Shown in pieces: positions 1 through 44,060 of a stretch of DNA of 44,060 nt. The notes beneath the pieces were generated by a model. The model was not told where the DNA came from, ran no database searches, and worked only from the letters and a program-made list of their open reading frames with translations. Position 1 is the stretch's first letter. Each line of letters starts with the position of its first letter. Source of the DNA: a virus; IMG/VR virus record IMGVR_UViG_3300006080_000302, positions 1 through 44,060 of that record. One strand, written 5' to 3'. Position numbers and translations under genes: made by a program.

Positions 1-282
1 TAAATTATTGATTAACTCATCGACTGTTAGAGTATTGTCATCATCAGATTCTATGTCCGTTTGGTCTCTTAATATAGCGCGAAGGCGAGCATGATGCGTG
101 TCCTTTAAGGATCGAAATATATTTCCATCTGGTCGCGGTCTAATTCTAAGATATCGGAAATTAACGATATGTGACGAAATCTCTGCATTATATTCATCCC
201 GCATCTTAAGACTATCAATCCTGAATTTATACCGAAATAACTCAAATTTATCTATTCCTACAGGTTTCTCTACTTTGTTCAT
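1..282 (-). CDS. Hypothetical protein, 3' end cut by window edge
   Basis: An open frame of 94 codons runs from an ATG at 282 down to base 1 with no stop, so the C-terminus lies outside the window. The ATG overlaps the stop of the preceding gene in an ATGA arrangement, which suggests translational coupling. The protein is charged, with an Arg-rich middle (RYLRIRPRPDG) and an acidic C-terminal part. I do not recognise a family. The coupled start and sustained open frame support a real gene. Confidence 0.6.
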   Translation of the reverse strand, partial: MNKVEKPVGIDKFELFRYKFRIDSLKMRDEYNAEISSHIVNFRYLRIRPRPDGNIFRSLKDTHHARLRAILRDQTDIESDDDNTLTVDELINNL

Positions 283-482
283 CTTTTGTACAGTCTATCA
301 TCAAATAAATGTTCTTGTGAACCCCAGCCAAAATGTTCACCACGCAATACAGATGTAAATCCATCTATAAATTCCTTTGGCCATACGGTCTTTCCATCCG
401 GGCGGCCTACGACCGTCTTCTTAAAATCAAATACACATCCTTCCAAAGCTGCATTTACCCCATACCAATATTCTGATTTCAT
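279..482 (-). CDS. Small hypothetical protein, 67 aa
   Basis: A short soluble protein rich in aromatic residues (MKSEYWYGVN, then a Gly/Trp-rich stretch HFGWGSQ). No signal peptide, membrane segment or known motif is visible. It lies 12 bases downstream of the DNA polymerase gene and overlaps the next gene by ATGA, so it is probably co-transcribed with the polymerase. A Shine-Dalgarno-like AGGAG precedes the ATG. Function unknown. Confidence 0.6.
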   Translation of the reverse strand: MKSEYWYGVNAALEGCVFDFKKTVVGRPDGKTVWPKEFIDGFTSVLRGEHFGWGSQEHLFDDRLYKR

Positions 483-494
483 ATAAATCTCCTG

Positions 495-3167
495 TTAAAA
501 TTCAAACAAATCTGAGAATGTATTCTTAGATTCTGCTTTTGTTAAATCCCATTTCAATACGCCAATTAAGTTTTTAACTTTTTTCGTAATAATTGCCTCT
601 TCCATTCCGTCGTCATCAAACGATAACTCTTTGAACCAATCCGGAATACGATGTTCGTCTGTAGGATACCCAATGCTAGTAATACCTAACGGATTCGTCT
701 TTAACTTACATACAATGGTTTTCATCCCGTCTGATATTTCCATACTATGGGCATCAGCATTCATCTTACGTATTCTGTTCCAATTAATAGCTGCCAACGC
801 ATGTCCAATTCTACATTTTCCTGTCTTTTCAAATAACGCAGTATGTCGTGTAAGATTATTAACACGCTTGGGTGTTCCTTTTCTCCAACTCGGCATTGCT
901 CTAAATTCTGTTCTGAATTCAATAATTCTATCAATAACATCTGCTTCTTTGCCACCAGTCAATACCATTAGCAATATTTCTTTTAGGAACTCTTGCATAT
1001 ACGCTGGAGTATCACTTCGCTTTAAATCTAAACCCATCGCCTTAATTTTACCACGTCCACCATCAGCATCTGTTCTGGTACCCTCGTCATCAAATACTAA
1101 AATAGCATAACGCTTCTTAGTAATAAAAATACCCGACTCTCCAACAATCTCACGTCCTGACGCAATAATTTTGCCTAACTCAAGTGTAGTACTAAATGAT
1201 TGATTCATATAAGCAGGAAAACTATCATTTACCTCCTCACATACCGCATCATAAAATTTAATGATAGTATCTTTATCCCACGCAATTTCATTAGATTCTA
1301 TCTCCTCTTTAAGTATAGGATAAGCACTAAAATACGCAGAGTCGGTATCACCATATACAATGGATTTACCAACATGATCATATTCTCCAGCAATTACCTC
1401 ATTGACTTTCGCTGCCATGTGTTTGGCAATGCATCGACCAGTTAATGTCGTACTTTGTCCCAATCTCTCATCAAAGAATCTACTGCCAGGATTAAGCAAT
1501 GCGCCATATAACGAGTTAAGGTTAATCTTCTTTACTAGCTGTCGTTTATCCCAAAACTCGATGTCTTTCTTAGTCGTAGCATCGCGCTTTTTCTTTTGTA
1601 GCACTTTGCGTTCAGAGTACCATTTATCCAATAACCCAGGTATAACACCAACAGTATCATATCTAAATATAGTGCCATTTGCTGTTAATAGCCATGGTTG
1701 ATGTCCTTCGAAAATCATTTCATAAATTTCATCACCAGTAAGTTCATATGTCTCACCGTTCTCGAAGTCAACATGTAAAACTTCCATCTTATCACGTTCC
1801 ATTACAAGATCATACTCAAGAGCGGCAAATTTCCCCTCCCATGCTTTTGCTACTTCGTATAGTTCTTTACCAGTTTCAGGATCCTTTCCTTTTACGAATG
1901 ATTTAATCATTGGCATGGTCTTTGTGTGTCTGATTTGCCCAACAATTGTTTCTGTACTCATATTACAACTACGTAGAATACTTGGATATAGTGAATTCAA
2001 GTCAATACTTCCAATCCAGGAATGTACTCCTTTATCAGGTGTAGCTACATATGCTCCAGCCGCCGGTAATGGCTTTTCCTTTGTTCTATCTTTATCAGGA
2101 ACAATAAGTCCACGACTATGTGCTTCGTTTACAATCGCTTGGTCTGTTTGTGCTACCGCGCCCATTGTTGTTTGAAGTAACACTAAATTGGAGTGTGCTA
2201 ACACATTTGCCAAATCAATAAACTGTAACTTCTCATTTAAGTCAACTAACAGGTCTACGTCTTGTCTATTGTATTCAATAAATGTTTCAAAGTCTTGATT
2301 ATACAATTGGTCCAATGTACCTTCGTATGCTACCTTATGTTCGCCTAATTCATATTCACCAATGGCATCTAAACTATAACTGTGCATTTCATGGTATGTG
2401 TACTTTTGATATAACAATAAGTAGTCTAAATGTACCCTACCTTGTATCTCATATGTGTTGTTAACCTTTCCATACTTTGTTACTTTTTTATTCTTAGGAA
2501 ACTTCCCCCAAAGACAAAACTTTCGGGTATGGCTCTTGCTTAATACTAATGTGACTCTATTAACAAGGTATGGTATATCGAATCCTTCACTGTTCCACCC
2601 AGTCAATACATCAACATCGTCGATTAAATCTAAAAATGCCTCAAGCAATTCTTCTTCAGTATCAAATAAGATTGTATCATCAAACTTATTACATATATCT
2701 TGAGCTTGTTCTTTAGTCAACGTATCCGGCTTAATAGTTAGACATATAGTTTGTTTAAGCCATGATAAGTGTAGAGCAATAGCCGTAACCTTATTAAAAG
2801 GGTCGTCTGGAGGAGCAAATCCTCTCTCCTTACTAAAGTCCACCTCAATATCGAAGTAACCAATGTTCAATTCTGGAACTTCAGCATCCATATAGTTTGA
2901 AGATAAACACCTAAACACTGGATTAATGTCACTCTCAAATAATCCATAATGTTTATGCATATTTTTCTCTGCCTTAAACTTCTTTCCAGAATTACATACT
3001 ACACGAGACAGATTATCTCCAAATATACTCGTAAATTTGCCTTTTGGATTTTTATAGTAAAAGGTATGGCGTGCTGGAAATTCAACATATTTCCTTTCTC
3101 CATTTACCCGTTCAACCGCATGAATAATATCATGATTGTAATCTAAATATGCATCAACGTAACTCAA
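495..3167 (-). CDS. 43: Family B DNA polymerase, T4 gp43-like
   Basis: The replicative polymerase with proofreading. All expected motifs occur in order: exonuclease ExoI YFDIEVD (about 104-110), ExoII GWNSEGFDIPY (190-200), ExoIII YNRQDVDLL (299-307), polymerase motif A DLNSLYPS (389-396), motif B KKINLNSLYG (546-555) and motif C YGDTDS (605-610). The length, 890 aa, matches the T4-like enzyme at about 900. The start is a TTG codon at 3167 preceded by AGGAG, and no good ATG lies nearby upstream. The exonuclease carboxylates and the catalytic Asp pair are intact, so it should be active. The small genes around it are ones often linked to replication and late transcription. Confidence 0.97.
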   Translation of the reverse strand: MSYVDAYLDYNHDIIHAVERVNGERKYVEFPARHTFYYKNPKGKFTSIFGDNLSRVVCNSGKKFKAEKNMHKHYGLFESDINPVFRCLSSNYMDAEVPELNIGYFDIEVDFSKERGFAPPDDPFNKVTAIALHLSWLKQTICLTIKPDTLTKEQAQDICNKFDDTILFDTEEELLEAFLDLIDDVDVLTGWNSEGFDIPYLVNRVTLVLSKSHTRKFCLWGKFPKNKKVTKYGKVNNTYEIQGRVHLDYLLLYQKYTYHEMHSYSLDAIGEYELGEHKVAYEGTLDQLYNQDFETFIEYNRQDVDLLVDLNEKLQFIDLANVLAHSNLVLLQTTMGAVAQTDQAIVNEAHSRGLIVPDKDRTKEKPLPAAGAYVATPDKGVHSWIGSIDLNSLYPSILRSCNMSTETIVGQIRHTKTMPMIKSFVKGKDPETGKELYEVAKAWEGKFAALEYDLVMERDKMEVLHVDFENGETYELTGDEIYEMIFEGHQPWLLTANGTIFRYDTVGVIPGLLDKWYSERKVLQKKKRDATTKKDIEFWDKRQLVKKINLNSLYGALLNPGSRFFDERLGQSTTLTGRCIAKHMAAKVNEVIAGEYDHVGKSIVYGDTDSAYFSAYPILKEEIESNEIAWDKDTIIKFYDAVCEEVNDSFPAYMNQSFSTTLELGKIIASGREIVGESGIFITKKRYAILVFDDEGTRTDADGGRGKIKAMGLDLKRSDTPAYMQEFLKEILLMVLTGGKEADVIDRIIEFRTEFRAMPSWRKGTPKRVNNLTRHTALFEKTGKCRIGHALAAINWNRIRKMNADAHSMEISDGMKTIVCKLKTNPLGITSIGYPTDEHRIPDWFKELSFDDDGMEEAIITKKVKNLIGVLKWDLTKAESKNTFSDLFEF

Positions 3168-3176
3168 TCCACTCTC

Positions 3177-3485
3177 CTAAAATAATCCTAATGATCGACA
3201 AAGGCCAACAATACCAAATAGCACAAAATATGCGTTTATCAGCATAGGCCAAAATATTTCTCTGCGGTAATATGCGTATACACCAGCTACCGATCCAATT
3301 ATTTGAATCGGATAATAAATGATCATATCACTCGCTGGTATACCATCTTTTGAAACGATTGCTAAGAATGTATTTACAGTTATTACGATTGTTACCGCAA
3401 CAACCTCAAAATAAAACGCAACCCTGTCCGAGTGATAACTTTGATTAAAATAATCTACAGTTATTTCCCGTATCTTTGATGTCAC
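3177..3485 (-). CDS. Small integral membrane protein, 102 aa
   Basis: Three hydrophobic segments are visible: about residues 25-45 (FEVVAVTIVITVNTFLAIV), 54-72 and 78-98, the last two separated by a YYRRE loop. This suggests an inner-membrane protein. The start codon overlaps the stop of the upstream dsbA-like gene by one base, and the gene ends 10 bases before the polymerase start, so all three form one operon. The YYRR plus aromatic helix layout faintly resembles small PnuC-like or other transporter fragments, but I cannot assign a family. Confidence 0.7.
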   Translation of the reverse strand: MTSKIREITVDYFNQSYHSDRVAFYFEVVAVTIVITVNTFLAIVSKDGIPASDMIIYYPIQIIGSVAGVYAYYRREIFWPMLINAYFVLFGIVGLCRSLGLF

Positions 3486-3739
3486 TAAACGTTACGCCCA
3501 ACCACATCTAAAATAGTTTCTAATTCATCAAACTCGTCGCGATGTTTGTGTAACTCTGCCTTGAAGGCTACTTTAATTGCCTTGTTTAATATTGATGGCT
3601 TAAGATCCAGTTCTTCAGCGACAGCATTGACTGTGTCCTTTAGGCCTTCTCTAAGCATAGCTTCTTCTTGTTTTACTTGGATTCCGTCAGTGATTAATCT
3701 CTTCAATTTATCAATATCTGGCTGTGAAAATGTAGGCAT
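3485..3739 (-). CDS. dsbA: DsbA-like double-stranded DNA-binding protein
   Basis: An 84-aa charged, helical protein without cysteines. Its length and layout (N-terminal helical region, then a long basic/acidic helix around KAIKVAFKAELHKHRDEFDE) match the T4-like DsbA family, small proteins that bind dsDNA near late promoters and assist late transcription. A perfect host-type promoter lies just upstream (3771-3799), so it should be expressed early, ahead of the polymerase in the same operon. The family call is by eye and moderately secure. It could be another small helical DNA-binding protein. Confidence 0.55.
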   Translation of the reverse strand: MPTFSQPDIDKLKRLITDGIQVKQEEAMLREGLKDTVNAVAEELDLKPSILNKAIKVAFKAELHKHRDEFDELETILDVVGRNV

Positions 3740-3770
3740 TGTTATCTCCGTGTTATATTATATTAACACT

Positions 3771-3799
3771 ATTATAACAAAGTTTTAGGTATATGTCAA
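3771..3799 (-). promoter_or_regulatory. Sigma70-type early promoter
   Basis: On the minus strand TTGACA, a 17-base spacer and TATAAT occur with exact consensus hexamers. The -10 box lies about 32 bases upstream of the dsbA-like ATG. It probably drives dsbA, the membrane protein, DNA polymerase and the following small genes using host RNA polymerase. Confidence 0.85.
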
Positions 3800-3804
3800 G
3801 TAGA

Positions 3805-4050
3805 TTACTTCTTGTTTTTGACTTGTTGTTCTAACTTATCTAAGCGATCGCTTATTTCTGGATATCTTTCGTAAAACTCGTTGACCGATTCTAATTGTTT
3901 GATATTATATCTACTAGTGGCCCATGATAACATACTATCGACTTTCTTAAAGAACCATATGCCTAATTTTGTATCCTCAAACCATGCTGCAAAAGCACTG
4001 GTGAGTATACCAACTAATAATGTCTTTAATAACCAATACCAAAATATCAT
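3805..4050 (-). CDS. Small membrane-anchored coiled-coil protein, 81 aa
   Basis: One hydrophobic segment (MIFWYWLLKTLLVGILTSAF, residues 1-20) is followed by an amphipathic stretch and a charged C-terminal helix (ISDRLDKLEQQVKNKK) with heptad-like spacing. This predicts an N-terminally anchored protein with a cytoplasmic or periplasmic coiled coil. It sits 3 bases downstream of a candidate virion gene, so the two are likely co-expressed. No family recognised. Confidence 0.65.
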   Translation of the reverse strand: MIFWYWLLKTLLVGILTSAFAAWFEDTKLGIWFFKKVDSMLSWATSRYNIKQLESVNEFYERYPEISDRLDKLEQQVKNKK

Positions 4051-4053
4051 TTA

Positions 4054-5271
4054 TTATCCTTCTCTACCAATAGCGTATTTGCCAACAATTGTTGCATCTT
4101 CACCATCTTCTAAATATTTAGAAGAGTAAATTAGTATATCAGGGCCATCGACTTGTACTCTAACGTGTCCTACCGGTGACGTATTTGCTTCTGCTTGAAA
4201 TCCATCAGCTTGTAATATTCTTGCAAAGTCAAATAATTCATAACGGTTCTCAACTGCATCTGTAATGATAGTAACGACTCGTTCTACATCACTATCACTA
4301 TCTTCTGATATGGTCTGATGGTTGTCATCGTTGTCATTGTCAGTTTTGTCATCGTTGTCCCACCATCCTTTTTCTATCATCCAATTCTTGAACATTTCTT
4401 CTCGTTCAGTCCGATATAAATAGTCCCACTTAGAATCACCTGACTTGATTGGCTTATCTAATAGATAGTTCCACTGAGGATCATTAGAGCTTGGCGGAGT
4501 TTCTGGTTTCAATAGTTTTGAGTCTGAAGCCGGAATACCATCTCTAGCATGTGTTTCTGATATCGACTCAGTAGCGGTAAGTTTTTTGCCAGCACCGACA
4601 CCGATGCCTGCTCCAGCAACTACCGGGGTGGCCTTTTTAGCTGTTGATAATACTGTCTGCCCTGCCTTTGTTTTTGTTGCCTGTTTGGCAACCTTGCCTG
4701 CCCCAACCAGTGCCTTGCCTGTCCCAAATAACGCTAAATTAATTGGATCCAATATCATATTAAAAGGAACACTAGCAACATAAGATGCGTGATCGGCAAA
4801 ACCTTTTCTATCTCCCCAACTTACTGATTGACCATCAGGAGCGTCGCCTTGTAACGGTTTGTCGCCCCTCCATGCATCTTCAAAATCAAAGTTTTTCTCG
4901 TGATTCCATCCTTGCTTGGCATAATCCATACTCCAGAAAACAGGATCAGCGACCCAACCTTGTATTGAGTTTCCTAAACGATCAGCATGCATAAGTCCTG
5001 CTAGAATTTTTTGACCTGTTGGAGTATTGATCTTTTCAGCTGCCCATTCGCCTGCTTCAGTACCCACACTTTTTGCCCATGCTACTATTTCCTCTTTGGC
5101 ATTATCCATCGAGCTAGATTTGATATTATCATTTACTCCCGAGGGCAATGTTGATTCTGCTACCTTCGCTTCAGCTATGTGTTTAATCACTGATACATAT
5201 CTATCAGCATATGCTTCTAAAAATTGATCTGTGTCATTAATTAATTCTTCAGGTTTCTTATTATGTTTCAT
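4054..5271 (-). CDS. Candidate virion-internal protein, 405 aa
   Basis: The protein has an N-terminal helical region, a central Gly/Ala/Lys-rich hydrophobic block (about residues 180-235), an acidic Asp/Asn-rich linker (about 300-325) and a compact C-terminal domain of about 75 aa (VERVVTIITDAV onward). This layout of small-residue hydrophobic block plus disordered charged linkers is shared with the genes at 5283-6011 and 11538-12827 and is typical of head-internal or ejected proteins. It is the first gene upstream of the small membrane protein and follows the M(K/R)INEII genes. Function is inferred from context only. Confidence 0.6.
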   Translation of the reverse strand: MKHNKKPEELINDTDQFLEAYADRYVSVIKHIAEAKVAESTLPSGVNDNIKSSSMDNAKEEIVAWAKSVGTEAGEWAAEKINTPTGQKILAGLMHADRLGNSIQGWVADPVFWSMDYAKQGWNHEKNFDFEDAWRGDKPLQGDAPDGQSVSWGDRKGFADHASYVASVPFNMILDPINLALFGTGKALVGAGKVAKQATKTKAGQTVLSTAKKATPVVAGAGIGVGAGKKLTATESISETHARDGIPASDSKLLKPETPPSSNDPQWNYLLDKPIKSGDSKWDYLYRTEREEMFKNWMIEKGWWDNDDKTDNDNDDNHQTISEDSDSDVERVVTIITDAVENRYELFDFARILQADGFQAEANTSPVGHVRVQVDGPDILIYSSKYLEDGEDATIVGKYAIGREG

Positions 5272-5282
5272 ATTAATTCCTA

Positions 5283-6011
5283 TTATTTCTTGGGCTTATT
5301 GCCGCTGTTGTAGTGGCGTAAATTACCATGTCGACCAATGATTCTTGCTTTTCTCTTTTTTACAGCTTTGAGCCTTTTCAGTTCAATGTCATATTCGCTT
5401 GGTTTATCCAAAAATCGATTATCAGGTGTTTTGTTTTTCTCATTTTGCTTCTTTAACTGTGCTAGATCGGAAGCTAGTTTGTCTTGTTGTATATGATACA
5501 CCTTTTCAGCATCTGCCCAATCATAACCTGGATCGATCGTAGGATCATTGCCCTTCTCATGATGTGACCATATTTCCCTACCTTTGGCGTCGCCTTCCTT
5601 GCCAATACCATTGAAGTGATCTTCGTCGTTTTGTTTAATTTGTAGAGCACGATCAGGACCTATATCGATCATCGGGATGTCTGACCCATCATCAACATCT
5701 GGTTTAGATTCTGCTGGCGCGTGAGCATCATAGGCATCTAACCCGCCGAGTAACGCCACCGAGGGGAGTGGCTTGCTCAATACGTCCAATGTCTTCATCG
5801 ATCCATGCCCGGTGGCCTTCACTACTGGGTTTTGTCCAAACTTAGATTGTGCTATCTTTTTGCCGATAGCCTTGATACCGTTTATTGCCGGGCGGGCAAA
5901 TCTTGCTGCCGCGGCTGCAACAGCTGGAGCTGCCGCAATCGCACCATATACAAGTGGGATGACTTCATCTAGTTGTTCTCTGTCTTCTGATATAATTTCA
6001 TTAATTTTCAT
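5283..6011 (-). CDS. Candidate head-internal protein with capsid-targeting leader, 242 aa
   Basis: It begins MKINEIISED, a short amphipathic leader ending in I-x-E, the cleavage signature of T4-type prohead protease gp21 and similar to the targeting peptides of T4 internal proteins. An Ala-rich hydrophobic segment (about 20-40) and a basic stretch follow, then a disordered charged region and a Lys/Arg-rich C-terminus. A Shine-Dalgarno AAGGA precedes the ATG. The gene lies 22 bases downstream of another protein with an almost identical leader. Targeting to the prohead is inferred; the protein body matches nothing I know. Confidence 0.6.
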   Translation of the reverse strand: MKINEIISEDREQLDEVIPLVYGAIAAAPAVAAAAARFARPAINGIKAIGKKIAQSKFGQNPVVKATGHGSMKTLDVLSKPLPSVALLGGLDAYDAHAPAESKPDVDDGSDIPMIDIGPDRALQIKQNDEDHFNGIGKEGDAKGREIWSHHEKGNDPTIDPGYDWADAEKVYHIQQDKLASDLAQLKKQNEKNKTPDNRFLDKPSEYDIELKRLKAVKKRKARIIGRHGNLRHYNSGNKPKK

Positions 6012-6033
6012 ATATTGTCCTTATGTCATCGTA

Positions 6034-6510
6034 CTAAAACGGCATCTTCCATAAATTGACATCAATAGTGCCGCCATCTTTATATTCACCCCAAGCTTGG
6101 AGCGTAGGTAAGAAGTACTCTGAATATGGCACATTCTTCTTAATTTTATGCATAATTGCCTTTCTATTTTGTCTTACAAATTCCCTATAAGATAACATCT
6201 CGGCGTCAGTTTTAGGCACTCTGAACTTCAGTTTTAATCGCGGATACTGATGTGTTACAGGTAATGTTGGATGTGTAATCACTTCCGTTCCTCTATCTGG
6301 CTTTGTTCCACTATAATCAAAAACATCAAATGCGTTTTCTGAAACTGTACGCTTCTTAGATTTGCTTTTCTTTTTCGCCGCAGGAGACAACCAACTGGCT
6401 GTTGTATTGTCCATTCGTTTGATAGTCCCACCCAATGGCGCTGTTACTGATGCTATATTTCCAGCTATCGTGCCACCATCATCTTCAGTTATAATTTCAT
6501 TAATTCTCAT
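6034..6510 (-). CDS. Candidate head-internal protein with capsid-targeting leader, 158 aa
   Basis: The N-terminus MRINEIITEDD is nearly identical to that of the next gene downstream (MKINEIISED), although the proteins differ afterwards. A basic cluster (AAKKKSKSKKR, about 45-55) and a C-terminal domain with YPRLKLKFRVP follow. Cleavage after the Glu of I-x-E would fit a T4-like prohead protease. A late promoter box GATAAATA stands exactly 5 bases before the ATG, so the transcript may be leaderless. Function beyond packaging is unknown. Confidence 0.6.
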   Translation of the reverse strand: MRINEIITEDDGGTIAGNIASVTAPLGGTIKRMDNTTASWLSPAAKKKSKSKKRTVSENAFDVFDYSGTKPDRGTEVITHPTLPVTHQYPRLKLKFRVPKTDAEMLSYREFVRQNRKAIMHKIKKNVPYSEYFLPTLQAWGEYKDGGTIDVNLWKMPF

Positions 6511-6515
6511 ACCAT

Positions 6516-6523
6516 TATTTATC
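6516..6523 (-). promoter_or_regulatory. T4-type late promoter, 5 bases before ATG
   Basis: The minus strand carries GATAAATA, one base off the T4 late box TATAAATA, followed by ATGGT and then the ATG of the gene ending at 6034. T4 late transcripts start about 5-7 bases after this box, so the mRNA would begin at or next to the start codon. Confidence 0.6.
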
Positions 6524-6529
6524 TATGCA

Positions 6530-7300
6530 TCAATAGTTCTGTGTCACACTCATGAGCTTTAAAACATTTTCCCATGTCTTGGGAACATTTACAATTAAGT
6601 GTATTGAATTATTCATCCAACTATGAGTTCTATGTGTTTTTCGTGTATCTACATAGTACGCTTTTCCTGGAACGATTGGCCATGTTCTGCCATCCACTTC
6701 AAATTCATACGCATCTGATGCACATGTCCTACTTAAAAAAGCAACAATTCTAAATGTATCACGAGTCAACTGTGGATTGTCTTTATGTGGAGGGAACCAC
6801 CCGCCTGCGTTGGTTTTTACTAACATTGTTCTTCCTAATGGTGCAAAAAAACCTAACATACCATGTACCGACGTCAAATCATGATATAATTCAGTCGGGT
6901 GTGACATTTCAACTTCCTTAACCTTTCGTTTATGTAGTTTTCTAATCTCTGGCATACTTACACTACAATCATATGAATCTCCTTGTACTGTAGTTAAACT
7001 CAATCCTTCACGATCATTGGATATCCCTTCTCGTCTTAAATATGGTACCCATTTATCAGAATATTTTTTCACCTCGCCACTAAACTGTCCTATATTGAAT
7101 TCATATTGTAATGGCTCCCAAGAACTCAATGCTTGTAATTGTAATTCACATTTTATATCTTCTTCAGACGGTTCATACTTTGTACGATTACTCTCCAGCC
7201 ACTTAGCATAGTAATTGCCCTGAGTAGTATGATCTGCCTTTGGTATTAGATTTAGTGGCTTGCCATCCTTATCAAATTTTTGTAAATCAATATCTTTCAT
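6530..7300 (-). CDS. Putative Fe(II)/2-oxoglutarate dioxygenase (AspH-like), 256 aa
   Basis: The C-terminal half resembles aspartyl/asparaginyl beta-hydroxylase-type dioxygenases. An HxD metal motif is visible at H172-K-D174 (GWFPPHKD), a strand-rich region with YEFEVDGRTW follows, and the distal His is likely H223 or H226 in KTHRTHSW. The usual 2OG-binding Arg after the distal His is not obvious (H234 instead). The N-terminal 130 residues are unassigned. The start overlaps the stop of the upstream gene (ATGA). The substrate could be a protein, a glycan precursor or a nucleotide. It is one of up to three dioxygenase-like genes here. Confidence 0.6.
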   Translation of the reverse strand: MKDIDLQKFDKDGKPLNLIPKADHTTQGNYYAKWLESNRTKYEPSEEDIKCELQLQALSSWEPLQYEFNIGQFSGEVKKYSDKWVPYLRREGISNDREGLSLTTVQGDSYDCSVSMPEIRKLHKRKVKEVEMSHPTELYHDLTSVHGMLGFFAPLGRTMLVKTNAGGWFPPHKDNPQLTRDTFRIVAFLSRTCASDAYEFEVDGRTWPIVPGKAYYVDTRKTHRTHSWMNNSIHLIVNVPKTWENVLKLMSVTQNY

Positions 7301-7521
7301 TTTTCAATATCCTTAATGTTATAAATAAGTTGCTTACTTATTCTTCGATCATTCTTCTTACTACTATTAACTGCTTTTTTCTTCTTAGCCATAGCCTTTC
7401 TTGATGTGGCCTTATCAGTGCCATCATCACCCGCCCAATTTTTTGAATCTTCGGTTGATACACTATTCATTGGTCCATGTATATCCTGTATATCTTGATC
7501 TGTAAATTTTTTTGTAGACAT
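7297..7521 (-). CDS. Small Lys-rich hypothetical protein, 74 aa
   Basis: The start is taken at the ATG at 7521 (MSTKKFTDQD). The longer frame to 7611 would overlap the upstream GNAT gene by about 80 bases and has no ribosome-binding site. The protein has an acidic N-terminal half and a basic Ala/Lys-rich block (KAMAKKKKAVNSSKKNDRR). It looks disordered and may bind nucleic acid or be packaged. It overlaps the next gene by ATGA. No family recognised. Confidence 0.5.
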   Translation of the reverse strand: MSTKKFTDQDIQDIHGPMNSVSTEDSKNWAGDDGTDKATSRKAMAKKKKAVNSSKKNDRRISKQLIYNIKDIEK

Positions 7522-7532
7522 AATATTACTTA

Positions 7533-7916
7533 TTAAATAAAATTCATGCGCATATTCGCTTTTTGTGCTACTCGTATACTGGCCACATTGTCCGGAGACA
7601 CCACGCACCATAGTTGACTATCGCCAAATTCTATCAATGCCAGCTTTACTGCTTCAGTTGCTATCCCTTTGTTTTGGTATTGATGTGCGATAAAATACGC
7701 TGTTTCACAAGTCTCTTTAACTTCTATTGCTCCAACTAATATCCCCTCATTTAAGAATATACCCCACGTATTATAATTAATTATAAAATTCAATGCAGCT
7801 TGTCGATTAAACGGCCATTCTATTTGTGCCAGAATGGCAATATCTTTCTTAACAATAGTTTGTAGGTGATATATGTCTGATTCTTTTAATCGTCTAATAG
7901 AAATACGTATTGCCAT
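7533..7916 (-). CDS. GNAT family N-acetyltransferase (RimJ/RimL-like), 127 aa
   Basis: The GNAT pattern is clear: an N-terminal strand with RISIRRLKESDI, a central EVKETCETAYFIAHQYQNKG segment corresponding to the acetyl-CoA loop (Q/R-x-x-G-x-A as YQNKGIATEAV), and a C-terminal SPDNVASIRVAQKANM signature typical of RimJ/RimL enzymes acting on protein N-termini. The start is set at 7916 (MAIRISIRR) because a late promoter box lies exactly 5 bases before that ATG. The upstream ATG at 7970 would extend into the divergent promoter region. The substrate is unknown, possibly N-terminal amines or sugars. Confidence 0.75.
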   Translation of the reverse strand: MAIRISIRRLKESDIYHLQTIVKKDIAILAQIEWPFNRQAALNFIINYNTWGIFLNEGILVGAIEVKETCETAYFIAHQYQNKGIATEAVKLALIEFGDSQLWCVVSPDNVASIRVAQKANMRMNFI

Positions 7917-7921
7917 GTAAC

Positions 7922-7929
7922 TATTTATT
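7922..7929 (-). promoter_or_regulatory. Late promoter for GNAT gene
   Basis: The minus strand reads AATAAATA, then GTTAC, then ATG. The 5-base distance is the same as at four other genes in the window. The box overlaps a plus-strand box at 7929-7936, forming a near-palindromic divergent pair. Confidence 0.55.
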
Positions 7930-7936
7930 ATAAATA
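7929..7936 (+). promoter_or_regulatory. Late promoter (TATAAATA), rightward
   Basis: An exact T4 late box on the plus strand, 32 bases before the ATG at 7969. It should drive the DUF6356-like gene and the overlapping 2OG dioxygenase gene. Confidence 0.65.
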
Positions 7937-7968
7937 GTAGCATATAATTATTATTCAAGTGTGGTAAC

Positions 7969-8235
7969 ATGATAAAATGGATAAAACAAGCAAAACATCA
8001 TCTGGACGAAGAAACTGGTTGGACATATTCTTACCATCTAATTCATAGTATAAAGAACAGTTGGTTATTAGTCAAAATAGCATTTAAAAGTTTAGCACAT
8101 GGATTATTTCCGTGGATATGGAAAGCTGATAGCCCAATTGCTGTCATAAAACTATATCATCAAATAATGAAAATAGAACACATTAAAAAGATGGACAAAC
8201 TTAATGATATACCTAAAAAAGATAGATATAAATGA
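7969..8235 (+). CDS. DUF6356-like small protein, 88 aa
   Basis: The sequence WIKQAKHHLDEETGWTYSYH followed by LLVKIAFKSLAHGLFPWIWK matches the small DUF6356 pattern (basic start, His-rich helix, then an ALxHGLFPxxF signature). These proteins are short and partly membrane-associated, and have been seen in proteobacteria and phages without a known function. The stop overlaps the start of the dioxygenase gene at 8232 (ATGA), which links the two. Confidence 0.65.
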   Translation: MIKWIKQAKHHLDEETGWTYSYHLIHSIKNSWLLVKIAFKSLAHGLFPWIWKADSPIAVIKLYHQIMKIEHIKKMDKLNDIPKKDRYK

Positions 8236-9263
8236 AGAATAAAAAGCACAGTAAAGGTACTCGTGATATTGATGCCTACGACCACAACCTGAAACATTAT
8301 TCCGGTGATGATATAAATCACTACACAGGTGAAAGTGTTTCGGATCTGGTACCTGATAAGATACCAGACAAAGTGGAGAATGATTACCTCAAAGCTGATG
8401 CTGACTATATATCTGATATGTATTCAGATGATCAATTAGATCTACACAGTGATACTGACAAGAACGTATATACTGTAGATGGTATCCCATCCAGATGGTA
8501 TCACAATAAACTAAGAAGTTCATACGAATTTGAAAGTTTTGGTACTCCTGATCCAATTGCTCGCAATATACAAATAACTAACCGATTTACAAATGATATG
8601 AGTGATATTATTAATTACGCATATGACTCAGACAAAACACACCTACAAACCATAGGAAATTATAGATCCAGAAATCATAGTAGACAAGACCATGATTTAC
8701 ATGATGGTGAAATGATGGATATACAGCGAGGAACATTAGGGCGTGGACATGACATTGATTGCATGATGAAAACAAATGTAGTTAAGGAAACACGTGATGA
8801 GAATGATAAGGTAATAATTAAACGATATACTGATATACCACAATTGGAATTAGTATATGCAATGTTTGATTGGCTTGAGATAGATGTCCATCAATCCAGA
8901 ATACATACCCAACTATTAGGACAAACTACACCATTTCACATAGACCAACAGGTACGCTACGCTCGCGCTGGTTGGCGTGATATATGGACCAATGCTGGTG
9001 CTGATAAAAATCCACTAAAACTTAGGCGCTTTTTAATAATGTTACAGGATTGGGATTACGGACATGTATGGCAATTTGGCAATTCTTATTATCAAGGATA
9101 TAGGAGCGGAAGCGCAGTTACTTATGATTGGTGTAATATGCCACACGGTGCGGCCAATTTCGGGTACACCCCAAGAGTAACATTACAAGTTACAGGGTTT
9201 ATATCTGATAAAACACAATGGCTAATTGACCATCCTGATTCTAATCGAGAAGTTGAATTATAA
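8232..9263 (+). CDS. Putative 2OG-Fe(II) dioxygenase with long polar N-terminus, 343 aa
   Basis: The C-terminal third carries H236-I-D238 (TPFHIDQQ), a strand RRFLIMLQDWDYG, the distal His H305 in CNMPHGAANF and R315 in YTPRVTLQVTG. This gives a complete 2-His-1-carboxylate site and a 2OG-binding Arg. The first 200 residues are strongly polar, Asp/His/Tyr-rich and without a recognised fold. The gene overlaps the DUF6356-like gene and converges on the SGNH hydrolase gene, ending immediately beside it. It is likely part of a modification island with the neighbouring radical SAM enzyme. The substrate is not known. Confidence 0.7.
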   Translation: MKNKKHSKGTRDIDAYDHNLKHYSGDDINHYTGESVSDLVPDKIPDKVENDYLKADADYISDMYSDDQLDLHSDTDKNVYTVDGIPSRWYHNKLRSSYEFESFGTPDPIARNIQITNRFTNDMSDIINYAYDSDKTHLQTIGNYRSRNHSRQDHDLHDGEMMDIQRGTLGRGHDIDCMMKTNVVKETRDENDKVIIKRYTDIPQLELVYAMFDWLEIDVHQSRIHTQLLGQTTPFHIDQQVRYARAGWRDIWTNAGADKNPLKLRRFLIMLQDWDYGHVWQFGNSYYQGYRSGSAVTYDWCNMPHGAANFGYTPRVTLQVTGFISDKTQWLIDHPDSNREVEL

Positions 9264-10307
9264 CTACCAAATCTTATACCAGGGTTTCTTCTTTTCTGTC
9301 TTTTCAATTATTTTAGTATGAGGAACAATCGTAGATTGTTCTGACACTTCCATGTCAACCTGTATAGAAGGGTCAATGGCAGACAAAATAAGATTAGTTA
9401 TATTTGTATGCGATTTTGGGCCGTAATGATGATTATCCCTAGCCAAATCAATCACTAGATCATCCGGTATGTTGATAATTTTCGTATTTTTAAATCTTTC
9501 CATATCAGCTAATACTGCCCCTAATGAATTTGATTTCCATAATCGCTGTTGTGAATTTATTAAAATTATAGGAATACCATAAAGATCCAAGGTCTTAAAA
9601 AACATATACATTATTTGTCGTCTGGCAAGGGTTGTACTTTTTTTGAAGCCGTACCTCATTTCTTTATCTGAAATTCTAAGATCATGCGACATCATAGTTT
9701 GTTCATCGTACTTCAACTTCTTCATTATCGCTTTAGAAAACCAATCTCCCATAGTTATTCCACGAGTGTCACTCACTATAACCATCTCAGGTTTCCATTT
9801 TTCTATTATATTCTCCATAGGCTCAAATAAATCAACAAGATCGTTCGCTGGAGACAGATTAATATGGTTTGCTCCTAACGATTCAGATAATTTCTGGGCA
9901 AATGAATCTTCGTATCGAATTCCAGTACCAAATACTAAGCTGCCACCTATAAATAGAATCTTTTTATCTGTCGATACTTGTTCAGGGTGAGGTCCTCTTA
10001 GTCCTAAATCATTATAATCATAAGAGATATCTATCTGTGAATAATCAACTGTCTGTCTCAGGCCTGCCTTCATTTTATTAACACCTGCGCCTATAGCATC
10101 GCTTCCAACTGGATGTATTATACCTTTATCCTTGCCTGAAATTAATTGTTGACTATTAGGGGTGTTTACTAGCGTCAAGATGTTATGGATTGCTGTTTTT
10201 GACGATATCCAACGTTCATCATTTTTATCATTCCACGAGGTGGTCGTGCGAGTAATATCATTATAGAGCATGTCGAACTCATCGTCAGTCCATGGGTTAT
10301 AGCCCAT
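9264..10307 (-). CDS. SGNH/GDSL-type hydrolase, 347 aa
   Basis: Residues about 105-135 show the typical entry to an SGNH fold: NDLGLRGPHPEQ, then KKILFIGGSLVFGTGI, where Ser of GGSLVFG is the nucleophile. A C-terminal block LARDNHHYGPKSH supplies the D-x-x-H dyad. Such enzymes are esterases or O-acetyl transfer/hydrolysis enzymes acting on glycans or lipids. The start overlaps the end of the radical SAM gene by 11 bases, so the two are co-translated. A role in surface-glycan editing or virion modification is inferred. Confidence 0.75.
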   Translation of the reverse strand: MGYNPWTDDEFDMLYNDITRTTTSWNDKNDERWISSKTAIHNILTLVNTPNSQQLISGKDKGIIHPVGSDAIGAGVNKMKAGLRQTVDYSQIDISYDYNDLGLRGPHPEQVSTDKKILFIGGSLVFGTGIRYEDSFAQKLSESLGANHINLSPANDLVDLFEPMENIIEKWKPEMVIVSDTRGITMGDWFSKAIMKKLKYDEQTMMSHDLRISDKEMRYGFKKSTTLARRQIMYMFFKTLDLYGIPIILINSQQRLWKSNSLGAVLADMERFKNTKIINIPDDLVIDLARDNHHYGPKSHTNITNLILSAIDPSIQVDMEVSEQSTIVPHTKIIEKTEKKKPWYKIW

Positions 10308-11508
10308 TATTTAACCAATCACTTAATACTGGATCAAACTCGGACAATTTTACAGTGCCATATTCGTCATAATAATTTGAAAGCTCTCGAACCTCTGATT
10401 TGTTTCCAGTATAAGGAGCAATTAATTCATGATATGTATGCTGGAACTGTTGTGAAAAATTATCATGTGATACACTACCAAACCATTCAATAATATCAGT
10501 CCTAAATTCCATTGGTAAGTCAGATAATGCTAAACCTTTACGGTTAATTACCGGGCGCATATTAATAGTAGTCCCAGGGAATTCAGTAGACAGCCAAATT
10601 ATTAATTTGTCTATAGTTCTAATTGATAAAGAACATATGGTTAAATCAAATTGATTTACGTTAAAGTATTTTACATACTGTCGTATCACTTCTACTTTAT
10701 CATCCCATACAGTGTTTTGTCGTATATATTCTTCAGCTTTACCAAATCCATCAATACTAATTGCCAACTTTAAGTTAGCATCTTTAAACTTGTGTACGGA
10801 TCGTTCAGTAAACCTTCGAGTAGCATTTGTATTAATATCAACACCACTTTTTGGTGAAGCATGTACTAGTTCTAATAATACCTCTTCAAAATTCTTTATA
10901 TAAAATGGCTCTCCACCAGCAATATAAATTCTTCGTAGGTTGCTATCAATACTACCTAATATATTATCCCAACTCTGATCATATTGTGACCAATCATTTC
11001 TATCTGGAGCATACTCTTCTTTAAGCCATGCTGTACGATTATCAGTATATCCGAAATAATCTTTCATTTGGTCTATTTTCTTATATATAGACGAACTATC
11101 ATTCGGACCACACATTATACATTCTAAATTACACGTACTTCCTATACGTAAATCAAGTCCACGAATAATAGTATCATCATAGGGAATATGTCGATGTTGT
11201 TTATCGCCACGTCTGGTTCGTCTTAGTCCTGCTAACTGTTTTTGTCGAAAACTTAGACCAGCATCAGTGCTATCTTCTACGTTATAACACTTATGACATC
11301 CTTTAACTTCACTCTTATCAGCGAATTGTTGGCGATAAGATATCATTTCGGGGGATTGCCATATATCTGAGAGTTTATGCTCTTTAATATTATAAGGTAT
11401 ATGATGTTCATGATTCTTACAACATAAATGTACGTGGCCGCTATTGCCGATATGTGGAAAGTTTGAAGAGTGCACACAGTAGCCACTCGCTACTAATTTT
11501 TTATCCAT
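10297..11508 (-). CDS. Radical SAM enzyme with N-terminal auxiliary cysteines, 403 aa
   Basis: The radical SAM [4Fe-4S] motif is CNLECIMC (126-133), with the SAM-binding GGEP at 198-201. Upstream lie extra cysteines at C11, C29, C30 and a CHKC pair (71-74), a twitch/SPASM-like auxiliary cluster placed before the core rather than after it. The same arrangement recurs in the HAD fusion at 31041-32831. The end overlaps the SGNH hydrolase start. Enzymes of this type modify peptides or sugars. The substrate is unknown. Confidence 0.85.
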   Translation of the reverse strand: MDKKLVASGYCVHSSNFPHIGNSGHVHLCCKNHEHHIPYNIKEHKLSDIWQSPEMISYRQQFADKSEVKGCHKCYNVEDSTDAGLSFRQKQLAGLRRTRRGDKQHRHIPYDDTIIRGLDLRIGSTCNLECIMCGPNDSSSIYKKIDQMKDYFGYTDNRTAWLKEEYAPDRNDWSQYDQSWDNILGSIDSNLRRIYIAGGEPFYIKNFEEVLLELVHASPKSGVDINTNATRRFTERSVHKFKDANLKLAISIDGFGKAEEYIRQNTVWDDKVEVIRQYVKYFNVNQFDLTICSLSIRTIDKLIIWLSTEFPGTTINMRPVINRKGLALSDLPMEFRTDIIEWFGSVSHDNFSQQFQHTYHELIAPYTGNKSEVRELSNYYDEYGTVKLSEFDPVLSDWLNNGL

Positions 11509-11537
11509 TTTTACTATTTTTCAAGAATATGTTAAAA

Positions 11538-12827
11538 CTATTTAACTAAATTTTTAAATGTTTTTGCTAATTTAACTATCGTTAACTCAGATGATTGTAA
11601 GCCTTTTTGTAGCAATGGTGGTCGTCCATCTTTGTCTACAATATTTCCAAACTTTTTAGCTTGTCGTTGTGTTTCGCCTGGCTTTACATCGGCAGTAGTA
11701 TTTTGTGCTGTTATGATACCAACTCCCTCAATTATCGGCGGGTACACATCTATTGGCGCCCATCCACCATCAATAAATTCACGCTCATTTTTAAATCCGT
11801 GATCTAAAATTGCTTGCTCCCATGGAGTTGGCACAAAATCTGAACCGTCTGGTAATGATTCGCCGTTTAGAAGCTTCATCATAACTAGTCGACGTCCCCA
11901 TAATTTCCATTCTTCCAGGTTTTTCTTAGTTGAATAATTATCAGTAGTATTATTCCATAGGTTGTTAGAAAATTCTGCGTTATGTTTCCTAAAATCCTTT
12001 AGACGCTCTCGCTCTAAGTAGTTACTTCCATACATCGGTAGTTCAAAGACAGGTGGCTGTCGGAGGGTCGGGGCTAAATCAGCCTTGTACGCCGGCTTCT
12101 CTTTTACCTCTGCCGGTCTTTTAGACTCTGGTGCATCTGGTTGGTTGAATTTGTGCCAAGCATATCCAACGCCGCCACCTGCGAGTGCTGCTTTAACGTA
12201 TTGTCCTACGCCGCCTATCAGACCCTCATCTACCCCTTCGCCCATTTCTTTTCTTAATGAATCTAATTGTTGTTTCATTAGTTTTTTGCGATCACGTAGT
12301 TGCTCGCCGGCTTTTCTGATGGGTTTGGTTGGTAACAATTTAGTTTTATCAAACTCTTGTTTCGTATCTTTATTATTATCAAACCAAGTAAATGGATTGT
12401 ACCATGCCTCTTTGAGTGATCTTTCAGAATCTACTTCTACAGATACACTGTTGTCTCGCATTTTTAAAAAGCCAATTCTGACTGTTTCTTTGCCAAACTT
12501 ATTAATTGCTTCCTCCGCCGATAGTGAGGTAAGTTTCCACTTTGATCCGTCACTATCTATATTTAGAATTTCATCAATAACCATCTGGAATTCTGTAGCA
12601 TTGGCAAATTCCCATCCTCGTCCTGGATCATTATTAAACCAATTTGGTATCTGATTTAAGGGAATTCGCTGTCCATCAATACTTGTTATTCCATGGATTA
12701 CATATTCTTTATCATCTTCTTTGACCACCTCTGGATTGTACTTGAATCCACGATATATCACATTTGATATTTTATTATTTGCTGGATTTAATGATGAAAA
12801 GTTTTCTTTTAATTCAGTTAGTCTCAT
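11538..12827 (-). CDS. Candidate head-internal protein, 429 aa
   Basis: The N-terminus MRLTELKENF fits a T4-type capsid-targeting leader (L-x-E before the likely cut). The middle has a basic coiled helix (about 170-200), a Gly-rich hydrophobic block (LIGGVGQYVKAALAGGGVG, about 205-225) and a Pro-rich linker. The C-terminal region includes a WGRRLVMMKLLNGE helix. The architecture resembles the proteins at 4054 and 5283. Tandem early and late promoters precede the gene. The exact role is unknown; a packaged or ejected protein is inferred. Confidence 0.6.
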   Translation of the reverse strand: MRLTELKENFSSLNPANNKISNVIYRGFKYNPEVVKEDDKEYVIHGITSIDGQRIPLNQIPNWFNNDPGRGWEFANATEFQMVIDEILNIDSDGSKWKLTSLSAEEAINKFGKETVRIGFLKMRDNSVSVEVDSERSLKEAWYNPFTWFDNNKDTKQEFDKTKLLPTKPIRKAGEQLRDRKKLMKQQLDSLRKEMGEGVDEGLIGGVGQYVKAALAGGGVGYAWHKFNQPDAPESKRPAEVKEKPAYKADLAPTLRQPPVFELPMYGSNYLERERLKDFRKHNAEFSNNLWNNTTDNYSTKKNLEEWKLWGRRLVMMKLLNGESLPDGSDFVPTPWEQAILDHGFKNEREFIDGGWAPIDVYPPIIEGVGIITAQNTTADVKPGETQRQAKKFGNIVDKDGRPPLLQKGLQSSELTIVKLAKTFKNLVK

Positions 12828-12856
12828 TACATTTACATTGGTGGTTTATACTAGAG

Positions 12857-12864
12857 TATTTATC
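12857..12864 (-). promoter_or_regulatory. Late promoter (GATAAATA)
   Basis: Minus-strand GATAAATAC lies 29 bases before the ATG at 12827. It sits just downstream of a sigma70-type promoter (12870-12898), so the gene may be transcribed both early and late. Confidence 0.55.
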
Positions 12865-12869
12865 TATAC

Positions 12870-12898
12870 ATTATACTATTAAATGTAGAAGAAGTCAA
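12870..12898 (-). promoter_or_regulatory. Sigma70-type early promoter
   Basis: TTGACT, 17 bases, TATAAT on the minus strand. It is one base from consensus in the -35 box and points to the gene starting at 12827. Confidence 0.7.
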
Positions 12899-12907
12899 GA
12901 TTTAATT

Positions 12908-13123
12908 CTACAGGATTCCGTCCCATAAATCATCCTCTGTTCCTGATACACTGTATCCGGCATCACAGGCATACATTCGCATGGCCTTGTCCATTACCTC
13001 GTCGTCAGACATCACACCCAAGTCTCCCAAATGCATAAGAGTCATGATAGCCTCTATGTAAACCATTTGATCTGTTGTGTGTAATTCGTCCCATTTAGTC
13101 ATGTCATGAATTTTTATATCCAT
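12908..13123 (-). CDS. Small acidic hypothetical protein, 71 aa
   Basis: An acidic helical protein rich in Met and Asp (MDIKIHDMTKWDEL, then LGVMSDDEVMDKAMRMY). The start at 13123 is chosen because CAGGG precedes it at a suitable distance. An in-frame ATG at 13138 has no such site. It overlaps the end of the upstream gene by 20 bases. No known family; the acidic, small character would fit a host-takeover protein, but nothing demonstrates that. Confidence 0.5.
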   Translation of the reverse strand: MDIKIHDMTKWDELHTTDQMVYIEAIMTLMHLGDLGVMSDDEVMDKAMRMYACDAGYSVSGTEDDLWDGIL

Positions 13124-13322
13124 TATACCCTGAAACATTTGGAAATAGTGTTATCTGTGATAGTCTCGCCATAATTAACTTATGTTTGGGTAATTTAAGT
13201 TCAATTGGTTGCTTGTTATTAATATACATTGCGAATTTTAGATCTTCACACAATGAAGCTTTCTTATTATATATTCTATCTGATCCTTTTAAGAAACCAC
13301 ATAGTCCTGAGTCGTGATACAT
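13104..13322 (-). CDS. Small basic hypothetical protein, 72 aa
   Basis: The ATG at 13322 is preceded by AAAGGAG at ideal spacing. The protein has two cysteines near the N-terminus and a Lys-rich middle (ELKLPKHKLIMARL). No family is recognised. The gene follows a roughly 95-base leader holding three small inverted repeats and a late promoter box (see 13323-13431), which is unusual in this tightly packed genome. Confidence 0.5.
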   Translation of the reverse strand: MYHDSGLCGFLKGSDRIYNKKASLCEDLKFAMYINNKQPIELKLPKHKLIMARLSQITLFPNVSGYNGYKNS

Positions 13323-13418
13323 ATTGTTCTCCTTTTAGAGTTAAAAGGACATCGTTGTCTTACCTTCGACGCCACCGTTAGCGTCTGTTTTATTTCATTT
13401 GGACCGCTGTTAGTCCAC
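13323..13418 (-). promoter_or_regulatory. Structured 5' leader with three small hairpins
   Basis: Between a late promoter box and the ribosome-binding site, the minus-strand transcript contains GGAC-TAACAGCG-GTCC, then GACGC-TAACGGTG-GCGTC, then a GACA/TGTC stem with a 4-base loop. The first two loops share TAAC-G-G. They may act in translational control or RNA processing. The stems are short and the function is inferred. Confidence 0.4.
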
Positions 13419-13423
13419 AATAC

Positions 13424-13431
13424 TATTTATT
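13424..13431 (-). promoter_or_regulatory. Late promoter (AATAAATA)
   Basis: The minus-strand box overlaps the last codons of the upstream gene and would start a transcript near 13418, giving a leader of about 95 bases before the ATG at 13322. Confidence 0.45.
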
Positions 13432-13738
13432 CTTCTTTGAAATAATCTAACAATAATCCGCGCATCTGCTGTAGATCATGCATTCTTTCACGAAGTGTGA
13501 ATTCTGATTGGACGCCAGCAGTTGCTAATTGTCTTGCGGTATCATTGTAGCACGCATCTAATGACTCAAGAGTTTGTCTTAGCTCGTCCCATGTGGGGCT
13601 ATACGGTGTTTCCCAATCACTAGGACACATGCTATCTGTGGTGTTATTGTGTTTACTATCGAAACACTTTTTAATATCTGACTTAGGCCTAAACTGAATT
13701 ATTTTATTATCGTGGTTGTCTGGTACGTCATTATTCAT
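13427..13738 (-). CDS. Hypothetical protein, 103 aa
   Basis: A soluble protein with an Asp/Asn-rich N-terminus (NNDVPDNHDNKIIQFRPKSD) and a C-terminal helix containing TLRERMHDLQQMRGLLLDYF. The DELRQTLESLD region suggests a helical bundle. It lies 3 bases downstream of the DUF6267-like gene, so it shares that operon and late timing. No function recognised. Confidence 0.6.
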   Translation of the reverse strand: MNNDVPDNHDNKIIQFRPKSDIKKCFDSKHNNTTDSMCPSDWETPYSPTWDELRQTLESLDACYNDTARQLATAGVQSEFTLRERMHDLQQMRGLLLDYFKEE

Positions 13739-13741
13739 TTA

Positions 13742-15367
13742 TTATCCAAATTGTGTGTTTGAGAAATTCGCCTTACTAAATTCTAATCTATCTACCAATT
13801 TAACAGCGTTGCCTATATGGTCAATTGCCACAAATCCTTCAGGTGCTGTTACTTTAAAACTACCGTCGCCTTGCTCGATAAAACTATCGATGCTTTGTGC
13901 GGTGTTAAACTTGTTAATGATTAATTTCTTTATTGCTTTGACTCTCAGATACAAACCATATATGTCTGAAAGTTGCTGTCTATTTGCTTCTACCCATTCC
14001 AAGCTAGATTTAAGGGTTTCTGCTCTTCGTTGTCCTGCTGGTCCTTCTCTCCCAGTTTTTAATTTTTGAATTGCAGTCTCTGTGTTGTTAAATAGACGCT
14101 GTGTAAAATCATCAACGAATTGTGAAGGATCATCAGTTAAGCTGCCTTGTCTAACATATTGATTAATATGTGCTTTTAACTGTACTACTAAATCTCTAAT
14201 AGGACCAGTAGATAATACTGAGAACGTTTCAGGCCTCAAGTCACCCATATACGCTTTCATGTCGTTTATGCCTTGTACCATTGCGCTACTCTCATCTGCT
14301 GTCATTAGCATCTTTCCACTAACATCTTTATATGTTGCATCATCAAAAAATACACTAGGTACTTGATTTAAGCCTGATACATCAACATCAAATCCAGCTG
14401 ACATATTGGCAATACTGTCGCCAGTATAATTTGTATGGAAAATAACTCCAATCTTGGCAGTTGATATACGTGTTGCTAACTCACTTCCTTCTGGAACAGC
14501 ATATGTTATTGTATTTGGTTTAAACACAATATGTGGTGTTCCATCAATATCTGCTGAACGTAGCATATCCTTAGTGAAAATAATATCACCCTGTATTACG
14601 CCTGTGATGTTCAGTTTTGCGAGTTCTACTAGTGCTACACGTAACTTATCACGTAATCCTGCTCTATCGCCCTCTTCCTTCATATCACCGTGATTTCTCA
14701 TTATATCATCTAATGACTTATTAAGCTTTGGGTTCTTTGTGAATACAGATTTAGTACCAACAAAGAATCTTCCATCTTCAGGATCAACACCAGCAATAAC
14801 AGCCGGTGCTCCATCCCACTTAACAGTTACATCAACAGCACTATTAGTATTACCATGAAGCATTTCATACAAACCTGCGAAGTAATTAATAATATTTTGT
14901 ACGCCAGGCAACCCGTTGTTTAGAATGTCGTCTTCTAAATGTTCTAAATGTGTATTTTTAGCTTCCCAAAGTAGATCCGTGTTTTCTACCGTATATTCAC
15001 GATCAGATGTTTTGAAATCTTTCTTACGCATTATAGTCTTAGCAATAAGATCTAATTCTTCATCCTCGTAATCTTGTGTTATGACAAATGGCAAATTGAT
15101 GTCAGTAGCCAAATCCTTCATTACTGCTTCATCGCCAATATTCATAGAGGCTATTTGTCTGCCCCATCGTTTCGCTTCTTGTTTAAATAATCTAACCAGT
15201 TCACTAGATGTAATTTGGTTGACATTTCTAGCGTCATTTACTCTATCTAAAAAATGCTTGGTGAATTCTACATCTATCCCTAACTTAGAAAATATACGAT
15301 CAACATATATTTCTAAATTGTTTAGATCACCTGCGGTTAATTGTTTGTCTACTTCTAATATTCTCAT
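13742..15367 (-). CDS. DUF6267-like protein with ligase-type KWDG motif, 541 aa
   Basis: The N-terminal domain (about 30-125) carries FTKHFLDRVND, AVMKDLATDINLPFV and IMRKKDF, a pattern common in T4-like marine phage proteins. The following domain resembles DUF6267 and contains VTVKWDGAPAV (181-190), identical in form to the K-x-D-G motif I of ATP-dependent ligases. ITGVIQGDIIF (about 254-264) sits where motif III would be, and HIVFKPN (about 279-285) may be motif IV/V-like. The leader MRILEVD has I-x-E and could be capsid-targeting. The late promoter lies 5 bases before the ATG. A nucleotidyltransferase activity is inferred only. Confidence 0.7.
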   Translation of the reverse strand: MRILEVDKQLTAGDLNNLEIYVDRIFSKLGIDVEFTKHFLDRVNDARNVNQITSSELVRLFKQEAKRWGRQIASMNIGDEAVMKDLATDINLPFVITQDYEDEELDLIAKTIMRKKDFKTSDREYTVENTDLLWEAKNTHLEHLEDDILNNGLPGVQNIINYFAGLYEMLHGNTNSAVDVTVKWDGAPAVIAGVDPEDGRFFVGTKSVFTKNPKLNKSLDDIMRNHGDMKEEGDRAGLRDKLRVALVELAKLNITGVIQGDIIFTKDMLRSADIDGTPHIVFKPNTITYAVPEGSELATRISTAKIGVIFHTNYTGDSIANMSAGFDVDVSGLNQVPSVFFDDATYKDVSGKMLMTADESSAMVQGINDMKAYMGDLRPETFSVLSTGPIRDLVVQLKAHINQYVRQGSLTDDPSQFVDDFTQRLFNNTETAIQKLKTGREGPAGQRRAETLKSSLEWVEANRQQLSDIYGLYLRVKAIKKLIINKFNTAQSIDSFIEQGDGSFKVTAPEGFVAIDHIGNAVKLVDRLEFSKANFSNTQFG

Positions 15368-15372
15368 ATCGC

Positions 15373-15380
15373 TATTTATT
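15373..15380 (-). promoter_or_regulatory. Late promoter, 5 bases before ATG
   Basis: Minus-strand AATAAATA, GCGAT, ATG. The transcript start predicted from T4 practice coincides with the start codon of the 541-aa gene, so this mRNA may be leaderless. Confidence 0.55.
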
Positions 15381-15547
15381 CAACTCTTATTATGTTTAAA
15401 ATAATGAACCTGTCGTTCACGTTCAACTGCTTTTTTGCGTGACTTGTACGGGCCGCCAAGTCTCTTGCGTTTGCCATTCTTGCCTTTACTTTTACTGTAA
15501 AGGACATACCCCTTGGGTGTTTTGCGGATGACTTCTTCTATTTTCAT
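15380..15547 (-). CDS. Small basic phage protein, 55 aa
   Basis: A short frame starting MKIEEVIRKTPKGYVLYS and continuing with KRKRLGGPYKSRKKAVERER and a final QVHYFKH. The GGPYKS...A..R...V.YFKH pattern is one I associate with small or C-terminal domains in T4-like aquatic phages. It is strongly basic and may bind DNA or sit in the head. Its stop overlaps the late promoter of the next gene by one base, and it starts 1 base after the upstream stop. Function unknown. Confidence 0.6.
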   Translation of the reverse strand: MKIEEVIRKTPKGYVLYSKSKGKNGKRKRLGGPYKSRKKAVERERQVHYFKHNKS

Positions 15548-15548
15548 A

Positions 15549-15722
15549 CTATATGCCTGATTCTAATTTAATAATCGACATTTCAGTATTTAATTGAGAA
15601 GTTGCGGCCTTTACGCCTGCGGCGTACCCACTATCATATAGTGCCTGATTCATAGAAAACGCAAAGAATGCCACAATAGTCATACTCATTAAAGCAAAAA
15701 ATATTTGGTAAAAGTTTTTCAT
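15549..15722 (-). CDS. Small single-pass membrane protein, 57 aa
   Basis: The start is supported by AGGAG nine bases before the ATG at 15722. Residues 4-23 form one hydrophobic helix (FYQIFFALMSMTIVAFFAFS), followed by a short polar tail (GYAAGVKAATSQLNTE). It lies at the end of the EF-hand/RyR/coiled-coil operon and could be an accessory membrane protein of the same function. No family recognised. Confidence 0.55.
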   Translation of the reverse strand: MKNFYQIFFALMSMTIVAFFAFSMNQALYDSGYAAGVKAATSQLNTEMSIIKLESGI

Positions 15723-15739
15723 GTTTTTATTCTCCTCAT

Positions 15740-16135
15740 TTAAAACGGCATCATGCTGCCAAACATTCCCGTAGGACTAAAGTTATTGTTTATCGATCCC
15801 ACACTTTGATTCATATAATATAATTGTGAGTTCATACTATTTACAGTCTTAGTCAAGTTTACAATTTCAGTTTTCATACCTTCAGCAATGCCTACACCCT
15901 CATACATTGACTGTTTCATATAATCCATATCCTGGTTAATACTTTCCATAGAATACGCAATTGTATTCATATTCATTCTAATCGATTGTAAATCTTTCTG
16001 TCCTGAAGTAAATGACTGGGACCAAGTCTCCATATGTGTGTTCACTACATAACCAGCGTATATAAACATTGAAGCTACTAGCAATTGTGCCGTCGTTTGC
16101 AACCACTGACATGTCTTTGATGTGCATGTTTGCAT
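15740..16135 (-). CDS. Membrane-anchored Met-rich coiled-coil protein, 131 aa
   Basis: A short Cys-containing N-terminus (CTSKTCQ) leads to one hydrophobic helix (about 15-32). A long heptad-patterned region rich in Met, Asn and Gln follows (about 45-115), with the repeated theme MNxxxxxM and LYYMNQSVGSINNNF. It ends in a Gly/Met/Phe tail (FSPTGMFGSMMPF). This suggests a trimeric or dimeric fibre projecting from the membrane. It follows the RyR-domain gene by one base and shares its late promoter. Function unknown; a lysis or envelope role is possible. Confidence 0.65.
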   Translation of the reverse strand: MQTCTSKTCQWLQTTAQLLVASMFIYAGYVVNTHMETWSQSFTSGQKDLQSIRMNMNTIAYSMESINQDMDYMKQSMYEGVGIAEGMKTEIVNLTKTVNSMNSQLYYMNQSVGSINNNFSPTGMFGSMMPF

Positions 16136-16136
16136 A

Positions 16137-16700
16137 TTATAATCCTGTGTTAGAATTTATCCATTCTAATATTTCAATGTCAGTTGGTGATTTTGTTCTG
16201 CGATGGCTTTCAGATAAATTATCCCAATCACGTAAGGCTGGATGTGTCTTTTGTACACTATTAAAATATAATCCCCATCTCCATCCGTCTTTTACTAGCT
16301 CATCAACCCAACGATTGTGTCTCCACTTTGACATATCACCTGACACTTCTGATTTAATATCATCATCAATATCTATAGAGTTTTCAAAATCACCAAAGGC
16401 GGCTGCATCGTATAAGTTTGATATCTCAATATCAAAGTCACTGGAGAAAATATGTTCCCATACTTGCAGTATAAACTGAGTTTCTGTTTGTGTCAAGTCA
16501 CGATTCAATGGAATTGTATATATATGTTCAAATTCACAATCTGAACACGTACTATAATCCATACTTATTTCGTTACCATTCATCTCATAGACATGTACTA
16601 TGTTTTCAGGTCCAAACTCTTTTACTGTTCGGTACCATCTGTCCACTTGATCACCCTCTATAGATTCAGATGTTTTTAATTGAATATAGTGTTGATACAT
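16137..16700 (-). CDS. RyR-domain protein, 187 aa
   Basis: The C-terminal region (about 127-180) matches the RyR domain of ryanodine receptors and their prokaryotic relatives: H128-x-x-W131, KDGWRWG (137-143), THPALRDW (152-159), LSESHRR (162-168). The N-terminal 120 residues include a CSDC pair and an acidic stretch (IDIDDDIKSE) with no known fold. Prokaryotic RyR domains have been proposed to sense nucleotide-derived ligands in conflict systems. The gene overlaps the EF-hand-loop membrane gene by one base, so their products probably act together. The ligand is unknown. Confidence 0.65.
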   Translation of the reverse strand: MYQHYIQLKTSESIEGDQVDRWYRTVKEFGPENIVHVYEMNGNEISMDYSTCSDCEFEHIYTIPLNRDLTQTETQFILQVWEHIFSSDFDIEISNLYDAAAFGDFENSIDIDDDIKSEVSGDMSKWRHNRWVDELVKDGWRWGLYFNSVQKTHPALRDWDNLSESHRRTKSPTDIEILEWINSNTGL

Positions 16701-16951
16701 TATTTAGATTTATCTCCACTATTGACATATAGGCCAAACCAAGCGGCGCCTGCGCCAACTACAACTGAAACTAGTCCAGCTTGTGCATTATTTGGATCAG
16801 GTAATGCCATAAACCATTGTACTACTTCATAAAACATATATATGTACACCGTGATAAACACTCTAGGAAATATTCTAAGCTTATCTATCCAAACAGGAAT
16901 TGCTTCAACAAAGCTTACCTTACCATCTTCATTTATATCAGTAGTACTCAT
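16700..16951 (-). CDS. Two-helix membrane protein with EF-hand-like loop, 83 aa
   Basis: The N-terminus has DINEDGKVSFVE (residues 5-16), which fits a calcium-binding EF-hand loop with D5, N7, D9, G10, a hydrophobic residue at V12 and E16. Two membrane helices follow (about 30-49 and 58-76, ending GAGAAWFGLYVNSG). The size and topology would fit a holin-like protein. No pairing EF-hand is seen, so calcium binding is uncertain. A late promoter with an exact TATAAATA box lies about 26 bases upstream. Confidence 0.65.
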   Translation of the reverse strand: MSTTDINEDGKVSFVEAIPVWIDKLRIFPRVFITVYIYMFYEVVQWFMALPDPNNAQAGLVSVVVGAGAAWFGLYVNSGDKSK

Positions 16952-16976
16952 ATATTTCTCCGTTTATTATACAATG

Positions 16977-16984
16977 TATTTATA
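16977..16984 (-). promoter_or_regulatory. Late promoter (exact TATAAATA)
   Basis: The minus-strand box followed by CATT stands 25 bases before the ATG at 16951. It should drive the five-gene operon down to 15380. Confidence 0.7.
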
Positions 16985-16998
16985 GTCATCTAGTCACA

Positions 16999-17024
16999 AA
17001 GAAGCCCGCAGATGCGGGCTTCTT
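16999..17024 (-). terminator. Rho-independent terminator
   Basis: An 11-bp perfect stem AAGAAGCCCGC/GCGGGCTTCTT with a 4-base AGAT loop, followed in the minus direction by a T-rich TTCTTTG tail. It lies just downstream of the gene ending at 17044 and insulates it from the next late promoter. The T-rich run on the other side is compatible with weak bidirectional action. Confidence 0.85.
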
Positions 17025-17043
17025 GTTGTATCAAACGATTAGA

Positions 17044-17361
17044 TTATAAACCTGCGTCTGTCACTGTAGCTGCTGCAAAGATACCACCAACAGCTTGAAC
17101 TGCTGTTTCTAAGTCTGCTGCTGTCCATGAACTACCTTCCATGTATAAGTTGAAAGTAGAATTTGTCGAATCATCAGTCATTGCACCCATGCCCATCATT
17201 GTGCCTTTTTGTGCTGCTGCTTCAACAAAACCTTCCATGTCTTCACCTGGGTTAGTTTGTCCTGCTGCACCTGTTGCTGCTGAAATAGCGAATACTGAAA
17301 TAGTAGCGCCAAAGTTTACTACACCAAATTCGATTGTGTTGTTTGGATTACGTGTTGCCAT
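17044..17361 (-). CDS. Small Ala/Gly-rich probable structural protein, 105 aa
   Basis: The protein is rich in Ala, Gly, Thr and Met, lacks long charged stretches (NFGATISVFAISAATGAAG, then AVQAVGGIFAAATVTDAGL) and has no clear signal peptide. Composition and location between a tail fibre gene and a terminator suggest a virion component. It has AAAGGAG before the ATG, its own late promoter overlapping the upstream stop codon, and a dedicated terminator. A monocistronic unit like this suggests high expression. The family is unknown. Confidence 0.6.
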   Translation of the reverse strand: MATRNPNNTIEFGVVNFGATISVFAISAATGAAGQTNPGEDMEGFVEAAAQKGTMMGMGAMTDDSTNSTFNLYMEGSSWTAADLETAVQAVGGIFAAATVTDAGL

Positions 17362-17426
17362 AATATTACTCCTTTATGTTATGTTATATTTTACTATGTT
17401 TTCTGTTGCCTAAATGCAACTAAAGG

Positions 17427-17434
17427 TATTTATC
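17427..17434 (-). promoter_or_regulatory. Late promoter overlapping tail fibre stop
   Basis: Minus-strand GATAAATAC spans the TAA stop of the tail fibre gene, 65 bases before the ATG at 17361. It lets the small structural gene be transcribed separately. Confidence 0.55.
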
Positions 17435-19751
17435 TAATTACTTCAGAAATCTGTAGAAAGATTGTCCAATCAATTGTAACTGCGGCGCTGCCTGTAACAA
17501 TTATTGATATAGCATTGTCAACGGTGTCTGCTTGTATGTCAACATTCCATGCTTGGTCTGTTTGATTTAATGTCTCTACGATATTTTCCCCAACTAACGA
17601 TATTGTGCCATTTGATCTCTCTACAATTCCACGAATCACAAATGCAACACGGTCGCCAGTTGCCAAGCTACTTGCTACCGCTGTAGCCTCGTATAGAGCA
17701 GTGGTGTTATCCTCAATTAGAATCTTAGAGCCATTAGCCAGTAATACTGAAGTATCAACACTATCAACAGTTTGTACAGTTAGAGCTAGGTCTCGTTTAC
17801 TCGCAGTATGTGTAGTTGAACTGTTCACCATCCTTATAGACTGTTCGTATACTACATCTCCAACAAATGTCTTGTCTCCCGTAATGGTGGTATCGCCAAC
17901 TCTTTCGTCAACATATGCTTCAGAAGCAAGACCAGCAACATTATTATTGACATATGTTTCCGATGCAAGTCCAGCTATACTTGGTATATATGGTTTATTT
18001 GCTAGATCATCATAGTTTCCACTAAAAAAGTTTGGTCTGTTGACTAAATCATTATAATCACCACTAAACAACGTAGGCAAGTTCGACAATTGTGTATAGT
18101 CTATACTAGAAACCAGTCCGTTTGCTAAGGATAGCAAATCAATACTACTAATGACTGAATTTGGCGTTCCTAGATGTAAATTAGTACTATCCAACGATAG
18201 CATCAAATCACTATTATCAACGGACGGAGCATTAACTAAATCATTATAATCACCACTAAACAATATTGGCGTGTTTAATAAATCAGTATAGTTGCCGCTA
18301 AAATGTGATCCACGTTCTAATAAACTCTGAGTCACATATGATTCAGTAGCATATCCTTCAAGATCAATGGTGCCGTTAGTTATTACCTCAGCTACTTGTT
18401 CAATTACGTATGTTTGTGTTGCTAGTCCGTCAATACTTGGTATGGCCGGTCTTTCGGTTAAGTCATTCCAACTACCTGAGAATATTGTTGGTTTATTAAT
18501 TAAATCATTATAGTTACCAGAAAATGTAACAACCCCATTAATGGCCGTTGTTAATTCGTCATCAGTAACATACCCAGTGAGATCAAGATCAGTAGCAGAT
18601 AATCCACCCAATTGTAATATCTGTGTATCAACATATGCTATTGTGGCAAGAGTAGAAAAATCTGGTAGTGCTGGCTTATTAATTAGGTCATTGTAATTAC
18701 CTGAGAATGTCTGTGGAGCATCTATAAGATCACTATAACTTCCAGAAAATAAAGATGAAGTTAAAGCATATTCACTTAGGTTGATAACTGGTTGATAATT
18801 ATCTAATGCCGTTGTTAATTCTAAGTCTGTAACATATGTAGATAAATCAACAGTACCACCAAGTGCTGCTTCAGCTATTGTAGTTTGTACAAATATTTCA
18901 GTGGCGAGGCCAGTGAGGTCTGTTTCTATAATTGTTGGTTTATTAATTAAATCATTATAGTTACCACTAAACAGCACTGGTGCGTTCGATAAAGCACTAT
19001 AACTACCATTAAATAATACTGGGCGATCCACCAAATCATTATAGCTTCCGCTGAAGGTGATTGGCTTATTAATTAAGTCATCGTAATCACCTGAAAATAA
19101 ATTCAATGTAGCAATCGCAATAGATACCGCAGCAGCAAGATCAGCACTAATAATATATTGACTAAGGTCTATATCATTGACATTAATATTATCAACTGCG
19201 TCATTTACAAATAGTTGAGTAGCATAACCGTCTAACGTTGGTAGAATTGGCTGGTTAACTAAATCATTATAATCACCACTAAATATCGCCGGCTTGTTTA
19301 CTAAATCATTATAATCACCGCTAAACAACGGCAATGCCGCAATACTGGCATTCAATTGATCAGTATCTATAAAGCTTGAGGTATTGGTCAGCTCACTAGT
19401 AGTAGTTGGTATTGCTGGTTTGTTTGTAAGTTCGCTATAATCACCACCGAAAGTACTAACATTAGCAAATAAGTCATCTACAAATTGAGTAGTCGCATAT
19501 CCATCTAATGTTATAGATCCACCTGTGGCTATGTTGGCTATAGATGCTGTAAGTTCAGATTCTGTTACATACGGAACATCATTTTCAAACTGACTAAGTT
19601 TGGTCGGAACCGTAATACCTGGACCGTAAACAAATGCCTGGGAAGTAACGTCCCAAAACAGCATATCTCCTTGTTCTAATACCTGACTAGAATCGTTGTT
19701 TATTGGAATGCCATTATCACTGGAGACATTATTATATCCTCTAATTGCCAT
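17430..19751 (-). CDS. Tail fibre-like protein with FSGxYNDL repeats, 773 aa
   Basis: About fifteen copies of a roughly 12-residue unit (consensus FSGDYNDLINKP) run through most of the protein. They alternate with a second repeat family, ATxxFV or ATxTYV followed by an acidic helix. This pattern is common in the shafts of phage tail fibres and fibritin-like trimers. The C-terminal 150 residues lack the repeat and contain a Val/Thr-rich beta region (NGSKILIEDNTTALY), probably the tip or a jelly-roll. The N-terminus (MLFWDVTSQAFVYGPG) may be the attachment domain. The protein should recognise the host surface. Confidence 0.8.
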   Translation of the reverse strand: MAIRGYNNVSSDNGIPINNDSSQVLEQGDMLFWDVTSQAFVYGPGITVPTKLSQFENDVPYVTESELTASIANIATGGSITLDGYATTQFVDDLFANVSTFGGDYSELTNKPAIPTTTSELTNTSSFIDTDQLNASIAALPLFSGDYNDLVNKPAIFSGDYNDLVNQPILPTLDGYATQLFVNDAVDNINVNDIDLSQYIISADLAAAVSIAIATLNLFSGDYDDLINKPITFSGSYNDLVDRPVLFNGSYSALSNAPVLFSGNYNDLINKPTIIETDLTGLATEIFVQTTIAEAALGGTVDLSTYVTDLELTTALDNYQPVINLSEYALTSSLFSGSYSDLIDAPQTFSGNYNDLINKPALPDFSTLATIAYVDTQILQLGGLSATDLDLTGYVTDDELTTAINGVVTFSGNYNDLINKPTIFSGSWNDLTERPAIPSIDGLATQTYVIEQVAEVITNGTIDLEGYATESYVTQSLLERGSHFSGNYTDLLNTPILFSGDYNDLVNAPSVDNSDLMLSLDSTNLHLGTPNSVISSIDLLSLANGLVSSIDYTQLSNLPTLFSGDYNDLVNRPNFFSGNYDDLANKPYIPSIAGLASETYVNNNVAGLASEAYVDERVGDTTITGDKTFVGDVVYEQSIRMVNSSTTHTASKRDLALTVQTVDSVDTSVLLANGSKILIEDNTTALYEATAVASSLATGDRVAFVIRGIVERSNGTISLVGENIVETLNQTDQAWNVDIQADTVDNAISIIVTGSAAVTIDWTIFLQISEVIR
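17990..19460 (-). repeat. Degenerate tandem repeats inside tail fibre gene
   Basis: At the DNA level a recurrent block close to TTAATTAAATCATTATA occurs many times at irregular 40-250 base spacing, encoding the NDLINK part of the protein repeat. Recombination between copies could change fibre length. It is coding, not a CRISPR array. Confidence 0.7.
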
Positions 19752-19763
19752 TAATTAACCCTC

Positions 19764-20135
19764 TTAGATAACAAGTGTTACCTTGTCAAGTACACCATGT
19801 ACAACTGGATCATACTCTGTTGCGACTAGATAACTTCTATCTACGTGTGCACGCAAATAAACAAAGTTTCCAATAAATGTAGAACCTCGAGTATCACTAT
19901 CGTGATCATATTCAAAGTAAGGATGTGAAACTGCTAAATCAATAACGAACCAATCATCTTCGGTTGGATCCTCCATTAGCGTAGCTTCTAACCAAATTCG
20001 GCCAACAAAGTCATGAACATGAAAGCTCACAGTATGTAGCCCGTCTGAAAATCCATAAAAGCCATCGCCTTTAGCCTTATCTCCGGTATATGATAATTCG
20101 TTTTGATTTGTTAATATGATTACTGAACTTGACAT
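19764..20135 (-). CDS. Probable virion/tail fibre-associated protein, 123 aa
   Basis: A beta-rich small protein with GFYGFSDGLHTVSFHV, then IWLEATLMEDPTEDDWFVID and a C-terminal GNFVYLRAHVDRSYL. I associate the DGxHT...L.ATL...P..DDW...GNFV.LRA pattern with conserved small structural proteins next to tail fibre genes in marine T4-like phages. It lies 12 bases upstream of the fibre gene in the same direction. It may be a fibre hinge, collar or assembly factor. Confidence 0.6.
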   Translation of the reverse strand: MSSSVIILTNQNELSYTGDKAKGDGFYGFSDGLHTVSFHVHDFVGRIWLEATLMEDPTEDDWFVIDLAVSHPYFEYDHDSDTRGSTFIGNFVYLRAHVDRSYLVATEYDPVVHGVLDKVTLVI

Positions 20136-20163
20136 GATTTATCCATTTGTTATTTTTGCCATA

Positions 20164-22476
20164 TTATGTATTTATGCTAACCGGTGGAATCACAATTGGT
20201 GGTGACAATGCCTTTTGCTTATTTTGAATTATGACTTCATCCTCTATACAACTAATTGATAACTTACAGCCAGATACATTTTTATCTAATAAATATTTCG
20301 CTAATGGCAGTTTTATCTTTTCATTTATTAATCTTGAGAGTGGACGGGCGCCCATCAATGGATCAAATCCATTAGTCTCTAAATATGTAATTACCTTTGA
20401 ATCCCATTCTAGTTCTACCTTTCTGCCTTCAACATAGCTCTCCAATTGCTTGAGGAATTTCTCTACAATAAGTTTCATATTTTCTAAGAGAAGAGCATTG
20501 AACTGAACAGTGCCATCTAATCTATTTCTAAATTCTGGACTGAAGAAACTTTTAACAGCTGCTTCAACAGCTTTCTTGTTATATACTTCCTTATTAAATC
20601 CAATAGACTTGACCGATCCTTCTTTTACTCCAAGATTACTGGTCATAATTATAATACAATTCTTACCACTTACCTTTTTACCAGTTGAGCTTGTAATAAC
20701 GCCATCGTCTAATAGCGACAATAACACACTCATAATATCTGGGTGTGCTTTCTCTACCTCATCCAAAAGTAATATACAATTAGGTGAATCCTCTAATGAT
20801 GTAATTAATAATCCATCTCCAGCCTTTCCATCACCATGTCCAACATATCCAGGAGGACTACCAATTAATTTACTAACTGAATGTCTTTCCATGTATTCTG
20901 CCATATCAAATCTAATTAATGGCATGGACATAGCTTGTGATAATCGTTTAGCTGTTTCTGTTTTACCAACACCAGTTGGACCAGTAAACAAATAGCTGGC
21001 CACAGGCTTACTAGGATCTTTTAATCCGGCCATACTAACTGTTATACTATCTACTACTCGTCGAATGGCCTCTTCCTGCCCAAACACCGTGCTACGCAAA
21101 TATTCCTCAACTTCCTTATGTTTTAAGATCTCAGTATCCTGTTCAGATACTCCCAAATGTTCAACAGGAATATCTACAATCCTACCCACTTCTGACTTAA
21201 TATGGAAAGGTGTTATCTTTTCAACCTTATCTTCTGCTGTGGCAATTGTATTATATGCGCAGGTCCTATCTAACACATCAAAAGCCTTATCTGGTAATTT
21301 CTTATTAAACATATATTCATTAGATAACTCAACGGCGATATCGGATGCTTCTGGATCAATCTCTACGCCATGGTATGCTTCGTATTGTAATAGAGTGTTT
21401 CTTAATATCTCTTTTGTCTCTGCTACCGATGGCTCATTAATTCCTATCTTTGTAAATCGTCTAGCTAGTGCTGATTCCTTTTCAAAAATCTTTCTATATT
21501 CTTCATCAGTTGTGGCGCCGATAACCTTTAATCTGCCATTAGTTAATGCCGGCTTCAACATATTTGCTGCATCTACTGCGCCTTGGCCAGTTTGTCCGGC
21601 ACCAATTATCATATGTATCTCATCAATAAATAAAACTACATCTGGTTGGTGCTCTAATGCTGTAATCAACAACTTTACTCGTTCTTCAAAATCACCACGA
21701 TATTTTGTGCCAGCAACAAGTGCTGCCATATCTAAACTCCAAACAGTAACATCTTCAATATTATGAGGAACCTCACCTTCTGCTATTAATTTTGCAAATC
21801 CTTCGACAATCGCTGTTTTACCAGTACCACTTGGACCAACAAGAATAGCATTTGACTTCTTTTTGCGAGCAAGTGTTTGTACTAAATCACGAAGCTCATC
21901 ACGTCGACCAATAACATCATCATAGTCCGAACTCTCTACATTCATATTAACACAAAACTGTTTAATAATATCTAGTGCCTTTTTGCCATTATTTCTAATC
22001 TTTGGTTGTCCGGATGCTACTGATTCATGTGTCTGAGTCGCTGGAGTCTGACTCGTATTTTCAACAAGCCAATCTATCATCTTAACTTTGCTGAGACCGT
22101 TAGCATCAGCAAATACACCAAATGCTGTATTTTCCTCACTTAAAATGCTAACAATAATATCTATTTGATTTATGCCGCGTTTTCCCTGGAACAACGCCTG
22201 TGTAAGAGCTCGATTAAATACCCGTTCTAACATCTGTGTTTTTCTTGGACTAGTATCAACATCAGTAGGTACCACCAATTCATCGCAATCTTCTGCCATA
22301 TAACTTGATAAGTCTTCCTGTATGCCAATACAGTCTGCCTGTATATCAAAGCACATCGACTTAACTGCCGGATCTGCTAAAGTAATTAATGCAATATGCT
22401 CTACAGTTACATATTCATGATTATAATGTCTTGCCAATAATATTGATTCCGCTACTATATTTTCAATTTCTGTCAT
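20164..22476 (-). CDS. clpA: ClpA-type AAA+ unfoldase
   Basis: Full-length at 770 aa against about 758 in E. coli. The order is a Clp N-domain (1-140), AAA1 with Walker A GPSGTGKT (214-221), pore loop KYRG (258-261) and Walker B VLFIDE (281-286), then AAA2 with Walker A GPTGVGKT (499-506), pore loop GYVG (543-546) and Walker B ILLLDE (568-573). The ClpP-docking tripeptide IGF (625-627) is present, before SFFSPEFRNRLD. It should unfold proteins into ClpP and accept ClpS through its N-domain. It overlaps the dnaJ-like gene by 14 bases. ClpB is excluded by the IGF loop and the lack of the long middle coiled coil. Confidence 0.95.
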   Translation of the reverse strand: MTEIENIVAESILLARHYNHEYVTVEHIALITLADPAVKSMCFDIQADCIGIQEDLSSYMAEDCDELVVPTDVDTSPRKTQMLERVFNRALTQALFQGKRGINQIDIIVSILSEENTAFGVFADANGLSKVKMIDWLVENTSQTPATQTHESVASGQPKIRNNGKKALDIIKQFCVNMNVESSDYDDVIGRRDELRDLVQTLARKKKSNAILVGPSGTGKTAIVEGFAKLIAEGEVPHNIEDVTVWSLDMAALVAGTKYRGDFEERVKLLITALEHQPDVVLFIDEIHMIIGAGQTGQGAVDAANMLKPALTNGRLKVIGATTDEEYRKIFEKESALARRFTKIGINEPSVAETKEILRNTLLQYEAYHGVEIDPEASDIAVELSNEYMFNKKLPDKAFDVLDRTCAYNTIATAEDKVEKITPFHIKSEVGRIVDIPVEHLGVSEQDTEILKHKEVEEYLRSTVFGQEEAIRRVVDSITVSMAGLKDPSKPVASYLFTGPTGVGKTETAKRLSQAMSMPLIRFDMAEYMERHSVSKLIGSPPGYVGHGDGKAGDGLLITSLEDSPNCILLLDEVEKAHPDIMSVLLSLLDDGVITSSTGKKVSGKNCIIIMTSNLGVKEGSVKSIGFNKEVYNKKAVEAAVKSFFSPEFRNRLDGTVQFNALLLENMKLIVEKFLKQLESYVEGRKVELEWDSKVITYLETNGFDPLMGARPLSRLINEKIKLPLAKYLLDKNVSGCKLSISCIEDEVIIQNKQKALSPPIVIPPVSINT
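20169..20176 (-). promoter_or_regulatory. Late promoter (CATAAATA)
   Basis: A minus-strand late-type box 33 bases before the ATG at 20135 and overlapping the 3' end of clpA. It probably drives the small structural gene and the tail fibre. Confidence 0.5.
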
Positions 22477-23152
22477 TCTTTAACCTTTTTATAAAATCAT
22501 TAATGTTATTTTCATTCAGCAATGGCACCTCTACCGTTGTATCGATATACATGTGACCATACTTTTTCTTTTTTCTATCATATAGTCCTTTATTTGGAAC
22601 TATAAGTCTTGATTGTTCTAAACTGTTTCTTGTAACTTGTACTCTATGTGGTTGACCGCACGGATCAATAACAACAATAGTATTGCCACATAATACATCT
22701 ATAATATCTATACGTCTAGACATTATAACATTAAATCCTTGCCGTGTAAAGCTATCATGTTGCTTTTCTTGAATATTAATTATATAAGTCTGATTTTCTT
22801 CTTCAACCTTAAATTTGTCGTTGGCCATTGCTCCTGGCAATATATTAACCTTTAGATATAATGGGGTCTTGTCACTTAGTACCACTCCAACATATCCATT
22901 CACGCCTTCTATTTGTTGGATAATATCCAACTTTAAATTAACATATAGGGCAGAAGGTGCTGAAACCACTGTTACTGGAGTTCTACCTTTTAGTTCATTA
23001 TACGCTTTTGTTATTTCTGAAAACATTTTATTGTTTCCGCCCTTATCAGGATGGTGTTGTTGTGCCAAGGCATGATATGCCGCGTGTATTTCTGCCTTAG
23101 ATGAAGCAGGAGATATTCTCAGAATATCCCAAGGATTATTTCCCAGTCTCAT
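22463..23152 (-). CDS. DnaJ/CbpA-like J-domain co-chaperone, 229 aa
   Basis: An N-terminal J domain with the HPD motif (34-36) in QQHHPDKGGN and the helix IV signature FSEITKAYNEL. There is no Cys-rich zinc finger, so it is CbpA-like. The C-terminal 150 residues resemble a DnaJ substrate-binding domain (GVNGYVGVVLSD, then GLYDRKKKKYG). It should stimulate host DnaK, perhaps feeding unfolded proteins to ClpA, whose gene it overlaps. It also overlaps the o-spanin gene by 17 bases. Phage J-proteins can assist replication or assembly, so the ClpA link is inference. Confidence 0.88.
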   Translation of the reverse strand: MRLGNNPWDILRISPASSKAEIHAAYHALAQQHHPDKGGNNKMFSEITKAYNELKGRTPVTVVSAPSALYVNLKLDIIQQIEGVNGYVGVVLSDKTPLYLKVNILPGAMANDKFKVEEENQTYIINIQEKQHDSFTRQGFNVIMSRRIDIIDVLCGNTIVVIDPCGQPHRVQVTRNSLEQSRLIVPNKGLYDRKKKKYGHMYIDTTVEVPLLNENNINDFIKRLKNDRN

Positions 23153-23489
23153 AGTACTGTTGATAGGCTATAATAATAGCCTGTTGTTGTTTCACTAACT
23201 TTATAATATCGGCAACGTTGAGAGATAAATTCTCATATCCGTTATCAGTTAATGCAAATAAAACTAGATCAGTTTTAGAATTTTCTAACTCTTTCCATAC
23301 ATCAGCTACATTTTCAGGAGTAACAACTATATACTTTATCTTTCTTGAACTGAGTACATCAACACTCGGTAACTCAAGCTTGGACTTTGTTATTTCTGAA
23401 CTACTGATATTGAGTATTTCTGGTATGCTGGTACAACTACTTAGGAATATCGTCGCTACCAACGCAAGAATTATATTCTTTTTCATCAT
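23136..23489 (-). CDS. Outer-membrane spanin (Rz1-like lipoprotein), 117 aa
   Basis: A signal peptide with lipobox LSSC (lipidated Cys19) is followed by a periplasmic domain ending in a helical segment (LNVADIIKLVKQQQAIIIAYQQYYE). The start lies inside the i-spanin gene in another frame, with an overlap of 53 bases, the classic embedded Rz/Rz1 arrangement. The partner would bridge inner and outer membranes and fuse them at lysis. The length is longer than lambda Rz1 but within the range of T4-like o-spanins. A lone lipoprotein is possible but less likely given the neighbour. Confidence 0.75.
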   Translation of the reverse strand: MMKKNIILALVATIFLSSCTSIPEILNISSSEITKSKLELPSVDVLSSRKIKYIVVTPENVADVWKELENSKTDLVLFALTDNGYENLSLNVADIIKLVKQQQAIIIAYQQYYETGK

Positions 23490-23907
23490 AGTCTCCTGTT
23501 GCTCCGCTTAAGATCTCAAAGCAGTTGGCAGTTTTATCCACTGCCGAATTAATTATTTTCTCTACGAGTTTAGGCTTCTTTGTGCCTATCTCACCAAAAT
23601 CTCTACTATCGCCGCTCTTACTCTTATTGAACTTATTTTCTAAGTCAACCACTTGTTTTCTACTTTCAGTAAATTTCTCATTTAAATCTGTCATAGTAGA
23701 TTGCATTCTTTCGAAATCTTGAGTTAATTGAGTAATTGCGTTTGACTGTACAAATAACGCCTGTTCCATTACCGACTTATTATCTGCATAAGTCTTAAAC
23801 GCCTTTTGTGTATCTGTATAATACCAATATGCCGCTCCGACTACGCTAGTAATAGCAAGGCCTAATATTATATATGTTTTAAATCCACTAAGAAATCCAA
23901 ACATCAT
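23437..23907 (-). CDS. Inner-membrane spanin (Rz-like), 156 aa
   Basis: One N-terminal membrane helix (about 9-28, YIILGLAITSVVGAAYWYY) is followed by a long coiled coil (about 35-95, NAITQLTQDFERMQSTM and VVDLENKFNKSK). A C-terminal domain has two Cys (NCFEILSG and NSCVG) that could form a disulfide in the periplasm. This matches i-spanin topology. The embedded lipoprotein gene provides the o-spanin. It overlaps the IF-1 gene by ATGA. No holin or endolysin is adjacent. Confidence 0.75.
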   Translation of the reverse strand: MMFGFLSGFKTYIILGLAITSVVGAAYWYYTDTQKAFKTYADNKSVMEQALFVQSNAITQLTQDFERMQSTMTDLNEKFTESRKQVVDLENKFNKSKSGDSRDFGEIGTKKPKLVEKIINSAVDKTANCFEILSGATGDYDEKEYNSCVGSDDIPK

Positions 23908-24125
23908 TTATACCTGTATGATATTCTTCCCTTACTCAAATCATATGGGCTCATCTCTATATCTACTATATCACCTAAAATAATTTTAATTTTATTCTTT
24001 CGCATTCTACCACTAATATTACATTCGACTACGTGTTCATTATCATTCAACTTAACATTGAATATAGATCCTCTCTTACATTCAATAACCGTACCTTTTA
24101 CTACAAATAAATCTTTCTTTGACAT
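23904..24125 (-). CDS. infA: Translation initiation factor IF-1
   Basis: 73 aa, the length of bacterial IF-1, and co-linear with E. coli IF-1: KGTVIECKRG at the start, NISGRMRKNKIKI in the middle, GDIVDIEMSPYDLSKGRI near the end. This is a single OB fold that binds the 30S A site and cooperates with IF-3. The PYDLSKGRI signature is intact. Both ends overlap neighbours (ATGA with the i-spanin gene; one base with the upstream gene), so this is a phage operon member and not host contamination. With the IF-3 at 37725, the phage encodes two of three initiation factors. Confidence 0.95.
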   Translation of the reverse strand: MSKKDLFVVKGTVIECKRGSIFNVKLNDNEHVVECNISGRMRKNKIKIILGDIVDIEMSPYDLSKGRISYRYK

Positions 24126-24625
24126 TAATACTTATTTAGAAAATCAATTCTTTCCTTGATTTTTCGGGCCTTTGGATCATGTGTTATCACATATTCATAT
24201 GAACTTGATATAATATGTTTTTTAAAGTTTTCTTGAGTCCAGCTGGATACTTTTCCTTTACGTTCATAACTTTTGAATTTCCAAAAGTCAATTTCTGAAT
24301 CTACTTGTTGAATATCTGTCAAAATATCGTCTATCATATGAAATGCTTTCGAATCACGATTTATTTCAATATATACAGTATACATGCCATCTGTGTCTGG
24401 TCCAATACTAGTGTCAACATCTAACACACCACGTCTAGTTTCAATAAAATCTGATAAGTCTTCCGCTGGTTCTTTGTCTTTAATTAATATGGCAATGACA
24501 ATAATATTTTCATCATTTCCAATTTTACTCTTATATTGATCAATACTAGCAATCGGATCTATCAAACTGTTTAGATCATCATGATGAACGCCTTCTGTTA
24601 TATTATGTTCTGATGGCATCGTCAT
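24125..24625 (-). CDS. Conserved T4-like phage protein, 166 aa
   Basis: The protein contains DENIIVIAILIKDKEPAEDL, a beta-strand/acidic pattern, and a central YTVYIEINRDSKAF strand pair. The C-terminal half is helical and charged. I recognise the pair formed with the gene at 24603 as one that travels together in aquatic T4-like phages, but not its function; a virion or assembly role is plausible. It overlaps both neighbours (23 bases upstream, one base downstream). Confidence 0.6.
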   Translation of the reverse strand: MTMPSEHNITEGVHHDDLNSLIDPIASIDQYKSKIGNDENIIVIAILIKDKEPAEDLSDFIETRRGVLDVDTSIGPDTDGMYTVYIEINRDSKAFHMIDDILTDIQQVDSEIDFWKFKSYERKGKVSSWTQENFKKHIISSSYEYVITHDPKARKIKERIDFLNKY

Positions 24626-25127
24626 CTCCTAATCCTTCATCATATGCCTGTTCAACATCATCAGAATCAATACTCATATCATCGATACGTATCTTTCCGG
24701 CAGAAAGACCATCCATATATTTTCTCGGAATAGCCAACGTGACCAACCATATAGGCTTCATGACTGTCTTAGTCCTTGATTCTCCTGGTCTCATGCCATC
24801 TGGACCATCCGGTATATCAACATCATCAGGTGTAATTAATTTAGCTACATCCTTTAACTTGGATTTCTTGATCTCAACCTCAATATCATTGCTTTGTAAC
24901 CGAGCAACCGCATCTGGATCTGGCATCTTTTTTCTAGGGTACATTAAAGTCACTGTGACCATGTACTTCTTGATATGTGGGCCATCCACAATCTCGCCCT
25001 CTATCCAATTCTTATAGGCGTAAATATTCAGATCTTCTAAAATACCATCTACTTGCATTAATGTTTCTAACGCACTAGATCTATTAATATTTTTATCTAA
25101 TTGGGTAATAATAGTGTCTTGGTTCAT
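24603..25127 (-). CDS. Conserved T4-like phage protein, 174 aa
   Basis: It contains a recognisable conserved core (IYAYKNWIEGEIVDGP, then VTVTLMYPRKKMPDPDA) and a second related half near the C-terminus (VTLAIPRKYMDG), so it may consist of two similar beta domains. It is acidic at the end. It is the first gene of a seven-gene overlapping operon ending with clpA. I regard it as a structural or assembly protein by context. A Shine-Dalgarno sequence is weak. Confidence 0.6.
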   Translation of the reverse strand: MNQDTIITQLDKNINRSSALETLMQVDGILEDLNIYAYKNWIEGEIVDGPHIKKYMVTVTLMYPRKKMPDPDAVARLQSNDIEVEIKKSKLKDVAKLITPDDVDIPDGPDGMRPGESRTKTVMKPIWLVTLAIPRKYMDGLSAGKIRIDDMSIDSDDVEQAYDEGLGDDDAIRT

Positions 25128-25153
25128 GTTGGCTCGTGGTTAATCTATCATAG

Positions 25154-25161
25154 TATTTAGC
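25154..25161 (-). promoter_or_regulatory. Late-type promoter (GCTAAATA)
   Basis: Minus-strand TTTGCTAAATACTATG lies 26 bases before the ATG at 25127. It deviates from TATAAATA at two positions, but is the only candidate for the operon 25127 to 20164. Confidence 0.4.
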
Positions 25162-25229
25162 AAATTCTCAAAAGTGAATGCCATATAACCCAATCTTAAT
25201 AATACAAACATAACGCCTAATTTTGATTT

Positions 25230-25237
25230 ACTAAATA
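25230..25237 (+). promoter_or_regulatory. Late-type promoter (ACTAAATA) before phoH
   Basis: Plus-strand TTTACTAAATACTTTAAC lies 57 bases before the phoH ATG, mirroring the minus-strand box at 25154-25161. No good sigma70 promoter is seen between 25128 and 25294, a gap with no gene. A strong AGGAG sits 8 bases before the ATG. Confidence 0.35.
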
Positions 25238-25294
25238 CTTTAACAGGCAGTTTTTTTAAAACTATTATTTTAACTTAACCCCCAGGAGTCATAC

Positions 25295-26035
25295 ATGGCA
25301 AAACGTGCTCGTAAGACAAAAAACCAATCAAGAGAAATACACAACAACCAACAAGACATATTAGACCTACAAACATACAAACGCAGGCCTCGAGAAGTAA
25401 AAATTATCCCTAGAAATCTCAGACAAGAAGATTTATTATACCTTTTAGAAAATGACAACAAACACATAACATTCGCTATGGGACCAGCCGGTACCGGTAA
25501 AACACTACTAGCAGTATTGTCAGCAATCAAAGCATTGAAGAATGGAGACTGTGAAAAAATTATCGTAACTCGTCCAGCCGTCAGTGTCGACGAGCAACAT
25601 GGATTCTTACCCGGAACATTGGTAGAAAAGATGGCGCCATGGACTCGTCCTATATTTGACGTCTTTGAAGAGTTTTGGAGTCCGCCACAAATTGAAAAAA
25701 TGATTGAAGATGGTGTTATTGAAATTGCTCCATTGGCATATATGCGTGGTAGAACGTTTAAGAACTCATGGATCCTTGCAGATGAAATGCAAAATGCTAC
25801 ACCTTCTCAAATGAAAATGTTACTTACCCGAATTGGTGATGATTCAAAAATTATAGTAACTGGTGATTTAGCCCAACATGATAGAGGCTTCGAAGACAAT
25901 GGATTAAAAGACTTTGTTGCCGCCTTGGCAAAACGAGATAACGAAATGTTCGGCGTTGTTGAATTCGAAAGAAAAGATGTCGAACGTCATCCAGCCGTTG
26001 CGGCCGTGTTAGAAATCTATGGTGACGATGCCTAA
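25295..26035 (+). CDS. phoH: PhoH-like ATPase
   Basis: 246 aa with a basic N-terminal extension and a PhoH P-loop domain: Walker A GPAGTGKT (63-70), VTRPAVSVDEQHGFLPG, then the Walker B region WILADEMQNATPSQMKMLLT and sensor VTGDLAQHD. PhoH is very common in marine phages and in bacteria is part of the Pho regulon. Activities proposed include RNA helicase or RNase-coupled ATPase, but its phage role is unclear. It is one of the few plus-strand genes and ends beside the convergent HAD gene. Confidence 0.95.
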   Translation: MAKRARKTKNQSREIHNNQQDILDLQTYKRRPREVKIIPRNLRQEDLLYLLENDNKHITFAMGPAGTGKTLLAVLSAIKALKNGDCEKIIVTRPAVSVDEQHGFLPGTLVEKMAPWTRPIFDVFEEFWSPPQIEKMIEDGVIEIAPLAYMRGRTFKNSWILADEMQNATPSQMKMLLTRIGDDSKIIVTGDLAQHDRGFEDNGLKDFVAALAKRDNEMFGVVEFERKDVERHPAVAAVLEIYGDDA

Positions 26036-26638
26036 TTAACCAGAAATAATAGCATCAGCGATCGCATTCCAATTCGCTAATCTAGGGACTTTGGACTGCG
26101 GTACCAACGAATAACTTTTATAATCAACATTGTGATTATGTTCTAATAAGATTGACTTTAATCCTAAGTCATATCCAACTAGCGCATTCTCATCTTTATC
26201 TTCTACCCAATACAACCCAGAATCTTTGTAAGGCAATAGTGCTTCATCTTTATCGGCACCTGTATCTAAACATACAACATCGATGAATGTATCAGCTCCG
26301 AATACTTTTTCTAAATTTTCTTTACGTAATTGTGAAGCACGTGAACATAGACTAAGACTTGTAATACATACAAACTTGTATCCTGCTTCTACCAACCGAG
26401 CAACACCACTACGGGCATCACCAAATGCTGGCATATAGCCAACCCATGAACTATTGTTGAATTCTTTAATAAGACGCTTACTTACTGTCCTTTCAATTCC
26501 ATACATTAAATCAATTTCGTACAACCCGAATTCTACCTGCTTGTACCCGTTCATTGACATCCAATTATGAAATTCTGCTTCCCAATCTAATAAAACACCA
26601 TCGCAATCTGTAAGTATAATCTTGTTATCTGTTGCCAT
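26036..26638 (-). CDS. HAD-family 5'(3')-deoxyribonucleotidase-like phosphatase, 200 aa
   Basis: HAD motif I is DCDGVLLDW near the N-terminus, with motif II likely in VCITSLSLCS and motif III/IV in YWVEDKDENAL. Length and layout fit the deoxyribonucleotidase-like HAD group common in phages, which adjusts nucleotide pools. A consensus early promoter with a leader containing AAGGAG lies upstream, so it is expressed early. It abuts phoH tail to tail with no gap. The substrate could also be another phosphomonoester. Confidence 0.75.
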   Translation of the reverse strand: MATDNKIILTDCDGVLLDWEAEFHNWMSMNGYKQVEFGLYEIDLMYGIERTVSKRLIKEFNNSSWVGYMPAFGDARSGVARLVEAGYKFVCITSLSLCSRASQLRKENLEKVFGADTFIDVVCLDTGADKDEALLPYKDSGLYWVEDKDENALVGYDLGLKSILLEHNHNVDYKSYSLVPQSKVPRLANWNAIADAIISG

Positions 26639-26676
26639 AATATTTTCTCCTTATCTTTAGTATCTAATATATGTAT

Positions 26677-26705
26677 ATTATAACATAAGAAGCCTTATTT
26701 GTCAA
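26677..26705 (-). promoter_or_regulatory. Sigma70-type early promoter
   Basis: Exact TTGACA-N17-TATAAT on the minus strand, for the HAD gene starting at 26638. Its spacer contains AAGGCTTCTT at the same position as the promoter at 43555-43583. Confidence 0.88.
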
Positions 26706-26724
26706 GGTTTCTTTTTAGATAATG

Positions 26725-26732
26725 TATAAATA
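26725..26732 (+). promoter_or_regulatory. Late promoter (exact TATAAATA)
   Basis: Plus-strand TGTATAAATACATAC, 28 bases before the ATG at 26761. It should drive the two candidate packaged-protein genes to 28322. Confidence 0.7.
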
Positions 26733-26760
26733 CATACATTAAACACAACATGAGAATATT

Positions 26761-27468
26761 ATGAAAAAAACATATTTAACAGAAGCTGATCATATGCGAG
26801 CAATGATCAATACAATTACAGAAGGTCCTGAATCTAACCTACGAGTACTACAATCAATGACAACTGATGGAGAAGTAATTGTACTTCCAGCATCAATTGC
26901 AGATGCCTGGTTAGAAATAGATGAAAATAATCCATACGGTGGTGAACGCTCTGCAGAGTCGTACATAGATATTACAGATCAATTATCTCCAGAGCAATTA
27001 GAAGAGCTTGCTCAACTTGCGGTTGGATCAGGCGATGACGCTGAAGGCAGACATATGCTTTCAGCAATGATAGATGCTTATGAAAGTGAAGTAGATATGG
27101 AAGAGGTGATAGAAATTCAAGATGAGATATTTGCTCGATACAATATTGATGATATTGATGTAGGGATGACAGAGGGTGTGTTATCATGGATTGGCAAGAA
27201 GACTGGTATTACAGACAAGCTAGAGAAGGCACGAAGAGCACAGTTAACTAAAAAACGCAATGCATGGGACGCCGAGAATCCTAGCATTGCAGCATCAGGT
27301 GTCAAGCACAAAATGCCAGGATCAGTGGTTAAGATAAAACCTCCGAAGACAGCGGAACAAAAAGGTAGAATCAATGCTGCAGCAAAACAAAAAAGAGATG
27401 CAAAAAAACAAAAGGCTCAAGATATCAAAGACGGACAATCTAAAGCGAAAACCGATACTGGCAAATAA
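26761..27468 (+). CDS. Candidate head-internal protein, 235 aa
   Basis: The N-terminal helix MKKTYLTEADHMRAMINTITEG contains two I/L-x-E sites, in line with a T4-like targeting leader cut by a prohead protease. The first 140 residues are acidic. From about 145 the protein turns strongly basic (KKTGITDKLEKARRAQLTKK, then KIKPPKTAEQKGR) and ends in a Lys/Ala-rich tail, as expected for a DNA-associated packaged protein. It overlaps the next gene by one base. No enzyme motif is seen. Confidence 0.6.
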   Translation: MKKTYLTEADHMRAMINTITEGPESNLRVLQSMTTDGEVIVLPASIADAWLEIDENNPYGGERSAESYIDITDQLSPEQLEELAQLAVGSGDDAEGRHMLSAMIDAYESEVDMEEVIEIQDEIFARYNIDDIDVGMTEGVLSWIGKKTGITDKLEKARRAQLTKKRNAWDAENPSIAASGVKHKMPGSVVKIKPPKTAEQKGRINAAAKQKRDAKKQKAQDIKDGQSKAKTDTGK

Positions 27469-28322
27469 TGAAATATACATCCGGCATGCGATCTTTCATT
27501 GATATAATCAATGAAAGTGATGGCGAGCAACACAGGACAAATATGACTCCTGCCGAACGTGCACATGCTATGAATGTACTTGCCCGCTATTCAGAGCGGC
27601 GAGCTGTGGCGGCCAATTCACAATCCGAATTAGAAGCAGATGATAATCTAACAATTAAAAATGACCGAGCATTTGGTGAGCCACTTCAAGATGAACCAGA
27701 AGAGGATGATATTCCACTAGCAGTAAGTAAACTAGCATTGAAAACTGATCCATATAATGAATTAGGCTACACTCCGATTGACACAAAGTGGTCGGATGTC
27801 GTTTCAAAAGAAGAGGCTCAAAGATTAGATGCATATGATGATATACCCGACTCATATAAACTGGCCACACCAATAACCGGAAAATTAATGCATGATGATG
27901 GTTCATACTCACACATTACCGCGAATCCAGACGGAAGTGGCAAGATAGATTCATCAGTACGTGATGCTATTGCATATACTAAGAGACTTAAAGCAAACTT
28001 GGCTGCCAAGAAAGCAGCTGCTGATAAGGCTAAAGCCAAGAAGGATAAAGAAGAAGTTGAGGTGGCTACTACCAAATTTATGGCGAGCAAAGAGGCTAGA
28101 GCGCAACGTGATATCTATAACAACCGACACAGTAAGGAACATACTTACACTAAAAATATACAAACCGGGCGTGCCAGATATCTGGCAATGAAACAGAAGC
28201 AAGAAGAAGAAATGGCGATGCGTCGAAATTTCCTAAGAAGACAACAAATAGAAAACCAGAAGAAACAACAAGCCTATTACAACTCAATGAACGCAATGTA
28301 CGGCCGTAGACCATACCGCTAA
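27468..28322 (+). CDS. Candidate head-internal protein, 284 aa
   Basis: The start MKYTSGMRSFIDIINESDGE includes I-N-E, a possible prohead protease site after a short amphipathic leader. An acidic linker (about 60-85), a DDIPDSYKLATPITGKL segment, an Ala/Lys-rich helix (about 165-200) and a Gln/Arg/Tyr-rich tail follow. The mixed charge and repetitive basic helices fit a packaged protein. It is co-transcribed with the preceding gene and converges on the gene ending at 28325. Function unknown. Confidence 0.55.
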   Translation: MKYTSGMRSFIDIINESDGEQHRTNMTPAERAHAMNVLARYSERRAVAANSQSELEADDNLTIKNDRAFGEPLQDEPEEDDIPLAVSKLALKTDPYNELGYTPIDTKWSDVVSKEEAQRLDAYDDIPDSYKLATPITGKLMHDDGSYSHITANPDGSGKIDSSVRDAIAYTKRLKANLAAKKAAADKAKAKKDKEEVEVATTKFMASKEARAQRDIYNNRHSKEHTYTKNIQTGRARYLAMKQKQEEEMAMRRNFLRRQQIENQKKQQAYYNSMNAMYGRRPYR

Positions 28323-28324
28323 AT

Positions 28325-29233
28325 CTATCCTATTTTATCAATGTGGTTTATCTCCACATATTTCCAATCACCATGTTCACGCAGACTTAAATGGCATTCG
28401 GCAGTAAATATAGGGGTTAACTCCATCAACTTATTAAACATTACATCATATACCTCACTGAATGAAGTTTTATGAGTAGCAAAATAAGGGGTTGATGTAT
28501 CATCATCTGGAAACTTTACTTCGAACACATTAACAGTCCTGGTACCTTGTCTATTAGACTCAATCCATGATGTCAAATACATTAGCTGTACACTTACTGT
28601 AGATGGCATTACATTTATACTAATAAAATTATCATGTACATGATTTGGTACTGATTTATATTCGTCAGCATATAAACCATAACGAGTATGAATATCGTAA
28701 AATTTACATAATGTAGTTACCAGACCAATTTCCTTACGCAGGATCTTACGATCAGTATCTGAAACCAATTTGCCAACTGCTTCCTTCCATGAAGAAATGT
28801 AATTGCCATTAAGTTTATCGAGCATAATATTACCACCCCAATATTCAGAAATTTTCCTGGCCATTGACATATTATCATCAGTGATCAATTTCTTAACTGA
28901 CTTATATGCCTTATTGCTCGGGGTCGACGTAGATATCTGTGATGCAATGAATCCCGCATCATACCCTTCACTATATAGCTCGTATGACGCAGATAGAGCG
29001 TGTAAGACAGTAAGGTCACTGACTGGTGAATTCTCATATTCATCTTCAGATTTATTATGTGCGGCTTCACGACCGCGTAAAATTGTATCAGTGGCTGTTA
29101 AATACTGTTCTACAATAAGACTTACTTCAACAGTTGGTATATCATACATTTCAGATACAACACCAACTGCTTCAGAATCTGCGGTGATTGATCTAAATTC
29201 ACTAAGTGGGTCAAATGCTGTCGTCTTTATCAT
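28325..29233 (-). CDS. Hypothetical protein, 302 aa
   Basis: The start at 29233 (MIKTTAFDPL) is preferred because it makes an ATGA overlap with the upstream membrane gene. An ATG at 29245 is an alternative. The protein is soluble and helical in its N-terminal half (TVLHALSASYELYSEGYDAG). A strand-rich C-terminal half includes TVNVFEVKFPDDD and ends in KYVEINHIDKIG. No catalytic motif or known family is evident. It sits in an early operon with a thioredoxin. Confidence 0.55.
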   Translation of the reverse strand: MIKTTAFDPLSEFRSITADSEAVGVVSEMYDIPTVEVSLIVEQYLTATDTILRGREAAHNKSEDEYENSPVSDLTVLHALSASYELYSEGYDAGFIASQISTSTPSNKAYKSVKKLITDDNMSMARKISEYWGGNIMLDKLNGNYISSWKEAVGKLVSDTDRKILRKEIGLVTTLCKFYDIHTRYGLYADEYKSVPNHVHDNFISINVMPSTVSVQLMYLTSWIESNRQGTRTVNVFEVKFPDDDTSTPYFATHKTSFSEVYDVMFNKLMELTPIFTAECHLSLREHGDWKYVEINHIDKIG

Positions 29234-29481
29234 GCCTGTATCCATCGCTTATGTACATACATGCTGAGAGTTACACCTACTGCTCCGCCTGTGCCAACCC
29301 ACGGAACAGCTTGCCATCCAAGTTGTACAACTCCCAATACAACAGCAACTTCACCAGCTGCCATAAAATAAGATGTTACCCCGGCCATTAAATAATGTCC
29401 ATGAATAACATTTTGTGTTTGAAATGCTCGTAGGAAAACCAAGAGCATGGTTGAAAACAAGAGTAATAGTAATGGTGTCAT
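29230..29481 (-). CDS. Small polytopic membrane protein, 83 aa
   Basis: Three hydrophobic segments: residues 2-19 (PLLLLLFSTMLLVFLRAF), about 30-52 and about 55-75, with a basic C-terminus (HKRWIQA). An HGHYLMAGVTSYFMAAGE helix carries polar residues. It lies 6 bases downstream of thioredoxin. Its role is unknown, possibly superinfection exclusion or membrane modification. No homology is recognised beyond similar phage small membrane proteins. Confidence 0.6.
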   Translation of the reverse strand: MTPLLLLLFSTMLLVFLRAFQTQNVIHGHYLMAGVTSYFMAAGEVAVVLGVVQLGWQAVPWVGTGGAVGVTLSMYVHKRWIQA

Positions 29482-29487
29482 TACTTG

Positions 29488-29751
29488 TTACCCTGCTAAA
29501 ATAGTTTTTAATTCCTCAAATGATTTAGGACCTAATAGAATTAATGGTTCTTCAGAATCGCGCTCAATAATAGTAGCGGGTACACCTCTAATTCCCATTC
29601 GATTAATAATTTCAGTTCCTTCATCGGTATCAGCATCTAAAGTTATAATATCCCATTCATCAGACATATCTTTAGTTACCTCTTCAAAAATTGGTGCATA
29701 TTGTTTACACGGTTGACACCATTCAGCACTGACCTTTGTTACTTTGTTCAT
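29488..29751 (-). CDS. Thioredoxin-like protein, 87 aa
   Basis: The redox site is W-C-Q-P-C-K (C12, C15) right after the first strand. The cis-Pro region is GIRGVPATIIE, and the C-terminal helix follows (KSFEELKTILAG). It is shorter than E. coli thioredoxin because the first helix/strand is missing, as in many phage glutaredoxin/thioredoxin-like proteins. It could reduce ribonucleotide reductase or keep cysteine-rich enzymes such as the radical SAM proteins reduced. It is expressed from the early promoter at 29992. Confidence 0.88.
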   Translation of the reverse strand: MNKVTKVSAEWCQPCKQYAPIFEEVTKDMSDEWDIITLDADTDEGTEIINRMGIRGVPATIIERDSEEPLILLGPKSFEELKTILAG

Positions 29752-29767
29752 ATTATAATTCCTTTAT

Positions 29768-29956
29768 TTAAGATTTCATACTTGCTGGCTTTTTCATTCT
29801 AATCTTTGATCTGTCTCTTACCGCCATTCGTCTAGTCTGTATTTCTTGTCCTTTAGAAAAGTCTACTGCATCAGATGCTTCTGCTTGATTAGAAAATTCA
29901 CCTAGCTTTTGGCCATGTGCGTCTTGTACATAATATTTAATTACTGATCTTGACAT
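29768..29956 (-). CDS. Small basic hypothetical protein, 62 aa
   Basis: The ATG at 29956 is preceded by AAGGAG, so the further upstream in-frame ATG (29989), which lies at the expected transcription start, is not used. The sequence SVIKYYVQDAHGQKLGEFSN suggests a small beta hairpin domain followed by QAEASDAVDF and a basic Arg/Lys/Met C-terminus. It may bind RNA or DNA. It is first in the early operon with thioredoxin. Confidence 0.6.
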   Translation of the reverse strand: MSRSVIKYYVQDAHGQKLGEFSNQAEASDAVDFSKGQEIQTRRMAVRDRSKIRMKKPASMKS

Positions 29957-29991
29957 ATCTTTACTCCTTGCTTTATTGTTAATATACATAC

Positions 29992-30020
29992 ATTATACTA
30001 CAACTTGCCACATTTGTCAA
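29992..30020 (-). promoter_or_regulatory. Sigma70-type early promoter
   Basis: Exact TTGACA, 17 bases, exact TATAAT on the minus strand. It drives the operon from 29956 down to 28325. Confidence 0.88.
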
Positions 30021-30040
30021 CAACTCATTTCAAATTAACT

Positions 30041-30667
30041 TTAATTAAGTTCTTGATTAATTAGATCTTGCCAAGTCCCATCTAAATCCAGCTGGCCGCA
30101 AGCCGCTGGAAACTCTGTGAAAAACCCTTTATCCTTACATGTGTATTCTAAATTCTCTAACTCTAATCTTCTATCTTCAGCATATAAGTCTTCAATCTCT
30201 TGCTGTTCCGGAGTCAGTGTTGTTTTAGTAGAATTAGATTGGGTTACAGATTCTTCTTCTTCCTGTTCCGCCTCTGCTGCTCGTTCTTCTATAATCTTCG
30301 CATGTTTAGCTAGAGCACAGTGGTAAGTTTCATGTCCGAAAATTGCCATGGCCTCTCTATCATCCCAAATCTTTGGTGTTACTATGTGCACATAACATAC
30401 ATCTTCGGTTTCACTTACAATTGCAAATCCGCGAACGCCTGATCCCTCTGGAAGATCAGTTTCTGTAATTCTTTCATACTCTTTGTTAAGTTGTTCTTCA
30501 AATTTATATAACACCATTTTAACAATGAACGACGTTCTACCTATTTCAATAGTATCATCAGGTCCGTATTTTGCCAAATCAAAATCATCTAGAGCAGATG
30601 CTGGTGTTAAAATCATCAATGACAATAGTGTCGCTGATAAAAATGTATATATTTTTTTAAATATCAT
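30041..30667 (-). CDS. Secreted HExxH metalloprotease-like protein, 208 aa
   Basis: A Sec signal peptide (1-25, cut likely after PASA) leads to a domain with GHETYHC, where H112, E113 and H116 form an HExxH zinc site. An acidic coiled region follows (IIEERAAEAEQEEEES) and a C-terminal piece with two cysteines. The third zinc ligand is not obvious; Glu residues about 15-20 positions later could serve. It may act in the periplasm on cell-wall or envelope proteins during infection. The fold is unassigned, and the motif alone does not prove protease activity. Confidence 0.65.
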   Translation of the reverse strand: MIFKKIYTFLSATLLSLMILTPASALDDFDLAKYGPDDTIEIGRTSFIVKMVLYKFEEQLNKEYERITETDLPEGSGVRGFAIVSETEDVCYVHIVTPKIWDDREAMAIFGHETYHCALAKHAKIIEERAAEAEQEEEESVTQSNSTKTTLTPEQQEIEDLYAEDRRLELENLEYTCKDKGFFTEFPAACGQLDLDGTWQDLINQELN

Positions 30668-30685
30668 ATTATTTTTCCTCTTTTG

Positions 30686-30823
30686 TTAGTTTGCTAAAAA
30701 CATTAATAATATCACTACAATAATAAACATAATAATACACTTAACACATGCGTTGCATTTGTTCCATGTCCACAGCGAACAACATTTCTGCTCCGCTAAT
30801 TTATGTGTTAGTTTATCTATCAT
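30686..30823 (-). CDS. Tiny Cys-rich tail-anchored membrane protein, 45 aa
   Basis: The frame starts at an ATG at 30823. The N-terminal half has five cysteines (KCCSLW, KCNACVKC); the C-terminal part is one hydrophobic helix (IIMFIIVVILLMFLA). This predicts a tail-anchored protein with a possible metal site. A TATAAAT box lies just before the ATG, resembling the late box. Its small size makes it less certain than its neighbours. Confidence 0.45.
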   Translation of the reverse strand: MIDKLTHKLAEQKCCSLWTWNKCNACVKCIIMFIIVVILLMFLAN

Positions 30824-30857
30824 CTGAGATTTATATTATTAATATGTAGTAATAATG

Positions 30858-30998
30858 TTACCTGTTATCGATCTTTGAATATCTAATTTTTCGATTTAAT
30901 AATCGCTTAATGAACTTTCCAGTGCCGGCGTGCCATCGATGTACACTGTGCCAACGTCTAGATGTCCAATCTCTTATAATATCTCTAGTTTTTGTCAT
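30858..30998 (-). CDS. Tiny basic protein, 46 aa
   Basis: AGGAG precedes the ATG at 30998. The protein is strongly basic and Trp/His-rich (DWTSRRWHSVHRWHAG, then FIKRLLNRKIRY). Such peptides can bind nucleic acid or membranes. It lies 42 bases downstream of the HAD-radical SAM gene. Nothing else can be said. Confidence 0.45.
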   Translation of the reverse strand: MTKTRDIIRDWTSRRWHSVHRWHAGTGKFIKRLLNRKIRYSKIDNR

Positions 30999-31040
30999 TA
31001 TTTCTCCTCTTTTAATTAACATCATTGTCAATTACTGTTA

Positions 31041-32831
31041 CTAACATTTAAATTCAGGTGCATGTTTTGGTATATAAGAGCTAAGATATTTAGTATGTAA
31101 CTGAAGTGGTGAGTGTACTGTTTGTTCTATCTCCTTTGATAGTGTTGGAATATAATCCCTTATGTACATTTTTCTATATTCATCCACAGAATTCGTTACC
31201 TGAACGAATTCTTGCCAATACTCTTCATTTCTATCCCTATCCAACATTTTATTAATATCTGCCAATCTACCGCGGTGTCGATCAGTTAAAATCGATGAAA
31301 AATCATCGAGAGCCCGTGTAATTTGGTGTCGCATTTCGTTCTTGAGGTCATCTGATGCGTGTGCTAATTGGTAGTATCTCGGGCCAGTTAATACTCTAAG
31401 ATTCATATCCGATATAGGTGCGGCGAATTTAATAAAATCATAAATATTATCAGCATTATATAATTGATAACTAGCATTCAATGACATAATAAGCCATGGA
31501 TTATTTTTCTTAAATTCATATACATCGAGTACCGTTTTTGATATCTGATCCCATGTAACTAATCCATTACTTCGCATGTATTCAAACCTATCACCAGTCG
31601 CATCAAGAGATATATCTATTGCAATACTTCTGAAATGAGACAGTTGTGCCAATTTATCGATGTCTAATTTACTACCATTGGTAGTTATAACAATTGCTAT
31701 TTCTTCGGGGTTGCCGAATGATGTTAATACATCACACACATCATATAATGTATTGTCGATAAGTGGCTCACCACCAGTGACCCAAATGGTACGTAAATCA
31801 CCTAATCGGTCGTGATAATAATCTAAAAAATCAATAGCCGAATTAATATTCTTAAACTGTGTGGTCTGATTGAAACCAAACGATTCTGAGTATTGTCTTG
31901 ATATATTCAACTCTTGCATGTGATTGAACTCAGGAAGCAACGCATTACTAAAATTCGGTGAACACATTCTACATTTAAAATTACATATATTCCCAAAATT
32001 TAAAAATAAATGACGAATTGGGTTATCAGTAACTGAAGGATTATCATACGCATCACTAGGGAACTCATCAATATGATTGTTTAGCCAATTTTGACGTTGG
32101 CTCGATATGCCAGCTTTTTCCTTATCCCAACATGATTTACATCCTTTTTGGTCCCATGTCCCGGCCAGCATGTTTGTCCTCAAATTCCTAAACCTGGAAT
32201 TATCCCAACTGGCATAATCTGATTGTTTAGTCATTGGTGAATTACTCATCATACATCTGGTTAACGATCCATTAGGATTTAATGATATTGCGTTGAATGG
32301 TATCGGGCACCAGGCACCACTGTGGCGATTGGTGTTGGTCTTGTCATCGGGTAGATCTATATTAACAACATCAATACTATCTCTTCGGTTTACTTTCTTA
32401 TATTGTACCCGCTCCAATAACCAATATGTATGTCTCCAATTGTTAACAGCATATATCTGACCTCTATTTTGAGATTTAATTTCGACACCTAAACTAAAAT
32501 CATTGCCGCCTTCCCACATCTTGTCCCCAAAGAAATGCACTTCATCGTACTCTTCTAACAATGGCAATATCTGTCTCTTATCTTTGCAACTCTCACCGAT
32601 ATGAATAATAGAATCACAAATATCGTCACCGAGTTGTTCTCGGGTTTTTTTATAATCACTGTCAGTAACCAGAAATACATCGTTAGTTTTACAAAATGAT
32701 AAAAAGAACTCCTGGAATGATATACCTTTAGTATATTCAAATTGATGACGCGCTGTATCAATCTTTTTACTTATGCTTTGTCGACTACGTGTTAATGTGC
32801 CATCAACATCAAAAATATATGCTTGTTTCAT
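31041..32831 (-). CDS. HAD phosphatase fused to radical SAM enzyme, 596 aa
   Basis: Residues 1-140 form a HAD domain related to phosphomannomutase/Cof-type phosphatases: motif I DVDGT (8-12), motif II region LVTDSD, and FFGDKMWEGGND (100-111) as motif IV. The rest is a radical SAM protein with CNFKCRMC (283-290) and GGEP (353-356). Auxiliary cysteines lie before the core at C175, C193 and C231-x-x-C234. The frame is continuous, with no sign of an assembly join. The fusion suggests one pathway that dephosphorylates and radically modifies a related substrate, perhaps a sugar or peptide. It has the same permuted cluster as the gene at 10297. Confidence 0.85.
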   Translation of the reverse strand: MKQAYIFDVDGTLTRSRQSISKKIDTARHQFEYTKGISFQEFFLSFCKTNDVFLVTDSDYKKTREQLGDDICDSIIHIGESCKDKRQILPLLEEYDEVHFFGDKMWEGGNDFSLGVEIKSQNRGQIYAVNNWRHTYWLLERVQYKKVNRRDSIDVVNIDLPDDKTNTNRHSGAWCPIPFNAISLNPNGSLTRCMMSNSPMTKQSDYASWDNSRFRNLRTNMLAGTWDQKGCKSCWDKEKAGISSQRQNWLNNHIDEFPSDAYDNPSVTDNPIRHLFLNFGNICNFKCRMCSPNFSNALLPEFNHMQELNISRQYSESFGFNQTTQFKNINSAIDFLDYYHDRLGDLRTIWVTGGEPLIDNTLYDVCDVLTSFGNPEEIAIVITTNGSKLDIDKLAQLSHFRSIAIDISLDATGDRFEYMRSNGLVTWDQISKTVLDVYEFKKNNPWLIMSLNASYQLYNADNIYDFIKFAAPISDMNLRVLTGPRYYQLAHASDDLKNEMRHQITRALDDFSSILTDRHRGRLADINKMLDRDRNEEYWQEFVQVTNSVDEYRKMYIRDYIPTLSKEIEQTVHSPLQLHTKYLSSYIPKHAPEFKC

Positions 32832-32859
32832 TTAAATTTCCCTACAATCGAAATAATAA

Positions 32860-33003
32860 TTACAGAATCCCCATTCGTATTTTGGCCAATGCTGTCGCCA
32901 ATTGATCACGTTCTTCTTTCATATCAACATATAATTGCAATAATGATTTACCACCAATTAACTCGGCAAATACATCTTCATTTTGTTTCAGTTTCTTTGG
33001 CAT
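32860..33003 (-). CDS. Small helical hypothetical protein, 47 aa
   Basis: AGAGGA precedes the ATG at 33003. The protein is a single amphipathic helix-forming chain (KSLLQLYVDMKEERDQLATA) with a basic N-terminus (MPKKLKQNED). It fits in the 190 bases between two larger genes in the same direction. Possible coiled-coil adaptor. No family recognised. Confidence 0.5.
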   Translation of the reverse strand: MPKKLKQNEDVFAELIGGKSLLQLYVDMKEERDQLATALAKIRMGIL

Positions 33004-33023
33004 TTTATTCCTCTTATCATTTA

Positions 33024-33764
33024 TTAAAAATCAGTATCATCAGACACTTTTATTATTATCGCTTGTTTCATTCCAAACAATAAATTTCCAGGAACATGTA
33101 ACTGTATCGACTCATTCGCAATTGCTTCGCCACATTTCCAATCATATGCTCTTTCTATAGACAGTCCATGTAGCCATTCACGAGGCATATGTGCTAAGTA
33201 TTTTTGATAATCATCTTCATCTATTCTAAATTCTTCTTCATAATTAGACAATAGATCCTGATGTCCTGTTCCTTTGTACCACTGTACATTATCTGTGCCA
33301 TAATATCTCTGTTTAAAATATACAGTTGATCCGGTTGATGTTAACGGAAACATAAATGTTAGCCACGGTTTGGCTTTTCGCGTCGCGAAACTCTTAGGTT
33401 TTATATCTTTGCCCAATCGTTTATTTTTTGCGGCTACTCGCTGTTGCTTCCTAATATAGGTATTGCCTTCACTATGTATTGACTTCCACCCATTATGATA
33501 TTGGATATGAGCTCGGAATGCTTTGATATGATATTGATCATGTCCTATTAATTCTGTTAATTTATCAGTAATTATAGAAAATTTCGAGCGTGCATGATTC
33601 AGCCCACCAAATGTTATCAAGCCCGGAGCGTTACGAATTCTACCAATAGGTGCTATTCTCATAATTTCAGACTTTATGAAATTTACCTCGTCATCATCAA
33701 ATACCTGGCCATAGTTTATAGCTTTTGTATATCTAGACTTTAAGTAGTTTTCCCAATCGCTCAT
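33024..33764 (-). CDS. Putative 2OG dioxygenase-like phage protein, 246 aa
   Basis: A His/acidic motif WKSIHSEG (about 92-99) is followed by a strand-rich core (PWLTFMFPLTSTGSTVYFKQ). The distal region SIQLHVPGNLLFGMKQAIIIKV may hold the second His and a cupin-like end. These fit a double-stranded beta-helix dioxygenase, but the exact HxD/E...H set is not secure. The region around 100-130 is basic. A late promoter box sits 5 bases before the ATG. It could instead be an unrelated virion protein. Confidence 0.45.
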   Translation of the reverse strand: MSDWENYLKSRYTKAINYGQVFDDDEVNFIKSEIMRIAPIGRIRNAPGLITFGGLNHARSKFSIITDKLTELIGHDQYHIKAFRAHIQYHNGWKSIHSEGNTYIRKQQRVAAKNKRLGKDIKPKSFATRKAKPWLTFMFPLTSTGSTVYFKQRYYGTDNVQWYKGTGHQDLLSNYEEEFRIDEDDYQKYLAHMPREWLHGLSIERAYDWKCGEAIANESIQLHVPGNLLFGMKQAIIIKVSDDTDF

Positions 33765-33769
33765 ATAAC

Positions 33770-33777
33770 TATTTATA
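33770..33777 (-). promoter_or_regulatory. Late promoter (exact TATAAATA), 5 bases before ATG
   Basis: Minus-strand TATAAATA, GTTAT, ATG. There is no room for a Shine-Dalgarno sequence between the box and the start codon, so the transcript is predicted to be leaderless. Confidence 0.65.
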
Positions 33778-33782
33778 TCCTA

Positions 33783-34751
33783 TCATACCTTGCTAACGAT
33801 ATAATCAATCATCATCTTAACTGATCTTCCAGTTGGATCATCGCCATCACTGCCTGTTGCTGCAATATCTAAATGTGCCCACTTATATTCATGCGTAAAT
33901 TCCGATAAAAACGCGGCTGCTGTAATAGTTCCAGGACCAGTCTTCTTAGCAATGTTACGTAAATCAGCTACACCCTTCTGTCCTTCCATTTGTTCAGTAT
34001 GCTCGTCCCATAATGGAAGTTGCCATGCTCTATCTTTTGATTTCTCTCCTGACGCAATCAGATCATCAATCAAATCTTGATCATTGCCTATTACAGGAGT
34101 AGCATATGGACCAAGAGCGTATAATGCCGCTCCAGTCAATGTTGCTACATCAATCACAACTTCCGGATTTAATTGCTCAACATAAGTTAACGCATCTGCT
34201 AAAATTAGTCTACCTTCAGCATCTGTATTCAAGACTTCAACTGATATGCCGGCCATTCCAGTAAATACATCTCCAGGCTTAGTAGCAGACGCTGATACTG
34301 CATTTTCAACAGTAGGCACTACAGCAATTACATTAATGGCCAACTTTAAGTTGGCACATGCTTGAATGGTGGCCATGACAGATGCCGCTCCTAACATATC
34401 CATCTTCATCTGATGCATATTGTTGCTTGGCTTGATTGAGATTCCACCAGTGTCAAATGTCACTCCCTTGCCTACTAGTACGATTGGCTTATCTATTATA
34501 TTACCAGCGCCAAAATATTTCATTACGATCATATGTGAATCTTCATTGGAGCCTTCACCGACACTTAATAATAAGTTGGCTCCCATCTCTTTTAACTCAT
34601 CCTGCGTAATATCAGTTACTTTAATATCAGTATGTAATTCATTGGCTTCAACTACCATTTGATCTGGAGTCAATATATTGGCTGGCATTTTTCCTAATCG
34701 TACAACTAACTCGATTGCTTCATTTGTAATTTTTTTAGTTACTCTTCTCAT
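33783..34751 (-). CDS. Leucyl aminopeptidase (M17), catalytic domain only, 322 aa
   Basis: The M17 catalytic domain is complete: VGKGVTFDTGG (K95, D100), KMDMLGAASV (D118) and the signature NTDAEGRL (D177, E179, R181). The bacterial enzyme is about 500 aa with an N-terminal domain that helps hexamer assembly and DNA binding; here that domain is missing apart from a short region. It cleaves N-terminal residues from peptides and would finish the products of Clp proteolysis. The gene precedes small unknown genes in a minus-strand block. Lack of the N-domain also removes the PepA DNA-binding function. Confidence 0.93.
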   Translation of the reverse strand: MRRVTKKITNEAIELVVRLGKMPANILTPDQMVVEANELHTDIKVTDITQDELKEMGANLLLSVGEGSNEDSHMIVMKYFGAGNIIDKPIVLVGKGVTFDTGGISIKPSNNMHQMKMDMLGAASVMATIQACANLKLAINVIAVVPTVENAVSASATKPGDVFTGMAGISVEVLNTDAEGRLILADALTYVEQLNPEVVIDVATLTGAALYALGPYATPVIGNDQDLIDDLIASGEKSKDRAWQLPLWDEHTEQMEGQKGVADLRNIAKKTGPGTITAAAFLSEFTHEYKWAHLDIAATGSDGDDPTGRSVKMMIDYIVSKV

Positions 34752-34761
34752 ATTATTCTTC

Positions 34762-34914
34762 CTATTTTTTTGGATGTGATTGTTTTTTTAGTAATTGTTC
34801 AGCTACCGATTTCCAATAGTGTTTAGCCCACAATGTACTGTTTGGTTTCATAGATAGAGATAAGCATATCCTCGCCTTATACTCTATAGAATTCTTATCA
34901 ATTAAATCTAACAT
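34762..34914 (-). CDS. Small hypothetical protein, 50 aa
   Basis: The ATG at 34914 has AGAGG upstream. The longer frame to 34971 would overlap the neighbouring gene by 47 bases. The protein has a helical C-terminus (WKSVAEQLLKKQ). It overlaps nothing and lies 10 bases from the aminopeptidase. No function recognised. Confidence 0.5.
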   Translation of the reverse strand: MLDLIDKNSIEYKARICLSLSMKPNSTLWAKHYWKSVAEQLLKKQSHPKK

Positions 34915-34924
34915 TATACTACCT

Positions 34925-35188
34925 CTAATTAATTCTTCGCCCGGGTGGGATGATTGGTTCAATTGAATCATACATAGCTATCATATAATCAACATTAGCT
35001 TCGAGCTCTTCTTTTGCTATTACTCCTCCATAAACCGACATGGCATACTTTAATAGTAACGAAGCTACCGCAATAGCAGTATCATCATCACGTACATGGC
35101 CAATAACTAACTCATACAGGTCAGTATCCATATCCTTCATAGTATCTAATACTTCATCAGTAACAACAAATTCAGCCTTATTTTTCAT
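34925..35188 (-). CDS. Small acidic hypothetical protein, 87 aa
   Basis: An all-helical, acidic protein (DEVLDTMKDMDTDLYELVIG, then AIAVASLLLKYAMSVYGG) ending with a Pro/Arg tail. It is first in a block read from an early promoter (35218-35246) that leads into the M17 aminopeptidase gene, so the peptidase is likely made early. No known family. Confidence 0.6.
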   Translation of the reverse strand: MKNKAEFVVTDEVLDTMKDMDTDLYELVIGHVRDDDTAIAVASLLLKYAMSVYGGVIAKEELEANVDYMIAMYDSIEPIIPPGRRIN

Positions 35189-35217
35189 TTATTTACATTC
35201 TCTGTTAATATACGTTT

Positions 35218-35246
35218 ATTCTACACTACATTGATAGATATGTCAA
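35218..35246 (-). promoter_or_regulatory. Sigma70-type early promoter
   Basis: TTGACA-N17-TAGAAT on the minus strand. It has one mismatch in the -10 box. It drives the genes from 35188 to 33783, including the aminopeptidase. It overlaps the divergent late promoter region at 35250. Confidence 0.7.
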
Positions 35247-35249
35247 GAT

Positions 35250-35257
35250 TATAAATA
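35250..35257 (+). promoter_or_regulatory. Late promoter (exact TATAAATA), rightward
   Basis: Plus-strand TTATAAATACAAT, 20 bases before the ATG at 35278, with AGAGGAAA between. It drives the MscS-like gene and lipase. Confidence 0.7.
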
Positions 35258-35277
35258 CAATAAAGAGGAAATATATT

Positions 35278-35613
35278 ATGGAAAATGAAGCAATAGCATT
35301 AACTGAAAGTCTTATATCAATATCATCGCCATGGTTTGTCATTATTGGAGCAGGTATTGTTGGTTTATGGATAAAAGAACTAATTACCGACATAGTCGCC
35401 AGCATTCGATGGAAATTGAAATCTGGATTTGAACCAGGTGATGTTGTGTTTATTAATAAAGAAAAAGCTACCATTGTTAGTATCGGTATTACTGAAACCA
35501 TATTTGAAATTCATGACACTGGTAGAGGAAAATTATGGAGATTCATTGACAATACCCGCATGCCATACGTAACTATCGAAAAAATAATAGAACCTAACAA
35601 AGATGCCGAATAA
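35278..35613 (+). CDS. Mini MscS-like membrane protein, 111 aa
   Basis: One membrane helix (about 18-36, PWFVIIGAGIVGLWIKELI) is followed by a beta domain with FEPGDVVFINKEKATIVSIG and TIFEIHDTGRGKLWRFIDN, which follows the MscS beta-domain pattern (F-x-x-GD-V-x-I...V-x-x-IG...). The MscS pore helices before it are reduced to one, so it may be a sensor, a modulator of host channels or a channel-forming oligomer. It overlaps the lipase gene by 11 bases. Confidence 0.6.
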   Translation: MENEAIALTESLISISSPWFVIIGAGIVGLWIKELITDIVASIRWKLKSGFEPGDVVFINKEKATIVSIGITETIFEIHDTGRGKLWRFIDNTRMPYVTIEKIIEPNKDAE

Positions 35614-36382
35614 TGTAGATTGGGATTTAGCCGTAGCGAGTGCTCAAAGTGCCAGATACGTTTATCTCGACTGGGACACATGTAACTATAATATCCAAGT
35701 AAATGTTACCAAATCATTCCAAACCCATATACAAATATTTGACAAAGGCGGAGCGCAAGCAATTGGTTTTAATTCTGCAGAACATAATGCTTATTTTATA
35801 TCTTTTAGAGGCACACAAGAATGGTCAGATATTGTTGCTGACGTAAACGCACTTTATTACGATACAAAACATGGTAGTGTACATACTGGATTTATTAATG
35901 AACTAAACAAGATATCAAAAGAGATTTTGCAATGGGTGGTAGATAATAACAAAAAACAATCACAAATAATTGTAACCGGACATAGTTTAGGAGCAGGCAT
36001 GGCCACTCTATTTTATGCTAGATTACTTGATAATAATTTTTCTAATGTTTCACTATATACCTTCGGATCACCAAAAGTAGGTACTCAACATTGGACAGAA
36101 AACATTAATAAATGTGATCTTGATATACATCGGTTTGTTAATAACAATGACATTATACCACATACTCCACCTACTAGATTGTATCATCATCTATCAGGGT
36201 CACATTATATAATGTATTCAGGGGACATCACTTCAAAATTAACACCATGGGAAAAGTTTCGTGATAAGTTACTTAGTAGATTTAAGGCAATATCTAAATT
36301 TCAGTTTTTTGATGGTATATATGACCACAGTATGCCTAGATACTTAAAGAAGATAGAGCATTACGCTAGATCTAAAAAATAA
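35603..36382 (+). CDS. Class 3 lipase, 259 aa
   Basis: A Lipase_3 alpha/beta hydrolase: oxyanion region FISFRGTQEWSD (66-77), nucleophile elbow TGHSLGAG (Ser128), TFGSPKVG strand, Asp183 in NNNDIIP and His242 in YDHSMPRYL. This completes the Ser-Asp-His triad at about the usual spacing. There is no signal peptide, so it acts in the cytoplasm, on the inner membrane or from the virion. It is translationally coupled to an MscS-like membrane protein and expressed late. Degrading host phospholipids for lysis or to release fatty acids is inferred. Confidence 0.88.
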   Translation: MPNNVDWDLAVASAQSARYVYLDWDTCNYNIQVNVTKSFQTHIQIFDKGGAQAIGFNSAEHNAYFISFRGTQEWSDIVADVNALYYDTKHGSVHTGFINELNKISKEILQWVVDNNKKQSQIIVTGHSLGAGMATLFYARLLDNNFSNVSLYTFGSPKVGTQHWTENINKCDLDIHRFVNNNDIIPHTPPTRLYHHLSGSHYIMYSGDITSKLTPWEKFRDKLLSRFKAISKFQFFDGIYDHSMPRYLKKIEHYARSKK

Positions 36383-36383
36383 A

Positions 36384-37382
36384 TTATATCCTAATTATTG
36401 TCTGTGTAAGATCAATACCCGCATGCCATGTACCTGATAATTCCTTCACTACAATATTACAATCTAATTTCTTACTAAACTGCTTGACTTCCTCAAGACT
36501 AGGTAACATAGTATATTCAGGAATAAGATAACATGGCTTCGTATTTGTTTGTTGTGCCACAATCATCATATGCTCCAATCCGTTCAATCTCCAATTATAT
36601 CCAATGCGAGAGTCTTCTCCACCAATATATCCATAATCATATCGTATACTATCCCACAGAACAAATTTTATATTCTGTGGATCAGCTGTTAAAATATCGT
36701 TAGTATCTGCTTCGACAACTTGTTTTCCATCTTCAACTAATATAGCCATCCCATCAAACACTACATTGCTACGTTGTGCTAATTCTACAAACTGATCAAC
36801 ATAATCATCAAATTGGGTTAGTATATTGCCATCTTTTGTTAGAAATTCAACGGTATCATTATATACCGTAATATTGATGCGCATTCCACGAACATGTCGC
36901 TGTACAACGGCCGGCCATATAAAATCATCTTTCAGCACTTTACTCGGATTGGAAATTGGGTAATCTGGTATAAAGTTGGGCCATGCTTGATTTATAATTT
37001 CAGCAGTCAAATTCAATGGATCTGTTTCTTTTACTATACCATAAAATAAACTAGCCTCTAGATCAGAATTAATATTGGTCATGGCTAACTCACAAGCATA
37101 TGTGGCATCTTCAGGCTCCAGCTTATCATGTAATATATCGTCAAGAATGTGTATATATTTACTAATAGTCATCCCCTCATCTTTTCCAGAATATTCAGTT
37201 TCATATTCTGACATTCTAAATTTTTTCAGCGGGTGGTAGGCTAACAAAATTACTCTTTTAAGTAATTTACTTTTATCATATTTTATTAATGTGTCGACCT
37301 TGTCCCCAGGAGTCTTAGCTATGAGCAATGATTGTATTATCATAGCAAACGTTGTTCGACGTGTTTGGGTGGCTTCAATCAT
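36384..37382 (-). CDS. Degenerate ATP-dependent DNA ligase-like protein, 332 aa
   Basis: The order of features follows T4 DNA ligase gp30: LLKRVILLAYHPLKKF (40-55), NQAWPNFIPDYP (131-142), then the motif I region. There T4 has the QLKADGAR form and this protein reads QRHVRGMR (161-168), so the catalytic Lys and the Asp of KxDG are both replaced. NIKFVLWDSIRY matches motif IIIa, and LSGTWHAG matches the region before motif V. The OB-fold domain is missing (332 against about 487 aa). It cannot form the AMP adduct and may be a DNA-binding or regulatory relic. No intact ligase is in the window. Confidence 0.75.
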   Translation of the reverse strand: MIEATQTRRTTFAMIIQSLLIAKTPGDKVDTLIKYDKSKLLKRVILLAYHPLKKFRMSEYETEYSGKDEGMTISKYIHILDDILHDKLEPEDATYACELAMTNINSDLEASLFYGIVKETDPLNLTAEIINQAWPNFIPDYPISNPSKVLKDDFIWPAVVQRHVRGMRINITVYNDTVEFLTKDGNILTQFDDYVDQFVELAQRSNVVFDGMAILVEDGKQVVEADTNDILTADPQNIKFVLWDSIRYDYGYIGGEDSRIGYNWRLNGLEHMMIVAQQTNTKPCYLIPEYTMLPSLEEVKQFSKKLDCNIVVKELSGTWHAGIDLTQTIIRI

Positions 37383-37386
37383 AAAT

Positions 37387-37692
37387 CTAAACTTCTTCTA
37401 ATACAGAATCTAAAGGATAATTTGATCTCCTGGATTCAGTAATTGTTTCTAAACTCTTCTGTTCAGCAATTTCATATCCATATGTTCCAACAATTGCTCT
37501 TCCTTTTTCATGGATTTCCAACACACTATTTGATGCATCTTGACTGCTTTTATTAAATATTACCTCAATAATCTGTTTGACAAAATCCATAGGAGTAGTG
37601 TCATCGTTTAAAATTAAAACATTATATTTATTTGGTCCCTTCGATCGAGTATGTGCTGCCGATTGAATTGCTTCATATTGTTGTTCTTCCAT
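37387..37692 (-). CDS. clpS: ClpS adaptor (N-degron recognition)
   Basis: 101 aa. After a disordered N-terminus comes the ClpS core: YNVLILNDDTTPMDFV (23-38), FNKSSQDASN, EIHEKGRAIVG (59-69). The N-degron pocket residues are conserved (N29-D30-D31, T33, M35, H61). It should bind ClpA through its N-terminal tail and deliver proteins with N-terminal Leu/Phe/Tyr/Trp. The only ClpA in the window is at 20164. The gene lies 4 bases from the ligase-like gene and 32 from IF-3, in one operon with clpX. Confidence 0.95.
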   Translation of the reverse strand: MEEQQYEAIQSAAHTRSKGPNKYNVLILNDDTTPMDFVKQIIEVIFNKSSQDASNSVLEIHEKGRAIVGTYGYEIAEQKSLETITESRRSNYPLDSVLEEV

Positions 37693-37724
37693 AATTCTCC
37701 ATTATTAAAATATTCACGTTATCT

Positions 37725-38228
37725 TTATATAACTGTAGTCATCACTCGATTATTACTTACAGAAATCTCTGATATCTGTACCTCAGATAGTTCTACAAAT
37801 TTATTTATTACATCTACGGCCAGGTGCTGTCTATCGGCGCTTCGTTCTCTGCCCTTTAATATTACGACAATATCAACAATTGCTCCGGATTCCAACAATG
37901 ATTTAACCTTTTGTACTTTTGTTCGCAAATCACCAATTTCAATATTTAACCCTAACCGGATCTCCTTCCTGATAGTCTTCGCCAACCGTTGTTTCTTCTT
38001 CTGTTGTTTTTCATGTTGCTTCTTTTCATATAAAAATTTATTAATCTCAATAATTTTACAAACCGGTGGGTTGGCATTATCTTGAATTAACACTAAATCT
38101 TTATTTGACTCTTTAGCCAGTTTCAAAGCGGCCTTTGTATTCATAATACCATGATCGACTACTCGAACCTCACGACATCTTATATCATTATTAGCTTTTA
38201 TTAAATCTGTATTCTGTTTCTTAATCAT
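37725..38228 (-). CDS. infC: Translation initiation factor IF-3
   Basis: 167 aa with both IF-3 domains: the N-domain with NANPPVCKI (51-59), the linker KFLYEKKQHEKQQKKKQR and the C-domain with KGRERS (126-131). It is about 13 residues shorter than E. coli IF-3. Aligned by eye, E. coli Arg99, Arg112 and Arg116 become Gly93, Gln106 and Ser110, while Arg131 and Arg147 become Lys. These arginines contribute to 30S binding and start-site discrimination, so fidelity may be changed. It starts with ATG, not the AUU of the E. coli gene, so the AUU self-regulation is absent. It lies between clpX and clpS. Confidence 0.95.
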   Translation of the reverse strand: MIKKQNTDLIKANNDIRCREVRVVDHGIMNTKAALKLAKESNKDLVLIQDNANPPVCKIIEINKFLYEKKQHEKQQKKKQRLAKTIRKEIRLGLNIEIGDLRTKVQKVKSLLESGAIVDIVVILKGRERSADRQHLAVDVINKFVELSEVQISEISVSNNRVMTTVI

Positions 38229-38240
38229 TATGGATATTTT

Positions 38241-39455
38241 CTATGATCCTTTTATTATTTTTGGTGGCTCTTTATCAGTAACCGTTTCTGCTGTTATCAC
38301 TATCTTAGATACACCACATTTGCGATAATCAACTAAATTAAACTGTATGTCTAATAATATATTATCCAATATCTTTCTCAAGCCACGAGCGCCAATATCC
38401 TGCTGTATAGCTATTGTTGCTATTGCTGACAAGGCGCCTTGTGTAAAATCTAATAATATATCATCCATTTTAAACAAAATCTTGTACTGATCTATTATAT
38501 TATACTTTGGTTTTGTTAATATGTCAAGTAAATCATCATGATTAAGTTCATATAATACGTTTACACTTGGTAGTCTACCACAAAATTCCGGTATTAGTCC
38601 ATATTGAACCAAATCACGAGTCTCTAGTTTCGACTGCCATTCACAATCTGATTGTGCTACGTTATCACCAAACCCTATTTTTCCTTTTCCTATTCTTGTC
38701 ATTACCACATCATCGATTCCAACGAATGCGCCTGATACTATGAATAAAATATTAGATGTATCTATCTCTACTGTATCTGGTGTCTTTCCTGGCTCGTTTG
38801 GTATTTTTACTACTGATCCTTCCATTAGTTTCAATAAGCTCTGCTGTACGCCTTCACCTGAAACATCACGACTTAAACTAACCATATCGTTTCTCTTTGC
38901 TTTTTTATCTATTTCATCAACATATATAATTCCAATTTCAGTTTTGGCAATATCAAACTTAGATTTTTGAAATAGATTTTGAATGAGAACTTCTGAATCG
39001 TCGCCAGCGTATCCACTCTCTGTAATAGTAGTAGCGTCAGTAATTACAAATGGTATGTCTAAGAAGTCAGCCAACGTACTAGCTATCAGTGTTTTGCCAA
39101 CACCGGTTGGGCCGAGAATTAAAGCGTTGTCCTTCTGGATAGGTATTTCAGTTTCATTAAATACTCGCTTACAATGATTCCTAACAGCCACTGACAACCC
39201 TTTCTTGGCTGTATGTTGTCCTATAATATGATTGTCTAAATGTTCTTTTATCTCATTGGGTGACGGGATTTCATACACACTTTTCCATCTCCTCTTTCTA
39301 GCGGCTGCGGCTGATTTGGTGCCTTCTCGAATTAACACATTATGTGATAATTCTACACATTGATCACATATGTATATGTTTGCAAGGCCAGCAATCAATT
39401 TTTCAGCTTCGGATTGGTTTTTACCACAAAAATTACAAATTGCCAAATCAGCCAT
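38241..39455 (-). CDS. clpX: ClpX AAA+ unfoldase
   Basis: 404 aa with an N-terminal zinc-binding domain (C7, C10, C30, C33), Walker A GPTGVGKT (115-122), Walker B IIYVDE (176-181) and the ClpP-docking loop IGF (260-262). Two substrate loops differ from E. coli ClpX: the pore loop GYVG is GYAG (148-151), and the RKH loop is replaced by NEPGKTPDTVE (220-230). ATPase and ClpP binding should be kept, while ssrA-tag recognition is likely lost or altered. It overlaps the upstream gene by 8 bases. Confidence 0.96.
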   Translation of the reverse strand: MADLAICNFCGKNQSEAEKLIAGLANIYICDQCVELSHNVLIREGTKSAAAARKRRWKSVYEIPSPNEIKEHLDNHIIGQHTAKKGLSVAVRNHCKRVFNETEIPIQKDNALILGPTGVGKTLIASTLADFLDIPFVITDATTITESGYAGDDSEVLIQNLFQKSKFDIAKTEIGIIYVDEIDKKAKRNDMVSLSRDVSGEGVQQSLLKLMEGSVVKIPNEPGKTPDTVEIDTSNILFIVSGAFVGIDDVVMTRIGKGKIGFGDNVAQSDCEWQSKLETRDLVQYGLIPEFCGRLPSVNVLYELNHDDLLDILTKPKYNIIDQYKILFKMDDILLDFTQGALSAIATIAIQQDIGARGLRKILDNILLDIQFNLVDYRKCGVSKIVITAETVTDKEPPKIIKGS

Positions 39456-39888
39456 CCGCCCCGTCTACCTCGATAGTAAGATATTTTTCAATTTCCTCTA
39501 TTGATTTAAGAACAACTGACTCACCGTTCGCATTTATCAGTCTAACAACATCTCTCTTTTTGTCTTTGTTATTATAAAATATAACGTTTGACTTCTCATT
39601 AATTGGTTTGAGTAATCCGGCACATACATCTACCCACGCACATGTATCCAAATCAATTACCATATAATCAACGTTTTGACTACTGTACCACATCCATGGT
39701 ACCGTATTCTCGTTTGTGATATTAGGTTGGACCATGAACACAATACTTGTAAATATTCGTGATTCGAACAATTGTTTCATCTGTTCGACAAATATCTCAT
39801 CAGTACTTGTGATTAATACTGTTGGTCCATCTTCTGTTAAATACATATCTGGGGGTGTTACCGTAAAACAGCTATTATCTCTCTTCAT
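39448..39888 (-). CDS. Hypothetical protein, 146 aa
   Basis: A soluble alpha/beta protein with VDYMVIDLDTCAWVDVC (about 78-94) and a C-terminal RLINANGESVVLKSIEEI segment. It overlaps the coiled-coil membrane gene by 14 bases and clpX by 8, so it is co-translated with clpX and might be an adaptor for it. That guess rests on context alone. No known family is recognised. Confidence 0.6.
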   Translation of the reverse strand: MKRDNSCFTVTPPDMYLTEDGPTVLITSTDEIFVEQMKQLFESRIFTSIVFMVQPNITNENTVPWMWYSSQNVDYMVIDLDTCAWVDVCAGLLKPINEKSNVIFYNNKDKKRDVVRLINANGESVVLKSIEEIEKYLTIEVDGADG

Positions 39889-41149
39889 TCTTCTTATGTT
39901 GTATGTTCAAGGTTTCTTGTTCTGGTGTTAATCTAGTGTTTGTTATATTTTCTTTCTTCTCAGATGAATCCTGCTCAGGAGCATCATTCTCTGTATGAAG
40001 AATAGTTTCAGCAATACTTTCAACCGGAGTGTCGTCATCATCTTCTGATCTATTGACAATAGTTAATCCCGCAATAACTAACACTATTGCCAGTGGATCA
40101 AACACTAAAACCAAAATAATAATAACCCATCTTACTGCTGAACCTAACAGTTCGCGATCAGAGGATGCATCGTTGCCATATACCATTTCAGCGATATATT
40201 TTATCGGGCCTACTTCTGCCTCTAACATCTTATATTTAGTATCTATAAGTTTGCGTTCTATATTTTTCTCTAATAGTTGACTACGTTTCTGTACTATTTT
40301 TGTCTCTAATGTCAGTATTTGGTCATCGATTAAAGAAGTTCTATCTGTCGATTGACTTTTTAAATCTCGTAGTCTGCCTTTAACGGCAAGCATCTCGGCA
40401 CTATAGGTAGTATCTATTGTACTTAACTCACTTGTCAATGATTTAGAAAGTTTCTCCTTCATTGAAGAAGTTTCTTCCTCACGAGTACTCTTTCGAAGGG
40501 TGAGATCATCCAGTTGTTTTTTCTCAGTTTCACAACTCCAACAATTTTTCATCTGTATATTTATAGCAATTATCTGCTTATCCGCCGATTCAATATCTGA
40601 CAGCAATTTTTTATTAAGCTGATCAATCTCTTTTTGAATTCGTAACCTTACTTCTGACTTTTCTGAAGATATCGTATCTCGCAATCTATTCAGTTCAAGA
40701 GTCTCTCTGGATATTAAATTATCAACACGACTGAATGATATATCACCAGATGACATAGTGTCCACTCGTGATTCCATATTTGCTATTTCTATATCTAATC
40801 TAAGAATACTACTATCTACCTCAGTTAATGTAGATAGTTGTATATCTAAATTACTATTCTGCTCAACGTGTGCTTTCGATAAGAACCCAAAAATACCCAT
40901 ACTTGTAATAAACATCAATAATACCAAAGCAAATGTCAAATATGTCTTCATCAATACATTTGCACGTTCCCAATGTAAATGTAACCAAACTGCTGTTGTT
41001 ATCTTACCAATCTCTAACGCAGTTCCCATTATAGCAATAGGTATTATTGATGCGGCAAAAATCGCCACCAACCCAAGTACACTATAATACGCTGATATTA
41101 CACTTATAGTAAGAGCAACTCCTATCGTCCAAACTCCAAGTACTCTCAT
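39875..41149 (-). CDS. Polytopic membrane protein with long coiled coil, 424 aa
   Basis: Three or four membrane helices in the first 95 residues (GALTIS-type start, IPIAIMGTALEIGKITTAVW, LLMFITSMGIFGFLSKAH) are followed by a coiled coil of about 190 residues. A KNCWSCE site lies within it. One further helix near 340-360 (WVIIILVLVFDPLAIVLVI) and an acidic disordered C-terminus follow. I know this family as common in aquatic T4-like phages but without an assigned function. It could scaffold the inner membrane or alter it. It overlaps the nuclease gene by ATGA. Confidence 0.7.
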   Translation of the reverse strand: MRVLGVWTIGVALTISVISAYYSVLGLVAIFAASIIPIAIMGTALEIGKITTAVWLHLHWERANVLMKTYLTFALVLLMFITSMGIFGFLSKAHVEQNSNLDIQLSTLTEVDSSILRLDIEIANMESRVDTMSSGDISFSRVDNLISRETLELNRLRDTISSEKSEVRLRIQKEIDQLNKKLLSDIESADKQIIAINIQMKNCWSCETEKKQLDDLTLRKSTREEETSSMKEKLSKSLTSELSTIDTTYSAEMLAVKGRLRDLKSQSTDRTSLIDDQILTLETKIVQKRSQLLEKNIERKLIDTKYKMLEAEVGPIKYIAEMVYGNDASSDRELLGSAVRWVIIILVLVFDPLAIVLVIAGLTIVNRSEDDDDTPVESIAETILHTENDAPEQDSSEKKENITNTRLTPEQETLNIQHKKNEER

Positions 41150-41514
41150 TCTTTCTTCTCCGTAAGCATATAAACCGATGCATGTCCTTCTTCAACCAAG
41201 AGATCATTTATATTAATTTCAACATCACCGTCAGCAACAAGTAGTACGCCAAGTATTCTACCATATTTCCCTTTCTTATTAAGCATCGTTTGTATCTTAA
41301 AAGTTGTAGGTAACAATTCAACAAGGCGTGCTTTTGCAGCAAGACCAAGCGCCTTCTCTTCTAAGTCACGAGTTCTACATTCAGGAGTGTTTATGCCGTA
41401 TAGTCGTATTCTCTGTTTGATTGAAATATCAAACCCTAAATCGATCACAGCATCGATAGTGTCACCATCAACTACTCGTGATAAAGAACAATTATAAATA
41501 TACATAGACTTCAC
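41146..41514 (-). CDS. Staphylococcal nuclease-like thermonuclease, 122 aa
   Basis: An SNase OB fold with VVDGDTIDA (14-22), RIRLYGINTPE (36-46; R37 and E46 region catalytic), and GKYGR (82-86) giving the third catalytic residue. Loss of a clear signal peptide (a weak hydrophobic start only) suggests it acts in the cytoplasm on host DNA or RNA. It has a late promoter about 20 bases upstream and overlaps the membrane gene by ATGA. Confidence 0.88.
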   Translation of the reverse strand: MKSMYIYNCSLSRVVDGDTIDAVIDLGFDISIKQRIRLYGINTPECRTRDLEEKALGLAAKARLVELLPTTFKIQTMLNKKGKYGRILGVLLVADGDVEININDLLVEEGHASVYMLTEKKE

Positions 41515-41532
41515 CGTTTTATTCTAAAACTG

Positions 41533-41540
41533 TATTTATC
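41533..41540 (-). promoter_or_regulatory. Late promoter (GATAAATA)
   Basis: Minus-strand TAGATAAATACAGT lies 18 bases before the ATG at 41514. It may drive the operon nuclease, coiled-coil, unknown, clpX, infC, clpS and ligase-like gene. Confidence 0.55.
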
Positions 41541-41568
41541 TATAATTCGTATACTATTAATCTCAGGA

Positions 41569-42330
41569 TTATCCCACACCTTTCAAATTATCTACGTAGA
41601 ATGTAGATACATCTGATAATCTCGCCAATGCTATTCGCATGTCGGAGAAAGCATGATATCGGTCAGTACCGTTATCATTCAATATAAACAATGGATGTAC
41701 TCCATTTTCCAGATTATCAAGCGAGTCAAAATATTTTTTGTACCAATGTATGTCATGCCTTTCAAACATTATATTATTCATAATAGCAATGTCTGTCATA
41801 TACCGACTTTCATCTTCTACTACTTGATTAAAATTATCGAACGTATATATTTTAGAATAGTCAGGATATACATCCTTCCACTCCATGATATCTTTCCACC
41901 AGGCGAGCGAGGTAATGGTAGGTCTCCATACCATCAGTAAGATATCATCGGGGAAAGTCTTGGCTAAAAATTCTATAGAGTTATGCCGCAGCAAGCAATG
42001 ATTGCGTATAATTGGGATCCCGGTACCAGTGTAAACGGTATTTAAATCAGAAACAATATCTTCACGTGAAAGTTTAGTAATATCCTCCCAATGTTCAGTA
42101 CCGGCAGTTTGGGACCAATACGTACCTTTATGTCCTAAAAACTTTTCTGTATCTGGATGGCGGGCAATGGTAGCTTTGGCATTTTTATGAAAATGTATAT
42201 TTTCAGGAGTTTCATCTGTGCGATCAAAATAATTAGTATGTGCCACCAATCTATTATACACACCACTCCATCTACTACCAGGAATCCCTGTCATCCATAC
42301 GCGAGCAGTGTCGTGAAGTTTTAGCGGCAT
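41569..42330 (-). CDS. Sulfotransferase-like P-loop protein, 253 aa
   Basis: The N-terminus VWMTGIPGSRWSGVYNRL looks like the phosphosulfate-binding loop of PAPS-dependent sulfotransferases (GxPGSGxS form). A possible 3'-phosphate strand is DILLMVWRPTITSLAWW (about 129-145). The rest is Trp/Asp/His-rich with no recognised motif. It may modify a glycan, protein or small molecule and lies 3 bases after clpP. A degenerate nucleotide-binding protein is an alternative. Confidence 0.5.
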   Translation of the reverse strand: MPLKLHDTARVWMTGIPGSRWSGVYNRLVAHTNYFDRTDETPENIHFHKNAKATIARHPDTEKFLGHKGTYWSQTAGTEHWEDITKLSREDIVSDLNTVYTGTGIPIIRNHCLLRHNSIEFLAKTFPDDILLMVWRPTITSLAWWKDIMEWKDVYPDYSKIYTFDNFNQVVEDESRYMTDIAIMNNIMFERHDIHWYKKYFDSLDNLENGVHPLFILNDNGTDRYHAFSDMRIALARLSDVSTFYVDNLKGVG

Positions 42331-42333
42331 TTT

Positions 42334-42921
42334 TTATGTCTTATGCACTACTACCTTATCAGCTAATCCAAATGCCACAGCGACGTCTGCTGACATGAAG
42401 TTATCACGTTCCATTGCTTCTTTGAATTCTTCAAATGTCTTGTTTGCTGTGTTATGGTGCACATACAGTCCAGTTAGCGACTTTTTAATTTTTAAGATTT
42501 CTTCAACTTGAATCTCCATATCTGTTGCTTGTCCACCTGCTCCGCCACTTGGTTGGTGAATCATAGTACGACTGTTCGGCAATACAAATCTCTTACCAGG
42601 AGCGCCTGATTGTGCTAAGAAACTTCCCATAGAACATGCTTGTCCCATCACAATAGTACTAACTGGTGCCGAAATAAACTGCATCGTATCATAAATGGCC
42701 ATGCCTGAAGTTATCACGCCGCCTGGAGAATTGATATAAAAATGGATATCATCTGTACTACTTTGACTTTCCAAAAATAACAGTTGTGCTACAATTAAAT
42801 TCGCACTGTTATCATCTACTGCACCATTTAAGATAATAATTCTATCTTTTAATAGTCGACTAAAAATATCATAACTACGTTCACCGCGTCCAGTTTGTTC
42901 TACCACCATAGGTACTAACAT
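42334..42921 (-). CDS. clpP: ClpP protease subunit
   Basis: 195 aa with Ser97 in GQACSMGSF, His122 in RTMIHQP and Asp173 in MERDNFMSA, a complete Ser-His-Asp triad. The Ser and His numbers equal those of the mature E. coli enzyme because the protein begins at [15 protein letters not shown], the mature N-terminus, with no propeptide. The N-terminal axial loop ([14 protein letters not shown]) that contacts ClpA/X is conserved. It should form a tetradecamer working with the phage ClpA and ClpX. AAGGAG precedes the ATG. Confidence 0.97.
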
Positions 42922-42930
42922 ATATTCTCC

Positions 42931-43128
42931 TTATAATTTCTTCTTATTTTTTGATGTAGCGACTAACTCTAATTCTCCATTGTCAGTCTCTACGAGTTCT
43001 AAAATTTTCTTTTCTATCATAAATTCTATCATCTGTTCGACGCCGGCTTTCATACCAGATATATAATTATATATTACACATCCAACAGTAAAGGCCATAA
43101 AAGCTACGATTGCAATAATACTTTCCAT
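42931..43128 (-). CDS. Small single-pass membrane protein, 65 aa
   Basis: The start at 43128 (MESIIAIVAFMAFTVGCVIY) is chosen over a longer frame because a late-type box stands exactly 5 bases before it and the longer frame overlaps the upstream gene. One membrane helix (3-21) and a charged C-terminal helix (QMIEFMIEKKILELVE) follow, with a basic tail. It lies just before clpP and may tether or regulate something at the membrane. Unknown family. Confidence 0.6.
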   Translation of the reverse strand: MESIIAIVAFMAFTVGCVIYNYISGMKAGVEQMIEFMIEKKILELVETDNGELELVATSKNKKKL

Positions 43129-43132
43129 ATAA

Positions 43133-43519
43133 CTATTTAAGCATCTCCCATCCTTTATCCCACTTTCCGACACCAATATTACAATAATATGCTGTATGAA
43201 AGTAATCTACCATAGCATCTGACTTATCAAACCATTCTCTACCACCATTTTTTGCTGGAGCAGTAAGAGCTATTTCTTCAATCTTTTCAAACAATGTTTT
43301 GAGTACTGGAGTATCATCCATCCAATGTGGGCTAACAGACCCAGAATGTTTTGTTACGTTATCACCAAACAATGGTGTCATGTCTTCTTTACTTTTCATA
43401 ATCTTAATATTGACCCCTGAATGATGATCTCGGGTTACTGAAAATTTGATAGCTTTACCAAATGTCTGTTTTAATTCTTTACGAATAAATGATACATCTA
43501 CTGCGGAAATATATGCCAT
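43133..43519 (-). CDS. LPD29-like hypothetical protein, 128 aa
   Basis: It begins MAYISAVDVSFIRKELKQTF and continues with KFSVTRDHHSGVNIKI, a pattern resembling the LPD29 domain of large polyvalent phage and plasmid proteins (MSYIS start, K-F-S-V strand, S-G). The C-terminal part has DYFHTAYYCNIGVGKWDKGW. A perfect early promoter lies upstream and AGGGG precedes the ATG. Early timing suits a takeover or defence-evasion role, which is inference. Confidence 0.6.
   Translation of the reverse strand: MAYISAVDVSFIRKELKQTFGKAIKFSVTRDHHSGVNIKIMKSKEDMTPLFGDNVTKHSGSVSPHWMDDTPVLKTLFEKIEEIALTAPAKNGGREWFDKSDAMVDYFHTAYYCNIGVGKWDKGWEMLK
43134..43141 (-). promoter_or_regulatory. Late-type promoter (CTTAAATA), 5 bases before ATG
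   Basis: Minus-strand CTTAAATA, GTTAT, ATG of the gene at 43128. It lies within the end of the upstream gene, and the GTTATATG stretch is identical to that at 33764. Confidence 0.45.
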
Positions 43520-43554
43520 GTTTTGCCCCTACGCTTTATTGTTAATATAGTTAT

Positions 43555-43583
43555 ATTATACTACAAGAAGCCTTGGTTGTCAA
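43555..43583 (-). promoter_or_regulatory. Sigma70-type early promoter
   Basis: Exact TTGACA-N17-TATAAT on the minus strand. The transcript would begin about 30 bases before the ATG at 43519 and probably runs on toward clpP, so ClpP may be made early. Confidence 0.88.
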
Positions 43584-43598
43584 CCTTTTTATGGTATT

Positions 43599-44060
43599 TT
43601 ATTTGAGTTCGAACTCGTTTGATGTGTATATTTGGTGTTTTCTATCTGAAAGCATACCATAAGAACATTTATAAATTGCATCTAATGTCAATGTATATAT
43701 TCCAGGTAGTGTATTTTTAGGACGGTGTACAGATAAATCCACAGGAGTTCTATTATTGGCGTCATCAAATAGCGATAAGTTAAGATGTATATGATCTAAC
43801 GAGATTATTGTTATCTGTTGTGTTTCTTTATTTTTAAGCGATAACGTAGCCGCATATATAGAGCATGGTACTGGTCGATAAATTGAACCGCTAGCCTTTA
43901 TTAAACTGAACCCCATTTTTCCGGAGGTCTCACCAACAACTATCTGTATAGATTCTAATGGTTTCGACTTATTAAGATAATATTTTTCTGTAGAGATGTC
44001 TACAGTTATTGCTATTGAGCAAATTAGCAAGGACATGAATATTCCCTCGAGTAATGTCAT
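43599..44060 (-). CDS. Hypothetical secreted/membrane-anchored protein, start at window edge
   Basis: The first available ATG is the last three bases of the window, so the true start may lie beyond it. A hydrophobic stretch near the N-terminus (LEGIFMSLLICSIAITVDI) suggests a signal or anchor. The rest looks beta-rich (CSIYAATLSLKNKETQQ, then PGIYTLTLDAIYKCSYG) with two cysteines that could form a disulfide. It may be an exported beta-sandwich protein. No family recognised. Confidence 0.6.
   Translation of the reverse strand: MTLLEGIFMSLLICSIAITVDISTEKYYLNKSKPLESIQIVVGETSGKMGFSLIKASGSIYRPVPCSIYAATLSLKNKETQQITIISLDHIHLNLSLFDDANNRTPVDLSVHRPKNTLPGIYTLTLDAIYKCSYGMLSDRKHQIYTSNEFELK

Follow-up and report, generated by a model that had tools for sequence, protein, structure and literature searches.

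The sequence examined here, referred to as the window, is a linear fragment of 44 kb (44,060 nt) from IMG/VR; it derives from a T4-like marine phage and encodes a DNA polymerase, ClpA, PhoH and virion proteins. Five genes follow one another on its minus strand, with intergenic spacings of -1, +1, +17 and +1 nt in order: gene 1 (16700–16951), which encodes an 83-aa membrane protein with two transmembrane (TM) helices and an EF-hand loop, belongs to family phrog_10198 and is a holin or holin-like candidate; gene 2 (16137–16700), which encodes a 187-aa two-domain RyR protein and overlaps gene 1 by one base; gene 3 (15740–16135), for a 131-aa coiled coil; gene 4 (15549–15722), for a 57-aa protein with a single N-terminal TM helix; and gene 5 (15380–15547), for a 55-aa basic protein. 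The operon of closely spaced genes described in the original prediction, including the two tiny genes after gene 3, is therefore borne out, and the block is longer still, as a gene for a DUF6267 protein (13742–15367; 541 aa, 334 bits) starts +12 nt past gene 5.

An exact copy of the T4-type late promoter candidate TATAAATA (16977–16984, minus strand) is present 26 nt ahead of gene 1, as had been noted. However, the window contains 10 copies of this box versus 9.4 expected by chance, so it is not enriched, and few relatives of gene 1 have an exact box in the 80 nt upstream. The box is too weak by itself as an argument for late expression, and the designation of these genes as late depends mainly on their gene context. 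A 12-bp hairpin (16999–17024), a candidate terminator, lies between gene 1 and the upstream gene (17044–17361) for a 105-aa protein (MATRNPNNTIEFG...); similar proteins of 101–108 aa precede genes 1 and 2 in many loci.

Genes 1 to 3 had been grouped as a trio. The product of gene 3 does have a Met/Asn-rich coiled coil, but its supposed membrane anchor is limited to a hydrophobic N-terminus that falls below the TM threshold used. Our searches detected no relatives of gene 3, and the unit that is conserved proved to be the pair of genes 1 and 2. In locus L059 the gene directly 3' of the gene 1 homolog (5464–5868) is a possible counterpart of gene 3, as it encodes a DUF7201 coiled coil that is hydrophobic over a C-terminal stretch.

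The EF-hand loop of gene 1, DINEDGKVSFVE (16904–16939, minus strand; residues 5–16), can be read directly from the translation. It fits the 12-residue EF-loop pattern with ligands at positions 1, 3, 5, 9, and 12, and is the sole strict EF loop in the window when all six-frame segments of 50 aa or longer are considered. The AlphaFold model of the protein (mean pLDDT 81) predicts a juxtamembrane helix after the loop (residues 14–24; 16880–16912) and two membrane helices, the first with a conserved core (residues 27–49; 16805–16873) and the second carrying the motif QAGLVSVVVGAGAAWFGLYVNS (residues 55–76; 16724–16789), a membrane core that is nearly invariant across the family. Sequence and model thus confirm the loop and the two membrane helices that had been predicted. 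The family, phrog_10198, is of unknown function and has at least 597 matching stretches in IMG/VR; among its named members, those closest to gene 1 come from Pelagibacter phage Mosig and from Vibrio phages of the KVP40 type. In Salicola phage SCTP-2 (L201, about 182.8–183.4 kb) it is tandemly duplicated and fused as one protein of ~190 aa.

Among the 76 distinct members of the gene 1 family in the loci fetched, 36 have the EF loop and 40 do not. In the 36 loop-bearing homologs, positions 1, 5, 9, and 12 are D, D, S, and E at 97–100%, position 3 is without exception N or D, and positions 2, 4, 10, and 11 are variable; by the measure of usual EF-hand residues, positions 1, 3, 5, and 12 are conserved at 86–100%. 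The loop is at a constant distance from the membrane core in 35 of the 36. Such a distribution is as expected under selection for metal ligands, and we consider gene 1 to have a putative Ca2+-binding site. Gene 1 has no Pfam match, its homologs reach only ~14–15 bits against the EF-hand profile, which is below the cut-off, and its loop begins at residue 5 with no entering helix. Gene 1 therefore carries a lone EF loop and not a helix-loop-helix EF-hand.

The RyR domain of gene 2 (16158–16346, minus strand; residues 119–181) had likewise been recognized from the sequence alone, and a profile search upheld it with a match to PF02026 of 33.0 bits versus a cut-off of 27.4. Matches of gene 2 to PDB sequences are nearly all to ryanodine receptors (phmmer 8.9e-8 to a RyR1 chimera), the top Foldseek matches are RyR structures (E about 0.003), and both the sequence and fold searches also return the Bacteroides thetaiotaomicron RyR protein. 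The gene 2 model (mean pLDDT 86, pTM 0.50) has in addition a distinct N-terminal alpha/beta domain (16413–16700; residues 1–96) that is weakly ferredoxin/S6-like and common to jumbo-phage RyR proteins. Among named phages, the only proteins that match both domains come from Atu_ph07 and Phosso, with a weaker match in SCTP-2. When single proteins were used to scan IMG/VR and genomes for RyR relatives, none was found; the RyR profile also found nothing in genomes, while it succeeded on IMG/VR.

The suggestion that prokaryotic RyR domains are nucleotide sensors in conflict systems has gained experimental backing from other phage proteins. According to a 2026 preprint, phage RyR proteins bind or cleave 2'/3'cADPR, with six of eight tested phage R12 domains binding this nucleotide and two tested sponge-type homologs overcoming Thoeris (PMC13232231). 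To compare ligand residues, we aligned the RyDEP protein of that study, gp78 of phage DyoEdafos (MN234187.1), with gene 2 and its siblings. RyDEP residues H75, W78, and H100 correspond to H128, W131, and H153 in gene 2, which thereby fits the ligand-contact residues of the sponge type. The equivalents of H75 and W78 are invariant in this alignment, and the H100 position is H in the clade of the window and D in an HscB-type clade. We rejected a RyDEP-type glycosidase function, which would employ an H75/D117 dyad, based on the fact that H128 is retained but the position of the catalytic D117 is occupied by K170 in gene 2 and by P in its siblings, and is S or missing in the other sequences. As the H, W, and H are kept and the catalytic Asp is lost, gene 2 is expected, from its sequence, to bind an ADPR-type nucleotide without cleaving it. 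We know of no tested RyR homolog from the gene 2 clade.

Gene 2 has both similarities to and differences from the characterized phage proteins. It shares the RyR/R12 domain and the three contact residues with RyDEP and its sponge-type homologs (PMC13232231), but has the additional N-terminal domain, lacks D117, and is situated behind a holin-like gene and not in a NARP1 NAD+ operon. Six control phage RyR proteins (of Mansal, Gutmeister, Aeh1, PCH45, Bajun, and Sloopyjoe) retain KD at the D117 region, do not have an N-terminal domain of the gene 2 type, and have no holin annotated alongside, so that a position next to holin-type genes is a trait of the two-domain subfamily. In Salmonella phage Mansal the RyR gene directly precedes genes for PRPP synthetase and nicotinate phosphoribosyltransferase (L196:1799–5129), like RyDEP in its NARP1 operon. 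In gp67 of Arthrobacter phage Sloopyjoe (L194:1904–2737) an RyR domain is fused behind a hydrophobic, probably multi-TM N-terminal domain, a natural membrane-RyR fusion.

The pairing of genes 1 and 2 occurs in many marine phages. PF02026 scored above its cut-off in 27 of 50 records containing gene 1; in every one of these 27, the start of the RyR gene is -14 to +13 nt from the end of gene 1. As an independent check against bias we scanned IMG/VR by the RyR profile alone and obtained 80 loci, in 59 of which gene 1 is -2 to +23 nt upstream of the RyR gene, although these pairing counts are inflated because many contigs are near-identical copies. In one further locus (L137) gene 1 is 528 nt from the RyR gene, with two small genes in between, one of which has a likely TM segment, and in another (L171) the RyR gene is at the contig edge. 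In 50 of 83 loci a UvdE gene lies downstream at a distance of no more than 1.8 kb, and part of the linkage between genes 1 and 2 is therefore general block synteny. This UvdE-type UV endonuclease is a frequent third neighbor after the RyR gene (L150, L151, L155, L161, L041, and others).

In most of the other loci the RyR gene follows a different membrane gene. In about 15 of them the gene before it encodes a 2-TM protein of a second kind, also with an EF loop at its N-terminus, which we term family 2 (e.g., DTNGDGQVSKEE in L149 and DVDGDGIVSDEE in L157). Homology between gene 1 (family 1) and family 2 was not accepted, as the hhalign probability is 9%, and the two families are mutually exclusive in the records searched, except for distant copies in SCTP-2 and G058. 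In L178 the protein ahead of the RyR gene passes the cut-off of PF11351, GTA_holin_3TM (28.4 versus 24.8 bits), and matches the holin family phrog_3427. In the rhizobial jumbo phages Phosso and Atu_ph07, whose RyR proteins have the same two-domain architecture as gene 2, the gene directly before the RyR gene is homologous to the L178 holin (BLASTP 4e-17 and 6e-16, respectively), although itself below the PF11351 cut-off; their holin-like partner is thus of another family than gene 1, which does not match PF11351. The RyR genes of L164, L165, and SCTP-2, the last also of two-domain architecture, have no adjoining membrane gene or holin.

In a tree of the RyR proteins, the family 2 partner arose at least twice, on the starred branches: L157 (family 2) is sister to the family 1 loci L142 and L147 with support of 100/99, and six other family 2 loci share a clade with five family 1 loci. 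The long branches (SCTP-2, L178, Atu_ph07, and Phosso) are placed less certainly. The membrane gene has been exchanged in place while the RyR gene kept its position behind it, and the occurrence of a recognized holin at this position in L178 favors a link between the RyR protein and holins. The EF loop and the RyR domain do not constitute one unit, however, as EF-bearing gene 1 homologs occur without an RyR gene (before tape-measure-like genes of ~550 aa) and RyR genes follow gene 1 homologs devoid of the loop.

In some other phages gene 1 lies in a lysis cassette, which makes a holin, or a lysis protein resembling one, the probable partner of the RyR protein. The order endolysin-Rz-Rz1-gene 1 is found in L059 and L070 (with two GH19 calls just below the Pfam cut-off), a GH108 endolysin and Rz1 precede gene 1 in L058, spanins only are found in the order Rz-Rz1-gene 1 in L077, and Rz-Rz1 are nearby in L065. 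The window phage has its own spanins on the minus strand 6.5 kb from gene 1, an inner-membrane Rz-like protein (phrog_739; 23437–23907) and an outer-membrane Rz1-like lipoprotein (phrog_812; 23136–23489), followed by DnaJ and ClpA genes; in L070, gene 1 is inserted between Rz1 and DnaJ of this Rz-Rz1-DnaJ-ClpA order. The small size of the gene 1 protein, its two long modeled hydrophobic helices, and the positive residues on both tails, with none in the intervening PDPNNAQ loop, would suit a two-TM holin with a predicted N-in/C-in orientation. Based on these features we lean, by a modest degree, toward gene 1 being a holin or holin-like lysis protein.

Several observations count against this assignment. 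Gene 1 matches no known holin family in Pfam, including PF11351, and phrog_10198 is functionally unassigned; a search with the profile of T4 holin T (PF11031) matched nothing anywhere and is uninformative. The gene 1 copies of Mosig and of pelagiphage-type loci are outside any lysis cassette, in the tail cluster between gp51 and a long tape-measure-like gene, and in phages HTVC008M and Melnitz a family 2 gene occupies this same site. Furthermore, Mosig has a separate borderline PF11351 holin (24.9 bits) and in CRP-810 a family 2 gene adjoins a PF11351 holin. A "putative lysozyme" beside CRP-207 gp72 resembles a TM coiled coil and was dropped as lysis evidence. Melnitz (L188:7937–9988) and HTVC008M (L189:7514–9349) have adenylate/guanylate cyclase genes in the neighborhood of the tape measure gene and the EF-loop membrane gene.

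The interpretation we favor, with a probability of roughly 40%, is lysis control by genes 1 and 2 as a pair: depending on an ADPR-type ligand, the RyR protein would act on the N-terminal tail that the membrane protein extends into the cytosol. The gene 1 protein would be an inner-membrane holin or holin-like hairpin whose two ends are cytosolic, with the Ca2+-type EF loop and juxtamembrane helix on its N-tail, and gene 2, translated from the overlapping downstream gene, would be its soluble partner. The RyR domain would bind 2'/3'cADPR, ADPR or a similar nucleotide without cleavage, and the ligand state would set whether gene 2 restrains or frees the holin, so that the timing of lysis would follow immune or metabolic signals derived from host NAD. 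The two domains, the conserved EF ligands, the conserved adjacency, the partner swapping and the lysis-cassette contexts are all observed; the holin identity of gene 1, nucleotide binding by gene 2, contact between the two proteins, the way in which control runs and a part for Ca2+ are what we infer. The D at the H100 position in one subclade and the three RyR genes with no membrane gene beside them are evidence against a lysis-control pair.

A precedent for the proposed logic, and for the logic only, is provided by T4. Hole formation there requires the N-terminal helix of holin T, which is cytosolic, and this helix is given as the site of action of the antiholin RIII, a soluble cytosolic protein (PMC12162936). 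The T holin differs from gene 1 in having one TM helix, a large periplasmic domain and no EF loop. The earlier idea of a lysis timer accords with the holin evidence. The EF loop and the RyR domain do not strictly co-occur. To our knowledge, RIII has no RyR domain.

Ca2+ could be a second input, even though the EF loop does not track the RyR gene. In the fullest version of such a switch, the holin tail would read Ca2+ via the EF loop and the RyR partner would read ADPR-type immune nucleotides of the host, which would enable the phage to burst the cell early, or to hold, when Thoeris-type immunity fires. We consider this version quite improbable. If true, it would be a split analog of the animal ryanodine receptor in the logic by which EF-hands, RyR domains and a channel are joined; that receptor combines RyR repeats, EF-hands and membrane helices, which in the phage are divided over two genes. 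This is a resemblance and not an established homology, whether for the membrane part or for the lone EF loop.

Of the alternatives to a lysis-control pair, the one that survives best is that gene 2 is an anti-Thoeris sponge for 2'/3'cADPR made by host TIR proteins, and shares an operon with a holin-like gene for expression or through inherited synteny, with no contact between the proteins. The demonstrated binding of 2'/3'cADPR by phage RyR proteins and the ability of sponge-type homologs to overcome Thoeris (PMC13232231) make this possible, as do the retained binding residues with K or P in place of the catalytic Asp, and the frequent UvdE neighbor indicates that the block is in part syntenic. 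However, RyDEP activity was detected early in infection, whereas gene 2 lies among virion and lysis genes, and mere co-residence does not predict an RyR gene behind apparently non-homologous membrane genes, one of them a recognized holin. On balance we regard the sponge explanation as plausible though doubtful.

It is unlikely, in our estimation, that gene 1 and family 2 are instead membrane proteins of infection or virion assembly (e.g., in genome entry or tail function) and that the RyR protein acts there. Such a role would explain why the HTVC008M, Melnitz, and Mosig genes are between a baseplate hub assembly gene and a tape-measure or long hypothetical gene, and why Mosig and CRP-810 have a separate recognized holin, but it does not account for the endolysin or spanin neighbors in L058, L059, L070, L077, and L065, or for the replacement of gene 1 before the RyR gene by the PF11351 holin and its relatives. 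Passive synteny within one late block of related phages, with no function of its own, is very improbable: many loci do share the upstream 101–108-aa gene and downstream UvdE, and near-identical contigs inflate the counts, but the pair persists with HscB-type flanks, with quite different downstream genes in the window and with a DNA ligase nearby in the jumbo phages, and its partners are swapped in place.

The evidence that phage RyR domains bind or cleave nucleotides of host immunity is very recent, and our search of the literature found no report of a link between RyR proteins and holins or of a holin with an EF loop. The pairing also provides a first functional lead for phrog_10198, a family common in marine phages. 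The existence of a distinct two-domain RyR subfamily behind holin-type genes, kept in place even where an apparently unrelated membrane gene has taken over, points to a connection between immune nucleotides and lysis timing, and suggests a link between the immunity signals of the host and the time at which these phages burst the cell.
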